Shown here in pieces: positions 1-64,000 of a stretch of DNA of 64,000 nt. The notes beneath the pieces were generated by a model. The model was given only the letters and a program-made list of their open reading frames with translations, did not search any database and was not told the origin of the DNA. Source of the stretch: Bacteroides sp. 214 (lineage in GTDB: Bacteria > Bacteroidota > Bacteroidia > Bacteroidales > Bacteroidaceae). Each line of letters begins with the position of its first letter. Positions within the stretch are counted from its first letter, which is position 1. The stretch lies in assembly GCF_010501015.1 (NCBI RefSeq), contig NZ_QVML01000007.1, positions 131,772 to 195,771 on the forward strand, read 5' to 3'. The translations under genes and the position numbers were made by a program.

Positions 1-502
1 AGGGTGGAATCTTGAATTGCCAGGTGTCAATTAGAAAATTCATAACTTCTAATCCACCATATACGCGATCTTTTAAACTATGGTGGTGATAGTCCATTTG
101 AAAAGAAGACCCTTGATGTTCATTGATAACCTCTGCGTTAAAGAATACAAAGTCAAGATTATCTTTTTCACATTTGTTATAGCATTCTTCTAGCGTGTTT
201 AAGTCCAAAAAGTCATCGCTGTCCATAAAATAGAGATACTTCCCGGTTGCTTGCGCTATACCTGTGTTTCGCGCTACCGATTGCCCTTGATTTAGTTGGT
301 TGTAGATTTGTATCCTATTATCATCTTTCGCTAGCATCTGAATAATAGCCAAGCTGTCATCTGTAGAGCCATCGTTTATAATTATAATTTCAAGTTCTAG
401 GAGAGATTGCTTCATTACACATTCAACAGCTTGCCTAACATATTCTTGCGTGTTATATACAGGAATAATGACACTTACTTTTGGTTGTATTGACTGCTGC
501 AT
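1..502 (-). CDS. Family 2 glycosyltransferase, 3' end outside window
   Basis: Reading the minus strand from an ATG at 502 gives an open frame of 167 codons that runs off the left edge, so the C-terminus is missing. The N-terminus has the GT-A fold pattern of family 2 glycosyltransferases: a VSVIIPVYN strand, then INDGSTDDS, then YFMDSDDF, whose DSDD is the metal/nucleotide-sugar DxD motif. Such enzymes add a sugar from an activated donor to a lipid-linked glycan at the inner face of the inner membrane. It is the last visible gene of the left polysaccharide locus and lies 21 bp after the GT4 gene, probably in the same operon. Donor and acceptor cannot be read from sequence. Confidence 0.88.
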   Translation of the reverse strand, partial: MQQSIQPKVSVIIPVYNTQEYVRQAVECVMKQSLLELEIIIINDGSTDDSLAIIQMLAKDDNRIQIYNQLNQGQSVARNTGIAQATGKYLYFMDSDDFLDLNTLEECYNKCEKDNLDFVFFNAEVINEHQGSSFQMDYHHHSLKDRVYGGLEVMNFLIDTWQFKIPP

Positions 503-523
503 TTAACTATTTATATAATATGG

Positions 524-1642
524 TTAAACTTTTAGGTTAGAGTAGATGTTTAATAGAGATTCTGCACTTTTTCTCCAAGAAAACTCCTTAGCACGAGATA
601 ATCCATAGGCAACATACTGCTCATATTTTTCATTGTTAGTTTCAAGCATTAATAGCTTTTCTGCAATTTCTTCCGGTTTATATGGATCAACAAGAAGAGC
701 CCCTTCTCCTGCAACTTCAGGCATGGCTGATGTGTTGCCCGCTATGATTGGTGTACCACATGCCATCGCTTCAATCATTGGTATCCCAAAACTTTCTCGT
801 AAAGAGGGGTACAAAAAAGCAAATGAGCCATTGTAAATGGCAACCAAATCGGTATTAGCAATATAACCTGGATAATGGAGGAAAGATTTAATCTCTTCAA
901 TATTCTCTTCCTTTAAGATTGTATCTATAAAATCTTCTTTAAGGTCGGCTATCAATAACGGACGCTTCTTTTCAGATGATTTTAAGTATATGCTATAGGC
1001 TTTTAAAACACGAGGAGAGTTCTTTTTGGGGTCGGTATTGCCCAGAAAGAATAAAAAGTCATCATCAGGAATATATTTTTTAGTAATCTCAGGTTGTTTC
1101 TCTTGCTGTTTAAAATGTGTATTGTAACCATTGTAAACACTAACAACTTGCTCTTTTGAGAGATTCAATGATGAACAAATTCTATTTCTTTCAAAATTAG
1201 AAACAGTTATAATTGTTTTGCATTTTGGGAGAATTTTAGGTACAACCAACTTACGGTAATACCAGCCCATTTCCTGATAAAAAGATTTACTGCTTGATTG
1301 CCTTTTCTCTAGAAAAATAATATCGTGTAGTGTCAAAATTAGAGGGACAGGTGTATGAATAGGTGCTGTATTGCTAGTGCAATGCAACAAATCCAAATTA
1401 AGTTTTTTAATGGCATTTGGTAAACTTATTTGCTCCCATACCGGATAACTATAACTTTTCAATTCTACAATATGGAAATTTTTCGTCTCATTCAAACAAC
1501 GGTCTTCGCCTGGTGCAACAAAAATATAGTATTCGTTTGTTTTATCTATATTTTGTAATTCACGTATTGTCTCTAAAGCAACGAAATCCATTCCATGCTT
1601 ATTTCTTCGAAATATTCTTTGAGCCTCAATTCCTATTTTCAT
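524..1642 (-). CDS. Family 4 glycosyltransferase
   Basis: This 372-residue protein is full length for a GT4 (GT-B fold) transferase. The N-terminal half is the variable acceptor domain. The C-terminal half has the family signature: a FFLGNTDPKKN strand-loop opening the donor domain near residue 197, and FGIPMIEAMACGTP near residue 287, which holds the conserved Glu that contacts the nucleotide sugar. No signal peptide or strong membrane segment is seen, so it probably acts at the cytoplasmic face of the inner membrane. It lies 9 bp downstream of the GT2 gene ending at 1652. It likely adds one sugar of the repeat unit; which sugar is unknown. Confidence 0.9.
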   Translation of the reverse strand: MKIGIEAQRIFRRNKHGMDFVALETIRELQNIDKTNEYYIFVAPGEDRCLNETKNFHIVELKSYSYPVWEQISLPNAIKKLNLDLLHCTSNTAPIHTPVPLILTLHDIIFLEKRQSSSKSFYQEMGWYYRKLVVPKILPKCKTIITVSNFERNRICSSLNLSKEQVVSVYNGYNTHFKQQEKQPEITKKYIPDDDFLFFLGNTDPKKNSPRVLKAYSIYLKSSEKKRPLLIADLKEDFIDTILKEENIEEIKSFLHYPGYIANTDLVAIYNGSFAFLYPSLRESFGIPMIEAMACGTPIIAGNTSAMPEVAGEGALLVDPYKPEEIAEKLLMLETNNEKYEQYVAYGLSRAKEFSWRKSAESLLNIYSNLKV

Positions 1643-1651
1643 AAAGCAATT

Positions 1652-2548
1652 CTATTGGTTCTTATTTGGTAGTACAATAAACGCATAGATGCCTTTGATT
1701 GTTGCACTAATTAGTTTAAACTTACCTTTAATTAAATTTATCAGGATACTCTTTATTGGTGGGATTGTAACTTGGTACAAAACTGCTAGCCATTTCTGAA
1801 CACCTTCAAGATTTCTCCACGCATATAATAATCGATTCCGAGTTAAATAAAATGTGCGCAAAGGACTTTCTTGTCCTGTACTTTGGCTCTCTTTGTGAAA
1901 GACAGTCCAATCAGGTATATACCGCAATTGATAACCTGCTTTTGTAAATTGTCTACTCCAATCTAATTCTTCGTAGTAAAGAAAAAATATTTCAGGCATC
2001 ATTCCAACTCTATCAATAGCTTCACGTTTTATCATCATAGCTGCGCCATGTAGATAAGGAGTTGTGCATGGATGATTGAAGTCGGCTATATCCGGTTGTC
2101 CAAATCCTATTAAACTATTTCTTAAGGTAATATTGGATAAGGGAGTGTAGCCTGCAAATTGAATGTTTTGTGGAGGAAATGCAAATCTTATTTTAGGTGA
2201 AACTCCCGCGATAAGAGAGCTTTTTTCTAAGCAATCTATTAGAAAGATTATTTTATCATCTTCAATATAGGTGTCATTGTTTATGAAAAAAATATACTTT
2301 CCTTTAGCTTCATGTATTCCTATATTATTACCTCCGGAGAACCCAAGGTTCTTTTCGCTTCGTATTGTTATGATATTTGGGAAAAGTTCCTTTATTTTAA
2401 TTGATTCATCTACAATCGAAGCGTTATCAACAACAATAATTTCAAAGACAATGGATTTAATACAACTTTGTAAAGATTGAATTAATTCACATGTATCTTT
2501 GAAACCATTGTAGTTTACTGTAATAAATGATATTACTGGTCTATCCAT
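1652..2548 (-). CDS. Family 2 glycosyltransferase, rhamnosyltransferase-like
   Basis: The 298-residue protein starts with a typical GT2 strand (ISFITVNYNG) and has EIIVVDNAS, GFSGGNNIG and FFINNDTYIE, the last holding the donor/metal motif. The C-terminal part has HKESQSTG and FYLTRNRLLYAWR, an arrangement common in WbbL/RfbF-like rhamnosyltransferases of O-antigen and capsule loci. Its start codon overlaps the stop of the upstream polymerase gene as TAATG (2550-2546), so translation is probably coupled. Rhamnosyl specificity is only inferred from resemblance. Confidence 0.88.
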   Translation of the reverse strand: MDRPVISFITVNYNGFKDTCELIQSLQSCIKSIVFEIIVVDNASIVDESIKIKELFPNIITIRSEKNLGFSGGNNIGIHEAKGKYIFFINNDTYIEDDKIIFLIDCLEKSSLIAGVSPKIRFAFPPQNIQFAGYTPLSNITLRNSLIGFGQPDIADFNHPCTTPYLHGAAMMIKREAIDRVGMMPEIFFLYYEELDWSRQFTKAGYQLRYIPDWTVFHKESQSTGQESPLRTFYLTRNRLLYAWRNLEGVQKWLAVLYQVTIPPIKSILINLIKGKFKLISATIKGIYAFIVLPNKNQ

Positions 2549-4050
2549 TATACAGTTAAGCTATACTTCTTTTCCTCTGCATCTTCATTGCCTTCAATCA
2601 ATGCTTTATCATTCTTCTCTATATGAGGCGCTGCAAAGCAAAGTGCAAATCCGGTATAAAGAATAATCATATTAGGATATTGCATTACGTCATTTGCATA
2701 TGCAGCAACAAAGAATCCAAAGTTTACAGATAGCCAAGTTGCTATGACTCTTCTTAATCGTTTATTTGTAACTTTGAACATTAATAGCCAAGAACACCAA
2801 ACAAAGAGTAATCCGTGAATAATAATGTATAAGCTTAATCCAAAAGTGCCTGTGTCTGTCCAAACATTTACGAGCCATGAGTCTGGTGGAAGAGGCATAG
2901 ACTTGTCTGGATTATACCTTCCGGATTGCCCTCCGAGCCCTAATCCATACCCCATTGGCATATCAGCCATGTATTCTTTCATTGCCTCGCGGTTATCCAA
3001 ACGAACTTGAAATGAAGGGTCTCCTTGCGGAGTGAAAGCAGAACGCATTTTACGAATATATTGGTTGCTTTCTCCAACAGTAGTATATTTAAAGAAAGAA
3101 AATATCGCAACTAATACGAACAAACTCATAAAGAAGAGTTTCCAATTCTTAGACTGCAATACAAAATAGAGAAGCCCTGCTAGTGGAACAGCCATTGCTG
3201 TGCGTGTTCCAGATATAAACATTCCATATATAGCAGCCATGGCTACAATAGAAAAATAAATTCTTAACCATCTCTTTTCAACAAAAAAGAGGGACACACC
3301 AAATGTAAAGGCTGCCATTGCCATATGAACGCCAAAATTGGCGGCATCTGTAAAGAATGAAAAATATCGAATCCCAGACCATATAATATGAGTTCTTGCA
3401 GCTCCATACTCATAAAGGAAAGCTAATTCTCTAGCATTAAATCCATGACTTTTTTGCCAATACCCCTTAAAAGATGCTATAAGAACAAATATAGACCATA
3501 ATATTAATAACCACTCAATACTTTTATATTTGCGAATAGTGATTGGAACCAATATGGCACATAATGCAGGGTAAACATAATAATAGGTTATCGCTACATT
3601 CCAAGCTTGCTGTACAGTATTAGGGTTTCCTAACTCTGCAACACAATATAGCCCCCAAATACTAAAAAGTCCCAGCATTCCATTCCAACTGTTTTTCCAT
3701 GAGGTATTTCGATATACGCCAATCAAAATAAGCAACATCATCGCCACAATATTAAATACGAGAGTAACAGCACCAATCATTACTGCAGTGTAAGTACTTA
3801 GTAATAAGATTATAAAATGCGAGATAAATAACGCATAAAATATTCTTCTGTAATAAAGTATTGTGAAAATGAATACAACAAATGAAATGGGTAAAACTGC
3901 AAGTGCTACGGTATTTGTTATATTACCAGATGAAACAAACTTATATATTAGGAATAATCCGAAGATTACTCCTAATATAGTAATAATTTGTCCCTCTTTG
4001 GATGTATTTAGAGGAATGAGATTTTTAGAAAAAGCTTCTTTTTTACTCAT
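2548..4050 (-). CDS. O-antigen polymerase/ligase-like membrane protein
   Basis: The 500-residue protein is mostly hydrophobic, with about ten to twelve predicted membrane helices and one large periplasmic loop around residues 310-390, the layout of the Wzy/WaaL (O-antigen ligase) superfamily. It probably polymerises repeat units, or ligates the finished glycan, on the periplasmic side of the inner membrane. Sequence alone does not separate the two roles; the neighbouring chain-length regulator favours a polymerase. It overlaps the upstream gene by 8 bp (ATGAGTAA, 4050-4043), a sign of translational coupling. The C-terminal tail is short and charged. Confidence 0.82.
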   Translation of the reverse strand: MSKKEAFSKNLIPLNTSKEGQIITILGVIFGLFLIYKFVSSGNITNTVALAVLPISFVVFIFTILYYRRIFYALFISHFIILLLSTYTAVMIGAVTLVFNIVAMMLLILIGVYRNTSWKNSWNGMLGLFSIWGLYCVAELGNPNTVQQAWNVAITYYYVYPALCAILVPITIRKYKSIEWLLILWSIFVLIASFKGYWQKSHGFNARELAFLYEYGAARTHIIWSGIRYFSFFTDAANFGVHMAMAAFTFGVSLFFVEKRWLRIYFSIVAMAAIYGMFISGTRTAMAVPLAGLLYFVLQSKNWKLFFMSLFVLVAIFSFFKYTTVGESNQYIRKMRSAFTPQGDPSFQVRLDNREAMKEYMADMPMGYGLGLGGQSGRYNPDKSMPLPPDSWLVNVWTDTGTFGLSLYIIIHGLLFVWCSWLLMFKVTNKRLRRVIATWLSVNFGFFVAAYANDVMQYPNMIILYTGFALCFAAPHIEKNDKALIEGNEDAEEKKYSLTV

Positions 4051-6235
4051 GTTCTTCTCTTGAAATCACAGAATCCCTGTCTAAATGTTCGGTTAACCCT
4101 AATTGCGACAAACGATATCCTAACTTTCTGAAATAAGTTTCAGGAGGAAGCATACCTGTAAAGCTTTCAGTTGCCTCCATCGAAGCTTTATTCAGATAGA
4201 AATAGATTGGGGTATTAGTTTGCTGTTCCAATTTTTCTAAAACCAATTTGTCTGCACCCTTCCATGCACGGTCAGCACGTGCTACCATTAAGTTTAAGTT
4301 GGCTTCATCTAACAACTTACCAGAGATATTGTATTCCTTAAGATTAGGATATTCAACAATAAGAATATCTTCTTCTTTGGCAGGGTAGATGTCATGAATT
4401 GATTTTGCTAATAAATACTTAGGATCATTTACGTCAAAATCAGCATCCCAAGACACTCTACGCACTTTCATGCCAAGGCTATTCCAATATTCTTCCAAAT
4501 TTGTACTTAAGTACGATTTTCCATCGCCTGACTCTGTGCTTAGAAAGTTTACAATATAAGGAGTATTCTCTTTCTTATTAGTAAAAAATCCTAAAACAAT
4601 ATTACTAAGGAATTTAGTTCCGATAGAAATATATTCACTATTATAATTTTTATATTTAACTTTTGTTCTTCCTGGGAATGCTCCAAGTACTTTTAAACCA
4701 GTAATACGTTCTGCACGAATTCGATCACGTAAAGTATGGTCTAATATCTCAACAAGCAAGAAGAAGCCCAGGATAAATAAGAATGCAGCAACAAAAGCAA
4801 TGATTACAATTCTTGATCTACCAGTTGGCTCAGCAGAAATAGGAAACGCTGGAGGATTAAGTACTTTTAATGTAGCAGATGTCATCTCGAGGTTCTTCTT
4901 TCTCATTAAAGCAGCTTGATAACTTTCTAGCGTTGTCAAATAATTACGCTCAGTAAAACTGATTTGTCTTTCTTTTCGTTTGATTGTAGAACCAACTGGG
5001 GCATAAAAGACATACTTGTCATTTAGATCTTGACGACTTTTTTGAATAATCAAGAGGTCAGACTTTGCTTTTTCAAAAACTAGTAATTGTTCAAGCCATT
5101 GTTCTACAATATTTGTTCTTGAAATACCTTCTTTTGTATATTGATTCTCTACATATCTATCAGAAACTTGCGCTAGTTCTTCTTTTGCTATTTCTAATTT
5201 CTTTCTGTAGTCTGCAAGTTGTTCTGTTTCTCCATCACCAGCAAATGATTCTATTTCAGAAATCTTACTTGTAAGTACAGATACATTGTTCAAACTATTA
5301 ACAAATTGAGAATTTGTTTTCAAACTTTCAATATTAATATTCATTTGACGTTCTAGCTCATCCAATAATGCTCTAGATCCATTATATGCCATTAAAGCAC
5401 TTTGCTCACTTAGTTCAAATGTAGCATTGATTGAAGCTATCTCTTTGGTCTCATCATAGTAATTAATAACACGCTTCTCAATATTATAACGAGTCAATGA
5501 ATCTTCTGCTAAGCGCAACTCATGTCCAACTCTATCTAACTCAGCCCTGAAGAATTCAATAACTTTGTCTGTTTCTCCATAGCGTATTGCATTATATTCA
5601 TTGACAAATTCTTCCATTAAAATAGCTATAGTGTTATAGGCTATACCTGGGTCATTAGCAGTGTAAGAAACCTCCAATAAATCGCTATTCCCTTTTCTGC
5701 TTATTTTGATGGACTTTAACGATTGATAACTATAGTGTCTATGATTCCAGTAAAACAAACCATATATATAGTTATCCCATACAGGCTCTTCGTAGCTTAA
5801 CATATTCTCAACAGTTCTTTCCTCACTATTTTTGTCTATTAATGCTAGAAGGGCTTTCCCATCTTTACTGTTCTTTGTGTGATTGTAAATATCCCTAAAG
5901 CTATTGGCTGTAAGGTATCTGTTATCTTTTTCTAAATTACCATTAATCATATTACGTGCATATAGTCTATATGATACATGCTTAAGCGTATTTTCTGACT
6001 TCATGATATTAACCAAATTGTCAATGGCATTGTTGGTTGCCGCCCAATCTAATCCAGAGTTTCCTTCAATAGTATAACCAGAAATTATTCCGGTATATAC
6101 TGTTGCTTCAACCCTATATGCCCGTCCTAGATTTTTAGTGGCATAAATAACCGCTAATGTTATAATGCATGTTCCTAGTAGTAACCACCAGCGAATTCTA
6201 TATAAAAATCGACAGAAATAAAGTATATAATCCAT
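4043..6235 (-). CDS. Polysaccharide co-polymerase fused to a BY-kinase-like ATPase domain
   Basis: This 730-residue protein has the Wzz/Wzc layout: a membrane helix near residues 15-33, a long periplasmic region with coiled-coil stretches to about 470, a second helix near 472-495 preceded by a proline-rich NPPAFPISAEP segment, then a cytoplasmic P-loop domain. That domain keeps a Walker A (SGDGKS, about 569-574) and an A' motif (WDADFD, about 596-601). The Walker B aspartate is replaced by glutamate (ILIVEYP, near 628), and the tail lacks the tyrosine cluster that classical Wzc-type kinases autophosphorylate. It likely controls chain length and export. Kinase activity is doubtful, while ATP binding is possible. 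It is followed directly by the polymerase gene. Confidence 0.85.
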   Translation of the reverse strand: MDYILYFCRFLYRIRWWLLLGTCIITLAVIYATKNLGRAYRVEATVYTGIISGYTIEGNSGLDWAATNNAIDNLVNIMKSENTLKHVSYRLYARNMINGNLEKDNRYLTANSFRDIYNHTKNSKDGKALLALIDKNSEERTVENMLSYEEPVWDNYIYGLFYWNHRHYSYQSLKSIKISRKGNSDLLEVSYTANDPGIAYNTIAILMEEFVNEYNAIRYGETDKVIEFFRAELDRVGHELRLAEDSLTRYNIEKRVINYYDETKEIASINATFELSEQSALMAYNGSRALLDELERQMNINIESLKTNSQFVNSLNNVSVLTSKISEIESFAGDGETEQLADYRKKLEIAKEELAQVSDRYVENQYTKEGISRTNIVEQWLEQLLVFEKAKSDLLIIQKSRQDLNDKYVFYAPVGSTIKRKERQISFTERNYLTTLESYQAALMRKKNLEMTSATLKVLNPPAFPISAEPTGRSRIVIIAFVAAFLFILGFFLLVEILDHTLRDRIRAERITGLKVLGAFPGRTKVKYKNYNSEYISIGTKFLSNIVLGFFTNKKENTPYIVNFLSTESGDGKSYLSTNLEEYWNSLGMKVRRVSWDADFDVNDPKYLLAKSIHDIYPAKEEDILIVEYPNLKEYNISGKLLDEANLNLMVARADRAWKGADKLVLEKLEQQTNTPIYFYLNKASMEATESFTGMLPPETYFRKLGYRLSQLGLTEHLDRDSVISREEHE

Positions 6236-6259
6236 AATTGTATTGTTTAATCGTAATTA

Positions 6260-7024
6260 CTATTTGTTTATAATGGGGGTATTTGTTAGTATTTCCAACA
6301 TCATAATGCTTTTTGTGAGTAAAGACTTACTCCCTTCGTACCTTTCAATAGTTAAAGATTGTTTTTCTTTTTCTAAAGCTAGGGCGTCAGAGCCCGTGAG
6401 TCCATTAGCGAAATTGCGTTCGGTATGACGATATTGAATGTTTGCAAGAACTACTGCCTCTGCCCTGATTTTTACTATTGTTAGTTGAGACTGTGCTGAT
6501 AGGTATAAATCTAGAATTTCTTGCTTTAATGCTTGATATTGAATTTCACGCTGAAGCTCTGTCATTTTCAATGTTAACTTTTGGCGTTTTATGCGAGGCC
6601 CATAATCAAAAAAATCGCTCAAAGGTATAGAAAGTCCAGCGCCAATAGTATAACCTGTTTGTTCGTTTTCAGTATACGAATACACAATCGGTTGATAAAC
6701 ATCGCTAAATGTAGCATCATTTTGGAAATTACCCCATTGCCAACTAGCTCTTATGCTAAACCAACTTAGAAAATGTCTTTTTTCTTTCGCTAATAGACTT
6801 TTCTCAACTAAGACTTGAACCTCTGCCAATTCATAAGCAGGTGCTGTCTTTGCATTCTCAAATAAAACATCCAATGGGGGTAGTGATAAACTAGAATAAT
6901 ACGTAGCTTCCGCATCGACCGGAATTTGCGTACCACCTATTTCCTGTGCCCTCAAAGAGGAATGGCCCCCGCATACTAGCAGAAGCACCAAAATTAACCA
7001 CAATTTGTTGTACATTCGATTCAT
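6260..7024 (-). CDS. Short TolC-like outer-membrane protein
   Basis: I start this at the ATG at 7024 (254 residues). An upstream ATG at 7075 lies beyond the -7 promoter box at 7061-7054 and would place hydrophobic residues before an otherwise normal signal peptide. From 7024 the protein opens with a clear Sec signal ending in LRAQ. The body has alternating amphipathic helices and a beta stretch (TIGAGLSIPLSDFFDYG), as in one structural repeat of TolC-family proteins. TolC proteins usually have about 400-480 residues in two repeats, so this is about half length. It is the first gene of the left polysaccharide operon and may be an outer-membrane or periplasmic export component. Confidence 0.7.
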   Translation of the reverse strand: MNRMYNKLWLILVLLLVCGGHSSLRAQEIGGTQIPVDAEATYYSSLSLPPLDVLFENAKTAPAYELAEVQVLVEKSLLAKEKRHFLSWFSIRASWQWGNFQNDATFSDVYQPIVYSYTENEQTGYTIGAGLSIPLSDFFDYGPRIKRQKLTLKMTELQREIQYQALKQEILDLYLSAQSQLTIVKIRAEAVVLANIQYRHTERNFANGLTGSDALALEKEKQSLTIERYEGSKSLLTKSIMMLEILTNTPIINK

Positions 7025-7053
7025 ATATATTGTAATTATTATGTTACATAATG

Positions 7054-7061
7054 CAAATATA
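7054..7061 (-). promoter_or_regulatory. Bacteroidetes -7 box for the left polysaccharide operon
   Basis: Read on the minus strand, 7061-7054 is TATATTTG, an exact fit to TAnnTTTG. It lies 29 bp before the ATG at 7024 and would drive the TolC-like gene and the polysaccharide genes after it. No good -33 TTTG was found at the usual distance. Confidence 0.5.
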
Positions 7062-7370
7062 AATATAAAAATCATACAACAAAGGATAGAATGCGTTTTT
7101 TTTCTGTTTTAATTGAAAATTTGAAACATTTTCTACCCTTTGAGCAGAATTTTGGGCAAAAGTAGCTCTTTTTGTTGTCTTATGAAAATTTTATATTTAT
7201 TTATTATGCACAAATTAATGTCAACATCGCTACTAAACCGCAAAAGAGAAAAAGCAGATGAAGAGAGTACTAAAGAAAAAATGAGCCAATGCTTGGCAAA
7301 ACTAAAAGCAGTCTATCGTGATTCTTCTGTTAAAATCACCAAAAACTATATATATAATTTCTTTTTTTAG

Positions 7371-7631
7371 CCTCTTTTCGAGAGAGGTTAACCTCTTCCA
7401 AAAAAGCTCAAAAAACGAAACTTTAAAGGAAACAAAGCGGGCGCCCGGGCGCGTTCTTATTATATTAGGAGGAAAAAAATGCCGAAAAAGAACCTCTTTT
7501 AACCTCTCGAAACCTCTACCTTCGTGTCTGTATTTTTTGATTTTTGAGGTTCAAAAAGGGGATTTTAGCCTCTTTTTGTTTAAAAATACGGACAAGAGGT
7601 GGGAGGTTAAAGAGAGGTTAATGAGAGGTTA
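7371..7631. repeat. Cluster of AGAGGTTA / TAACCTCT octamers
   Basis: This part of the spacer between the left polysaccharide operon and nqrA has many copies of one octamer in both orientations. A perfect palindrome AGAGGTTAACCTCT is at 7383-7396. AACCTCT recurs at 7491, 7501 and 7511 (10 bp steps). [AG]GAGGTTA recurs at 7602, 7613 and 7624 (11 bp steps). Single GAGGT or CCTCT cores lie between. A separate GC-rich palindrome GCGCCCGGGCGC is at 7441-7452. The helical-turn spacing suggests binding sites or a repeat array; the function is unknown. Confidence 0.7.
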
Positions 7632-7664
7632 GCTGCTAACAGTAGCGAAGAGCAAAAATGGTAA

Positions 7665-7742
7665 TGAGTTGCGGAGATAAAGCATTGAGTTATGGGGATA
7701 ATGCATTAAGTTATGAAAATAAAGCATTGAGTTATGAATATA
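7665..7742 (+). repeat. 21-bp tandem repeat, about 3.7 copies
   Basis: Units start at 7665, 7686, 7707 and 7728 and read as variants of TGAGTTATGGGGATAAAGCAT. The period is exactly 21 bp. The repeat is inside a short open frame of 28 codons from the ATG at 7664 to a TGA ending at 7750, which would encode a peptide with repeated KALSY heptads. Whether it is translated is not known. Confidence 0.8.
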
Positions 7743-7847
7743 TCTCCTGAAGTTTGTGTTGGAGGTGGTTTGGAGCGTTTATTTCTTATTAAAGAAAAAT
7801 TTCTTCAATAAAACACTTTTTACTCTATTATTCCAATTATTATTTCT

Positions 7848-7855
7848 TACTTTTG
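7848..7855 (+). promoter_or_regulatory. -7 box of the nqr operon
   Basis: TACTTTTG fits TAnnTTTG exactly and lies 34 bp before the nqrA ATG. There is no clear -33 TTTG. It is the only well-placed box before the six-gene nqr operon. Confidence 0.55.
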
Positions 7856-7889
7856 CGAGCAAATTAAAGAAACCATTATTTTTTATAAC

Positions 7890-9248
7890 ATGGCAAGTGT
7901 AATAAAGTTACGTAAAGGTCTTGATATTCACCTGAAAGGGAAAGCAGCTAATACGTTTATTTCTGTGAGCGATCCGGGAGTATATGCTCTTGTGCCCGAC
8001 GATTTTACAGGAATTACTCCAAAAGTAGTTGTGAAAGAGCAGGAGAGTGTAAAGGCGGGATCACCTTTGTTTGTCGACAAGTATAATCCCGAAGTTAAGT
8101 TTGTTTCGCCCGTTAGTGGAGTTGTGACTAAAGTGGAGCGTGGAGAGCGACGCAAAGTCATGAATATTACCGTAGAAGCGGCGGATGAACAAGAGTATGT
8201 GGACTTTGGCAAAAAAGATGTTGCGAGCTTATCGGCTGATGAGGTGAAAGCAGCATTGCTGGAAGCTGGGTTATTTGCTTTTATTAAGCAGCGTCCGTAT
8301 GATATTGTTGCGACACCAACAGTTACTCCAAAAGCGATTTTTGTATCAGCGTTTGATTCCAAACCACTAGCACCTGATTTTGAATTTGTAATCAAAGGTG
8401 AAGAAAAGAATTTCCAAACAGGATTGGATGCGTTGGCTAAAATGGCTAAGACTTATTTGAGTGTTAGCAGTAAGCAGCAAAACAAAGCAATTATACAAGC
8501 AAAGAATGTTGAAATCAACGTGTTTGATGGTCCGCACCCGGCAGGAAATGTAGGTGTGCAAATTAACCACATTGATCCTATTAATAAAGGTGAAACAGTC
8601 TGGACGGTTAATCCGCAAGATGTAATACTTATTGGGCGTTTGTTCAACAATGGTTTCGTTGATTTTACACGCCTCATCGCACTTACCGGTTCGGAAATTT
8701 TTGAGCCAGGCTACTCTAAAGTTAAAGTAGGTGCAAATATGGCTGGCATACTAACCGGTAATGTAGACAAATATGGTGATAATCGTTTTATTAGCGGTAA
8801 TGTGCTGACTGGTAAACGTGTTGGATATAATGATTACTTAGGTGCTTTTGACACGCAAGTAACTGTTATTCCTAATGGCGAAGATACACACGAATTCTTT
8901 GGTTTTATTATGCCTCGTTTTGAGCAGTTTAGTGTAAATCATTCTTATCTAAACTGGGTGCTAGACAAAGTACTCCCTCGTGATTATGTGTTGGATGCCC
9001 GTATCAAGGGTGGCAAACGTAATATGATTATGTCGAACGAATATGAGCGTATGTTGCCCATGGATATCATGCCCGAGCAACTAATCAAAGCGATTATAAC
9101 CGGCGATATCGACCGCATGGAACAACTTGGTATTTACGAAGTGGCTCCCGAAGACTTTGCGCTGTGTGAATTTGTGTGCTCTTCTAAACAAGAGTTGCAG
9201 AAGATTGTGCGATTAGGATTGGATAACCTTCGTGCAGAGATGAGCTAG
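7890..9248 (+). CDS. nqrA: Na+-translocating NADH:quinone reductase subunit A
   Basis: NqrA is the large cytoplasmic subunit of the Na+-pumping NADH:ubiquinone/menaquinone oxidoreductase and is linked to quinone binding. At 452 residues it has the normal length. It opens with the family signature VIKLRKGLDIHLKGKA, followed by a biotinyl/lipoyl-like beta-barrel region (FVSPVSGVVTKV, residues about 71-82) shared with RnfC. There is no membrane helix. It is the first gene of nqrABCDEF, 30 bp ahead of nqrB, with a -7 box 34 bp upstream of the ATG. Confidence 0.97.
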   Translation: MASVIKLRKGLDIHLKGKAANTFISVSDPGVYALVPDDFTGITPKVVVKEQESVKAGSPLFVDKYNPEVKFVSPVSGVVTKVERGERRKVMNITVEAADEQEYVDFGKKDVASLSADEVKAALLEAGLFAFIKQRPYDIVATPTVTPKAIFVSAFDSKPLAPDFEFVIKGEEKNFQTGLDALAKMAKTYLSVSSKQQNKAIIQAKNVEINVFDGPHPAGNVGVQINHIDPINKGETVWTVNPQDVILIGRLFNNGFVDFTRLIALTGSEIFEPGYSKVKVGANMAGILTGNVDKYGDNRFISGNVLTGKRVGYNDYLGAFDTQVTVIPNGEDTHEFFGFIMPRFEQFSVNHSYLNWVLDKVLPRDYVLDARIKGGKRNMIMSNEYERMLPMDIMPEQLIKAIITGDIDRMEQLGIYEVAPEDFALCEFVCSSKQELQKIVRLGLDNLRAEMS

Positions 9249-9278
9249 TGTAATTGGTATATCAAATAATATAAATAA

Positions 9279-10454
9279 ATGAAAGCGTTAAGAAAATATA
9301 TCGATAAGATAAAGCCGAACTTCCAAAAGGGAGGCAAGCTCCACGCGTTTCACTCTGTGTTTGATGGGTTTGAAACATTTTTGTTCGTACCCAACACAAC
9401 GTCGAAATCGGGAGTACATATCCATGACTCGATTGACAGCAAACGAATCATGTCGATGGTTGTAATAGCTTTGGTACCTGCGTTATTGTTCGGAATGTTC
9501 AATGTGGGCTATCAGCATTTTACTTACTCGGGCGTTAATGGAATTTTTTTTGAAATGTTCCTCTTCGGCTTTCTTGCCGTTTTGCCTAAAATAATTGTTT
9601 CTTATATTGTCGGTCTTGGTATTGAGTTCGTAGTGGCTCAGTGGAAGAACGAAGAAATTCAGGAAGGTTTCCTTGTATCGGGAATGCTTATTCCGTTGAT
9701 TGTTCCGGTGGATTGTCCGCTGTGGATTATTGCGGTAGCAACTGCTTTTTCTGTAATATTTGCAAAAGAAGTTTTTGGTGGTACAGGTATGAATGTATTC
9801 AACGTAGCTTTAGTTACGCGTGCATTCCTCTTTTTTGCCTATCCTACCAAAATGTCGGGTGATGCCGTTTGGGTTGCCAAAGACAGTATCTTCGGTTTAG
9901 GACAATCTGTTGATGTCGTTACTTGTGCTACCCCGCTGGGTATAGCCTCTACTGCACCCGATGCTTTAGCCTATCCTCCTTTCTCGTGGGATATGGTCAT
10001 TGGCTTGGTGCCGGGTTCTATTGGTGAAACTAGTGTGATAGCTATTTTGCTGGGTGCTGCTTTGTTGTTGCTGACAGGTGTGGCAAGCTGGAAAATTATG
10101 TTCTCCGTATTTTTTGGCGGAGCATTTATGGGATTGATTTTTAATATGTTTGGTCCTGATACAGCCATGGCTCACATGCCTTGGTACGAACACTTGGTAC
10201 TTGGAGGTTTCTGCTTCGGTGCTGTGTTTATGGCAACCGACCCGGTTACTGCTGCCCGTACCGAAACAGGTAAATATATGTACGGTTTCTTTATCGGAGT
10301 AATGGCTATTGTCATTCGCGTGTTGAATCCGGGTTATCCCGAAGGTATGATGCTTGCTATTTTGTTGATGAACATCTTCGCGCCACTGATTGACTACTAC
10401 GTGGTACAAAGCAACATTACCAAGAGAGAAAAACGTATTGTTAGTTCTAAATAA
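9279..10454 (+). CDS. nqrB: Na+-NQR subunit B
   Basis: NqrB is a membrane subunit that carries a covalently bound FMN and takes part in Na+ translocation. The protein (391 residues) has a hydrophilic N-terminus, then about ten membrane helices. The FMN attachment motif is seen as VVTCATPLG, with Thr218 as the predicted flavinylated residue. The sequence GGTGMNVFNVALVTRAFLFFAYP is the usual core of this family and its relative RnfD. Spacing to nqrC is 17 bp. Confidence 0.97.
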   Translation: MKALRKYIDKIKPNFQKGGKLHAFHSVFDGFETFLFVPNTTSKSGVHIHDSIDSKRIMSMVVIALVPALLFGMFNVGYQHFTYSGVNGIFFEMFLFGFLAVLPKIIVSYIVGLGIEFVVAQWKNEEIQEGFLVSGMLIPLIVPVDCPLWIIAVATAFSVIFAKEVFGGTGMNVFNVALVTRAFLFFAYPTKMSGDAVWVAKDSIFGLGQSVDVVTCATPLGIASTAPDALAYPPFSWDMVIGLVPGSIGETSVIAILLGAALLLLTGVASWKIMFSVFFGGAFMGLIFNMFGPDTAMAHMPWYEHLVLGGFCFGAVFMATDPVTAARTETGKYMYGFFIGVMAIVIRVLNPGYPEGMMLAILLMNIFAPLIDYYVVQSNITKREKRIVSSK

Positions 10455-10471
10455 CATAAACCGAAAAGAAA

Positions 10472-11152
10472 ATGAATACAAATAGCAATAGTTATACGAT
10501 CATTTATGCTTCGGTAATGGTTATTATCGTAGCGTTTATCCTGGCTTTTACTTCTTACTCACTGAAACCTATACAGACCAAGAATGTGGAGCTGGACAAA
10601 ATGAAACAGATTCTAAGTTCCTTGAATGTTGATTTGAAGAATCAAGATGCCGAAGAGCTGTATAACACATACATCAAGAAGGATGTTATTCTTAATAGTA
10701 ATGGCGATATTGTTGCTGAAACAGGTGGTTTCTACAACACGCAAGATGCCGATAAATTATCTTTGTACGTTGCCGAAGTAAACGGTTCGACCAAATACAT
10801 CATACCATTGAATGGTAGTGGGCTTTGGGGGCCTATCTGGGGATATGTAGCGTTGAACGAAGATAAAAATTCGGTTTATGGTACGTACTTCTCTCATGCA
10901 GGAGAAACTCCGGGACTAGGTGCGGAGATTACTACCGAAGGTTTCCAAGCACCATTCGTAGGCAAGCACATCATGAAAAATAATGACCTGGTTTCTATCG
11001 CAGTAGTAAAACCGGGACAGAAAGATTCCGACCGCGATTATGTTGACGGAATTTCGGGTGGAACAATTACATCGAAAGCCGTAGAGAATATGCTTAAAGA
11101 TAATCTGCAACAATACGTACAGTTTTTAACTAAAGTAGAGGAGGAGAACTAA
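10472..11152 (+). CDS. nqrC: Na+-NQR subunit C
   Basis: NqrC is anchored by one N-terminal helix (about residues 10-28) and has a periplasmic FMN-binding domain. The flavinylation motif is DGISGGTITS, with Thr198 as the predicted FMN site. The family consensus is SGAT, so this copy has Gly in place of Ala. ETPGLG near residue 145 is another family hallmark. The FMN is expected to be attached by ApbE, which is not in this window. Its length of 226 residues is somewhat short for the family. nqrD starts 3 bp after the stop. Confidence 0.95.
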   Translation: MNTNSNSYTIIYASVMVIIVAFILAFTSYSLKPIQTKNVELDKMKQILSSLNVDLKNQDAEELYNTYIKKDVILNSNGDIVAETGGFYNTQDADKLSLYVAEVNGSTKYIIPLNGSGLWGPIWGYVALNEDKNSVYGTYFSHAGETPGLGAEITTEGFQAPFVGKHIMKNNDLVSIAVVKPGQKDSDRDYVDGISGGTITSKAVENMLKDNLQQYVQFLTKVEEEN

Positions 11153-11155
11153 AAT

Positions 11156-11788
11156 ATGGGACAGTTATTTTCAAAGAAAAATAAGGAAGTTTTTTCAGCT
11201 CCTATTAATATAAACAATCCGGTTACCGTTCAGGTATTGGGTATCTGTTCGGCACTGGCTGTAACAGCTAAGTTGGAGCCGGCTATTGTGATGGGGCTGT
11301 CGGTAACAGTAATTGTAGCATTTGCCAATGTGGTTATATCTTTATTGCGCAATACGATTCCCAGTCGTATTCGTATCGTGGTACAATTGGTTGTAGTGGC
11401 TGCTTTGGTGACTATTGTAAGTGAAGTTCTGAAAGCATTTGCTTACGATGTTAGTGTACAGTTATCCGTATACGTAGGTCTGATTATCACCAACTGTATC
11501 CTGATGGGTCGCTTGGAAGCTTTTGCTATGGCAAATGGTCCTTGGGAATCTTTCCTTGACGGGTTGGGTAACGGTATCGGTTATGCTATTATCCTGATTG
11601 TTGTAGGGTTCTTCCGCGAATTGTTAGGGTCGGGCGCATTGCTTGGCTTTCAAATTATTCCCGAATCATTCTATGCTATGGGGTATCTGAATAACGGATT
11701 GATGTTAATGCCGCCGATGGCACTTATTATATGTGCATGTATCATCTGGGCACAACGTGCGAAAGAGAAAAATTTGCAAGAAAAGTAA
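11156..11788 (+). CDS. nqrD: Na+-NQR subunit D
   Basis: NqrD is a six-helix inner-membrane subunit (210 residues). It pairs pseudosymmetrically with NqrE and helps hold an intramembrane [2Fe-2S] cluster. The conserved cysteines are visible in LGICSALAVT and in the half-symmetric TNCILMGRLEAFAM. GNGIGYAIILIVVGFFRELLGSG in the second half is typical of NqrD/RnfE. It lies between nqrC (3 bp) and nqrE (20 bp). Confidence 0.96.
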   Translation: MGQLFSKKNKEVFSAPININNPVTVQVLGICSALAVTAKLEPAIVMGLSVTVIVAFANVVISLLRNTIPSRIRIVVQLVVVAALVTIVSEVLKAFAYDVSVQLSVYVGLIITNCILMGRLEAFAMANGPWESFLDGLGNGIGYAIILIVVGFFRELLGSGALLGFQIIPESFYAMGYLNNGLMLMPPMALIICACIIWAQRAKEKNLQEK

Positions 11789-11808
11789 TATTAAGGTAGA
11801 GAATTAAT

Positions 11809-12432
11809 ATGGAAAATATATTAAGTTTATTTGTACGCTCAATATTTGTAGATAATATGATCTTCGCCTATTTTCTGGGTATGTGTTCATACCTGGCTGT
11901 GTCGAAGAATGTAAAAACTGCACTTGGATTAGGGCTTGCTGTGATATTTGTACTTGTAATCACACTTCCTGTGAATTATTTGTTGCAAACCAAAGTTTTA
12001 TCGCCCGACGGAATTCTTGGTATTGATCTTAGCTTTCTAAGCTTTATCCTGTTTATTGCTGTAATTGCAGGTATTGTACAGTTGGTAGAAATGGCGGTAG
12101 AACGTTTTTCTCCTTCACTATACGCCTCTTTGGGTATTTTTTTACCTCTTATCGCGGTAAACTGTGCCATTATGGGGGCTTCGCTGTTTATGCAACAACG
12201 TATTACACTCGACCCATCTAATGTACAAGCTATTACCGGTGTAGGTAGTGCGGTGGTTTATGCACTTGGTTCGGGTATTGGTTGGTTGTTGGCAATTGTA
12301 GGACTGGCAGCTATTCGTGAAAAAATGGCATACTCCGATGTTCCTGCGCCGTTGCGTGGACTGGGAATTACCTTTATTACCGTAGGCTTGATGGCTATGG
12401 CATTTATGTGTTTCTCTGGATTGGATATTTAA
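11809..12432 (+). CDS. nqrE: Na+-NQR subunit E
   Basis: NqrE (207 residues) is the six-helix partner of NqrD. Its cysteine motifs [12 protein letters not shown] and AVNCAIMGA should complete the intramembrane iron-sulfur site. The opening [15 protein letters not shown] is diagnostic for the NqrE/RnfA branch. It belongs to the same operon, 22 bp before nqrF. Confidence 0.96.
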
Positions 12433-12454
12433 TACTATAAATTAGGAAAGAACA

Positions 12455-13705
12455 ATGACAGAATTAATATTATCGAGTATAGGAGTATTCCTTGTAGTAA
12501 TCTTGCTGCTCGTCATTATACTACTAGTTGCCAAACAATATCTTACCCCGTCGGGTAATGTGAAGATAACCATCAATGGCGAAAGAGAGGTTGAAGTGGA
12601 GAGTGGTTCAAACTTGCTATCTACGCTTGCTGTAAACAAAATATTTCTACCATCGGCTTGTGGTGGTGGTGGTTCATGTGCTCAATGCCGTTGTCAGGTG
12701 GAAAATGGGGGAGGAGAGATCCTTCCTACCGAAAAGGTGCATTTTTCGCGCAAGGAGCAACAAGCCAATTGGCGCTTGGGTTGCCAGGTAAAGGTAAAGC
12801 AGGACATGGAGATTAAGATAGACGAATCAATTCTTGGTGTGAAGAAGTGGGAGTGCGAAGTGGTTTCCAACCGCAACGTTTCTACTTACATTAAAGAATT
12901 CGTAGTAAGACTTCCCAAAGGTGAGCACTTGAAATTTATTTCGGGTGGATATATTCAAATTGATATTCCAAAATATGATATCAAGTACTCCGATTATCAA
13001 ATAGAAGATCGTTTCCGTGAAGAGTGGGAAAAGTTCAAACTGTTTGATTTGACCTGTAAGAATACCGAAGAGACTATGCGCGCATACTCTATGGCCAACT
13101 ATCCTGCCGAAGGAGATATTGTGATGCTTAATGTACGTATTGCTACCCCTCCATTCGATAGAGTGAACGGTGGCTTCCAGAAAGTGTCTCCGGGTATCTC
13201 TTCTTCGTATATTTTCTCGTTGAAGCCGGGTGATAAAGTAATGGTTTCAGGACCATTTGGAGAGTTCCATCCATTGCTTGATACAGGTCGTGAAATGCTT
13301 TATGTGGGTGGTGGCGCAGGTATGGCACCATTGCGTTCTCATATTCTTCATTTGTTGCGTACACTGAAAATTACCGATCGTAAAATAAGCTATTGGTATG
13401 GCGCGCGTGCTTTGAACGAAGTGTTCTATATGGAAGACTTCCTTGAATTGGAAAAACAATTCCCCAATTTCTCATTCCATCTTGCACTCGACCGTCAAGA
13501 CCCAGTAGCAGATGAAGCTGGTGTGAAATACACCGCAGGATTTGTTCACGAGGTAATTTTGAATAACTATTTGAAAGATCACGAAGCACCGGAAGACATA
13601 GAATACTACATGTGTGGTCCTGGACCGATGGCGAAAGCAGTAGAAAAAATGCTTTACGACCTTGGCGTTCCACGTAATATGCTCATGTTTGATGACTTCG
13701 GATAA
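12455..13705 (+). CDS. nqrF: Na+-NQR subunit F, NADH dehydrogenase component
   Basis: NqrF is the NADH-oxidising subunit and electron entry point of the pump. In order it has an N-terminal membrane helix (about 8-27), a plant-type [2Fe-2S] ferredoxin domain with Cys69, Cys75, Cys78 and Cys110, an FAD-binding domain with RAYSMANYP, and an NAD-binding domain with GGGAGMAPLRS. The C-terminus FDDFG is typical. At 416 residues it is complete. It ends the operon and is followed 21 bp later by a strong terminator. Confidence 0.97.
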   Translation: MTELILSSIGVFLVVILLLVIILLVAKQYLTPSGNVKITINGEREVEVESGSNLLSTLAVNKIFLPSACGGGGSCAQCRCQVENGGGEILPTEKVHFSRKEQQANWRLGCQVKVKQDMEIKIDESILGVKKWECEVVSNRNVSTYIKEFVVRLPKGEHLKFISGGYIQIDIPKYDIKYSDYQIEDRFREEWEKFKLFDLTCKNTEETMRAYSMANYPAEGDIVMLNVRIATPPFDRVNGGFQKVSPGISSSYIFSLKPGDKVMVSGPFGEFHPLLDTGREMLYVGGGAGMAPLRSHILHLLRTLKITDRKISYWYGARALNEVFYMEDFLELEKQFPNFSFHLALDRQDPVADEAGVKYTAGFVHEVILNNYLKDHEAPEDIEYYMCGPGPMAKAVEKMLYDLGVPRNMLMFDDFG

Positions 13706-13726
13706 TATAATAACACATTAGACAGT

Positions 13727-13763
13727 AAGCCGGCTGAGAGATTTCTTTCAGCCGGCTTTTTTA
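13727..13763 (+). terminator. Intrinsic terminator of the nqr operon
   Basis: AAGCCGGCTGA (13727-13737) pairs perfectly with TCAGCCGGCTT (13748-13758) across a 10-nt loop and is followed by a run of T. Confidence 0.9.
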
Positions 13764-13785
13764 GAAATTAACGATAGAAAAACAG

Positions 13786-13793
13786 TATCTTTG
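13786..13793 (+). promoter_or_regulatory. -7 box directly before the DEAD-box helicase ATG
   Basis: TATCTTTG fits TAnnTTTG and ends only 4 bp before the ATG at 13798. Transcription would then start at or next to the start codon, giving a leaderless or nearly leaderless mRNA. Confidence 0.5.
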
Positions 13794-13797
13794 CCGA

Positions 13798-15126
13798 ATG
13801 AGAGAGATAAACGAAACAATTCGCCTTGTATTACAAAAACTAGGTATCAGTGCACTCAATGAGATGCAACTTGCTGCTTTGAATTCGCAACTAGTAAAAA
13901 AAGACATCATTCTGCTCTCTCCTACAGGTTCGGGTAAGACGCTTGCTTTTCTCTTACCTCTTTTATTGCGTTTGCAAACGAATGTACTTTCCGCACAAGC
14001 CTTGGTACTTGCTCCTTCGCGCGAACTGGCTTTGCAAATAGATGCTGTATTCAAATCTATGGGTACGCCATGGAAAAGTTGTTGCTGCTATGGTGGACAT
14101 CCCATTGCCGAAGAGAAAAAAAACTTGCTCAATAATCACCCTACACTTATTATAGGTACCCCTGGTAGGGTAGCTGATCATCTCAGGAAAGGTAATATAG
14201 CTCCAGAAACCATCCATACTTTGATAATAGATGAGTTTGATAAATCTTTGGAACTAGGGTTCGAAGAGGAAATGGAGGAAATAATCTCGCAACTGAGCCA
14301 ACTAAAGAAACGGGTGTTACTTTCGGCTACGGCTATGGAAACTGTACCCACGTTTACCGGTTTGGTTTTGCCGGAGGAATTAAACTTCTTATCAACAAGA
14401 GATGATGAAAAAAGGCTGGAACTCGTCAAACTCTTATCGCCTGATAAAGATAAAATAGAGACACTTTATCGGTTACTGTGTACGTTGGGTAATCGTTCCA
14501 GTATCGTGTTTTGCAATCATCGCGAATCGGTAGAACGGGTCTATAAGTTGCTGCGGGAAAAAAATATTTGCTGTGAGATGTTCCATGGAGGTATGGAGCA
14601 ACGAGATAGAGAAAAAGCTTTGTATAAATATAGAAATGGGAGTTGCTACGCCTTAATCTCTACTGATTTGGCTGCTCGAGGACTGGATATTCCTGAAGTA
14701 GAACATATTGTTCATTATCATATCCCTGTTAATGAAGAGGCTTTTACGCATCGTAATGGTAGAACAGCGCGTTGGAAAGCTACAGGAACTTCCTATATAA
14801 TCTTAAATCCCGAAGAACAATTACCCCCATATATTCCAACTGATATTTCTACCTATTTACTTCCGGCATCTATTCCGAATCCTTCAACACCACTTTGGGT
14901 GACACTTTACATAAGTAGAGGTAAAAGAGATAAATTGAATAAGGTAGATATTGTTGGCTTTTTCTATAAAATAGGAAAATTATCACGCGAGGATTTAGGT
15001 CTTGTTGAAATAAGAGAGAATTATGCTTTTGTGAGTATTCCTCGTACGAAGCTGAAGCAAACGCTAAGTTTAGTGCGTGGTGAGAAAGTAAAAGGCATAA
15101 AAGTATTGATTGAAGAAGCCAGATGA
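13798..15126 (+). CDS. DEAD-box RNA helicase, DbpA-like
   Basis: This 442-residue protein is an ATP-dependent RNA helicase. In order are a Q motif (LGISALNEMQ, about 15-24), motif I SPTGSGKT (41-48), PSREL, motif II DEFD (145-148, in place of DEAD), SAT (176-178), STDLAARGLD, and motif VI HRNGRTAR (318-325). The region from about 370 to the end resembles the DbpA RNA-binding domain, which in E. coli DbpA targets 23S rRNA; a ribosome-assembly role is therefore inferred. The start is well placed because only about 14 residues precede the Q motif. It is a single gene between the nqr terminator and serC. Confidence 0.92.
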   Translation: MREINETIRLVLQKLGISALNEMQLAALNSQLVKKDIILLSPTGSGKTLAFLLPLLLRLQTNVLSAQALVLAPSRELALQIDAVFKSMGTPWKSCCCYGGHPIAEEKKNLLNNHPTLIIGTPGRVADHLRKGNIAPETIHTLIIDEFDKSLELGFEEEMEEIISQLSQLKKRVLLSATAMETVPTFTGLVLPEELNFLSTRDDEKRLELVKLLSPDKDKIETLYRLLCTLGNRSSIVFCNHRESVERVYKLLREKNICCEMFHGGMEQRDREKALYKYRNGSCYALISTDLAARGLDIPEVEHIVHYHIPVNEEAFTHRNGRTARWKATGTSYIILNPEEQLPPYIPTDISTYLLPASIPNPSTPLWVTLYISRGKRDKLNKVDIVGFFYKIGKLSREDLGLVEIRENYAFVSIPRTKLKQTLSLVRGEKVKGIKVLIEEAR

Positions 15127-15313
15127 AATAATTTTATAACATAATGTTATTAAAACGAATAAAAACCTGATAATAATCCAAAATTGAAACTTTTTTCAAC
15201 TATCATTTTGTTTGTAAAACATTATCGAAACACGCGCTGCTGCCTATTTTTGTGCGTTGTTAAATGTTAAATCTGTGTGTTTTGCTTTACTTTTGCTTTT
15301 TTTTTGCTAACTA

Positions 15314-15344
15314 TTTGTCTGTATTGAAAATATTCGTAATTTCG
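15314..15344 (+). promoter_or_regulatory. Promoter of the serC operon
   Basis: TTTG at 15314-15317 and TAATTTCG at 15337-15344 are separated by 19 bp, the normal Bacteroides -33/-7 spacing. The -7 box has one mismatch (C for T). Two further TAnnTTTG-like boxes lie upstream near 15245 and 15290, so more than one start is possible. Confidence 0.5.
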
Positions 15345-15388
15345 CATCAAATGATTCAATATCCCTAATTTTTAAAAACAAACTTCAA

Positions 15389-16456
15389 ATGAAAAAGCAT
15401 AACTTTAGTGCAGGGCCCTCAATCCTTCCTAGTGAGGTGATAGAAGAAACAGCAAAAGCCGTTTTGGACTTTAATGGCATCGGTCTTTCCATCTTGGAAA
15501 TTAGCCACCGTTCAAAAGAATTTCAGGCTGTAATGGATGAGGCGGAAGCCTTATTTAAAGAATTGTTGAACATCCCCGAAGGTTATTCTGTCTTGTTCCT
15601 TGGTGGCGGTGCAAGTCTTGAATTTTGCATGATTCCTTATAATTTTATGGAAAAGAAAGCTGCTTACCTTAACACGGGTGTGTGGGCAAAGAAAGCAATG
15701 AAAGAAGCCAAAGCATTTGGAGAAACTGTTGAAGTAGCTTCTTCGGCTGATGCTAATTACACGTTCATTCCTAAGAATTATGAAATACCTGCTGATGCAG
15801 ATTATTTCCACTTTACCTCTAATAATACTATCTACGGAACAGAGATTTTGGAAGATCCTACATGCGCAGTTCCAATGATTGCCGACATGTCTTCGGATAT
15901 TTTTTCTCGTCCGATTGATGTTTCCAAGTATGCATGTATTTATGGTGGTGCTCAAAAAAATCTGGCTCCTTCGGGTGTTACTTTTGTTGTTGTGAAGAAT
16001 GATGCATTGGGCAAAGTTTCTCGTTACATTCCTACTATGTTGAATTATCAAACACACATCAATGACGGTTCTATGTTTAATACGCCTCCTGTACTTCCTA
16101 TCTATTCGGCTATGCTGACGATGCGCTGGATTAAGTCGCTTGGTGGTGTGCCTGCAATGGAGAAACGTGCAAAAGAAAAAGCAGATATGCTTTATGCCGA
16201 GATAGACCGCAATAAAATGTTTATGGGTACAGCAGCTGTAGAAGATCGTTCGCGTATGAACATCTGCTTTGTAATGACACCCGAATACAAAGAATTTGAA
16301 GCAGATTTCTTGAAGTTTGCTACAGAAAAAGGTATGGTAGGTTTAAAAGGACATCGTTCGGTAGGTGGTTTCCGTGCTTCGTGCTACAATGCCCTTGCAA
16401 AAGAAAGCGTACAAGCTTTGATAGATTGTATGCAAGAATTTGAAAAAACACATTAA
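15389..16456 (+). CDS. serC: Phosphoserine aminotransferase
   Basis: SerC converts 3-phosphohydroxypyruvate and glutamate to phosphoserine and 2-oxoglutarate in serine synthesis, with a related role in pyridoxal-phosphate synthesis in many bacteria. The 355-residue protein starts with [11 protein letters not shown], the family N-terminus. It has LGGGASLEF for phosphate binding of the cofactor and Lys190 in [12 protein letters not shown] as the predicted Schiff-base lysine. The C-terminal [13 protein letters not shown] is also diagnostic. It is the first of three same-strand genes, with serA 98 bp later. Confidence 0.97.
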
Positions 16457-16465
16457 TAATTACAT

Positions 16466-16534
16466 AAACGCAGAGAAACACAAAGGTATTAGAGTCCTAA
16501 AAGATTCTGTATTGCTTTGTGTTATTCTGCGTTT
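16466..16534. repeat. Imperfect inverted repeat between serC and serA
   Basis: AAACGCAGA and AACACAAAG (16466-16485) are complementary to CTTTGTGTT and TCTGCGTTT (16515-16534) around a 29-nt loop. It fills most of the 98-bp gap. The right arm is not followed by a T-run, so it is not a typical terminator. It could be an intergenic REP-like element or an mRNA structure that separates serC and serA expression. Confidence 0.65.
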
Positions 16535-16554
16535 GATTATAAAAACATATAACA

Positions 16555-17472
16555 ATGAAAGTATTAGTTGCAACAGACAAACCATTTGCTAAAGTTGCCA
16601 TAGATGGAATTCGTAAAGAAATAGAAAGCGCTGGCTTTGAATTGGCCCTTTTAGAAAAATACACAGAGAAAGCTCAATTGCTTGACGCTGTAAAAGATGC
16701 AGACGCTATCATTATTCGTAGCGATATCGTAGATGCTGCCGTACTTGATGCTGCTAAGCAACTGAAAATTGTGGTTCGCGCTGGTGCGGGTTACGACAAT
16801 GTGGATTTGGCAGCCGCTACGGCTCACAATGTATGTGTAATGAATACACCCGGCCAGAACTCAAACGCTGTTGCTGAGTTAGCTTTGGGTATGATGATAT
16901 ATGCTGTTCGTAATTTCTTCAATGGTACATCGGGAACTGAGTTGATGGGTAAGAAACTTGGTATTCACGCCTATGGAAATGTAGGTCGTAACGTAGCTCG
17001 CATTGCCAAAGGATTTGGAATGGAAGTATATGCATACGATGCTTTCTGCCCCAAAGATGTGATTGAAAAAGATGGTGTAAAAGCGCTCGACTCTGCCGAA
17101 GAACTATACAAGATATCTAACATCATCTCTTTGCATATTCCAGCTACTGCGGAAACAAAACAATCTATTAATTATGATATGCTGAAAGATACTCCTAAAG
17201 GAGCGGTACTTGTGAACACAGCGCGTAAAGAAGTTATCAACGAAGATGAACTAATACGTTTAATGAGTGAACGTACCGACTTTAAGTATATGACTGACGT
17301 GATGCCTGCAGCGCATGCTAAATTCACTGAACTGTTTGAAGATCGTTACTTTGCTTCACCCAAGAAAATGGGTGCGCAAACTGCTGAAGCAAATATTAAT
17401 GCAGGTATTGCCGCTGCCCGACAGATTGTAGGATTCCTGAAAGAAGGGAACACCCAATTCAAAGTAAACTAA
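16555..17472 (+). CDS. serA: D-3-phosphoglycerate dehydrogenase, short type III form
   Basis: SerA oxidises 3-phosphoglycerate to 3-phosphohydroxypyruvate with NAD+, the first step of serine synthesis. At 305 residues it lacks the C-terminal ACT regulatory domain of the about 410-residue E. coli enzyme. The Rossmann loop is AYGNVG (139-144), with Ala for the first Gly of GxGxxG. The catalytic Arg is Arg224. The usual TPH histidine is replaced by Lys (SPKKMGAQT, about 268-276). Both the short length and the lysine match the type III enzymes described for Entamoeba and Bacteroidales. Its place after serC supports the assignment. Confidence 0.93.
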   Translation: MKVLVATDKPFAKVAIDGIRKEIESAGFELALLEKYTEKAQLLDAVKDADAIIIRSDIVDAAVLDAAKQLKIVVRAGAGYDNVDLAAATAHNVCVMNTPGQNSNAVAELALGMMIYAVRNFFNGTSGTELMGKKLGIHAYGNVGRNVARIAKGFGMEVYAYDAFCPKDVIEKDGVKALDSAEELYKISNIISLHIPATAETKQSINYDMLKDTPKGAVLVNTARKEVINEDELIRLMSERTDFKYMTDVMPAAHAKFTELFEDRYFASPKKMGAQTAEANINAGIAAARQIVGFLKEGNTQFKVN

Positions 17473-17492
17473 TCAATAAAAAACCTAGTTCT

Positions 17493-18740
17493 ATGGCTGT
17501 AATAAAACCATTTAGAGGAATACGTCCTCCAAAAAATCTGGTGGAGCAAGTAGCTTCACGCCCATATGATGTTTTAAACTCGGAAGAAGCGCGCCAAGAA
17601 GCGGGCGATAACGAAAAGTCACTTTATCATATTATTAAACCAGAAATAGATTTTCCGGTAGGTACCGATGAACACGATGAGAAAATGTATGAAAAAGCCG
17701 CCGAAAATTTCCAGAAGTTTCAAGATAATGGATGGTTGGTGCAGGATGATAAAGAATTATATTACATCTATGCCCAAACCATGAATGGTAAGACGCAGTA
17801 TGGGCTTGTAGTGGGTGCCTATGTACCCGATTATATGAATGGCATTATTAAAAAACACGAGCTGACACGTCGGGATAAAGAAGAAGACCGCATGAAGCAT
17901 GTACGTGTAAATAATGCCAACATCGAACCCGTATTCTTTGCTTATCCGGATAATGCCGCATTGGATAACCTTGTGAAAAAATATGCAGCAGGTATCCCAG
18001 AGTATGACTTCATAGCTCCCGGAGATGGATTTGGTCATACTTTCTGGATCATTGATGACGCGAACGATATTGCTACCATAACCAAAGAGTTTGCAGCTAT
18101 GCCTGCTTTGTATATTGCCGATGGTCATCATCGTTCGGCTGCTGCTGCGCTTGTTGGGGCAGAGAAGGCAAAACAAAATCCTAACCATAAAGGAGATGAA
18201 GAATATAATTATTTCATGGCGGTTTGTTTCCCTGCCGAACAACTCACAATTATTGACTACAATCGCGTAGTAAAAGACCTCAATGGTTTAACTGCCGATG
18301 AGTTCTTGGCAGCATTGCAGAAAAACTTTATTGTGGAAGAAAAAGGTGCTGATATTTATAAACCGGCGGCATTGCACAACTTTGCTCTTTACTTGGAAGG
18401 CAAGTGGTATAGTTTGACCGCTAAAGAAGGAACATATAACGACAATGATCCTATTGGTGTATTGGATGTTACTATTTCTTCCAACCTGATACTTGATGAA
18501 ATACTGGGAATAAAAGACCTTCGGTCGGATAAACGCATTGATTTCGTAGGAGGTATTCGTGGTTTAGGTGAGTTAAGCAAACGTGTGGATAGTGGCGAAA
18601 TGAAAGTTTCCTTAGCGCTTTATCCGGTTTCTATGAAACAATTAATGGACATAGCCGACACAGGAAATATTATGCCACCAAAAACAACTTGGTTTGAACC
18701 AAAGCTTCGCTCAGGATTGGTTATTCATAAGTTGAGTTGA
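17493..18740 (+). CDS. DUF1015 family protein
   Basis: This 415-residue protein belongs to the DUF1015 family, whose biochemical role is not settled. It opens with IKPFRGIRPP and has the conserved LYIADGHHRSAAA segment (about 205-217), whose paired histidines look like a catalytic or metal-binding site. It is 20 bp after serA, and this serC-serA-DUF1015 order recurs in Bacteroidales, so a link to serine or phosphorylated-serine metabolism is likely but not shown here. No signal peptide or membrane helix is seen. Confidence 0.88.
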   Translation: MAVIKPFRGIRPPKNLVEQVASRPYDVLNSEEARQEAGDNEKSLYHIIKPEIDFPVGTDEHDEKMYEKAAENFQKFQDNGWLVQDDKELYYIYAQTMNGKTQYGLVVGAYVPDYMNGIIKKHELTRRDKEEDRMKHVRVNNANIEPVFFAYPDNAALDNLVKKYAAGIPEYDFIAPGDGFGHTFWIIDDANDIATITKEFAAMPALYIADGHHRSAAAALVGAEKAKQNPNHKGDEEYNYFMAVCFPAEQLTIIDYNRVVKDLNGLTADEFLAALQKNFIVEEKGADIYKPAALHNFALYLEGKWYSLTAKEGTYNDNDPIGVLDVTISSNLILDEILGIKDLRSDKRIDFVGGIRGLGELSKRVDSGEMKVSLALYPVSMKQLMDIADTGNIMPPKTTWFEPKLRSGLVIHKLS

Positions 18741-18760
18741 TACTAACACATATATTTTAG

Positions 18761-18797
18761 AAAGAGACATGTTCTGTAAGATCATGTCTCTTTTTTT
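18761..18797 (+). terminator. Intrinsic terminator of the serC operon
   Basis: AAAGAGACATG (18761-18771) pairs with CATGTCTCTTT (18783-18793) and is followed by T to 18797. It separates the serine genes from the ATP synthase operon. Confidence 0.9.
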
Positions 18798-18854
18798 GCA
18801 CCAATACGGTAAACAATAATAGCCTCAAAAGTGTTATATGTGGAATAAGAATAA

Positions 18855-20646
<1,792 letters not shown>

Positions 20647-20669
20647 ATACGAACAACGAAAAAGAGCAT

Positions 20670-21746
20670 ATGAAACGCATATATAGTATAGTAATAATTG
20701 CGCTACTGGCTATTGGACTGACACACCTGTCAGCACAAGAAACCGCGGAGAAAGAGCAAGTCGATGTTAAGGGCATTGTCTTTGGTCATATTGGCGATTC
20801 CTACGAGTGGCATATTACTAATATAGGCGATACACCGATTCGGATTCCACTTCCTATTATGGTATATAGCAATACTACAGGCTGGCACGCTTTTCTCTCT
20901 TCCACACTCGAGAGAAATGGCGGTATTTACGAAGGTTTTTATATAGCCCCTGCCGGAAGCAAATACGAAGGAAAACTTGTAGAACAAGACGCAGAAGGTA
21001 ATGAAGTACGCCCTTTTGATATCTCTATCACCAAGGTGGTGTTTTCGTTGTTGCTGAACAGCCTACTTCTTATCATACTTATAACAAGTCTAGCCAGATG
21101 GTATAGTAGGAGAGAGCAAGGCACTAAATCTCCGGGTGGCTTTATCGGACTATTGGAGATGATTATCATGATGATACACGATGATGTTATTAAAAGTGGT
21201 GTGGGAGAAAACTATCGTAAGTTTGCTTCTTACCTGCTCACAGTCTTCTTCTTTATTCTTGTTAATAACCTCATGGGGCTTATTCCATTCTTCCCTGGTG
21301 GAGCAAATGTAACAGGGAATATTGCCATTACGCTGGTGCTTTCATTTTGTTCGTTCATTGCTATTAATGCGTATGCCACGAAGGATTACTGGAAAGATAT
21401 ATTTTGGCCGGATGTGCCTTTATGGTTGAAGGTACCTATTCCACTGATGCCTTTTGTGGAGTTTTTTAGTTTGTTCATCAAACCACTTGCGCTGATGGTT
21501 CGTTTGTTCGCCAATATACTTTCCGGACACATGGCTATCTTGGTACTAACCAGTTTAATATTTATCGGTGCCTCGTTAGGACCTGCTATTTTTGGTTCTA
21601 TGACTGTTGCGTCAATACTGTTTAGTGTTTTTATGAATGCATTGGAACTATTGGTTGCATTTATCCAAGCGTATGTGTTTACGATGCTTTCGGCCGTATT
21701 CATAGGGTTGGCACAAGAGAAGAAAAAAGTAAAAGAGTTGAAATAG
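20670..21746 (+). CDS. atpB: ATP synthase Fo subunit a with N-terminal signal and periplasmic extension
   Basis: AtpB forms the ion half-channels of Fo. I choose the ATG at 20670 (358 residues), because it opens directly into a signal-like MKRIYSIVIIALLAIG stretch; a start at 20634 would overlap the atpC stop. After the signal peptide comes about 100 residues of predicted periplasmic sequence, then the usual a-subunit helices. KPLALMVRLFANILSGHM holds the essential Arg. E. coli subunit a has 271 residues and no such extension. No atpI-like gene precedes it here. Confidence 0.95.
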   Translation: MKRIYSIVIIALLAIGLTHLSAQETAEKEQVDVKGIVFGHIGDSYEWHITNIGDTPIRIPLPIMVYSNTTGWHAFLSSTLERNGGIYEGFYIAPAGSKYEGKLVEQDAEGNEVRPFDISITKVVFSLLLNSLLLIILITSLARWYSRREQGTKSPGGFIGLLEMIIMMIHDDVIKSGVGENYRKFASYLLTVFFFILVNNLMGLIPFFPGGANVTGNIAITLVLSFCSFIAINAYATKDYWKDIFWPDVPLWLKVPIPLMPFVEFFSLFIKPLALMVRLFANILSGHMAILVLTSLIFIGASLGPAIFGSMTVASILFSVFMNALELLVAFIQAYVFTMLSAVFIGLAQEKKKVKELK

Positions 21747-21773
21747 AATAAGTTTGAAATATATTAATCTTAA

Positions 21774-22043
<270 letters not shown>

Positions 22044-22052
22044 TTACGCATT

Positions 22053-22550
22053 ATGTCGTTGTTAATACCCGAAACTGGTTTGTTGCTTTGGATGATTCTT
22101 TCCTTTGGGATTGTTTTCTTTATACTAGCTAAGTATGGCTTTCCAGTCATTATTAAAATGGTGGAGGGACGTAAACTGTATATTGACCAATCACTCGAAG
22201 TAGCTCGCGAGGCCAACGAACAACTATCTAAGCTGAAAGCAGAAGGGGAAGCGCTTATTGTTGCTGCAAACAAACAGCAAGGACGTATCCTTAAAGAAGC
22301 AATGGAGCAGCGGGATAAGATTATCTATGATGCTCAGAAGCAGGCGGAAGTTATCACGCAAAAAGAATTGTCTGAAGCCAAAAGGTTGATTCAACTGGAG
22401 AAAGATGAAGCTGTGCGCGAAATTCGTCGACAGATAGCTGTGTTGGCAGTAGATATTTCGGAGAAGGTTATTCGCAAGGAGTTGAATGACAAGAACAGTC
22501 AAATGCAGATGATTGACAGAATGTTGGCAGAAATAACAGATAAATCGTAA
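22053..22550 (+). CDS. atpF: ATP synthase Fo subunit b
   Basis: Subunit b is the peripheral stalk. The 165-residue protein has one N-terminal membrane helix (about 8-27) followed by a long charged helix rich in Lys and Glu that would form the dimeric stator to the delta subunit. It is 9 bp after atpE and 3 bp before atpH. Confidence 0.95.
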
Positions 22551-22553
22551 GTT

Positions 22554-23114
22554 ATGGATATAGGTATTTTGTCGGTGCGATACAGTAAAGCTTTGCTTGC
22601 TTATGCGCAGGAGGAGAAACAAGAGGATGTTGTTTATGAAGAAATGAAATCCCTTGCGCGTAGTTTCCATAATCATCCGCGTCTGAATGAGGTGGTTACC
22701 AATCCCATACTTCCTGCTCAAGAGAAAGAGGAACTGATTATTGCAGCTGCCGTAGGCGAAGCCACTCCCAGTGCTACATTGATTAATTTTATTCGATTAA
22801 TACTAAAGAATAAACGCGAATCATTATTCTACCTGGCAACACTTACCTATATCGAGCTGTATCACAAATTGAAACACATTGCTGTAGGAACACTAATAAC
22901 AGCGGTACCAGTAGATGCTGCTACGAAAGAGCGCATCCGACAAACAGCTTCGGCTGCAGTACATGCACCAATGAAGTTAAAAACAGTGGTAGATCCAGCT
23001 ATCGAAGGTGGTTTTATCTTTGATATCAACGACTATCGTTTGGATGCAAGTGTAACTACGCAATTAAAAAAAGTAAAACAACAATTTATAGACAAGAACA
23101 GACGAATTGTCTAA
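22554..23114 (+). CDS. atpH: ATP synthase F1 subunit delta
   Basis: Delta joins the stator stalk to the top of the F1 head. The 186-residue protein opens with SVRYSKALLAYAQEE, the family N-terminus, and ends with DPAIEGGFIFDINDYRLDAS, the conserved C-terminal part. Length and position between atpF and atpA agree. Confidence 0.94.
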   Translation: MDIGILSVRYSKALLAYAQEEKQEDVVYEEMKSLARSFHNHPRLNEVVTNPILPAQEKEELIIAAAVGEATPSATLINFIRLILKNKRESLFYLATLTYIELYHKLKHIAVGTLITAVPVDAATKERIRQTASAAVHAPMKLKTVVDPAIEGGFIFDINDYRLDASVTTQLKKVKQQFIDKNRRIV

Positions 23115-23132
23115 TAAAAAGTACATATTTTT

Positions 23133-24716
23133 ATGGCAAACAATATAAAAGTAAGCGAAGTTTCTGAAGTGCTTTTAAGGCAACTCAAAGGAATTGAAGC
23201 CAAAGTTCAATTGGATGAGATTGGCACAGTGTTACAAGTTAGTGATGGCGTAGCGCGTATTTACGGATTGCGCAATGCCGAGTCGAACGAATTGTTGGAG
23301 TTTGAAAATGGTGTAATGGCAATCGTCATGAATCTTGAAGAAGATAATGTAGGTGCTGTTTTGCTTGGCCCTACCGACAAGGTAAAAGAAGGAGATGTAG
23401 TAAAACGAACGAAGCGTATAGCCTCTATTATGGCAGGTGAAAATATGCTGGGGCGTGTTATTGACCCACTTGGCGAACCACTTGATGGCAAAGGACTTAT
23501 TGGTGGCGAGTTGTATGATATGCCGCTGGAGCGAAAAGCACCAGGTGTTATCTTTCGCCAACCGGTAAACGAACCGCTACAGACTGGTTTGAAGGCTATT
23601 GACGCTATGATTCCGATTGGTCGAGGACAGCGTGAACTTATTATTGGCGACCGTCAGACGGGCAAAACCGCCATTGCTATTGATACTATTATTAATCAAA
23701 AAACAAATTACGATGCGGGTAATCCTGTCTATTGCATTTATGTAGCTATCGGGCAAAAAGCATCTACTGTGGCAACTATCGTAAACCGTTTACGCGAATT
23801 TGGTGCTATGGAATATACCGTTGTGGTGGCAGCAACAGCCGGTGACCCGGCTGCATTGCAGTACTATGCACCTTTTGCGGGAGCAGCCATTGGTGAGTAT
23901 TTTCGCGATACTGGTCGTCATGCATTGGTGGTGTACGATGATTTGTCCAAACAAGCTGTGGCATATCGCGAGGTTTCGTTGATTTTGCGTCGCCCTTCCG
24001 GACGTGAAGCTTATCCGGGTGATATTTTCTATCTGCACTCTCGCTTGTTGGAACGTGCCGCAAAAATTATTAATCAACAAGAGGTTGCTGCCGAAATGAA
24101 CGACCTGCCCGAAAGTTTGAAAGGAAAAGTAAAAGGAGGTGGCTCACTGACAGCACTTCCCATTATTGAAACACAAGCGGGAGACGTTTCGGCGTATATC
24201 CCAACCAATGTAATTTCCATTACCGACGGACAGATATTTCTTGATACCGGATTGTTCAATGCAGGTAGCCGTCCGGCTATTAATGTGGGTATTTCTGTAT
24301 CACGTGTAGGAGGAAATGCACAAGTAAAAGCGATGAAAAAGGTAGCCGGTACACTAAAAATAGATCAGGCACAATATAGAGAATTGGAAGCATTTAGTCG
24401 TTTTAGTAACGATATGGATGCGGTTACTGCGTTAACGATTGATAAAGGTAGAAAAAACGAACGCTTGCTTGTTCAAGCGCAATATGCGCCTATGCCGGTT
24501 GAAAAACAAATAGCTATGCTTTACTGTGGTACGCACGGATTATTAAAGGATGTCCCACTTGATAAAGTACCTGATTTTGAACAAAGCTTCCTGAAGTCAT
24601 TGGAGATTAATCATCAGGAAAATGTACTGGATGTGCTGAAGAAAGGTGAAATAAACGACACCGTAACAAAAGAAATTGAAAAGACAGCCAAAATGGTTGC
24701 CAAGCAATTTATCTAA
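23133..24716 (+). CDS. atpA: ATP synthase F1 subunit alpha
   Basis: Alpha is the non-catalytic nucleotide-binding partner of beta in the F1 hexamer. It has the P-loop [14 protein letters not shown] and the [15 protein letters not shown] segment. The 527-residue length fits. The N-terminus carries the [14 protein letters not shown] barrel. It is 18 bp after atpH and 11 bp before atpG. Confidence 0.97.
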
Positions 24717-24727
24717 AGAAAGGAATT

Positions 24728-25630
24728 ATGGGCTCACTTAAAGAAGTAAAAGAACGTATCGCTTCAATAAAAGGAACGCGTAAAATAACCTCAGCTATGA
24801 AAATGGTTGCGTCGGCAAAGCTTCATCGCATGCAAGGGGTGGTAGAAAAGGCGCTTCCCTATCAATATAAAATGAACCGGATATTGGTAAATTTTCTTAG
24901 TGGAGAAAATCAAGAAATCCATTCACCCTTTACCGAAGTACGTGAGGTTAGGCGAGTGGCAATAGTCGTGTTTTCTTCTAATACTTCACTTTGTGGAGCA
25001 TATAATGCCAATGTTATCAGGTCTTTTCAGCTAAAGATAGAAGAGTATGCTCATTTGGGGAAAGGAAATATTGATGTGTACCCAGTAGGCAAAAAGATAC
25101 AAGAAGTTGTCGTAAAAAACGGAATAGAGCCCAAGGGGAATTATATTGAATTGGCAGAGAAACCAACTTATGAAGACGTTGCCAAATTGGCAACGCTTCT
25201 GATGGAGGAATTTCAAAACGAAAAGATAGACCGCGTGGAAATTATCTATCACCACTTCAAGAATATGATGGTGCAAGATTTGATGTGCGAACAGCTGCTT
25301 CCTATTGATTTGAATGAAATTAAAGAAACAGCCATAAATGACGTGAATAACAATGAGAAGGAAACATCTCGCTATCAATTTGATTATATAATAGAACCCT
25401 CGCCCGAAGAGTTTATAGCTAATTTGCTTCCAGCTGTTATTAAGCAAAAACTATACACAACTGCAGTAGATTCCAGTACATCCGAACATGGAGCGAGAAG
25501 TATGGCAATGCAAGTAGCTACCGATAATGCTAACGATCTTATTCAAGAACTTACGGTACAATATAATAAATCAAGACAGCAAGCTATTACCAACGAATTG
25601 CTGGATATAGTTGCGGGAAGTATGAAATAA
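24728..25630 (+). CDS. atpG: ATP synthase F1 subunit gamma
   Basis: Gamma is the central rotor shaft. The 300-residue protein starts with LKEVKERIASIKGTRKITSAMKM and ends with RQQAITNELLDIVAGSMK, the two helices of the coiled coil. Between them FSSNTSLCGAYNANV is the usual globular-domain motif. It is the last gene of the ATP synthase operon. No clear terminator follows; the next gene has its own -7 box 15 bp downstream. Confidence 0.96.
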   Translation: MGSLKEVKERIASIKGTRKITSAMKMVASAKLHRMQGVVEKALPYQYKMNRILVNFLSGENQEIHSPFTEVREVRRVAIVVFSSNTSLCGAYNANVIRSFQLKIEEYAHLGKGNIDVYPVGKKIQEVVVKNGIEPKGNYIELAEKPTYEDVAKLATLLMEEFQNEKIDRVEIIYHHFKNMMVQDLMCEQLLPIDLNEIKETAINDVNNNEKETSRYQFDYIIEPSPEEFIANLLPAVIKQKLYTTAVDSSTSEHGARSMAMQVATDNANDLIQELTVQYNKSRQQAITNELLDIVAGSMK

Positions 25631-25645
25631 CCGCAAGAATTTGTT

Positions 25646-25653
25646 TACATTTG
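25646..25653 (+). promoter_or_regulatory. -7 box of the PIF1-like helicase
   Basis: TACATTTG fits TAnnTTTG and lies between atpG and the helicase. The box covers a TTG that would otherwise be the upstream start (25651), so translation should begin further downstream at 25672 or 25675. Confidence 0.5.
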
Positions 25654-25671
25654 CCAAAAAAGAAATGGCAG

Positions 25672-27831
25672 ATGATGACTAATCCCGAAATAGAACTGGC
25701 TCGACAATGTATTGAAAGCACAGGATCCCACCTTTTTCTAACAGGAAAAGCCGGTACAGGAAAGACTACTTTCCTAAAGCGATTGAAGGAAGAAACTCCC
25801 AAACGAATGATTGTTGTAGCACCCACTGGTATTGCTGCTATTAATGCGGGTGGGGTTACAATTCATTCGTTTTTTCAATTGCCTTTGGCACCTTATATTC
25901 CTGAAACTACTTTTACTTCTAATGTAGCTGCTCCCTTTAAGTTTGGTAAAGAAAAAATCAGCATTATTCGAAGCATGGACCTGCTTGTTATCGATGAGGT
26001 TAGTATGGTGCGTGCCGACTTGCTCGATGCTATTGATGCTGTGTTACGACGCTATCGCGACAGATACAAACCTTTTGGTGGGGTACAACTCCTGATGATT
26101 GGTGACTTGCAGCAGTTGGCACCTGTAGTGAAGGAGAATGATTGGGCGATGCTTAGGAATTACTACGATACGCCCTATTTCTTTGGCAGTCATGCATTAC
26201 GCAAAACTGATTATATCTCTATCCAGCTGGAACATGTATACCGTCAGAGTGATCGCTACTTCCTTTCACTCTTGAACCGAATACGTACCAATGATATCGA
26301 CGAAGCACTGCTTTACGAATTGAATAGACGCTGTATTCCCGGTTTCGAGCCGCGTGATGAGGAGGGATACATCCGTCTGACAACCCACAACCATTTGGCG
26401 CAACACATTAACGACCGCCAATTGGCAGCGCTTCCCGGTAAATCAATGACTTTTAAGGCTGCCATTAAAGATAACTTTCCGGAGACAGCATACCCTGCCG
26501 ACTTTGCCTTAACATTGAAAGTTGGTGCGCAAATTATGTTTCTTAAAAACGATTTATCGCCCGAAAAGCGTTATTACAACGGGAAGATAGGGGTGGTAAT
26601 GAACATTAGCAATGAAGGAATATGGGTGCGCGGCAAAGATGATACACAACAGTTCTTGTTGGAAAAAGAAGAATGGGCGAATAGTAAATACACCTTGAAC
26701 CCCGAAACAAAAGAGATAACGGAAATTGTGGAAGGGGTCTTTCAACAATATCCAATTCGTTTGGCATGGGCTATAACTATTCATAAAAGTCAAGGACTTA
26801 CCTTTGAACGAGCCATTATCGATGCTAATGCTTCTTTTGCGCACGGGCAAGTATATGTAGCGCTTAGTCGTTGTAAATCGTTGGATGGAATGGTGCTTGG
26901 CACACCTTTAACACAAAAAGCTATTATATGCGACGAAGCAGTAAATGAATTTACCAACGAAGCCGAACGTCACGTGCCTGACACAGCTAAACTCAACTCT
27001 CTCAAACGGAGCTATTATTATGAGTTACTTAACGAACAATATACGTTCACGTCTATTCAACAAACTTTTTCGCAAATTATTCGTCTGTTCGATGAACACT
27101 TGTACAAACTTTATCCCAAGCAGTTGGAACGCTTCAAAGAACGGTTCGAACGGCTTCGGAAGGAGATAGTAACAGTGTCCGAACGTTTTCAACAAGAATA
27201 TGCCGGTTTGTTGAGTACTACTACCGATTACAACATGGATGCCAAACTGAATGCTCGTTTGGTGGCTGGTGCGAAGTATTTTCAAGAAAAGACAGAAGAT
27301 ATCTTGCTTCCCGTTCTGCAAGAGTCCATGGTCGAAATAGATAATAAAGAGGTAAAAAAGAAGCAACTCGAATTGCTCTTTGTGTTTAACGAACAACTTA
27401 AAGTAAAACACGAAACATTGAAACACACAGCCGAAAATGGATTCAATGTAGGTACATACCTCAAAAAGAAAGCCTTTGTATTGGTTTCGCTTTCTATGAA
27501 AAAGGAGCGAGCTATTAAAGGAGAAAAGAAAACTAAACAAAAACAACCGGAAAAAGTCGCGGTATCACTTGATGTTATTCATCCTAAACTTTTTTCTGCG
27601 CTTATCAAATGGCGTAATGCAGAGGCTGCTAAACTTGGGTTACCTGTTTATACGGTGTTGCAACAGAAAGCGATTATTGGTATCAGTAACTTACTGCCTT
27701 CAACTAAAATAGATTTGCTACGTATTCCGTATATGGGTAAAGTCGGTGTGGAAAAGTACGGCGAAGAAATTCTTGCGATAGTATACCATTACAAAAAAGA
27801 AAATGGCATAAAAGAGCAGATACTCCTTTAG
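25672..27831 (+). CDS. PIF1/RecD-like helicase with C-terminal HRDC domain
   Basis: The protein (719 residues from the ATG at 25672; a second ATG follows at once at 25675) is a superfamily 1 helicase of the PIF1 type. Near the N-terminus are Walker A GKAGTGKTTF, VVAPTGIAAIN and LLVIDEVSMV, then MIGDLQQLAPV. Later LAWAITIHKSQGLTF and YVALSRCKSLDGMVLG are helicase motifs V-VI. The last about 70 residues (LIKWRNAEAAKLGLPVYTVL) look like an HRDC nucleic-acid-binding domain. It should unwind DNA or DNA/RNA structures in replication or repair. It ends just before a terminator. Confidence 0.88.
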   Translation: MMTNPEIELARQCIESTGSHLFLTGKAGTGKTTFLKRLKEETPKRMIVVAPTGIAAINAGGVTIHSFFQLPLAPYIPETTFTSNVAAPFKFGKEKISIIRSMDLLVIDEVSMVRADLLDAIDAVLRRYRDRYKPFGGVQLLMIGDLQQLAPVVKENDWAMLRNYYDTPYFFGSHALRKTDYISIQLEHVYRQSDRYFLSLLNRIRTNDIDEALLYELNRRCIPGFEPRDEEGYIRLTTHNHLAQHINDRQLAALPGKSMTFKAAIKDNFPETAYPADFALTLKVGAQIMFLKNDLSPEKRYYNGKIGVVMNISNEGIWVRGKDDTQQFLLEKEEWANSKYTLNPETKEITEIVEGVFQQYPIRLAWAITIHKSQGLTFERAIIDANASFAHGQVYVALSRCKSLDGMVLGTPLTQKAIICDEAVNEFTNEAERHVPDTAKLNSLKRSYYYELLNEQYTFTSIQQTFSQIIRLFDEHLYKLYPKQLERFKERFERLRKEIVTVSERFQQEYAGLLSTTTDYNMDAKLNARLVAGAKYFQEKTEDILLPVLQESMVEIDNKEVKKKQLELLFVFNEQLKVKHETLKHTAENGFNVGTYLKKKAFVLVSLSMKKERAIKGEKKTKQKQPEKVAVSLDVIHPKLFSALIKWRNAEAAKLGLPVYTVLQQKAIIGISNLLPSTKIDLLRIPYMGKVGVEKYGEEILAIVYHYKKENGIKEQILL

Positions 27832-27850
27832 AGTATATTATATATATATT

Positions 27851-27892
27851 GAGGGTGTGTCAATTAAACTTTTGACACACCCTCTTTTCTTT
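27851..27892 (+). terminator. Intrinsic terminator between helicase and ABC-F genes
   Basis: GAGGGTGTGTCAA (27851-27863) pairs perfectly with TTGACACACCCTC (27872-27884), followed by TTTTCTTT. It serves the helicase gene. It may also stop minus-strand transcripts from the convergent ABC-F gene, but that side has no good U-run. Confidence 0.9.
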
Positions 27893-27895
27893 ATT

Positions 27896-29521
<1,626 letters not shown>

Positions 29522-29538
29522 TTATTTTAATTCGGCTG

Positions 29539-29546
29539 CAAAGGTA
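29539..29546 (-). promoter_or_regulatory. -7 box of the ABC-F gene
   Basis: On the minus strand this reads TACCTTTG, fitting TAnnTTTG, 26 bp before the ABC-F ATG. It is divergent from the grpE box at 29589-29596. Confidence 0.5.
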
Positions 29547-29588
29547 GCCATTTTTAATTAAACATACGCCAATCTGACAGAATTGAAC

Positions 29589-29596
29589 TATCTTTG
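29589..29596 (+). promoter_or_regulatory. -7 box of grpE-dnaJ
   Basis: TATCTTTG fits TAnnTTTG and lies 72 bp before grpE. No CIRCE-type inverted repeat was seen upstream. Confidence 0.45.
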
Positions 29597-29668
29597 CACC
29601 ATTTTGTGACAACTGGCAAAGTTTTTGTAGAAGTTGTAATCAGTAAAACGCAATAAAAAATATTATAT

Positions 29669-30199
29669 ATGAAATCTGAAGAGAAAGAAATGCCTGAAGA
29701 AGAACTACAGGATACGGTTGCAGACGAAGTGACTGAGAATGAAGAAAAAGACCCGATAGAGGAATTGACCGAACAACTGGAGGATTGCAAAGATAAATAT
29801 CTTCGTCTATCGGCCGAGTTTGACAATTACCGTAAACGTACCATGAAGGAAAAAGCTGAACTGATCCTCAATGGTAGCGAGAAAAGTGTATTAAGCATTC
29901 TTTGTGTAGTAGATGATATGGAACGTGCCATCAAAACGTCTGAGAACGCAACCGACATTGTTGCTATTCGCGAAGGGCTCGAACTTATTTATAGCAAGTT
30001 CCTTTCATCCCTTGGACAACTTGGGGTAAAGATTATCGAAACTAAAGAACAACCGCTTGACACTGATTTCCACGAAGCAGTTGCTGTTATTCCTGCTCCC
30101 GTAGAAGAGTTAAAAGGGAAAATACTTGATACAGTACAAACAGGTTATACAATGAATGATAAAGTTATTCGTCACGCCAAAGTAGTTGTAGGCGAATAA
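29669..30199 (+). CDS. grpE: Nucleotide exchange factor GrpE
   Basis: GrpE releases ADP from DnaK. The 176-residue protein has an acidic N-terminus (MKSEEKEMPEEEL), a long coiled-coil helix (LTEQLEDCKDKYLRLSAEFD), YRKRTMKEK, then the C-terminal beta domain with FHEAVAVIPAP and VQTGYTMNDKVIRHAKVVV, the family signature. It is 15 bp ahead of dnaJ, and the two probably share one transcript. dnaK is not in this window. Confidence 0.96.
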   Translation: MKSEEKEMPEEELQDTVADEVTENEEKDPIEELTEQLEDCKDKYLRLSAEFDNYRKRTMKEKAELILNGSEKSVLSILCVVDDMERAIKTSENATDIVAIREGLELIYSKFLSSLGQLGVKIIETKEQPLDTDFHEAVAVIPAPVEELKGKILDTVQTGYTMNDKVIRHAKVVVGE

Positions 30200-30214
30200 T
30201 ATACCTTTAAATAT

Positions 30215-31372
30215 ATGACAAAAAGAGATTACTACGAGGTTCTTGAGGTTGAGAAAACCGCGACTGCCGATGAGATAAAGAAAGCTTATCGCAAAAAAGC
30301 TATTCAGTATCACCCTGATAAGAATCCGGATGATAAAGAGGCGGAAGAAAAATTTAAGGAAGCTGCCGAGGCGTATGAAGTACTTAGCAACCCCGATAAA
30401 CGTGCGCGATACGACCAGTTTGGTCATGCCGGTGTGGGTGGAGCAGCCGGAAATGGCGGACCTTTCGGAGGTTTTAGTGGCGGTGGTATGTCTATGGATG
30501 ACATATTTTCTATGTTTGGCGATATATTTGGTGGACATAGCGGAGGCTTTAGTGGTTTTGGTGGTGGCAGTCAGCGTAGACGTTTTCGCGGGTCAGACCT
30601 TCGTGTAAAGGTGAAGCTAAATCTGAAAGAAGTATCTACCGGGGTTGAGAAGAAGTTCAAACTCAAGAAATATGTGGAATGTAACCACTGTCATGGTTCT
30701 GGTGCTGAAGGAAGCAGCGGCGTAGAGACTTGTGCTACTTGTAAAGGTAGTGGCTCTGTTATCCGCAACCAGCAAACAATATTGGGCACAATGCAAACTC
30801 GCACTACTTGTCCTACCTGTAATGGTGAAGGAACCACCGTTAAAGAAAAATGTAAGGTTTGTAGTGGCGATGGTATTGTACATGGCGAAGAAGTAGTAAC
30901 TGTGAAGATTCCGGCAGGTGTTGCCGAAGGTATGCAACTCTCCATGAGTGGTAAAGGAAATGCTGGAAAACACAACGGAGTAGCAGGCGATCTGCTTATT
31001 CAGGTAGAAGAAGAACAACATCCCGACTTAATTCGTGATGATAATGACCTTATTTACAACTTGCTGCTTAGTTTCCCAACTGCTGCTCTTGGTGGTACAG
31101 TAGAGATTCCTACTATTGATAACAAGGTAAAAGTAAAAATTGATTCGGGCACACAACCAGGCAAAGTTCTTCGTTTGCGTGGTAAAGGATTGCCTAGCGT
31201 AAATAGCTATGGGGTAGGAGACTTGCTAGTAAATGTAAGTATCTATGTGCCCGAAGCATTGAATAAAGAAGAGAAAAGCGAGCTCGAAAAGATGGAAAAT
31301 TCGGACAACTTTAAGCCGAACACATCGGTAAAAGAAAAAATCTTTAAGAAGTTTAAGAATTTCTTTGATTAA
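30215..31372 (+). CDS. dnaJ: Chaperone DnaJ
   Basis: DnaJ stimulates the DnaK ATPase and delivers substrates. The 385-residue protein has the J domain ([23 protein letters not shown] near 33-35), a Gly/Phe-rich linker (about 75-120), a zinc-finger domain with four CxxCxGxG-type repeats ([32 protein letters not shown]), and a C-terminal substrate domain. It is a full type I DnaJ. Confidence 0.97.
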
Positions 31373-31400
31373 TAATCAGCAAAGACAGGAGCTAAAAAGA

Positions 31401-31432
31401 AAAGGGTGTGCCAGAAGGTGCATCCTTTTTTT
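31401..31432 (+). terminator. Terminator after dnaJ
   Basis: AAAGGGTGTGCC (31401-31412) pairs imperfectly with GGTGCATCCTTT (31417-31428) around AGAA, and a T-run follows. Confidence 0.75.
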
Positions 31433-31465
31433 GTTCAATACCTTTCTTTATATCAGAAATTCCTC

Positions 31466-31473
31466 TACTTTTG
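31466..31473 (+). promoter_or_regulatory. -7 box of the UPF0316 gene
   Basis: TACTTTTG fits TAnnTTTG, with the near-consensus TTTC at 31443-31446 upstream. The ATG is at 31519. Confidence 0.45.
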
Positions 31474-31518
31474 TATTTAAATAAACTCTGAATCAGTAAC
31501 TTCTATTTTTGAATCTTT

Positions 31519-32079
31519 ATGTTTGACTTTTTAGATACTTATCCATGGCTATTGCCGATTATCATTTTCTTTGGACGTATCTGTGACGTAACGTTAGGTA
31601 CCCTTCGTATTATTTTTGTTTCTAAAGGAGAAAAACGAAAAGCACCTTTAGTGGGCTTTTTTGAAGTGTTTATCTGGGTAGTGGTTATCTCACAAGTCTT
31701 TTCGCATGCCGATAGCATCATTTCCTATCTTTCGTATGCTGCCGGTTATGCTGCTGGTAACTATATTGGGATTTTGGTAGAACATAAAATTGCGTTTGGC
31801 TATCAACTTTATCGTGTCTATACCAAGAAAAACGGAAAAGAACTTGCACAACTACTTAATGCCCACGGCTATGGTTCAACACTTATTCATGGCGAAGGCG
31901 TTATCTCTGAAGTAGAAATTATCGAAACTGTGATAAGCCGTAAGGCACAGAAAGAAGTTACTGCAATCATTGAGCAGTTTGACACAAAAGCGTTTTACCT
32001 TGTAGAAGATATACGTTCTAAACAGAAAGGTATATTCGCAATGAGTACGGCAGCAGGGATGCCACGACTGGGAAAATAG
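31519..32079 (+). CDS. UPF0316 / DUF2179 membrane protein
   Basis: The 186-residue protein has about three N-terminal membrane helices (PWLLPIIIFFGRICDVTLGT, about 9-28; another near 44-62; another near 68-87) and a C-terminal cytoplasmic domain of about 80 residues with the DUF2179 pattern (NAHGYGSTLIHGEGV). It matches the UPF0316 family, whose function is not known. It stands between its own promoter and the next gene 31 bp later, which could be cotranscribed. Confidence 0.85.
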   Translation: MFDFLDTYPWLLPIIIFFGRICDVTLGTLRIIFVSKGEKRKAPLVGFFEVFIWVVVISQVFSHADSIISYLSYAAGYAAGNYIGILVEHKIAFGYQLYRVYTKKNGKELAQLLNAHGYGSTLIHGEGVISEVEIIETVISRKAQKEVTAIIEQFDTKAFYLVEDIRSKQKGIFAMSTAAGMPRLGK

Positions 32080-32110
32080 GGACTATGTCTGCTTAATACC
32101 TTGAAATGCA

Positions 32111-32563
32111 ATGAAGAATAATAGCTCTAACAAAGAATGCCTCACTGTTCTTCCGACCGATTATCATGGTCAGGGATATACAAAAGGACACTTCAAACAG
32201 GTGTACGAAGCATTAATAAAACCGGCTATTCTGAAAGCCGGAATGAAGCCCACAAGTAGCTATGACTTTGTTACTGATGGCATTGAAGGCGTAGATCGCA
32301 CTTTCATTATTGATAAACTGATGAGTGCGGCAGTTGTAATCTTTGATTTAAGTACGGAGCATTATGACATTGTTACCGGATTGAAAATCAGGCAGGCTTT
32401 TGATAATAAACCAACTATTTTCCTGAAAGACGACCAAACACTTATAAAAGAGACAGACCTTAAAGGACTGGATTATATAACATATCCTGCTGCCTGCGAT
32501 TCCACCCAAATGGAAAAACTATCGCTTAAGCTCTTATTTTTGTTGTTGAATATGAACAAGTAA
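32111..32563 (+). CDS. Small protein resembling TIR/nucleoside deoxyribosyltransferase-like domains
   Basis: I do not recognise this 150-residue protein with certainty. It follows the pattern of TIR-like/nucleoside 2-deoxyribosyltransferase-like domains: a first strand LTVLPTDY, an FKQVYEALIKPAILKAGMKP helix, then IDKLMSAAVVIFDLSTEHYDIVTGLKIRQAF and a KPTIFLKD strand. In related enzymes the segment after the DLS/DLT strand reads NPNVFYELG and its Glu is catalytic; here that place reads HYDIVTGLK, so the Glu is absent. It has no signal or membrane helix. It may be a ligand-binding or inactive relative. It is 31 bp after the UPF0316 gene. Confidence 0.6.
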   Translation: MKNNSSNKECLTVLPTDYHGQGYTKGHFKQVYEALIKPAILKAGMKPTSSYDFVTDGIEGVDRTFIIDKLMSAAVVIFDLSTEHYDIVTGLKIRQAFDNKPTIFLKDDQTLIKETDLKGLDYITYPAACDSTQMEKLSLKLLFLLLNMNK

Positions 32564-32578
32564 TAGAGTTAAACGACA

Positions 32579-33784
32579 TCAAGGAACTGTAACAAACATC
32601 TCCTTAATCCGCTCAAAGTCTCCATCTGTTGGTTCGGGAACAATCTTAAGCAGATGTGCCAACATGGCATATATATCTACATTTACAAACTCGCCAGCAG
32701 TATGGTTTTTCTTAAAGTCGGGACCATACGCGCGAAACACTACTTGCATATCAGGGTGTTGCGGGAAGTAACCATGCGCGCCTGCTATTGTCAATGGGCT
32801 GTTGCCAAATTCCCAACCGGTCTTGGGAGCAACAATGATATCACCTATGCGGTTGCTTGTGCCATAACAAAGTTCGGCTGGTATATCTTCTTTCTTCCAA
32901 ACGTAAATGTTCTCCACATTCTTCAACGCATTGTAAACCGAATCGCGGAATCCTTCCTTTGTAAAGATGGATGTAGGACGGTTGCCAATTACCATCTCGC
33001 ACCACTCGGATTGTAGGTAGTCGGCGCTGTTTATGTAGCGTTCGGCAGAAACATCAGTCATGCCGTGGTCTGAGGTCACAATCAAATTAACACGATTGGC
33101 AAAGGGAAGCTCGGTTATTCGTTGCATAGCTATTCCTACTAAGCTATCCAATGCGTATATAACCCTATTCATGGAGTCTTTATTGCAAGGTCCGTAATGA
33201 TGTCCGGCACCATCTGGCTCGTCTATATAGGTCATTACGAGGTGTGGACGCTCTTCTTCGGGTAACGTCAGGATATTAATAGTGGCTTCTATACGCTCTC
33301 CGAAAGTAAGGCGTGGTGTGTCTGTCCATGTTTTGTAATAGGTTGGATACATATCTTTAATGCGCACATCGGAACCTACCCAGTAGAAATTTGCCGTTTT
33401 CACACCTTGTTTCTGTGCTGTAATCCAAATAGGCTCACCAAGGAAGTACTTCGGGTTGTATCGGGCAGTAGTGTCGCTCATATGGAACACAGTGTTTTCT
33501 TCGGTATCCCAGAAGGTGTTGTTCACTATTCCGTTATGATTGGGCACCAAACCGGTAGCCAACGTGTAATGGTTGGGAAACGTCGAAGCAGGATAGGAGG
33601 GGAGCATACGTGCGCTTACACCCATATTGGCCATCTTGTCCAGATTGGGTGTGTTGTACATATCAGTATAATCCCACCGGAAGCCATCTAAAGAAATGAT
33701 AACAGTGTAGTTGGGCTCTTTTTGTTGGGAAGTGCATGCTTGCAGTGCACAGCAGAGCGTCAGCAGGAGTATCAGTTTTTTCAT
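32579..33784 (-). CDS. Lipoprotein nucleotide pyrophosphatase/phosphodiesterase (alkaline phosphatase superfamily)
   Basis: The 401-residue protein opens with a lipoprotein signal whose lipobox is LQAC (Cys17). The mature part has VIISLDGFRWDY with Asp33 as a metal ligand, and PASTFPNHYTLATG with Thr68 as the predicted nucleophile, as in the NPP (type I phosphodiesterase) family. YIDEPDGAGHHYG and VTSDHGMTDV supply further metal ligands. It probably cleaves nucleotide or other phosphodiesters in the periplasm or at the outer membrane. It is 3 bp after the GNAT gene on the same strand and likely cotranscribed with it. Confidence 0.9.
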   Translation of the reverse strand: MKKLILLLTLCCALQACTSQQKEPNYTVIISLDGFRWDYTDMYNTPNLDKMANMGVSARMLPSYPASTFPNHYTLATGLVPNHNGIVNNTFWDTEENTVFHMSDTTARYNPKYFLGEPIWITAQKQGVKTANFYWVGSDVRIKDMYPTYYKTWTDTPRLTFGERIEATINILTLPEEERPHLVMTYIDEPDGAGHHYGPCNKDSMNRVIYALDSLVGIAMQRITELPFANRVNLIVTSDHGMTDVSAERYINSADYLQSEWCEMVIGNRPTSIFTKEGFRDSVYNALKNVENIYVWKKEDIPAELCYGTSNRIGDIIVAPKTGWEFGNSPLTIAGAHGYFPQHPDMQVVFRAYGPDFKKNHTAGEFVNVDIYAMLAHLLKIVPEPTDGDFERIKEMFVTVP

Positions 33785-33787
33785 GTT

Positions 33788-34285
33788 TTAGATATTAATT
33801 CCCATGATGTAATCATTCATATAGAAACCATTGCCTATGTGGAAGTCTCCTTGGCGTAGTTTGCGCATACCCAACCTTTCGTAAAACTGCACAGCTTTAT
33901 TATTGCGGTTTACATTGAGTTCCATCATGCAAGGGGTGGGGTGTACTTCTTTAATGTAAGCAATGGCTTGCCTGAACAAGAAACCACCAACGCCATGTCC
34001 TTGGAAGCCGGGTAGAACATATATCTTTTGCAGATGAAACAAATCCTTATCTTCTTGCTCTATAGAGAGATAACCACAAGGTTCGTCTCCTTTGTAGGCT
34101 ATAAAGTACACATGCCCGTCTACTTCTATTTGCTTGCGGATTTGTTCGGGTGCATACATCCATTGCATCATGTACTCTAGTTGTTCGGGCGAAAGTAACT
34201 CCCGGTAGGTATGTGGAAATACGCTGTGTGCCAATTCGTTTATCAGTTGGCAATCGGCTACGGTAGCTTTTCTTATTGTTAGCAT
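33788..34285 (-). CDS. GNAT-family N-acetyltransferase
   Basis: The 165-residue protein has the GNAT fold: ATVADCQLINELAHSVF at the start, motif A in LQKIYVLPGFQGHGVGGFLFRQA with the acetyl-CoA pyrophosphate loop QGHGVG (about 97-102), and MELNVNRNNKAVQFYERLGM near the end. It transfers acetyl from acetyl-CoA to an amine; the substrate is unknown. It forms a two-gene minus-strand unit with the phosphodiesterase. Confidence 0.92.
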   Translation of the reverse strand: MLTIRKATVADCQLINELAHSVFPHTYRELLSPEQLEYMMQWMYAPEQIRKQIEVDGHVYFIAYKGDEPCGYLSIEQEDKDLFHLQKIYVLPGFQGHGVGGFLFRQAIAYIKEVHPTPCMMELNVNRNNKAVQFYERLGMRKLRQGDFHIGNGFYMNDYIMGINI

Positions 34286-34306
34286 ATTGATGTTTTTATT
34301 GTGAAG

Positions 34307-34314
34307 CGAAATTA
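34307..34314 (-). promoter_or_regulatory. Possible -7 box of the GNAT-phosphodiesterase pair
   Basis: The minus-strand sequence TAATTTCG is one mismatch from TAnnTTTG and equals the box proposed for serC. It is 22 bp before the GNAT start. Confidence 0.35.
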
Positions 34315-34558
34315 GGAAATTTCTTTAAGACCATTGAATCTTTTTCTCATTTTTTTGTTCTTGTAAACTAAAAGCACCATTACGACCTTAGGTGAAGTAG
34401 GGCGATTGTGTTGAAATGATAGTGAAATAGGTTCTTTGAGGTGTTGATAGATGGTTTCTGCTATCTTTTTGTTTTTGGCTCATTCTATTTCTCTAACTTT
34501 TATTTCTCACGAATGTGCCCTACAAGCCTTGTGGAAGGGATTGTTTGGGGCGAAAAGT

Positions 34559-34743
34559 GCTTATGGACGAACTGTTCTCTGCCATAAGCAAACGAACCGT
34601 CTGCCATAAGCTCGCAGAGCGTTTGCTTATGGCAGACAGCTGTTCATCCATAAGCAGAGAAAGAAAAGTTGACTGTGTTTAAATATGGAACTGACTGTGT
34701 TCTTTCTATGTTCTGACTGAGTTCTTATTCAAAACTCAGTCAG
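34559..34743. repeat. 22-bp-phased intergenic array with in-place inverted heptamers
   Basis: Units start exactly every 22 bp: CTTATGG at 34560, CCATAAG at 34582 and 34604, CTTATGG at 34626, CCATAAG at 34648, then TGACTGT at about 34670 and 34692, TGACTGA at 34714 and TCAGTCA at 34736. CTTATGG is the reverse complement of CCATAAG, and TCAGTCA that of TGACTGA, so the heptamer flips while the 22-bp phase is kept. The 14-15 bp between heptamers vary. An ACAAGCCTTGT sequence lies on each side (34522-34532 and 34757-34767). Confidence 0.8.
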
Positions 34744-35022
34744 AAAAATACGTCCCACAAGCCTTGTATGGCTTGTTTTGAATAAGACGAGTGTTTTTTA
34801 CACTATTTGAGGCGTTTTTCCTTAAGCTGATTTCCTGCGATTTTTTCTGTCCATGCGTTGGTTTCTCTCATTTATCGCATTCTCGGAGGCTTTAGCAAAA
34901 TGATAGTTTGGAGTAGTTACTGTTTACTTCGGACGTTAATATTCTTCGATGACTCCAATTCAAAAGCCATCAACTATAACTGCTATTCTCTTTATTTGGT
35001 AGTTAATAAAAGATAAATTACA

Positions 35023-35043
35023 GTACTATGTTTTGCATAGTAC
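35023..35043. promoter_or_regulatory. Perfect dyad over the padR -33 element, likely PadR operator
   Basis: GTACTATG (35023-35030), TTTTG, CATAGTAC (35036-35043): a perfect 8-bp inverted repeat with a 5-bp centre. The TTTG at its centre is also the -33 element of the promoter, so a bound dimer would block RNA polymerase. The size and shape suit a PadR-family dimer; binding itself is inferred. Confidence 0.65.
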
Positions 35044-35063
35044 CAAAGTAATACATAGATTTG
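35032..35063 (+). promoter_or_regulatory. padR-pspC promoter
   Basis: TTTG at 35032-35035, a 20-bp spacer, and TAGATTTG at 35056-35063 fit the Bacteroidetes -33/-7 consensus. The padR ATG follows at 35086. It is the best complete promoter in the window. Confidence 0.7.
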
Positions 35064-35085
35064 TGCAGAAATTAATACTAACCAT

Positions 35086-35412
35086 ATGAATGCAGACAAT
35101 GTAAAATCGCAAATGAGAAAGGGGATGCTCGAATATTGCATCTTACTTTTGCTACGCAAAGAGCAGGCTTATGCTTCGGATATCATCCAGAAACTAAAAG
35201 AAGCACAGCTTATTGTTGTAGAAGGAACGCTCTATCCGTTGCTGACAAGGTTGAAGAATTCGGACTTGCTTAGTTATGAATGGGTAGAATCAACGCAAGG
35301 ACCGCCTCGTAAATATTACAGGCTAACAGAGAGTGGGGAGGTTTTTCTGTGTGAGTTGGAACTGGCATGGAAGGAACTGAACGATACGGTAAATCATTTA
35401 GCAACAAACTAA
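35086..35412 (+). CDS. PadR-family transcriptional regulator
   Basis: The 108-residue protein is a short PadR regulator: a winged helix with QMRKGMLEYCILLLLRKEQAYASDIIQKL, the wing GTLYPLLTRLKNSDLLSYEW, and PPRKYYRLTESG, followed by one short dimerisation helix. Such proteins repress their own operon and respond to envelope stress or toxic compounds. Its promoter carries a perfect dyad. It is 12 bp ahead of a PspC-domain membrane protein, so it probably controls that gene. Confidence 0.92.
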   Translation: MNADNVKSQMRKGMLEYCILLLLRKEQAYASDIIQKLKEAQLIVVEGTLYPLLTRLKNSDLLSYEWVESTQGPPRKYYRLTESGEVFLCELELAWKELNDTVNHLATN

Positions 35413-35424
35413 TAACTATATAAA

Positions 35425-36504
35425 ATGAAAAAGACACTTACAGTAAATCTTGGCGGAACTGTTTATAATATAGATGAGGACGCTTATGGCTTGTTAGATG
35501 AATACTTGTCTAACCTGCGCTTACACTTTGCGAAAGAAGAAGGTGGCGAAGAGATTGTAAACGATATAGAGACACGTATCTCCGAATTGTTTCAAGAAAA
35601 AATAACCAATACCAGCTATCAGGTAGTAACCATTGCAGTAGTTGAAGAAATAATAAAACGCATGGGTAAGCCCGAAGAGCTAACCGATGATGAGGAGGAA
35701 AAGCAAAGCGAATCAACCAAGCAGTATCAATACGATTCTTCGACCAAAAGGCAGTCGGAAACCCGTAAAGGACTTTATAGAAACCCCGACGATAAGATTC
35801 TTGGTGGTGTGTTTGGTGGCTTGGCTGCTTATTTGGGTTGGGATGCTACATTGCTTCGACTGGTTATGTTGTTTGCACTGTTGTTCGCAGTAGGATCTTT
35901 AATTCCTATCTACATTGTCTGTTGGATATTTATCCCTTTGGCGCGCACAGCTACCGAAAAGCTAAATATGCGTGGCGAGGCTGTTACCATGGAAAATATA
36001 GGGAAGACAGTAACCGATAGTTTTGAAAAAGCATCTAACGGGGTAAATGAATTTATCAAATCGGATAAGCCGCGTACGTTTTTTCAGAAGCTAGCCGATG
36101 TATTGGTTTCCATTGCCGGATTCTTGATAAAGATTCTTTTGGTTATCATAGCCATTGTTTGCAGTCCGTTGTTAATTGTTCTGGGCGTTGTGTTTGTAGC
36201 ATTGATAATTGCCGGTATTGCTGTGATAATAGGAGGCGGTGCGGTACTCTATGAAGCTTTCCCAACAGTAGAATGGGGTTTCCTTTCGGCAGGACCGATG
36301 GCTACTATTGTAGCCAGCATTGCCGGTGTAATACTTGTGGGTATTCCGTTGGTTAGCCTTGTCTTTACAATTCTTCGTGGCACATTCAATTGGCAACCTA
36401 TGGGAAGCGGATTGAAATGGACGCTTTTTATCATGTGGGTGGTAAGTAGTATAATCTTTATATGTACGTTGGCAGAACAAAATTGGCAGGTTCCTTTTTG
36501 GTGA
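35425..36504 (+). CDS. PspC-domain membrane protein
   Basis: The 359-residue protein starts with a soluble region (about 1-110, with coils and an acidic stretch DDEEEKQSE), then has a PspC domain near 113-175 (KGLYRNPDDKILGGVFGGLAAYLGWD and the following helices), then four or five more membrane helices. PspC proteins sense or buffer inner-membrane stress. With the PadR regulator it forms a common Bacteroidetes two-gene unit. The last codons lie in the left arm of the hairpin at 36483-36514. Confidence 0.88.
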   Translation: MKKTLTVNLGGTVYNIDEDAYGLLDEYLSNLRLHFAKEEGGEEIVNDIETRISELFQEKITNTSYQVVTIAVVEEIIKRMGKPEELTDDEEEKQSESTKQYQYDSSTKRQSETRKGLYRNPDDKILGGVFGGLAAYLGWDATLLRLVMLFALLFAVGSLIPIYIVCWIFIPLARTATEKLNMRGEAVTMENIGKTVTDSFEKASNGVNEFIKSDKPRTFFQKLADVLVSIAGFLIKILLVIIAIVCSPLLIVLGVVFVALIIAGIAVIIGGGAVLYEAFPTVEWGFLSAGPMATIVASIAGVILVGIPLVSLVFTILRGTFNWQPMGSGLKWTLFIMWVVSSIIFICTLAEQNWQVPFW

Positions 36505-36514
36505 AACCTGCCAA
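36483..36514. terminator. Hairpin between convergent pspC-type gene and dnaB
   Basis: TTGGCAGGTT (36483-36492) pairs perfectly with AACCTGCCAA (36505-36514) around a 12-nt loop that contains the stop codon of the PspC gene. There is no clear T-run, so its strength as an intrinsic terminator is uncertain. Confidence 0.5.
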
Positions 36515-36526
36515 GCATATATTGAT

Positions 36527-38053
36527 TTAGAAGGGTAAATTCTCATCAGAAATAGGAGGGGGCACATCATTCTGCGGTGGTGTGTTCCCTCTTTCGTTTA
36601 CCAGTGAGGCTCTACTCATAACCCCCTCTGATGGTAATGGTATGATTAAGTCATCATCCGGATTCTGGAAGCGGGCATATTCTCCTTTAAATCGCAACAA
36701 GACATCGCCTACCGCACCGTTACGATGCTTGGCAATGATAATCTCTGCCATTCCCCTTAGGTCTTTTCCTTCGTGTTCGTATATTTTGTAATACTCCGGT
36801 CGGTGTATAAAACAAACCATATCGGCATCCTGTTCGATAGCTCCCGATTCGCGAAGATCGCTCAGTTGCGGACGCTTTCCTTCGGCTCCTTCGCGACTTT
36901 CAACACCACGATTTAACTGTGACAGCGCAATGATAGGAACATTTAATTCTTTGGCAAGTCCTTTCAGCGAACGCGAAATGGTACTTACCTCTTCTTGGCG
37001 GCTACCAAAAGACATACCGCTGGCGTTCATCAACTGCAAGTAGTCAATGATGATAACTTCCACACCGTGCTCGCGTACCAATCTTCGGGCTTTCGTGCGG
37101 AGTTCAAAAACCGATAGAGAAGGAGTGTCATCCACATACAGAGGCGCGTCTACCAACTCTTTCAATTTATAATCCAGTTGATGCCATTCGTGTGCAGCGA
37201 GCTGTCCACTCTTTATCTTTTCGCCGGTTATTTCGCAAACATTCACAATCAAGCGGTTAACCAACTGTACGTTACTCATTTCGAGCGAGAACAAAGCCAC
37301 CGGATGCCTGTAATTGACAGCAATATTCTTTGCCATAGAGAGAACGAAAGCAGTTTTACCCATGGCAGGACGAGCTGCAATAATGATAAGGTCGGACTTT
37401 TGCCAGCCGGATGTCATGCGGTCTAAAGCTGTGAATCCACTTTCCAAGCCACTCAACCCGTCGGTTCTTGCTGCTGCTTTTTGCAATAGCTTGTATGCTT
37501 CTTCGATAACAGGATTAATTTGCGTATAATCCTTCTTCATGTTCTGCTGCGAAATTTCAAAGAGATTGCCTTCGGCTTCTTGCATCAGGTCATCTACATC
37601 GAGAGTTTCGTCAAATGCTTTTGTTTGGATATTACTTGTAAACGTAATCAGTTCGCGCGCTAAGAATTTCTGTGCGATAATACGCGCGTGGTATTCTATG
37701 TGTGCCGAAGAAGCAACCTTACTGCTTAGTTGGGTGATGTAGAACGGACCTCCCACATTCTCCAAGTCGCCACGTTTGCGCAACTGCTCGGTTACAGTTA
37801 GTATGTCGATAGGCTCTTGCTTTATTGCCAGGTCGGTAATTGCAGAATAGATTAGCTGGTGAGCATGATCGTAGAATGTTTCCGGGCGAAGAATCTCGCT
37901 AACAAGCGAATAGGCATCCTTCTCAATCATTAATGCACCCAGAACTGCTTCCTCTAATTCTCGTGCTTGCGGTTGAATACGGCCATAGTCTCCAACAATA
38001 GGAATTTTGGTTTTGGTACTTCTGTTATTTGTGTATTTTCTGTTCTCTGCCAT
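36527..38053 (-). CDS. dnaB: Replicative DNA helicase
   Basis: DnaB unwinds DNA at the replication fork. I start at the ATG at 38053 (508 residues, MAENRKYTNN), because an upstream ATG at 38086 precedes the -7 box. The N-terminal domain has QARELEEAVLGALM. The RecA-like domain has Walker A ARPAMGKTAF, LFSLEMSNVQLVNR, and VIIIDYLQLM as Walker B, then ALSQLNRGVESR and SDLRESGAIEQDADMV. No intein interrupts it. The C-terminal tail is short and proline-rich. Confidence 0.96.
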   Translation of the reverse strand: MAENRKYTNNRSTKTKIPIVGDYGRIQPQARELEEAVLGALMIEKDAYSLVSEILRPETFYDHAHQLIYSAITDLAIKQEPIDILTVTEQLRKRGDLENVGGPFYITQLSSKVASSAHIEYHARIIAQKFLARELITFTSNIQTKAFDETLDVDDLMQEAEGNLFEISQQNMKKDYTQINPVIEEAYKLLQKAAARTDGLSGLESGFTALDRMTSGWQKSDLIIIAARPAMGKTAFVLSMAKNIAVNYRHPVALFSLEMSNVQLVNRLIVNVCEITGEKIKSGQLAAHEWHQLDYKLKELVDAPLYVDDTPSLSVFELRTKARRLVREHGVEVIIIDYLQLMNASGMSFGSRQEEVSTISRSLKGLAKELNVPIIALSQLNRGVESREGAEGKRPQLSDLRESGAIEQDADMVCFIHRPEYYKIYEHEGKDLRGMAEIIIAKHRNGAVGDVLLRFKGEYARFQNPDDDLIIPLPSEGVMSRASLVNERGNTPPQNDVPPPISDENLPF

Positions 38054-38074
38054 TATTATTTTTATTTGGGAAGG

Positions 38075-38082
38075 CAAATATA
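38075..38082 (-). promoter_or_regulatory. -7 box of dnaB
   Basis: The minus strand reads TATATTTG, a fit to TAnnTTTG, 21 bp before the ATG at 38053. It excludes the upstream ATG at 38086. Confidence 0.5.
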
Positions 38083-38147
38083 CCATTATCTAATTAGAAA
38101 AAAAGATGGAGTTATAAACAACCTGTTAATAACCCAAGCGAAAAGTG

Positions 38148-38155
38148 TATATTTG
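38148..38155 (+). promoter_or_regulatory. -7 box of ispE
   Basis: TATATTTG fits TAnnTTTG and lies 20 bp before the ispE ATG. It is divergent from the dnaB box. Confidence 0.5.
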
Positions 38156-38175
38156 CAAAAACTCATTACACTACT

Positions 38176-39003
38176 ATGATACTTTTCCCAAATGCTAAAA
38201 TAAATCTGGGGCTCAATATTGTTGAGAAACGCCCCGATGGATATCATAATCTCGAAACGGTTTTTTACCCCATTCCACTAAAAGACGCACTGGAAGTTGT
38301 AAAAGCAGAACCTGCTACCGGGCAAACAACTTTATCTGTTTCGGGTATTCAGATAGATGCTAATCCTGCCGATAATCTTGTCATGAAGGCATACGACTTG
38401 CTCAAAAAAGCATATTCGCTTCCACCGGTTGATATCTTTCTTTATAAACACATTCCCTTTGGGGCAGGCATTGGCGGTGGTTCTGCCGATGCTTCGTTTA
38501 TGCTCAAATTGCTCAACGATAAGTTCGGGTTGAACCTCTCTACGTTTGAGCTGGAGAGATATGCTGTTCAATTGGGTGCCGATTGCCCTTTCTTTATTCA
38601 AAACAAACCAATGTATGCCGAAGGAATAGGCGATTTGTTCTCTCCGGTTGATTTATCGTTAAAGGGTTATCGCTTTGTACTAATAAAACCGGATATACAT
38701 GTTTCTACACGTGATGCCTTTAGTACAATCAAACCGATTCGACCTCACCACCAGTTGAAAGAAGTTATCAAGAAGCCTATTGAACAATGGAAGGAGTATA
38801 TAACGAATGATTTTGAGAAGAGTGTTTTCCCATTATTTCCTGCCATTGCCGAAGTTAAACAAGAATTGTACAATAAGGGTGCGTTGTATGCTTCCATGAG
38901 TGGGTCGGGTTCTTCTGTATTTGGAATATTCCCGATTGGCTCTCCCGAAGTTTTGTTGGATAATAACGGAATGTTTTCTTTTCAGTGCATGTTGGAGGTG
39001 TAA
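38176..39003 (+). CDS. ispE: 4-diphosphocytidyl-2-C-methyl-D-erythritol kinase
   Basis: IspE phosphorylates CDP-methylerythritol in the MEP isoprenoid pathway. The 275-residue GHMP kinase has [29 protein letters not shown] at the N-terminus, the ATP loop [19 protein letters not shown], and the C-terminal [13 protein letters not shown]. Length and motifs are normal. It is a single gene divergent from dnaB. Confidence 0.96.
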
Positions 39004-39005
39004 GT

Positions 39006-39044
39006 AAAAAGAGCGGTACCTCGATTCTCATCGCAGTACCGCTC
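39006..39044 (-). terminator. Hairpin with minus-strand U-tract, likely galE terminator
   Basis: GAGCGGTAC (39011-39019) pairs with GTACCGCTC (39036-39044). The A-run at 39006-39010 gives a U-tract on the minus strand, so it best serves transcripts from galE 190 bp away. It may also stop ispE transcription, weakly. Confidence 0.65.
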
Positions 39045-39233
39045 ACAACACAAACACAAAATAAAACACGACAAAACTACTATGCACCATCCTGTTTCTA
39101 TACCGGGGAGGTATAAAGGACAATCAGAAATATTCGCATATTCACTGCTTGTTATCAGGATGATTCTATAGTAAAAACAAACAATATCTTTCTTTGTTTC
39201 TCTTTATTCGGTTAAATTAGTATAATCAACGTG

Positions 39234-40268
39234 TTATTGAATACCTAATTCACGAAGCTTCAATTGCCATGCCCATGCAGAGCGCAGCGTGTCTTCAATA
39301 CTTGTTTCTGCCTTCCATCCCAATTCGTTGTTCGCATGTTCCGGGTTCGCCCATACTTGTTCGATGTCTCCGGCACGGCGACCTACGATTTGATAGTTCA
39401 GCTTAACACCGGTCGATTCTTCGAATGCATGAATAAGCTCAAGCACTGAAAGACCACGGCCGGTACCAATATTGAATATTTCTACTTTTTCTTTTTGCTT
39501 CTTCTCCACAATACGATCGATAGCGATAACATGTGCTTTCGCTAAATCCACAACATTGATGTAGTCGCGGATACACGATCCGTCGGGAGTATTATAATCA
39601 TCTCCATATACACTTAGCTTTTCGCGAATTCCAATAGCGGTTTGCGTAAGGTAAGGTATAAGATTCAATGGAACACCATTGGGCAATTCTCCTAATAAAG
39701 CAGTGGGATGTGCGCCAATCGGATTAAAGTAACGAAGTAGGATAGAAGTGATAGGTGCACCCGAAGTCACCGTATCTTGAATAATCTCTTCGTTAATTTG
39801 TTTTGTGTTTCCATACGGAGACTCTGCTTTCTTCATGGGTGCTTCTTCTGTAACCGGAAGCACATCGGGCTGTCCATAAACAGTACACGAAGAAGAAAAA
39901 ACAATACCATCCACATGATGCTTTGGCATTAACTCCAGCAAATTAATCAGTGAAAGCAGATTGTTCTTGTAATATAACAACGGCTTTTCAACAGATTCTC
40001 CTACTGCCTTGCTCGCAGCGAAGTGAATAATAGCTTTAATTCCGGAGTATTTAGTAAACAGATTCTCCAATCCTTGAAAATCCAAACAATCTAATTGCTC
40101 AAAAGCCGGACGAATACCCGATATCTTTTCTATATTATCGACTACCTTAGCCGTAGAGTTTGACAAATTGTCAATGATAACAACCTCATACCCCGAGTTT
40201 TGTAGCTCAACAACTGTATGAGATCCTATATATCCGGTTCCACCTGTTACTAATATTCTACCTTTCAT
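39234..40268 (-). CDS. galE: UDP-glucose 4-epimerase
   Basis: GalE interconverts UDP-glucose and UDP-galactose. The 344-residue SDR protein has the NAD motif GGTGYIGSH, VVIIDNLSNS, HFAASKAVGES, the active-site SPYGNTK (Tyr-xxx-Lys), and YFNPIGAHPTALLGE, all typical. It probably supplies UDP-sugars for the surface polysaccharides in this window and for galactose use. It lies 85 bp after rnfA on the same strand but has its own -7 box. Confidence 0.95.
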   Translation of the reverse strand: MKGRILVTGGTGYIGSHTVVELQNSGYEVVIIDNLSNSTAKVVDNIEKISGIRPAFEQLDCLDFQGLENLFTKYSGIKAIIHFAASKAVGESVEKPLLYYKNNLLSLINLLELMPKHHVDGIVFSSSCTVYGQPDVLPVTEEAPMKKAESPYGNTKQINEEIIQDTVTSGAPITSILLRYFNPIGAHPTALLGELPNGVPLNLIPYLTQTAIGIREKLSVYGDDYNTPDGSCIRDYINVVDLAKAHVIAIDRIVEKKQKEKVEIFNIGTGRGLSVLELIHAFEESTGVKLNYQIVGRRAGDIEQVWANPEHANNELGWKAETSIEDTLRSAWAWQLKLRELGIQ

Positions 40269-40297
40269 TATTGTAGGATGATTTTTTTTGTTGATTG

Positions 40298-40305
40298 CAA
40301 AAATA
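40298..40305 (-). promoter_or_regulatory. -7 box of galE
   Basis: The minus strand reads TATTTTTG, a fit to TAnnTTTG, 29 bp before the galE ATG and inside the rnfA-galE gap. Confidence 0.45.
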
Positions 40306-40353
40306 CAGAATAATTATTAATCCGTATTAGCAAACGTCTATAAATAACACTTG

Positions 40354-40932
40354 TTAAATAGAAACTACGCCTGAAAAACCCATAAATGCCATAGCCAACA
40401 AGCCGGCTGTTATAAGAGCAATCGGTGTTCCTTCCATTCCTTTAGGAACCTTTATCAGACTCATTTGTTCGCGAAGTCCGGCAAAAATAACCAATGCTAA
40501 AGCAAATCCAAGTGCAGTAGAGAATGCGTAAACAATTCCGGTTAAAAGATCAAAGTCTTTTTGAATAACAAGAATTGCTACTCCAAGAATACAGCAGTTG
40601 GTCGTTATCAGAGGGAGAAACACCCCTAAGGCCTGATAGAGAGCAGGAGAAACCTTTTTAAGTATAATTTCTACCATCTGCACCAATCCGGCAATTACCA
40701 AGATAAAGGTAATGGTTTGTAAGTATCCCAAATCAAAAGCATCCAGCACATACTTCTGAATAAGGAAAGTAACCAATGTAGCAATGGTCAATACGAAAGC
40801 AACAGCGGCTCCCATACCCGTAGCTGTTTCTACTTTCTTGGAGACTCCCAAGAAAGGGCAAATACCAAGGAATTGTGACAATACAATATTGTTCACAAAA
40901 ACAGCAGATATAAATATAATGATATATTCCAT
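40354..40932 (-). CDS. rnfA: RNF complex subunit A
   Basis: RnfA is a six-helix membrane subunit of the ferredoxin:NAD+ oxidoreductase (RNF) ion pump. The 192-residue protein has IFISAVFVNNIVLSQFLGICPFLGVSK and LITTNCCILGVAI, whose cysteines pair with those of RnfE to hold an intramembrane iron-sulfur cluster. It is the last gene of rnfBCDGEA, homologous to NqrE at 11809. Confidence 0.96.
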   Translation of the reverse strand: MEYIIIFISAVFVNNIVLSQFLGICPFLGVSKKVETATGMGAAVAFVLTIATLVTFLIQKYVLDAFDLGYLQTITFILVIAGLVQMVEIILKKVSPALYQALGVFLPLITTNCCILGVAILVIQKDFDLLTGIVYAFSTALGFALALVIFAGLREQMSLIKVPKGMEGTPIALITAGLLAMAFMGFSGVVSI

Positions 40933-40952
40933 AATATTTCTTTTGAGTTAAA

Positions 40953-41540
40953 TTAAGAAGCCTTCTTTAGCTTGTTTATCAAAGCAATTAAATATCCCAA
41001 GGCAATAAAAGCGCCGGGAGCCAAAACAAACAGTAACATTCCATATTGTTCCGGGAAAATAGCCATATCAAAGACTTTACCTGTTCCAAGTAATTCGCGT
41101 GTAGCTCCTAAAAGCGTTAAAGCAAGCGTAAACCCTAATCCCATTCCTAAACCATCGAGCATAGAAGAGAAAGGAGAATTTTTCGCGGCAAATGCTTCTG
41201 CGCGTCCTAATACAATACAGTTTACCACAATCAACGGAATAAACAACCCGAGTGTAGCATATAAACCAGGTACGTATGCTTGCATAATCATTTGCAGCAA
41301 TGTTACGAAAGAGGCTATTACTACAATATAAGAAGGTATACGAACCATATCAGGAATAAGATTCTTAATCAATGATATAACCAAGTTAGAACATACCAAC
41401 ACAAACATGGTGGCAAGTCCCATTCCCATACCATTAATAGCCGAAGAAGTTGTTCCCAATGTAGGACACATTCCTAACAGAAGTACAAATACGGGGTTCT
41501 CTTTGATAATCCCGTTCGTTAAAACTTTCAAGTTATTCAT
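40953..41540 (-). CDS. rnfE: RNF complex subunit E
   Basis: RnfE (195 residues) is the six-helix partner of RnfA and homologue of NqrD. ENPVFVLLLGMCPTLGTTSSA and VNCIVLGRAEAFAAKN carry the conserved cysteines. GLGMGLGFTLALTLLGATRELLGTG is typical. It is 20 bp ahead of rnfA and 18 bp after rnfG. Confidence 0.96.
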   Translation of the reverse strand: MNNLKVLTNGIIKENPVFVLLLGMCPTLGTTSSAINGMGMGLATMFVLVCSNLVISLIKNLIPDMVRIPSYIVVIASFVTLLQMIMQAYVPGLYATLGLFIPLIVVNCIVLGRAEAFAAKNSPFSSMLDGLGMGLGFTLALTLLGATRELLGTGKVFDMAIFPEQYGMLLFVLAPGAFIALGYLIALINKLKKAS

Positions 41541-41558
41541 AGCTTATACTCCTTTCTT

Positions 41559-42221
41559 TTAGTTTATTTTAGTAGAATCTGCTTTGGCTGTAGCCGCAGT
41601 GTTTGCATCTGCTTGTGGTGTCGCCGAGGTTAATCCATCATTTTCTCCTTTGTAAGCAGCGTATGCGTTGTTTACCGCATTCAAGAATGCGCGCGAAGTA
41701 ATTGTTGATGCGGTTATGGCATCAATCTGTCCACCGTCTTTGGATACGATAAGTGCGCCTTCGCCCGGGTTCATACCAATAATACTTCCTTTGCCATCTT
41801 TCTTAAACCAAGTATTAGCTTTAGAACCCAACCCCGGAGTTTCGGAGTGGGCTAGCAATGAGTAATCATGGATTTTTCCGTTTTCATCGAAACCAATCAA
41901 TATTTTGATAGCTCCCGAAAACCCATTTGAAGATGCTTCTACGGCTGTACCAACAACTTTATCGCCATCTTTGGCTGGATAAACGATGAACTCAGCCTCT
42001 TTGCCATCTACATTTAATGTGATTGTTTGAGCTTCTTCCACCGGATTGTTGGTAAATGCCGGTACGACTTCCTTCAACGCATTGTTGAGGGTGTTTAAGT
42101 TAGCCTGAGCAATGGGCTCTTTGGTTAATTCGTTTACATATGCCAGTAACCCTACTGCTACAACTGTAACACTTGTAAGTACCAGCAACATATTTAATAA
42201 GGATGATTCAAGCTTTTTCAT
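41559..42221 (-). CDS. rnfG: RNF complex subunit G
   Basis: RnfG is anchored by one helix (about 9-29) and has a periplasmic flavin domain with covalent FMN. The predicted attachment is DAITASTITSRA, Thr173, where the family consensus is SGAT. The ETPGLGSKANT segment near 127-137 is conserved. The C-terminal tail (about 200-220) is Ala/Thr-rich and low in complexity. Its start overlaps the rnfD stop by 4 bp. It is homologous to NqrC. Confidence 0.95.
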   Translation of the reverse strand: MKKLESSLLNMLLVLTSVTVVAVGLLAYVNELTKEPIAQANLNTLNNALKEVVPAFTNNPVEEAQTITLNVDGKEAEFIVYPAKDGDKVVGTAVEASSNGFSGAIKILIGFDENGKIHDYSLLAHSETPGLGSKANTWFKKDGKGSIIGMNPGEGALIVSKDGGQIDAITASTITSRAFLNAVNNAYAAYKGENDGLTSATPQADANTAATAKADSTKIN

Positions 42222-43216
42222 TTCTTCTTTTTCGCTACCTCCCCAAAGCGTTTTGGTTTGAAATAGATATTAATCAACGGTGTGAATGCATTCATTATTA
42301 ATATAGCGAATGACATACCTTCCGGATAAGCACCAAACAGACGGATAACTACCGTGAGGATACCAATACAAACTCCATAAAGAAGCATACCCGATTTACT
42401 CATCGGTGATGTAACATAGTCGGTTGCCATAAAAACAGCACCGAGCATAAGTCCACCAGTCAACAAGTGTGTTAATGGAGAAGCATACACTTCTGGGTTG
42501 ATACCATGCATGATACCGGTAAAAACAGATACTGTTACTAAGATAGAAACAGGAATGTGCCAAGTAATAATTCTACGAATCAACATGTAGATTAATCCGA
42601 TTAAGAGTGCAACAGCACTGACTTCGCCCAAGCTACCGGGGTTTTGTCCGATGAATAGCTGTAATGAACTGGGTAAATCGCTTAACGACATACCGGGTGC
42701 ACCGTTTATTACCCCTTTCATAATAGCAAGTGGGGTGGCAGTGGTTGCAACATCTACATAACTGGCAAGTTGTCCAACTTCTGGCCATGTGGTCATTTGT
42801 ACGGGGAAGGAGAGCAACAAGAAAACACGTCCAGCCAACGCGGGGTTGAACGGGTTGTTTCCTAAACCACCAAAAGACATCTTACCTACGCCAATGGCGA
42901 ACAATGCTCCAATTAAAATTATCCATATAGGAAGATTAGAAGGAAGATTAAATGCCAATAGTACGCCTGTGATAGCAGCCGACCCGTCGCAAATAGTGCA
43001 TTCATCTTTCTTCATGATAAACTTATTGATTGCCCACTCGAACACCAAGCAAGCCAAAACCGAAGTAACCGTAACTACCAACGCTCCTAATCCGTAGAAA
43101 TAAAGCGAAACTAATAGCGCAGGTATCAAAGCAATCAATACACCATACATGTTCTTTTGTATGCTGTCGCCACTATGAACGTGCGGTGAAAATGATACTG
43201 TTAATTTGTTTCTCAT
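42218..43216 (-). CDS. rnfD: RNF complex subunit D
   Basis: RnfD (332 residues) is a membrane subunit with covalent FMN, homologous to NqrB. It has about nine helices, GGLGNNPFNPALAGRVFLLLSFP, and the attachment motif ATTATPLAIM with Thr161 as the predicted site. It overlaps rnfG by 4 bp and lies 8 bp after rnfC. Confidence 0.95.
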   Translation of the reverse strand: MRNKLTVSFSPHVHSGDSIQKNMYGVLIALIPALLVSLYFYGLGALVVTVTSVLACLVFEWAINKFIMKKDECTICDGSAAITGVLLAFNLPSNLPIWIILIGALFAIGVGKMSFGGLGNNPFNPALAGRVFLLLSFPVQMTTWPEVGQLASYVDVATTATPLAIMKGVINGAPGMSLSDLPSSLQLFIGQNPGSLGEVSAVALLIGLIYMLIRRIITWHIPVSILVTVSVFTGIMHGINPEVYASPLTHLLTGGLMLGAVFMATDYVTSPMSKSGMLLYGVCIGILTVVIRLFGAYPEGMSFAILIMNAFTPLINIYFKPKRFGEVAKKKK

Positions 43217-43224
43217 ATTGTGAT

Positions 43225-44562
43225 TTATTTTTTTACTTGACGTGAACGAATCATGGCACCTACCTTGGCTTTACCTAAACGGCAATAATCAAGCAGGGGT
43301 AATTGTGCCGGACAAGTGAATTGGCATGAGCCACACTCTATACAGTCCATGATATTTTCTCTCTCCATCCGCTCAAAATCGCCTTTATTGGCAAGTGTTG
43401 AAAGCAAATAAGGTTCTAATCCCATTGGGCAAGCACCTACACACTTGGCACAACGAATACAGCTTTTTGCAGCACCACGTTTTGCCTCTTTGTCATTCAT
43501 TATCAGGATGCCCGAACTTCCTTTTGCCATTGGCACTTCGGCATTAACGAGTGCTTTACCCATCATAGGCCCACCGCCGATAATCTTGCCGGTGTCTTCG
43601 GGTAGTCCGCCACAAGCATCAATAAGTTGCTGCATGGGTGTGCCGATGCGAGCAAGGAAGTTGGATGGTTTTTTTACAGACTTACCAGTTACGGTAATGA
43701 TACGTTCGAAGAGTGGTTTGTTCTTTTGTACAGCTTCGTAGATGGCATATGCTGTTCCAACATTCTGCACAATAGCTCCGGTAGCAATAGGTAATGCACC
43801 GCTAGGCACCTGGCGCGAAATAACTGCGTCAATCAATTGCTTTTCGCCTCCTTGTGGGTATTGCACTTTGAGTGGAACAATGCTGATACCAGTATAATCT
43901 GCAGCTACTTTGGTCATCAATTTAATGGCATCGGGCTTGTTGTTCTCGATTCCAATGTATGCTTTATTCACCTTAACTGCTTTCATGATAAGGTTAACAC
44001 CTACCATTATTTCTTCTGCATGCTCTAACATCAGTTGGTGGTCAGCAGTCAGATAAGGTTCACACTCTACTGCATTGATGATAACACATTCTGCTTTAGA
44101 ACCTGGAGGAGGCATTAGTTTTACTTGTGTAGGAAAACAAGCGCCTCCTAATCCTACGATTCCGGCAGCGGTTATTTTCTTTATAATTTCTTCTGGGGTA
44201 AGTATACACTCTTTAACAAGGTCCTTACTGCGGTCGATAGACTCTTCCCATTCATCACCTTCTACATCAATAAAAATAGCTGGTTTGGGATAGCCACTTG
44301 CATCAATGATGCTATCTACTTTGGCTACTTTGCCACTGACGGATGAATGAATAGCGGCCGAAACAAAACCATTTGCTTCGGCTATGACTGTGCCCACTTT
44401 TACAACATCACCTTTACTTACTATAGCCTTTGCGGGAGCACCAATGTGCTGCCCCAAAAGGATAACTGCCTTGCTGGGAACATCAGCAGTTATAATCGGT
44501 TGATGCGCTGAAAGTTTATTTTCGTGTGGATGAACACCGCCAATTGAAAATGTTTTCAACAT
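43225..44562 (-). CDS. rnfC: RNF complex subunit C
   Basis: RnfC (445 residues) is the soluble subunit that binds NAD(H), FMN and two [4Fe-4S] clusters. It starts with a HPHENKLSAHQPI segment, has an NqrA-like barrel, an FMN/NAD region with GLGGACFPTQVKL, and near the C-terminus the cluster motifs CIRCAKCVGACPMGLEP and CIECGSCQFTCPAQLP. It is 30 bp after rnfB. Confidence 0.96.
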   Translation of the reverse strand: MLKTFSIGGVHPHENKLSAHQPIITADVPSKAVILLGQHIGAPAKAIVSKGDVVKVGTVIAEANGFVSAAIHSSVSGKVAKVDSIIDASGYPKPAIFIDVEGDEWEESIDRSKDLVKECILTPEEIIKKITAAGIVGLGGACFPTQVKLMPPPGSKAECVIINAVECEPYLTADHQLMLEHAEEIMVGVNLIMKAVKVNKAYIGIENNKPDAIKLMTKVAADYTGISIVPLKVQYPQGGEKQLIDAVISRQVPSGALPIATGAIVQNVGTAYAIYEAVQKNKPLFERIITVTGKSVKKPSNFLARIGTPMQQLIDACGGLPEDTGKIIGGGPMMGKALVNAEVPMAKGSSGILIMNDKEAKRGAAKSCIRCAKCVGACPMGLEPYLLSTLANKGDFERMERENIMDCIECGSCQFTCPAQLPLLDYCRLGKAKVGAMIRSRQVKK

Positions 44563-44592
44563 AAGTTTTATGTATTTTCTGTTTATGCGTAA

Positions 44593-45471
44593 CTAATCTT
44601 TAGACTCGGATATGGGAGTAGGAGTAGGCTCTGCTTCTTCTACTTTGGGTTTGCGAGGAGGAAAGTTCTCTTCGAGAATAGTTCCCTGAGGACAAACCTC
44701 TACACATTTGCGGCACAACTTACATTTATTAAAGTCAATGTATGCTAAGTTATTTTCTAATGTTATAGCATCGAATGCACAGGCTTTTACACACTTGCCA
44801 CAACCAATACAACCCACTTCGCACGCTTTGCGTGTCAGAGCACCTTTGTCTTTGTTCACACAAGAGACATATACACGACGTGATTTTTTTCCTTGTGCAC
44901 GAAGTTCGATAATAGCTTTAGGACACGCTTTTACACAAGCACCACAAGCTGTACACTTTTCTTCTACTACTTCAGGAAGTCCCGTCTCTGGGTTCATGTG
45001 AATAGCATCGAACTGACAAGCTGCAACACAGTCGCCACAACCCAGGCAGCCGTAACTACAAGCTGTTTCGCCACCATATGTCGCAGCGGCAATAGCGCAG
45101 CTTTTAGCTCCGTCATACAAATTAAGGTGTGCGCGTTTTGCACACGAACCACTACATTTTACTACGGCAAGCATCGGTTCGGAAACAGTTGCTTCGCGAC
45201 CTAAAAGAGTAGCGATGTTAGCCATTAACTCACTTCCGCCAACAGGGCAGTTCTTACCTTCCAGTGTGTCTGAGTTTACGCATGCTGCTGCAAAACCACC
45301 ACAACCGGGGAAACCACAGCCACCACAGTTGGCTTGAGGAAGAATTTCGGCTACTTGCGCAATTCTCGGATCTTCATACACAGTAAATTTCTTAGAAGCT
45401 ACATATAGTATAGCAGCGATAATAAACGCTATAGCTCCCAAAGAAAGCACTGCAATCAGAATAAAATTCAT
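44593..45471 (-). CDS. rnfB: RNF complex subunit B, polyferredoxin form
   Basis: RnfB takes electrons from reduced ferredoxin. The 292-residue protein has one N-terminal helix (about 4-24), a CGGCGFPGCGGFA cluster motif (about 49-61), and then four ferredoxin-type CxxCxxCxxxC motifs: CLGCGDCVAAC, CTACGACVKAC, CIGCGKCVKAC and CKLCRKCVEVC. This long form is normal in Bacteroidetes and clostridia and longer than the about 190-residue E. coli RsxB. The C-terminus is Pro/Glu-rich. It is the first rnf gene, 11 bp after the rseC-like gene. Confidence 0.96.
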   Translation of the reverse strand: MNFILIAVLSLGAIAFIIAAILYVASKKFTVYEDPRIAQVAEILPQANCGGCGFPGCGGFAAACVNSDTLEGKNCPVGGSELMANIATLLGREATVSEPMLAVVKCSGSCAKRAHLNLYDGAKSCAIAAATYGGETACSYGCLGCGDCVAACQFDAIHMNPETGLPEVVEEKCTACGACVKACPKAIIELRAQGKKSRRVYVSCVNKDKGALTRKACEVGCIGCGKCVKACAFDAITLENNLAYIDFNKCKLCRKCVEVCPQGTILEENFPPRKPKVEEAEPTPTPISESKD

Positions 45472-45482
45472 AAATTAGCGAT

Positions 45483-45899
45483 TTATAAAGGTTTAATTTT
45501 AAACAAAAAACTCTTCTTAAACTTATTCTTATTCAAACTCAGTATAACATAATATATAATGAGTAAGAGTAAGGATATACCAGCCGAAAACAATTCGTTT
45601 TGAGCAGTAAGTGACATAACAGTAAAAAGTGAGATTACAAGCACTAAGAAAGGAATTACAAAGGCGTATAATACAGCCTTCATCCCCATGGAGGTTTCGC
45701 CGATGACTTCTACTACATCTCCAATCTGATAAACATGTGTCGTGGTGTATATATCTACAATTTTCTCTTTTGTGTCTGCCGATGTGCAATGCCCCTTAAT
45801 GCTACAGGAAGCACAAGCCGCTGTCTGAACAATCTTTACGCGAATATGATTGCCTTCGGTGCTTTCCACAATACCCTGATGTGATATGACGTTGTTCAT
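45483..45899 (-). CDS. RseC/MucC-family membrane protein
   Basis: The 138-residue protein has an N-terminal domain with ACASCSIKGHC (cysteines near 29, 32 and 37, likely metal or cluster ligands) and two membrane helices (about 77-95 and 102-122), the RseC/MucC layout. Relatives act in the SoxR-reducing system or sigma-E control together with Rsx/RNF proteins. Here it precedes rnfB by 11 bp and begins the rnf operon, so it is probably an accessory or assembly factor of RNF. Confidence 0.9.
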   Translation of the reverse strand: MNNVISHQGIVESTEGNHIRVKIVQTAACASCSIKGHCTSADTKEKIVDIYTTTHVYQIGDVVEVIGETSMGMKAVLYAFVIPFLVLVISLFTVMSLTAQNELFSAGISLLLLIIYYVILSLNKNKFKKSFLFKIKPL

Positions 45900-45927
45900 T
45901 TTGCAAAGTGTACATTACAAATTGCGG

Positions 45928-45935
45928 CAAATTTA
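45928..45935 (-). promoter_or_regulatory. -7 box of the rseC-rnf operon
   Basis: The minus strand reads TAAATTTG, a fit to TAnnTTTG, 28 bp before the rseC-like ATG. Confidence 0.45.
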
Positions 45936-46068
45936 CTCATTATTTGTTAATATAGAAGAGTTACCTTGCTTTTTTATACTTATTAATGGTTATTTTAATG
46001 AATATCGGCAATGATACTATCAATAAGCAAAAATATGGCTGTTAATCTTATCTTATAATTGCGAGCAA

Positions 46069-47433
46069 TTACCATTTGTAATTAAGTCCAAAACTAAGTA
46101 ATTCCTGCCATTGAAAATGACTCTTTCCGTTTTTATTTACACTATCGTCAAAGCGCCCGTGGAAAAATAGTTTCGTTGATAAATATTTGTTCAATACGAA
46201 GTTGAACGTGTTTTCCCATTCGGCTTCTATTTTATCGTAGCTGGTAAAATAATAGAGGCGTGATGTTAGCGTAACAGAAGGAATTATTGTCCACGAAAGT
46301 CTTGATTCCATTTTAGAACCGAAGTCGTGCAGGAATTTCTCTCCTTTTTTTAGTCCGAATTTAGTCTCGTCAACCTTTTTATTAGCTACAATCTTCAAAT
46401 TATAAGTAGCAGGAGCTATAAATACGGAAAGTTCCATGTTTTTCTTCTTCTTCAGTTTGTAGTCCATACCGATACTGGATACCCAAGTAGCAGGAGAAAG
46501 GAAAGAAGATATTCTTTTGTGGCTGTTGGTTTTATAATTATTGAAGAACTGTGTGTTAAATTCCGAAGCGATGGTATAGTACCATTTCTTCGAAGCCTGT
46601 ACACCAATCTTAGAATACAGTCGCAGCAGGTCGGTGTTTATGTTGTATTCGCGAATAGTATCCGAAGGCACAGTGTTAAAACCGGCTTTTATCTCCAGAA
46701 AATTCTCCCATTGTACCTTTTCTTTGTCATTGTAATTGGCTGCCAGTTTAATGGTAGTTCGTAGTGTATTGCTGCTTTCGCCTCCTTTATACCAATTTTT
46801 CGAGATATAATTTTGTGAAATCTGCAAAGAGGCATCACCGCTTTTTGTCCAAAAGTTAGGCTTTTGAATAATCATTCCAGCCGTACCTACATCTTCAATA
46901 GCTTTGTCGCTTTGAAACAATTCGAGTACCCTTGCTTTGGGGGCAATTTTTACTTCTACATCCCGGCGAAAAGGCTTACGGCTATTAATATAATCTTCTG
47001 TATAAACAACAAGCTCCATGTTGGTGGCATAGATGTTTCGTAATATTTTGTCTGCCTGTTTATTTCCCTCTTTTAGTGTTGAGAATTTACTTTTATCATA
47101 GGTAAGCCACTCAAGATCGCTAACATAAAAAGAATCGGGTACCAATGATCTTTGGGGAACTTCTGTTATTTCTTTTATAGCCGAAGAGTAGAAAGTAACC
47201 GGCATAAATAATTTGTAGTATTTAATATTGTAAGGAACATGAGTATAGTCTGTGTTAAGCAACACAGAGTCGATATTACCAAATATCTCTTTATATAATA
47301 AGGTGGTACTATCTTTTACCGCAATGCGTTCAATGCTTATAGCTGCATCTTTGTGTGTAGCATCAGACTGTGCGTTTGCTGATATACCAATAAAAGCAAT
47401 CACAAATATGAATAAGGCGTGTTTACGTTTCAT
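46069..47433 (-). CDS. DUF3078 outer-membrane protein
   Basis: The 454-residue protein has a Sec signal ending in ISANAQ and a body rich in alternating strands, ending in a short aromatic SFGLNYKW, as expected for an outer-membrane beta-barrel. The segment ISKNWYKGGESSNTLR (about 219-234) matches the DUF3078 family, which is largely restricted to Bacteroidetes and has no known function. It is a single gene with its own -7 box. Confidence 0.85.
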   Translation of the reverse strand: MKRKHALFIFVIAFIGISANAQSDATHKDAAISIERIAVKDSTTLLYKEIFGNIDSVLLNTDYTHVPYNIKYYKLFMPVTFYSSAIKEITEVPQRSLVPDSFYVSDLEWLTYDKSKFSTLKEGNKQADKILRNIYATNMELVVYTEDYINSRKPFRRDVEVKIAPKARVLELFQSDKAIEDVGTAGMIIQKPNFWTKSGDASLQISQNYISKNWYKGGESSNTLRTTIKLAANYNDKEKVQWENFLEIKAGFNTVPSDTIREYNINTDLLRLYSKIGVQASKKWYYTIASEFNTQFFNNYKTNSHKRISSFLSPATWVSSIGMDYKLKKKKNMELSVFIAPATYNLKIVANKKVDETKFGLKKGEKFLHDFGSKMESRLSWTIIPSVTLTSRLYYFTSYDKIEAEWENTFNFVLNKYLSTKLFFHGRFDDSVNKNGKSHFQWQELLSFGLNYKW

Positions 47434-47453
47434 TCTTTTCTATAATTTAAACA

Positions 47454-47461
47454 CAAAAGTA
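47454..47461 (-). promoter_or_regulatory. -7 box of the DUF3078 gene
   Basis: The minus strand reads TACTTTTG, a fit to TAnnTTTG, 20 bp before the ATG at 47433. Confidence 0.5.
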
Positions 47462-47527
47462 TAGCAATATATAGAAATTAGCTAATCAATTTTGCTTTTT
47501 TAGAGTTTTAGCTGCTTGCTTTGATGG

Positions 47528-48049
47528 TTATTCTCCTATATGCAGAATAATTGTTGTAGCTCCAATGGTTATGATTGCTCCTTCGTCTATTCGCAGGCGA
47601 TCTCTATCGCCTAGAATTTCGTTGTTATGAAAGGTTCCCGTCAAGCTGGGAGCGTCACGAAGGGTATAGATGAGTTTGCCTTGTTTGTTTCGCTTTACGT
47701 TAATGATGCAATGTCGGCGATCCATGCTCATATCGCCAGATTCAATGGGGGTATTGATAATCGTACCTACACAACGGCGACCAATCACGTTATCGCCTTC
47801 TTGCAATGGTAATACTTGCTTAAAACCGAATACGTTTTCTACTACGGTAATAGAGCCAAACTCCCCGGTAGAGCTTTCTTCAAGATGCTTCTCTTCGCGG
47901 CGGATATCTTTCATCTTGGCTTTTCCCATGCGAATGCTGAATTGTTTTCCGCAGTTTTCACACACAAACACCAATGATTGTCCTTCGACGTATTTCGTTT
48001 CATCGAAGTAGAGGTAGTTATCGCATTTGGGGCAGAGAATTCGTTTCAT
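47528..48049 (-). CDS. Zinc-ribbon and FHA-domain protein
   Basis: I use the ATG at 48049 (173 residues, MKRILCPKC), which overlaps the stop of the upstream gene as TAATG; a start at 48079 would run into that gene. Residues about 1-45 form a zinc ribbon (CPKC near 6-9 and CENCGKQF near 33-40). The C-terminal half is a forkhead-associated domain: GDNVIGRR, SMDRRHCIINVKR and LTGTFHNNE, which bind phosphothreonine peptides. The partner and kinase are unknown. Coupled translation suggests it works with the HU/SPOR membrane protein before it. Confidence 0.85.
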   Translation of the reverse strand: MKRILCPKCDNYLYFDETKYVEGQSLVFVCENCGKQFSIRMGKAKMKDIRREEKHLEESSTGEFGSITVVENVFGFKQVLPLQEGDNVIGRRCVGTIINTPIESGDMSMDRRHCIINVKRNKQGKLIYTLRDAPSLTGTFHNNEILGDRDRLRIDEGAIITIGATTIILHIGE

Positions 48050-49098
48050 TATGAAGGTTGTTTTACGCTGAGAAGCCAACAGTTTTTGTATGACTCTTGT
48101 TCACGCAGCAAATTGAGTTGTGTCTCAGCCTCTTTGCGGTTGGTATAAGAAAGTATACTGATACGCACTTTGCCATCACCCACTACTATTTGAGCATTAT
48201 CATACCCTTTTTCTTTTAGTTTATCAACCATCTCATTGCCATCTTTTTCACGTAACACACTACCTACTATGAGATGATAAGTGCGTTGTGGCTTAGTTAT
48301 GGCAGGGGTAGGCTCTGTTATATTAGGTATTGTTTCGGGCGGGGTGACTATCGTTTCTGCCTTTTCTTCTGTTTCTTTAGTTATAGAAGGCTCTTCGTTA
48401 ACTACTTCGGGGGTTGTTACACTAGCTATCGGATGGATAAATAATGATTGCCTTTCCATATGCGTAAATAGCTCTGAAGCAGCAAAGGCAGCATAGTTCC
48501 CACTTTCTACATAGGTGTTTTCTACTGGAGTAGACATCACGAAGAAAAGGGCAATAGCAGCCGCTATGGCAGCTACATTCTTTATGGCGTTTACAGGTAA
48601 CTCGTAGCGTCTCTTCTCTGGAATGGTAGTTGTTTTCTTTTCAATAACAACTCGTTTAAGAGGCACTTTCGCTTCTATTGTTACCTCTTGTATTTCGAAT
48701 GTATCTAACCCGTAGAGGGTAGGCGAAGTGATGCGGTTGTCGTAGGGTACAAATGTGTAAATGCTATTAATAGAAAGCCTAAGCTCGCCAACATTTGTAA
48801 GTTCTACTTTTCCTGTTTTGTGTAAAGTGTCTACAAGGTGCTTTACTTCTCTTTCTATGATACGCGAAGCATCGGCAAAGGTCGTGTCGTATGCTTTCAT
48901 GTAAGATTGAACCAACGTTCCATCGTTTATCGTCAGTTGCGGATTAAAACCCAATGTACGGCAAGGAGGCGAGAACCTTTGCTCCTTTTTATTCCAAGAG
49001 GCGGGTGTGTAGTGTGCTACAAAACCACCAAAATCAGGAACTATTACACAGTCGTTCTCAAGTAGTAGTATTTCTATATGTCTTGCCAATTCTGTCAT
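48049..49098 (-). CDS. HU-CCDC81-like and SPOR-domain membrane protein
   Basis: The 349-residue protein has an N-terminal HU-like region (about 1-115, VIVPDFGGFVAHYTPASWNK and NVGELRLSI) of the bacterial CCDC81 type, a membrane helix near 165-185 (AIAAAIALFFVMS), a Glu/Pro/Thr-rich linker (about 215-268), and a C-terminal SPOR domain (YHLIVGSVLREKDGNEMVDKL) that binds denuded peptidoglycan. The layout suggests a cytoplasmic DNA- or protein-binding head tied to the cell wall, perhaps at the division site. The -7 box ends only 6 bp before its ATG. It is coupled to the FHA gene. Confidence 0.88.
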   Translation of the reverse strand: MTELARHIEILLLENDCVIVPDFGGFVAHYTPASWNKKEQRFSPPCRTLGFNPQLTINDGTLVQSYMKAYDTTFADASRIIEREVKHLVDTLHKTGKVELTNVGELRLSINSIYTFVPYDNRITSPTLYGLDTFEIQEVTIEAKVPLKRVVIEKKTTTIPEKRRYELPVNAIKNVAAIAAAIALFFVMSTPVENTYVESGNYAAFAASELFTHMERQSLFIHPIASVTTPEVVNEEPSITKETEEKAETIVTPPETIPNITEPTPAITKPQRTYHLIVGSVLREKDGNEMVDKLKEKGYDNAQIVVGDGKVRISILSYTNRKEAETQLNLLREQESYKNCWLLSVKQPS

Positions 49099-49104
49099 TG
49101 CTTA

Positions 49105-49112
49105 CAAAAGTA
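49105..49112 (-). promoter_or_regulatory. -7 box just before the HU/SPOR gene
   Basis: The minus strand reads TACTTTTG, a fit to TAnnTTTG, ending 6 bp before the ATG at 49098, so the mRNA leader would be only a few bases. Confidence 0.5.
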
Positions 49113-49224
49113 TAGCTTTCTGTCGAGGTATCAACATAAAACAGATACTTAATTTATAAACAATTTATGAACACCATAAAATAAAATGCAACAGAAGCCG
49201 TTAGTTAGATTAGGTGAATTTGTA

Positions 49225-49232
49225 TAACTTTG
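49225..49232 (+). promoter_or_regulatory. -7 box of the right polysaccharide locus
   Basis: TAACTTTG fits TAnnTTTG and lies 32 bp before the Wza-like ATG. It is the only good box before five closely spaced genes. Confidence 0.5.
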
Positions 49233-49264
49233 CCAACCGTTAGTTTAATTCAATAAAAAACGAC

Positions 49265-50050
49265 ATGAAGAAACAATTACTATTGCTTCCCTTTTTAGCT
49301 TTACTGCTCTCATGCAAAACAGCAAAAGACGTTAGTTATTTGCAAGATATCGATACCAACACCGAAGCATTGGCTAAGGTTGCTGCTGCCTATAGCATAC
49401 GCATAACCAGCGATGATATGCTTTCTATTATGGTATCGGCTACCAACCCCGAATCTGTAGCCATGTTCAATATGCCGGTGGCAAGTGTAGAATCTCCCGG
49501 AAACACAAGTATGCAGTCTACTCCCATCATGCAAACCTACCTGGTAGATGCAGAAGGGTATATTATTTTCCCCGTGTTGGGCAAGATAAAAGCTGCCGGA
49601 TTAACCAAAGACGAACTTTCAGCTTCTATCGCAAAGCAGATAACTACTTATGTGAAGAATCCTATCGTTACTATCCGACTGATGAATTTTAAGATTGGCG
49701 TACTGGGCGAGGTAAACAGTCCGGGTTATAAAAGCATATCTCACGAGCGTGTTTCTGTTCTTGACGCCATCGTGATGGCGGGTGACCTCAATATCTATGG
49801 TCAGCGAAAAAATGTGTTGCTCATACGTGAAGGCGCCAATGGGATAGAAACGCACCGCTTTGATCTTACTTCGGCAAACATCTTTGCTTCTCCTTACTTC
49901 TATTTGCAACAAAACGATGTGCTTTACGTAGAGCCCAATAATGCTAGGAAGAGTAATTCAAAGTATAGCCAAAACGCACAAGTAAATATTTCATTTATCG
50001 CTACCATCGTAAGCGCTATATCGGTTATTGTGGCATTAATTATTAAATAA
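49265..50050 (+). CDS. Wza-like polysaccharide export lipoprotein
   Basis: The 261-residue protein has a lipoprotein signal with LLSC (Cys17), a polysaccharide-export beta domain (YSIRITSDDMLSIMVSATNPE and YLVDAEGYIIFPVLGKIKAAGLT), and an SLBB region (VLGEVNSPGYKSISHERVSVLDAIVMAGDL). A C-terminal hydrophobic helix (about 241-259) would span a membrane. It forms the outer-membrane channel part of group 1/4 capsule export. It starts the right locus and is 8 bp ahead of the Wzz gene. Confidence 0.93.
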   Translation: MKKQLLLLPFLALLLSCKTAKDVSYLQDIDTNTEALAKVAAAYSIRITSDDMLSIMVSATNPESVAMFNMPVASVESPGNTSMQSTPIMQTYLVDAEGYIIFPVLGKIKAAGLTKDELSASIAKQITTYVKNPIVTIRLMNFKIGVLGEVNSPGYKSISHERVSVLDAIVMAGDLNIYGQRKNVLLIREGANGIETHRFDLTSANIFASPYFYLQQNDVLYVEPNNARKSNSKYSQNAQVNISFIATIVSAISVIVALIIK

Positions 50051-50058
50051 GAAATAGC

Positions 50059-51618
50059 ATGAAAGACGAAAATATACACATCGGCAAACTATTTGGTGAA
50101 ATAATTAAGTATTGGAAGGTTTACATACCGGTTGGCATTATCTGCCTTATCGTTGCTATAGTATTTATCTTGGTTACACCCAAAGAATGGGGCATCACGG
50201 CACGAATGCAGTTGCGTAGCGAAACCGAAGGTATGATGTCCGAACTGAAGATGCTTAAAGGCAGCGGGCTGGCATCTATGCTTGGTGGCGGTGGTGGTGG
50301 CGGTGTTACCACCGAAGATGAAATAGGCATCATGCTTGCTCGTCGCAACCTCTCGCAGGTTATAGCCGAAACCGATATGCAACTACAAACCAAACGTCGG
50401 GTAGGTTGGAAGAAGCAATCGCTCTATAAAAAAGAGGTACCTGTAGATTACATCTTCCCTACATCATTTCTAGACACACTGGTTTACCCCATCAACATAA
50501 AACTTAGTGTCGATGCAAATAAAAAAGCCACTGCTACCCTGAAATCGAAATACTTCAAAACTATAAAGATAAAGAACCAACCCCTGCCGGTAGTGCTAAA
50601 TACTTCGGTGGGAACCATCACTATACAAGAAAAAGAGGGAGTAAGTGGTGCTTACAAATTGCAAACCAAGCTGGTACCCCTGCAGAAAGTGTACGAAGAG
50701 TTGGAGAAAACGCTTATTATCAAACCCCTGGAAACCATTTCAGACTTGATGGTAGTCTATATTCAGTGGGAAAACCGTGAGCAGGGTAAAGACCTGATTA
50801 ACGCTGTTATGAGAGTCTATAATGACTACTCGCGTGCAGTGAAGACGCAAGAGGCGGAGATAAATGCTGACTTTGTACGCGAAAAGCTCAATGGTATAAG
50901 CACAGAACTTACCATTCTCGAAGAGCAAATAGAACAATACAAAAAGGTTAATGAGATACCCGACCTTGCCATCTACGGCGAAGCTATTATGATGGGCTAC
51001 GAAGAAGTTGACAAGAGCCTCTTAGAAACTCAAACCAACCTGCGCATGATGGATTATGTATTGGAATATGTCAAGCACCCCGATAACCAATACTCTGCTG
51101 TGCCTCTTATAGAGGGCACGGGCGAGAAAGCGATAGAGATATACAACACGCTTGTGTTGGAGCGTATGCGTTTGTTGCAAACAGCCGAACCTTCAAACCC
51201 GGCAGTGTTGTTAGTAAACGAGCAACTTGCCGAACAGCGCAAAATGCTTACCGAAGCCATTACCACTGCTCGCCAGGGAGTAGTTATCGCACTAAGCGAA
51301 CTTAATAAAAAGAACACGCAATACAATAACATTATCTATAAGCTACCCACGCAAGAACGCGAATACATTGAATTAAAGCGCCAACAAAAGCTAAAAGAAA
51401 CCATGTTCATGTATCTATTGCAGAAGTTGCAAGAGAAAGAACTTGCCAACGCCCCCGACGAACTGGCTGCGCGCATTATAGACCCCGCTTACAGCTCGGC
51501 AAAGCACGAGTTCCCTAAAGGGCTGTTTGTATTAATCATTGCTTTTGTTATCGCTTGTGCTATTTCATTGAGTATCATTGCAGTAAAAATGGCAGGCACT
51601 GTTACTAAGTGTGAGTAA
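50059..51618 (+). CDS. Wzz-like chain-length determinant without kinase domain
   Basis: The 519-residue protein has a membrane helix near 20-38, a long periplasmic part with coiled coils (about 270-330 and 400-460), a glycine stretch GGGGGGG near 77-84, and a final helix near 490-510. It ends soon after, so there is no BY-kinase domain as in the left locus. It should set glycan length and link polymerisation to the Wza channel. It is 5 bp ahead of the Wzy-like gene. Confidence 0.9.
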   Translation: MKDENIHIGKLFGEIIKYWKVYIPVGIICLIVAIVFILVTPKEWGITARMQLRSETEGMMSELKMLKGSGLASMLGGGGGGGVTTEDEIGIMLARRNLSQVIAETDMQLQTKRRVGWKKQSLYKKEVPVDYIFPTSFLDTLVYPINIKLSVDANKKATATLKSKYFKTIKIKNQPLPVVLNTSVGTITIQEKEGVSGAYKLQTKLVPLQKVYEELEKTLIIKPLETISDLMVVYIQWENREQGKDLINAVMRVYNDYSRAVKTQEAEINADFVREKLNGISTELTILEEQIEQYKKVNEIPDLAIYGEAIMMGYEEVDKSLLETQTNLRMMDYVLEYVKHPDNQYSAVPLIEGTGEKAIEIYNTLVLERMRLLQTAEPSNPAVLLVNEQLAEQRKMLTEAITTARQGVVIALSELNKKNTQYNNIIYKLPTQEREYIELKRQQKLKETMFMYLLQKLQEKELANAPDELAARIIDPAYSSAKHEFPKGLFVLIIAFVIACAISLSIIAVKMAGTVTKCE

Positions 51619-51623
51619 CCGCT

Positions 51624-52829
51624 ATGTGGACGTTCTCTAAAAATAACCTCTTTTTTGTATTTTTGCTGTTCGGATATGTGTTCGGCGTGATGCTTTATGA
51701 GTATCTGGATTTTAATTATACAGATGAATTGATGGTTCTTTTTCTAGGGATATTTGTAGCGCTGGTTGTATATGAACGAAGGGATTTGAAAGAATTAAAA
51801 CCTATATTTATGGTTTGTGGCATATTCCTGTTTTATGTAATCTATTCATTCGCAATAGGGTCTAATGTAGTTGCGGCTATCTTTTTGGATGCTGTTATAC
51901 AAATAAAACCCTTTCTAGGGTTCTTTGCTATATTATTGTTGAAACCAGCATTAACCAAAGAACATAAATATGTGCTTACCATTGTGTCGTTGATAGGTGC
52001 CTGCTTCTTATTAGTTATAGGCATTACCGATCCTTGGCATAGTTTTTTTATGCATCCCTCTCGTTTTGCTACGGCAGCTACAGTTACAGCATTTCTTTAT
52101 TTTTATTGTAGTTCGTACTCGTGGGGTGATGTGATTGTATTTATCCTTATATTAGCAGTCGGTTTTTTCTCTACACGCTCTAAATTCTATGGCTTCTGGG
52201 CTATAGCAGCTTCGATTACTATTTATTACAAATATGCCGGGCAGTTAAAAATAAATTTAAGAACCATTATCATTGGGGCAATAACTATAGTAGTAGCACT
52301 ATTCTTTTCGTGGGAAAAGATAGTACTTTATTATATTGATGGTGCTATGAATTCCAAAGAGATGTGGTCGCGACCTGCTATGATGTTAACAGGTTGTAAT
52401 ATTCTCTGTGATTATATACCTTTTGGTAGTGGGCTTGGTAGTTTCGGCACCTTTGCTTCAGCAGAGTATTATTCGCCTACTTATGAAGAATATGGTATCA
52501 ATACACTTTGGGGATTGTCTAAAGAAAAGCCTGATTTTATAGTCGATGCTTTTTATCCTGAGCTAGCACAATTTGGATTGGTGGGGGTGGTCTTGTATTT
52601 CTACTTTTGGCACTATGCATTTAGACGTGCAAGTAAACTAAAAACCTCTTTCACAAACAAACAGCATCTGATTGTACTACTTGTTTTTTCGTTTTTTTTA
52701 ATTGAAGGAATTGCCGATGCTACATTTACACACAATCGAGGACTGTTTGTTTTAATCCTTATGGGAATATCCATAGTTGAATTAGAACAAAAAAATACAG
52801 CAAATTCTACAAATGAGTCTGAAAAGTGA
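51624..52829 (+). CDS. O-antigen polymerase-like membrane protein
   Basis: The 401-residue protein has about ten membrane helices and a periplasmic loop near 245-315 that holds GSGLGSFGTFASAEYY, like the loop of Wzy/ligase proteins. It probably polymerises the repeat unit made by this locus. It overlaps the flippase gene by 17 bp. Low similarity is normal in this class, so the call rests on topology and neighbours. Confidence 0.78.
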   Translation: MWTFSKNNLFFVFLLFGYVFGVMLYEYLDFNYTDELMVLFLGIFVALVVYERRDLKELKPIFMVCGIFLFYVIYSFAIGSNVVAAIFLDAVIQIKPFLGFFAILLLKPALTKEHKYVLTIVSLIGACFLLVIGITDPWHSFFMHPSRFATAATVTAFLYFYCSSYSWGDVIVFILILAVGFFSTRSKFYGFWAIAASITIYYKYAGQLKINLRTIIIGAITIVVALFFSWEKIVLYYIDGAMNSKEMWSRPAMMLTGCNILCDYIPFGSGLGSFGTFASAEYYSPTYEEYGINTLWGLSKEKPDFIVDAFYPELAQFGLVGVVLYFYFWHYAFRRASKLKTSFTNKQHLIVLLVFSFFLIEGIADATFTHNRGLFVLILMGISIVELEQKNTANSTNESEK

Positions 52830-54132
52830 GTCATACACTAAAGGGGCTGTTTATTCCTCTACGTTGGGAGCTGTTGCTAAGCTGGTAGCCTTTGCTCAAA
52901 ACCTTTCTATCGCTTATTTTATAGGTGCTAATGTACATACCGATATCTATTTTTACCTATTTCAATTTTCCTTATTGCTCTCAAATATGGGGCAAACAAT
53001 AACGACTTCTGTTCTGATTCCTCGTTTTACACAAATGAGAATTCAACAGAATGAAAAAAAAAGTATGGCTTATATAAACTCCTTCATTGTGTGCGTTGCT
53101 GCTATTGGTGTTGTTATTATTATTATAGCGTGGCTTTTTGGACCTTTTTTACTTAAGGCTATATCTGGCTTCAGTGCTGAAAGTATTAAGGAGAATGTAC
53201 TTCAGGTTTATTTGTTTGCACCGGTTATAGTTCTTTATTTATTAAATATGTTATATGCCGAAGTTCTTGTGTCTTACAAATATTTCACTCTTCCTACGGT
53301 TCTGAATTTGATTAACAATTGTTTTATTATTCTTTTCATAATTATTTTTAATCAATCCTTAGATATCCTTTCTGCTGTTGTAGGACTTGGAGCTGCTGCC
53401 TTAATCAATTTTGTAGGAGTCGTCGTATTGTTGAGGAAGAACTTACATTGGAACTTCCTGTTGATAAAGTTTTCCTTATTAAAGGACTCTTATAGAGACA
53501 TTTTTACGATTTTCGGCAATCAGGTTGTTGTTGTTGTTGTTTCAATATTTCCATTTTATATATTGTCTTGGCTGCATCCGAGTGTGGTGACAATTGCAAA
53601 TTATGCCATAAAATTAGCGCAAACTCCGGTTAATATATTGATACATATATTTGCTGTGTTACAAATAAAGTTGAATGAGCTGGCTGTATCTGAAGCATAT
53701 GAACAGATGAAAAAAATTTATCTGCGCGTTACAAGTGGGGCGGTGTTATTATCTATACTGCTTGTTGTAGTACTGTATATATTAAGGTCATTCCTGATTG
53801 ATTTTTTGTATGGTATCGGTGGTATGGAAGGCGAGGCTCTTTCATCTCTGAAAGAAGTCTTTGGAATATTAATTTTTAGCATCCCACTTACAATAATTGG
53901 TGTTCCTTCTACAAAATTGTTTATTGCAACTCAAGAGGTGAAGTTTTATACAATTCTTATGTTTGTGGTGAGTATAATGGGTGTAGGAATTTATTCTTAT
54001 TTAATACCTCGTATAGGAGTCAATGGTTATGCATACGCATTTGTAGCCTATGAGGGCTTATTAGCAATACTGTTTTCTTTTTTTGGATACGGGATTCTAA
54101 GAAGAAGAAGTAAAAAACTACATACTCAATAA
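52813..54132 (+). CDS. MurJ/Wzx-like lipid-linked oligosaccharide flippase
   Basis: The 439-residue protein has about 12-14 membrane helices. The segment near residues 60-75, TTSVLIPRFTQMR, resembles the MurJ/MviN branch of the MOP superfamily. In a polysaccharide locus it should flip the undecaprenyl-linked repeat unit to the periplasm. It overlaps the polymerase gene by 17 bp and precedes a GT4 by 13 bp, which fits a locus-specific role rather than peptidoglycan. Confidence 0.85.
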   Translation: MSLKSESYTKGAVYSSTLGAVAKLVAFAQNLSIAYFIGANVHTDIYFYLFQFSLLLSNMGQTITTSVLIPRFTQMRIQQNEKKSMAYINSFIVCVAAIGVVIIIIAWLFGPFLLKAISGFSAESIKENVLQVYLFAPVIVLYLLNMLYAEVLVSYKYFTLPTVLNLINNCFIILFIIIFNQSLDILSAVVGLGAAALINFVGVVVLLRKNLHWNFLLIKFSLLKDSYRDIFTIFGNQVVVVVVSIFPFYILSWLHPSVVTIANYAIKLAQTPVNILIHIFAVLQIKLNELAVSEAYEQMKKIYLRVTSGAVLLSILLVVVLYILRSFLIDFLYGIGGMEGEALSSLKEVFGILIFSIPLTIIGVPSTKLFIATQEVKFYTILMFVVSIMGVGIYSYLIPRIGVNGYAYAFVAYEGLLAILFSFFGYGILRRRSKKLHTQ

Positions 54133-54145
54133 AAATAGAACTATC

Positions 54146-55255
54146 ATGAAGATACTAATCATTAACTCTATCCTTTATTCGGTGGAAAACAATACAGTAC
54201 ACGAGGTTAATTCCATAAAGGATACTATGATTGTTAGTTTAGCGAATGAATTTGTTGCTAAAGAACATCAAATAACGCTTGTTGCTGCTGAAGAGTATAA
54301 ACCCATTTCAGAAGAAGGCTGTTCTTTTAATATTATTTACCTGCCTTCTAATCTAAAACGGATATTCAATCCATCGCTATTACCTTTACATCTCAATTTA
54401 TTTTCTTATCTGCGTAAACACAAAGAGGAGTATGATTTGGTTATTACAAGCGAAGTGTTTTCTTTTAATTCTTTGTTTGCATCTATTGTTATGCCTCAAA
54501 AAACAATCATATGGCAGGAACTGGGTAAGTATAACAAAATGATGAAAGAAATACCAGCACGCATTTGGTACAATGTGATAGCTCGCTGTTTTATGAATAA
54601 GCCACTTATTGTTGCTCGTTCTCCAGTCGCAAAACGCTTTATTCAATCGTTCAATTTACGAGTATATGAAGATATAATTAGCCATGGCTCTAATTTAACT
54701 CTTCCCAAGAGTGGTGTGTCAAAGAAGAAGCAGTTTATTGTTGTAGCACGCTTAGTGCCGGGTAAGAATATTATTTCAATGATTTCGGTATACAAAAAAT
54801 ACATAACGACTTTTTCAAAGAAGGACTATAAACTTTATATAGCAGGAGATGGTCCTATGCGTAATGAAATAGAGGAATATGTTTTTGCAAATGGATTGGA
54901 TGGACAGGTAGTATTACTTGGTAATGTTATTCACGATAAGCTAACTGATTACTTTGCATCTTCTTTATGTATGTTTTGTAACTCATCGAAAGACTTGAAT
55001 ATGATTGCTATTGAAGAATCCATATCGCTAGGGACACCGATAATAACGAATACAGTACCTTATAGTGCTGAGTGGATAAAAAATAACACACTGGGTATTG
55101 CAAAAGATAATTGGGACGAACATGATATACACGAAATTGTTGAGAACAGTAAGTTGTATATAAATAACTGCATGGAATATTCACCCAAGCTATCGCGCGC
55201 ATATATTGTTGATAGGTTCATTAATATCCTTAAATCACCTTCCCCAGCACACTAA
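54146..55255 (+). CDS. Family 4 glycosyltransferase
   Basis: The 369-residue protein has a GT-B fold: an N-terminal acceptor domain, VVARLVPGKN opening the donor domain near 199, LYIAGDGPMRNEIE, and a C-terminal region with NMIAIEESISLGTPIITN, where the paired Glu residues are the usual donor ligands. It likely adds a sugar to the lipid-linked repeat of the right locus. Terminator-like structure is not seen after it; the next gene has its own -7 box. Confidence 0.9.
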   Translation: MKILIINSILYSVENNTVHEVNSIKDTMIVSLANEFVAKEHQITLVAAEEYKPISEEGCSFNIIYLPSNLKRIFNPSLLPLHLNLFSYLRKHKEEYDLVITSEVFSFNSLFASIVMPQKTIIWQELGKYNKMMKEIPARIWYNVIARCFMNKPLIVARSPVAKRFIQSFNLRVYEDIISHGSNLTLPKSGVSKKKQFIVVARLVPGKNIISMISVYKKYITTFSKKDYKLYIAGDGPMRNEIEEYVFANGLDGQVVLLGNVIHDKLTDYFASSLCMFCNSSKDLNMIAIEESISLGTPIITNTVPYSAEWIKNNTLGIAKDNWDEHDIHEIVENSKLYINNCMEYSPKLSRAYIVDRFINILKSPSPAH

Positions 55256-55272
55256 GAACAGATTTATATCGT

Positions 55273-55280
55273 TATATTTG
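55273..55280 (+). promoter_or_regulatory. -7 box of the gtrA-like unit
   Basis: TATATTTG fits TAnnTTTG and lies 37 bp before the GTG at 55318. It separates the last three genes of the locus from the first five. Confidence 0.45.
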
Positions 55281-55317
55281 CAACCATAGTTACTAATAAC
55301 AAGAAACACACAATATA

Positions 55318-55740
55318 GTGAGAGTTACATTGACGAAATTCCTTTCCGGTAAAACAGACAAAACATTATTGCAATTAGTTCGCTATACATTCGTTGGTGG
55401 ATTTGCTTTTATTATTGATTTTTCTTTATTGTGGTTTTTCACAGAAATTTGCCATCTCCATTATCTTATATCAGCAACACTATCATTCCTTGCAGGTTTA
55501 ATAACCAATTTTATTCTTAGCACAAAATGGGTTTTCAATAACTCGAAGGTTGCTAATAAGAAATTGGAGTTTTTGCTATTTGGACTGATAGGAGCTGTGG
55601 GACTGGGATTGAATGACTTATTCATGTGGCTACTAACTGAATATGGAAATGCACATTATTTAGTGTCTAAAATAGGAGTAGTGTTTGTGGTGTATTTGTG
55701 GAACTTCTTTGCACGAAAGTATTTATTATACAAGAATTAG
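55318..55740 (+). CDS. GtrA-family membrane protein
   Basis: The 140-residue protein has four membrane helices and the GtrA motif pattern ([41 protein letters not shown]). GtrA proteins are thought to help move lipid-linked sugars across the inner membrane. The start is a GTG at 55318; a TTG 4 codons downstream is the alternative. It is followed at once by the oxidoreductase gene (2 bp). Confidence 0.88.
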
Positions 55741-55742
55741 AA

Positions 55743-57305
55743 ATGGAGAAATCAAAGAAAGTAATTATCATAGGAGCAGGACCTGCGGGCGTTGTTGCCG
55801 GATATGAGTTGTTGAAAGAGGACAAAAATCTAGAGGTTATCATTCTAGAACAATCACAAGCCATTGGCGGAATATCCCGAACCGTAAAACATAACGGAAA
55901 CAGAATGGATATTGGCGGGCATCGTTTCTTCTCTAAAAATGATGCAGTGGTTAATTGGTGGAACGAACTAATGCCTATGCAAGGTAGCTTGTCTTATGAT
56001 GATCTAAAATTGCATCGTAAGGTAAAATTAGAAAAAGGCGGTCCCGACCCCGAAACAACAGATAGAGTTATGCTGGTGCGCAATAGGGTTTCACGCATAT
56101 TCTACCGCAAAGCCTTTTTTGACTATCCGGTAAAACTGAACTTCAATACCATTAAGAATATGGGATTGATTACTACTATTAGTGCCGGATGCAGTTATTT
56201 CTATTCCGTTGTGTTCAAGAAGAAAGAAGATTCTTTAGAGAACTTTTATATCAATAGATTCGGGCGAAAGCTTTACTCTATGTTTTTCGAATCTTATACA
56301 GAAAAGCTTTGGGGAAGACATCCCGAAAAGATATCTCCCGACTGGGGAGCGCAACGTGTAAAAGGTTTGTCTATCCGTGCGGTGTTGAAAGATATTTTCA
56401 GTAAAGCGTTCTGTAAAGAACAAGATAAAAAGAAAGTGGAAACTTCTTTGATAGAACAGTTCTCGTATCCTAAGTACGGCCCCGGACAACTGTGGGAAAC
56501 AGCAGCCAACGAGTTCGAGAAAATGGGTGGAAAAGTGCAAAAAGGGCGTAGAGTCGTGGGCTTTGAAACAAGCAAAGGAAAACTAACTCACGTGAAATAT
56601 GAATGTAACGGCGAAATAACAACAGAGGAAGCCGATATTGTCATTTCTTCTATGCCGCTAAAAGATTTAATAGCAGGTATGCCAGCTGTTCCCAAGGATA
56701 TTCATCGTATAGCATCCGGACTTCCTTACCGGGACTTTATTACCATCGGGCTGTTGGTAAATAAGTTAGCGCTTAAAAACAAAACAAAGATGCCTACACT
56801 TGGCAATATTGTTCCCGATTGTTGGATTTACGTACAAGACAATAACGTTAAGTTAGGACGTGTTCAGATATTTAATAACTGGTCTCCTTACTTGGTAAAG
56901 AACCCGGACGAAACAGTTTGGATTGGTCTTGAATACTTTTGTGCTGAAGGAGATACGTTTTGGAATATGGATGAGAAAGAGCGTACTGCAATGGCAGTAA
57001 AAGAGTTGGCTTCTATAGGATTAATAGCCGAAACAGAAACAATCCTAGACTCTCATTGTGAGTTTGTTCAAAAAGCATATCCGGCATATTTCGATACGTA
57101 TGGCGAAATAGATACACTTATCGATTACTTAAATACATTCGAGAATTTGTATTGTGTAGGACGCAACGGTCAGCATCGCTACAATAATATGGATCACTCT
57201 ATGGAAACGGCTTTTGAGGCTGTGAAGAATATATTCACAAACAAAAAAGATAAATCAAACATTTGGAATGTAAACCAAGAAACAGAATACCATGAAGAAA
57301 AGTAG
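55743..57305 (+). CDS. FAD-dependent oxidoreductase, UDP-galactopyranose mutase/protoporphyrinogen oxidase-like
   Basis: I start at the ATG at 55743 (520 residues, [10 protein letters not shown]), since a start at 55698 would overlap gtrA. GAGPAG at 11-16 and [12 protein letters not shown] give the FAD site of the amine-oxidase/UGM superfamily. The C-terminal [22 protein letters not shown] closes the FAD site. The place in a glycan locus favours a sugar-nucleotide or glycolipid substrate, but it is longer than a typical UDP-galactopyranose mutase (about 380), so the reaction is open. It overlaps the next gene by 14 bp. Confidence 0.85.
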
Positions 57306-58716
57306 TTATGTTATTCCGGCTATAATAGCGGTCATCGTTCTTTTCTTTTCCGTAAACAGTTCGAGTATTTGGATTGACGAGATGATAACCTATCAGACTG
57401 TGCATGACAAAAGCTTTCTTCAGTTGTTGCAAGAAATTTGGAGTGCTAACGGTGCAGGTGGAGGAATGCCCCTTTACTTTATTTTTGAGTGGATGTGGAC
57501 ACAACTCTTTGGCTATAGCGAAATAGCTATGCGAAGCATAAACATTCTGTTTGCTATCATTTATTTTATTGTTTCGTGGCGTATAATACGTAAAACAGAG
57601 GCTCCTTCTTGGTTTTGCGTGTTGTTTTTCTTGAATCCATTGTTCCTTTACTATATGAATGAAGCGCGTCCTTATGCAATGCTATTGTGCATCGGAAGCA
57701 TTTATACTTATTTGTTGTTTTTCTGCAACTTGAACAAATACAAAACATTATTTGCATTGCATTTTGTTTTCCTGATAGGTTCATTAACGCACATGATGTT
57801 TATGTTTATCATACTAATGTACTTCGTGCAATGCATTCGTTTGTATAAAATAGGGGAGTTCAAATTCAAAGAACACCTATCAGTGATGGGAGCTTTCGCA
57901 CTTCCCTACATAGCTGTATTGTATCACTATTTGACTGTAATGAGTGGTGCAAGCGAAATAGGCGGAGTAGGAAATCTCGGCACCAACTGGAAAGCCAGCA
58001 TCGCTCAAATAGTCTATTATTTTGTCGGGCTTGGCGGTCTTGGGTTGTCTCGCAATGACTTGCGTGCTATGCTCTTTTCGCAGTTGTCGTGGGTACATAT
58101 TGCTTGCATACTGTTCCTATTCTTTGGCTACCTCATGCTCTTTATTCATTTTGTTAAGTATAAGCTATGGAAAGATAAATTCCTAACGACTACATTTTGG
58201 GCTTTACTTACTTGCTTTGGTGTGTTCTGTGTGATGAACATCCTCTTTCAAACTCGTTTTTGGGAGCGACACGTTATCTATCTTTTACCCGCATTGCTTA
58301 TACTGCTTTGTGTTATTTTAAAATCAATGGTTGATTCAAAGAAGCAGTTCCCTATGCTGGGGGCAATGTTGGTAATCTGTATGATTTCATTCTCCGGGCT
58401 TCGCATTATGTTCGATAAATATCATCAAAAAGAGGACTATAAAGGCATATCTGCGTATGTAAGCAACACCGATGCCGAAACTGTTTTCCTGCAAGGCGAC
58501 TCGTTGATTTATACCTATTACGGCATAGATATGAGTAATCCAAAGTATCGGATGATAAATAATCTTGGTGAAGAAGAGTTGAAAGATGCCTCTTCGGATA
58601 AACTACTGGTTCTTTCAAGCAGAGAAGAATTTGATGCCGAAGGTCTTTATCCGAAAATGTATGAAGCTAGAGAAGCCAAATATAATTCGTTCATCGTGGT
58701 GAGGTATAATCCCTAA
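57292..58716 (+). CDS. GT-C family membrane glycosyltransferase (GT39/ArnT-like)
   Basis: The 474-residue protein has about ten to twelve helices and a first periplasmic loop with [14 protein letters not shown] (about residues 18-31); the Asp-Glu there is the catalytic pair of GT-C enzymes. A C-terminal soluble region (about 375-474) faces the periplasm. It should transfer a sugar from a polyprenyl-phosphate carrier to a periplasmic acceptor. It ends the right locus, 33 bp before a strong terminator. Confidence 0.85.
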
Positions 58717-58748
58717 TTTTCTAATTGATAAAACTATGACAGAAACTA

Positions 58749-58783
58749 AAAGCCAGCTAGTTCAAAACGGAAAAGCTGGCTTT
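58749..58783 (+). terminator. Terminator of the right polysaccharide locus
   Basis: AAAGCCAGCT (58749-58758) pairs perfectly with AGCTGGCTTT (58774-58783) around a 15-nt loop. The T-run after it is short. It also lies just past the convergent end of the beta-helix gene. Confidence 0.8.
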
Positions 58784-58800
58784 GTTGTTATACTCTAATT

Positions 58801-60780
58801 TTAATCAATTTGCATCCAATTGCCAGGTGCACCACTTTGTACACAACAGTACTCTGTTTTTGTACTAGTTGATGCTGAATATACTATTATCTTATCTCCT
58901 CTTTTCCATTCTCCATAATTTGGTGGGCGGTTCATCGCAGTGAAAGATGTGACAACGATATTTTCTCCATTATACTCTATATAGTCTGCACGAGTACCAT
59001 CCATGGTTGCTTGACTCCCAAGTTCAGAGATAGGTCTCCATTTAAAAGCTCCTCCACCACAAGAAATGCCATCATCTACGATAAAATAAGCTCCGGCATA
59101 ATGTATATCGCAGAACTCTGTGTAACTGCCACTATATTCTCCTCTGAAAATTCTTGCTGAATGATTTCGACCCATATAAGCAGAAACACAATAAATACAA
59201 CCGACTTTTCCTGCTGTTCTTACGTATTCATTAGGGATTGCGCCTAATATTTTTCTTTTGCAATCCCACATGACTAAGGCTTTATAATAATAAGTTTTTG
59301 TCTCATTACCATGCCACGGATAAAATGGGTTACCAGTAAAATCTTTAGTATTCATAATATAAATAGTTGCATCTCTTGGGGTCTCAATACGTTTTGAGGA
59401 ATTTATTCGATAATTAGTTGTTATATGACAGGAATCTGAAAAATAAGAGCTATAGTTATTGAAATTATCAAAAAGCGTGTTGTCTTCCTTCATAATAGTT
59501 AACCCCATTAACTGGTTATCTCCAATATTCCCTGAATGACAGTATACTTTATAACATTTTTCAATAGACAATGTAGTCATTGAATCTATTTTAATATCAA
59601 TAGGAGATTTATCATTATTATCTGGCAAACCATGTTGGTCGCCATTTATATAGTATAAGAATGAAATGTTTTTCAAGACGACTGAAGTATTGTTAGAACC
59701 GCTTGTGTATATATTCAATATAGGGGGATTCTCCTCACCGCCGTTTTGCCACATAAACATATCTTCTATTGATATATTAGAGGATTCAATTAAGACATTT
59801 CCAACTTCTAAATGACCACCAAACATCTTCATTCCACGACAATTATGAAATTCAAAAGAACCTTGAATATTTCCCTCAATAGCTCCTCCATTGCAACAGA
59901 AGAAACGGACTGTCCCAAAAGTGTGGCAACCTCTCATCAAAAAGCCATCACCTAAGAAGCCACAATCTACTACAGGAACTGTTGCATTTACTTTTTGTGT
60001 GAAAGAACATTTTTCGATATGAAAAGAATCAATGTACAAGCTATTATTTTTAAGTAAAGCCTGTGATATATCAGCAAAAAATATATTTTCAAATTTTACA
60101 CTATATCCCACTTTAAATCCATTACAAACATTCATTCCAAACCCAGCAATAATTAAATTCTTAATTTCCCCATTATGAGGAAAAAAAGGATAGAATACTT
60201 CATTAGTTGTGTTTTCTTTTTGGTTAATATGAAAAACGAAATTATCAATAAAGTATTCTCCAGCAGTTTGAACGGGATAGATTTTGGTTCCCATGTAGTC
60301 TTTTCTAACAATACCATCTTCAAGAGTAAATTCTTCATATGTTCCACAATCTCCTGATATTGAAACACCTGGAGGTATTTTTATAGTTGATGTTACTTTA
60401 TACTTCCCCTTTGGAATGTGAACGTGTTTGAATTTGGAACAACATATTTGAATTGCTTTTGTATCATCATTTTCATAATCTCCTTTCGCGCCAAACCATT
60501 GTGGGTATGCTTTATCTATTTTTGCGTGAATATCAATATTTGCTGTATCATTGAATATTTGATATAGTGGAGCATCTATTCCGCAATTGTTCATTTTTAG
60601 TTCTATATTACTGGGGACGTTAATACATCCACCTCTGAAAAGTAAAATACAGTTGTTGGGAATTGTATGAGTTTGCGTGAGGGTGAATAAGTTCCTAACT
60701 TCGTACATTGTGTTTGGGTTAGTTACTTGGCTTTCGAATGAAGAGTCACTTTGTAAGATTACATAATTTAGATTGTTCAT
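58801..60780 (-). CDS. Right-handed beta-helix protein, pectate-lyase-3/tailspike-like
   Basis: The 659-residue protein has no signal peptide or membrane helix. Residues 92-101 (YPQWFGAKGD) and the following DDTKAIQ, HIPKGKYKV and GVSISGD are the start of a pectate-lyase-3-type beta-helix, as in tailspikes and glycan depolymerases. Many short repeated strands follow to about 430. The C-terminal part (about 480-659) shares AGAYFIVDDGIS and FKWRPI with the divergent paralogue at 61606. It may bind or cut the surface glycan made next door, or be a tailspike-like remnant. The function is not known. Confidence 0.75.
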   Translation of the reverse strand: MNNLNYVILQSDSSFESQVTNPNTMYEVRNLFTLTQTHTIPNNCILLFRGGCINVPSNIELKMNNCGIDAPLYQIFNDTANIDIHAKIDKAYPQWFGAKGDYENDDTKAIQICCSKFKHVHIPKGKYKVTSTIKIPPGVSISGDCGTYEEFTLEDGIVRKDYMGTKIYPVQTAGEYFIDNFVFHINQKENTTNEVFYPFFPHNGEIKNLIIAGFGMNVCNGFKVGYSVKFENIFFADISQALLKNNSLYIDSFHIEKCSFTQKVNATVPVVDCGFLGDGFLMRGCHTFGTVRFFCCNGGAIEGNIQGSFEFHNCRGMKMFGGHLEVGNVLIESSNISIEDMFMWQNGGEENPPILNIYTSGSNNTSVVLKNISFLYYINGDQHGLPDNNDKSPIDIKIDSMTTLSIEKCYKVYCHSGNIGDNQLMGLTIMKEDNTLFDNFNNYSSYFSDSCHITTNYRINSSKRIETPRDATIYIMNTKDFTGNPFYPWHGNETKTYYYKALVMWDCKRKILGAIPNEYVRTAGKVGCIYCVSAYMGRNHSARIFRGEYSGSYTEFCDIHYAGAYFIVDDGISCGGGAFKWRPISELGSQATMDGTRADYIEYNGENIVVTSFTAMNRPPNYGEWKRGDKIIVYSASTSTKTEYCCVQSGAPGNWMQID

Positions 60781-60811
60781 TGTGATAAGTTTTTATAGTT
60801 AATGAATTTTT

Positions 60812-60819
60812 CAAAGATA
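60812..60819 (-). promoter_or_regulatory. -7 box of the first beta-helix gene
   Basis: The minus strand reads TATCTTTG, a fit to TAnnTTTG, 31 bp before the ATG at 60780. Confidence 0.5.
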
Positions 60820-61039
60820 ATTAATTTTTAATAATAAGCAACAAAACATGTGTTTTTACTTGTCACAAAATAAATTCAGTAGGTGTTTTATTCATCCAGG
60901 GGGGGTAATGTACACTCCAAATGCAGTTTTACTAAATAAGCCTTCACCTTCACAAAACGCTGTAACCAAATGGTAGTAAACAAGTTACGTGTGAAGTCAC
61001 CCTCTTTTATCCTTCACAGGGCTTTCACAACTAATTTTC

Positions 61040-61127
61040 TGACTGTATTTGTAGTAAGAAACCAGTGAGAAATGCTTCGAAAACCAGTGAGATGTGAAGC
61101 AAAAATCAGTCAGAAACTACACAGCCT
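61040..61127. repeat. 22-bp-phased array, CCAGTGA/TGACTG family
   Basis: Units start at 61040 (TGACTGT), 61062 (CCAGTGA), 61084 (CCAGTGA) and 61106 (TCAGTCA), exactly 22 bp apart. The first and last heptamers are near inverse, and the same TGACTG/CAGTCA family is seen in the array at 34670-34742. Confidence 0.75.
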
Positions 61128-61145
61128 AAAGCTCTTATTTCAATG

Positions 61146-61299
61146 CTTATGGTATTTACCTCGTCAGCCATAAGCAAATGCCCCTTCGTCCATAAGCAAA
61201 CGACCCTTCAGCCATAAGCAAACAGAGTGTTTGCCATAGGCAGATGGTTGGTCTGCCTATGGTTTGTGCCCCGTCAGCTATGGTTTGTCAAAATTATGG
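61146..61299. repeat. 22-bp-phased array, CCATAAG family
   Basis: Units start at 61146 (CTTATGG), 61168, 61190 and 61212 (CCATAAG), 61234 (CCATAGG), 61256 (CCTATGG) and about 61277 (GCTATGG). The steps are 22 bp, the last 21. CCTATGG is the exact reverse complement of the CCATAGG one unit before, so the heptamer is inverted in place. The same heptamer family occurs at 34560-34654. Confidence 0.8.
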
Positions 61300-61474
61300 C
61301 TTTAGGTCGAAATAGGACTTTTGGACAATACTAACTAATATGCAATTAAGTCATATTTTGAACAGAAAAGAACTAATAATAATAATTCTGTAAACAATTT
61401 CTTTATTATTGTGTTATAGTTATAATGTCCACCATAAATAGTGCGACTATTATTAATCATTAAAAACTAAAATC

Positions 61475-63489
61475 ATGGAAACAGACAGACAAGCGAAGAA
61501 TTTGTTCGGGTAAACCTCACAACCGATTTTATCGAATTCCCAGATTCAGGAACATTAAGTGCAAACACGACTTACGTAGTACGGAAAGCACACAACGTAT
61601 CAACCATGACATTTCCTGCAGGTGTTACTCTTTATTTTATTGGGGGTATGCTCACGGCAACTGCTGCCAGAACCCTAACTGGGAATAGAACCCGGATTAT
61701 AGCTCCTATAGAACAAATATTTTCGGACAACATTACCGTAAATGGTTCTTGGGTAATAGACCGCGCGTATCCACAATGGTTTGGAGCAAAGGCCTATGCT
61801 GTAATAAGCGACTCGGCTATTGATAGTACTCCGGCAATAAACAAAGCTATCGTGATGAAGAAGAGAGGTGAAGTGTTCGTGCCACGAGGTGTTTATCGAG
61901 TTAATGGAACGATAGAAATTAAAGCGGGTATTGCTTTGGTTGGAGAAATAGGAGAGTATAATGATGATGAGTCAGAACAAGAAAACTTGGGAACAATATT
62001 ACTTCCCGGTGCATCAAGTCTGTCTAGCTATACGGATGGATACCTTGTAAGGATGAATATGTTGGGTGATACATGGGAGATTCCTTATAATAAACCTGGA
62101 ACGTTGATGAAGGATTTGGTATTTCAAAATACATGGAAGAAAATAGGAAACCTAAAAGGGGTATGTACTGCGGGAAGTTTTGAGATGAATTGCTGTAGCT
62201 GGTGGTATTTTAAGCAAGTCGTTTTTAATATTTTTGTTTATTCTGATCAAAGAAAAATAGTGAAGTGTTCATATAATGGTCCATGTAGTAACGATACAGG
62301 TGATGCTTTGTATGCTTTTGACTTTAATACTTTAGGGGATGCATTGATTTTTGAAGGCAATGCAATACATTCAGTAGACCCTAAAGTAAAAGGATTGCGT
62401 GTTACTTTGAGCAATGGAGGTTCTATTTCATCTAATATTATCAATAATGATGTACTAATAGAGGCATCTAAAGGGATAACCTTTGCATCAAATCATCTTG
62501 AAGGTGGTGTGCAGGTAGAAATAAGAGATTCAAATGTAACAATGATGAATAATTTTTTATGGAAAGGAACTCGTCCAAGTCTTGTCATAAAATCATTGAG
62601 CAATGGTCAAACTCCTGTAGTGAAATCGTCTGGTGATTTGTTCTTATACTACGGAAAAGAGTTAAATGACAGTACTGATTATGATATTTCGAATATAAAT
62701 GAATATGATGTACAGATAGATAATAATTGTTCGCTTGAATTTTCTCAGACTTATCGATATTGGGTTCTTAGTGGACTTATCGGAGCAATGTATATTTATG
62801 GAATTAATATCTGCACCAATGACAACGAGATAACTCAACCATTTTCTATTTTTAATGAGCAAAGTTATCTTTTGTCTTCCAGTTGTAGAATTATGCCGGG
62901 ATATACTGTAATGAAAATGGCTTCGATGGATAATATGCTTGAACCTAATGCGTATGGATACGGATCTAGTTCTTATGCTAAATGGTATTTGAATAGTGGT
63001 ACATATCACTACAAATATCAAATTCTATGGGATAAAACACGTTTAATAGCTGGTCAGAGCGATATATTGACATGGTACACAACTGGTGGAAGTTCAATTA
63101 ATATGACTAAAAATGGCGAAGGATTATTATTTCATCTTTCAAATGCAAGACCGTGTGGAAACCAAGCTATGCTTCGTCTATACAGAGGTACAAGTACTGA
63201 TTATACTCACTATATTGATATACCAGTTGCAGGAGCGATACACCTATATGAAAACGGTATCTCCGTATCAGGATTCAAATGGAAGGAATTAACACCATCG
63301 GAGAATATATTGAACGCTAACACTAACATTACTTCTATCTTTTACAAAGGTAAAAATGTGGAATGTAAGGCACCAGCACAACCCCTATATGGCACATGGC
63401 AAGAAGGAGACGTTGTTTACAACAATAACCCTAATAGACTGACTTCTTATTGGATTTATTTAGGTGGCGCGTGGAGAGAAAGACTCTAA
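61475..63489 (+). pseudogene. Beta-helix protein paralogue with an apparent frameshift at its start
   Basis: The main open frame is 61606-63489 (627 residues), but the paralogy with the 58801 gene begins upstream: in its frame, 61484-61605 encodes sequence such as SANTTYVVRKAHN that aligns with the N-terminus of the paralogue (NPNTMYEVRN). That frame has no ATG, GTG or TTG start. The ATG at 61475 is in another frame and stops at 61511. One extra A in the AAA at 61479-61481 would join them into MENRQTSEEF and a 671-residue protein, close to the 659 of the paralogue. YPQWFGAK and the C-terminal FKWKEL match it. Either the gene is broken, phase-variable, read with a shift, or the sequence has an error. 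Internal start at 61606 would lose part of the N-domain. Confidence 0.7.
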
Positions 63490-63579
63490 GAAACAGTTTT
63501 TGCATTTACTTGTTCTTTTATTTAATTCTGTTTTCAAAGTAATTAACGGATTGTTAAATAGTATAGGCGTGTGCTCCCA

Positions 63580-63643
63580 ATACTTGACGCGTCAAGTATA
63601 AAGAGTACACGCTTCAAGTATAAAGAGTTGACGCGTCAAGTAT
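63580..63643. repeat. 22-bp tandem repeat with embedded palindrome
   Basis: A perfect 20-bp palindrome (63580-63599, core CTTGACGCGTCAAG) begins a tandem array in which TCAAGTA recurs at 63592, 63614 and 63636, 22 bp apart, with AAAGAG between. TTGACGCGTCAA occurs again at 63628-63639. Confidence 0.85.
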
Positions 63644-63744
63644 TTGGGGGTGAAATACCCCTCTCAGAAGCGCCTTAGCGCAACGTTCTTTTTGGGGGAA
63701 ATAAGCAGCAATGTAAAGGGAAGACAAGCATCAACAAAGATTTC

Positions 63745-63807
63745 TACTTGACGCTTTAAGAACAAATACTCAAGGCGTTGAGAATATATTCTCAACGCCT
63801 TGAGTAT
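63745..63807. repeat. 22-bp-phased palindromic block with a 42-bp perfect palindrome
   Basis: TACTTGA at 63745 and TACTCAA at 63767 are 22 bp apart, and a third unit TTCTCAA starts at 63789. The stretch 63766-63807 is a perfect 42-bp palindrome (each 21-bp arm reads ATACTCAAGGCGTTGAGAA plus TA). As RNA or single strand it would fold into a long hairpin. It is not followed by a T-run. Confidence 0.9.
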
Positions 63808-63833
63808 AATTGGGACAAGCTACGGATAGAAAC

Positions 63834-63868
63834 AAAAAAAGGAGAAAACACAACTGCTTTCTCCTTTT
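63834..63868 (-). terminator. Terminator of the minus-strand glyA
   Basis: AAAAGGAGAAA (63837-63847) pairs perfectly with TTTCTCCTTTT (63858-63868). The A-run at 63834-63840 gives a U-tract on the minus strand, 22 bp after the glyA stop. Confidence 0.85.
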
Positions 63869-63890
63869 CTGATTTCCTAACCTATGTATC

Positions 63891-64000
63891 TTAATACGCA
63901 AATAGCGGATATTTCGTCATTGTTTCGTTAACACGCTTTCTAACATCTGCAATAACTTTATCGTTACCGATGTTCGAAAGTACTGTTTCCATCATTTCGG
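63891..64000 (-). CDS. glyA: Probable serine hydroxymethyltransferase, C-terminal 36 residues only
   Basis: The minus strand has an open frame entering from the right edge and ending with TAA at 63893-63891. The visible tail contains METVLSNIGNDKVIADVRKR and ends in MTKYPLFAY. The VRKRVNE...YPLFAY ending is like the C-terminus of GlyA from Bacteroidales, which makes glycine and methylene-tetrahydrofolate from serine. Only the last 36 residues are in the window, so the call rests on this short piece. A terminator follows the stop. Confidence 0.65.
   Translation of the reverse strand, partial: EMMETVLSNIGNDKVIADVRKRVNETMTKYPLFAY

Follow-up and report, generated by a model that had tools for sequence, protein, structure and literature searches.

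Dispersed intergenic arrays of Bacteroides sp. 214 place unrelated short heads on a 22-bp lattice in both orientations

Repeats of the REP/BIME/REPIN kind are characterized, in the excerpts drawn on here, as short, dispersed, intergenic and partly palindromic sequences that form mosaics in both orientations (PMC3733652, PMC6006769), and a CGTC-tagged class of REP is there reported from Bacteroidetes (PMC3733652). The BrickBuilt MITE of P. gingivalis is portrayed in the excerpted source paper as an intergenic, species-limited element with an internal 23-nt tandem repeat in up to 22.8 direct copies, predicted stem-loops and TIRs like those of the IS5 family (PMC4596501). Minute hairpin-associated inversions, in which short segments between inverted repeats occur in either orientation, are described in part of the literature on plastid spacers (PMC2903610).

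The arrays reported here resemble REP and BIME, as so characterized, in being short, dispersed, intergenic and present in both orientations, perhaps also in being partly palindromic, and differ from them in their fixed 22-bp period and several unrelated heads. BrickBuilt, a 23-nt direct repeat in the description at hand, is set apart on that description, the period here being 22 and the units running in both orientations. Its host, P. gingivalis, presumably belongs to the same bacterial order as Bacteroides sp. 214. Unlike our arrays, the plastid inversions are by the account given single loops, without a lattice or dispersed arrays. Adjacent transposase sites of about 22 bp are found at the ends of Tn7, Mu and CAST elements; those rows bound gene-bearing autonomous elements, whereas none was seen here and orientation is mixed. 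No description of 22-bp-lattice arrays was found in searches of the open-licence PubMed Central literature.

The window, that is the whole stretch of 64,000 nucleotides of Bacteroides sp. 214 DNA that was analysed, holds the following features.

33788..34285, minus strand: GNAT acetyltransferase gene, flanking (PF13673 and others)
34512..34912 (ends approximate), plus strand: dispersed repeat element containing arrays A and B, with nine genomic copies
34558..34594, plus strand: left arm of an imperfect 37-nt palindrome, arms 89% complementary
34559..34655, plus strand: array A, five 22-bp units with head GCTTATGG in the order + - - + -, unit centres at 34563, 34585, 34607, 34629 and 34651
34620..34656, plus strand: right arm of the palindrome, the arm pairing being present also in the consensus fold of the nine copies
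34670..34745, plus strand: array B, four 22-bp units with head TGACTG (TTCTGACTG), the final unit inverted
35086..35412, plus strand: PadR-family regulator gene, flanking (PF03551)
35425..36504, plus strand: PspC-domain gene, next after padR (PF04024)
61059..61264, plus strand: second composite, CAGTGAGA-type units at 61059-61092 plus six CCATAAG/CTTATGG-type units
63592..63643, plus strand: third array, 22-bp units TCAAGTATAAAGAG.., a third head family

Nine heptamer heads stand in exact 22-bp register between 34560 and 34742, as read from the sequence and from 7-mer pairs at lag 22: CTTATGG at 34560, CCATAAG at 34582 and 34604, CTTATGG at 34626, CCATAAG at 34648, TGACTGT at 34670 and 34692, TGACTGA at 34714 and TCAGTCA at 34736. 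The sequence-only reading of this DNA had listed nine consecutive heads, all of which are present at the phase it gave, and its placing of them in a divergent spacer, with a GNAT gene on the minus strand and padR on the plus strand, is confirmed by profile matches to both. An array does lie at 34559-34743 as stated there; the feature extends beyond that interval and is genome-wide. Nor do the linkers vary freely, as had been supposed: the two 37-nt arms are 89% complementary, and the linkers of array A are 0.82 identical between the nine copies of the element. The axis of the palindrome, 34607, is the centre of unit 3 of array A, and since this axis falls on a lattice point, in-phase flips require no special enzyme. 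CTTATGG and TGACTG are two separate head families, and within this element array B shares the phase of array A.

Both families are also contained in the second composite at 61059-61264, where the six CCATAAG/CTTATGG-type units follow the order + - - - - + with centres at 61149-61259. A module, AAAGCTCTTATTTCAA(A)TG, found at 61110-61145 of the window and near position 1411 of locus L012, connects CAGTCAGAA-type to CTTATGG-type arrays in different places, and its occurrence in both implies that composites reuse parts and not heads alone. Scanning of 34250-35120 gave one promoter-like site against 2.8 in shuffles, outside the arrays, and two terminator-like sites against 0.8, none within the arrays; Rfam at gathering score gave no match in the whole window.

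Seven of the nine copies of the dispersed element, the window copy included, are near full length. The other eight are 74-83% identical to the window copy, mean pairwise identity drops to 0.40 and 0.36 beyond the element ends, and no terminal inverted repeats were obvious by eye at the termini in this genome. The arrays of the copies align without internal gaps and, with reverse-strand copies converted, the order + - - + - is kept in all nine, which indicates that heads are not readily flipped. Heads of array A are 0.94 identical between the copies against 0.82 for its linkers; in array B the two are barely different (0.79 against 0.76). When the register of array A was shifted, the head register ranked second of 22 shifts, behind shift -3.

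The same spacing pervades the genome. Noncoding DNA of a 464-kb sample yields 350 exact 8-mer recurrences at lag 22, where other lags average 3.4. In 400 kb of contig C11, a contig picked for its many matches with the 400 kb taken regardless of single arrays, direct 8-mer repeats amount to 337 at lag 22, 47 at lag 21 and 10 at lag 23, with harmonics at lag 44 (173) and lag 66 (91). Neighbouring GCYTATGG heads within 80 bp of each other are spaced by multiples of 22 in 137 of 139 cases, 43 of the 137 being in opposite orientation; all told, the 44 opposite neighbours lie exactly 22 apart in 41 cases, 44 apart in two and 23 apart in one. For CTGACTG, neighbours of the same orientation stand 22 or 44 apart in 18 of 20 cases and 21 and 43 apart in the remaining two; all 16 opposite neighbours are at multiples of 22 when the flip axis is set at the central C, an axis shift of our own. 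Chance periodicity is ruled out by the lag-22 excess and the head spacing. Among 50 CYTATGG-type arrays, many chosen for the head pair and the nine element copies included, 121 pairs of neighbouring units face the same way and 52 face opposite ways.

Reverse-complement heads in the same phase are accordingly real, as claimed for the window, and recur genome-wide once heads are tracked. The reverse-complement autocorrelation that had been proposed for detecting them fails to do so, with 11 inverted pairs at lag 22 and 16 at lag 23 in the window and, over the 400 kb of C11, 86 pairs of inverted 8-mers at lag 22 where lags 9-29 give 74-95; it is flat at lag 22 because hairpin stems populate every lag. 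Head families in C11 include CYTATGG, CAGTCAGAA/CAGTGAGAA, TCAAGTATAAAGA.., AACGGTT.. and others, and the period is constant. A single lattice for A and B heads everywhere was rejected, phase being shared in 8 of 22 close pairs and not in the other 14; seven of the eight phase-sharing places are element copies, and the eighth, L139, matches the element weakly.

The 400 kb of C11 contain 34 array clusters, three of which overlap a mechanical ORF of 100 aa or more. Under stricter gene calling, 31 clusters fall within spacers of at least 150 bp and three outside; the 31 occupy 25 spacers, namely 7 of 15 convergent, 13 of 46 tandem and 5 of 30 divergent ones. Relative to transcription, 11 A arrays are sense and 12 antisense, and B arrays divide into 5 and 6, so an RNA-strand-specific function, being without strand bias, was discarded. 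Within tandem spacers 10 A arrays are closer to the upstream 3′ end and 13 to the downstream start, and all 11 B arrays are closer to the 3′ end of the upstream gene.

Two Y1 transposase genes (PF01797) were detected in the genome by profile search. Lag-22 arrays were not found within 1.5 kb on either side of them (3.3-kb loci), and membership in the RAYT/REP system was rejected, the genes being present without 22-bp arrays beside them. The repeats next to these genes are CCCGTAGCGGG-like in L168 (about 1300-1500) and of the kinds GCGCTGAAAGCGCGACATA.. and CCTAGGGTGAGC.. in L169 (about 1850-2050); letters related to them occur next to an A array in L018. A tandem repeat by the Y1 gene of L169 (2009-2404; contig C6 of this genome) leaves several frames open across both strands, which code for repeats such as YVCTFA.

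The head pair GCTTATGG-N14-GCTTATGG, with 57 occurrences in Bacteroides sp. 214, was encountered in one of 60 relatives (two hits). The lattice itself is more widespread. With the PspC-domain gene at 35425..36504 as the anchor for locating orthologous loci (closest homologue found, 56% identity in a Mediterranea MAG), noncoding DNA of 74 Bacteroidales loci around PspC homologues gives 266 recurrences at lag 22 against a mean of 8.4, the next highest being 49 at lag 21. Thirty-two stretches from other genomes of the genus give 92 against a mean of 4.2, other families of the same order 3 against 0.8, and other orders of the same class 9 against 2.2, where the top other lag has 24. The count is 0 in other classes of the phylum (mean 0.1) and 0 in 50 kb of E. 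coli, controls that are small (9.9 kb and 3.4 kb of noncoding DNA, respectively). Given the values for the same class and for other families of the order, the outer taxonomic limit of the trait is not sharp. Its strength also varies between genomes of the genus, lag 22 scoring 52 in G012, 18 in G026, 11 in G021 and 2 in G030 over 120 kb each. Three GGCTTATGGGTTC units at 22 bp in G026:C1:3848951-3849002 (L200 8950-9021) have a head resembling those of our arrays, by homology or by chance.

Of 11 loci inspected, two, L043 (Candidatus Phocaeicola excrementigallinarum) and L045 (an uncultured Bacteroides), have a 22-bp array of unrelated sequence in a GNAT/PadR-like spacer, which lies between a 166-aa minus-strand and a 115-aa plus-strand ORF matched to GNAT and PadR by size and place; these arrays look as if they occupy the same spacer as the window array. 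The MAG loci L097, L102, L103 and L107 carry arrays about 100-250 bp upstream of an ORF of about 1135 aa, and their sequences are all different. Other short periods (37, 23, 14) prevail in the relatives' loci L075, L084, L096 and L104. Searches of plasmid and phage collections at E 1e-3 gave no match to the arrays; the head pair is present in 18 viral contigs, which by our judgement we take to be about chance given the size of the collection.

A search of 119 genomes of the genus for a further group of arrays, defined by CGTCTGAC-N14-CGTCTGAC, gave 3 to 30 hits in each of 8, against a single hit of the reversed-pattern control across all 119; 61 genomes drawn from the phylum gave no hit, and the control one. 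From 36 loci 40 arrays were parsed, 32 of them with exactly four units. When a unit is written D for a strong half-site on the left, I on the right and P on both sides, 14 arrays read DDPI, 12 DPII and four DDDP, with ten other patterns once each. At orthologous loci, whose aligned stretches are 77-99% identical, the 4-bp unit centres may be wholly exchanged. DPII is found in all five orthologues from five other genomes (L249, L255, L266, L275, L277), counted with a reverse-strand locus turned and the degenerate P of L266 allowed, the centres being of CANNTG type in three and CTATAG type in two; L265 and L272 are both DDPI with every centre exchanged, and the pattern is equal in the pairs L273/L276, L251/L282, L260/L270 and L267/L269. 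Unit number differs at some loci, L259 having three against four in L267 and L269, and L258 being a two-unit remnant against four in L279. In L256/L268 the middle segment is inverted in place and all four centres are exchanged within an unchanged length of 88 bp, the flanks being 94% identical over 3.1 kb and their nearest 150 bp 70% and 90%. Because the four centres changed along with the inversion, this points to rewriting or replacement of the array, and it shows that in-place inversion occurs over species time together with such rewriting.

Within-array centres are alike in 131 of 168 pairs (0 of 2000 shuffles as extreme), and centres flanking P are complementary beyond shuffles (0 of 5000), for example AACG/CGTT in L280 and ATCT/AGAT in L271, whereas the complementarity of weak halves does not exceed that between arrays (3478 of 5000); these values come from 28 arrays, namely the 40 less four DDDP arrays and eight with a unit number other than four (two with degenerate P kept), and the shuffles overstate independence, as the 28 include orthologues and genomes with a centre bias of their own. 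That bias is CANNTG in G021 (12 of 12) and G175 (21 of 24) and TATA in G012 (18 of 24) and G170 (14 of 20). REP repeats carry a GTAG or CGTC foot next to a hairpin; heads of the G012 group start with CGTC, a likeness in letters to the CGTC-tagged REP class. In the G012 loci L253, L254, L257 and L261 a CTATAG-type array is followed about 70 bp further on by a CANNTG-type array with an inverted repeat between them, and these pairs form a separate dispersed element of 73-91% identity.

The 400-kb sample of Bacteroides sp. 214 contains 34 arrays; they belong to several head families, keep exact spacing, turn their heads either way around a fixed centre and occur as dispersed copies, and other Bacteroidales genomes have the lattice with different sequences. 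What the arrays have in common is the lattice and not one sequence or fold. The explanation that we prefer, and to which we give an even chance, is that the arrays form a family of REP/BIME- or MITE-like elements, non-coding and scattered between genes, whose strict 22-bp lattice carries heads that a putative DNA-binding protein reads. A protein-binding array had been suggested from the window alone; that part stands by inference, the protein being putative, and the in-phase flips noted with it do recur. A row of DNA-binding proteins would best explain exact spacing combined with indifferent orientation. The proteins, whether of a nucleoid, regulatory or element-spreading kind, would sit in a row along one face of the helix, and 22 bp as two helical turns would mean about 11 bp per turn and not 10.5. 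Selection on spacing may maintain the lattice, orientation being of little import, and in-phase flips may stem from the copying of an array back onto itself or out of a second array; because symmetry axes fall on lattice points, inverted copies come to lie in register. For binding we count the lag-22 excess, the 137 of 139 spacings, the orientation indifference, the A heads (0.94 against 0.82), the lattice amid differing sequence in L043, L045, L097, L102, L103 and L107, the palindrome axis on a unit centre and the L256/L268 inversion with exchanged centres, together with 14 of 38 arrays that are strictly phased yet lack marked RNA structure. Against it we count the B heads (0.79 against 0.76), the second rank of the A head register, the strong structure of the other 24 arrays, the covarying CGTCTGAC centres and the mere 2 recurrences at lag 22 in 120 kb of G030.

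The chief rival is a structural role, for which the CGTCTGAC group makes the best case. The arrays would then work as DNA cruciforms or as mRNA 3′ hairpins (stabiliser, terminator or nuclease barrier), the lattice being a by-product of fold-back copying, which we regard as possible if rather unlikely. On either strand the folding of the window element far exceeds that of shuffled sequence (z -9.5 and -11.2), marked RNA structure (z below -2) is seen in 24 of 38 arrays of this genome against 15 of 80 control spacers, and 9 of the 56 pairs in the consensus fold of the nine copies have at least one kept double change. The complementary centres on either side of P in the 28 CGTCTGAC arrays (beyond all 5000 shuffles), the occupancy of 7 of 15 convergent against 5 of 30 divergent spacers and the lie of all 11 B arrays in tandem spacers toward the upstream 3′ end also suit this view. 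Yet 14 of 38 arrays are strictly phased without marked structure, A arrays are split 10 to 13 between upstream 3′ ends and downstream starts, the weak halves of the CGTCTGAC group show no such complementarity (3478 of 5000 shuffles), and exact 22-bp steps are unnecessary for a fold. Dyad symmetry of the whole unit reaches significance in 2 of 38 arrays here (10 of 40 elsewhere) and arm covariation in A units is weak (position 7 alone, z 6.5), which contradicts, for this genome, the idea that each unit is a full hairpin with covarying arms. The covariation of CGTCTGAC centres would be explained also by structure or by hairpin-templated copying, and copying alone could be the source of the lattice.

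The remaining explanations fare worse. Old tandem duplications of habitual period, flipped by chance template switching and functionless, would make the arrays neutral minisatellites, in keeping with the intergenic 23-nt tandem repeats that P. gingivalis is described as carrying (PMC4596501) and with the other periods (such as 14, 23 and 37) of some relatives. This is improbable: one period is shared by unrelated sequences in many genomes with most other lags low, heads are kept though linkers differ between arrays, and in the CGTCTGAC group 32 of 40 arrays are precisely four units long. If the arrays were rows of transposase-binding sites such as those of Tn7-, Mu- or CAST-like ends, left in small non-autonomous elements, this would account for dispersed copies, for the typical four contiguous units and for the outer inverted repeats seen by eye around the paired G012 arrays of L254, L257 and L261. 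No transposase gene was found beside the arrays, Y1 transposases being the class searched, orientation is mixed inside one array, phage and plasmid collections are without a match and target-site duplication is not established, and we consider this origin very unlikely. Least credible is the enzyme, also raised by the sequence-only reading, that turns short segments over, here a site-specific one flipping single heads in place as a switch. L256/L268, with its equal 88-bp length, reversed middle and flanks 94% identical over 3.1 kb, is what such an enzyme might leave; all four centres are altered there as well, + - - + - is kept in 9 of 9 copies and DPII in 5 of 5 orthologues, and 22 bp makes a very short circle for recombinase synapsis. 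Stable flip patterns are evidence against frequent inversion, and an active inverting enzyme is unlikely.

Beyond the preferred reading of a putative protein on the lattice, a doubtful but wider proposition is that Bacteroidaceae and their relatives possess a genome-wide system in which a putative trans-acting protein reads arrays in 22-bp steps, the code of heads and centres being changed jointly throughout a genome's arrays, whose places, length and lattice are constant. A fixed 22-bp geometry with unrelated sequences is unusual among bacterial repeats, and its recurrence suggests that a major lineage of the gut has a putative factor, or process of copying, behind it. The question can be tested directly on the orthologous arrays whose centres are exchanged. 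Bound by a protein, the lattices would offer it many sites along the chromosome where genes meet; built by hairpin copying, they would be a natural record of template switching.
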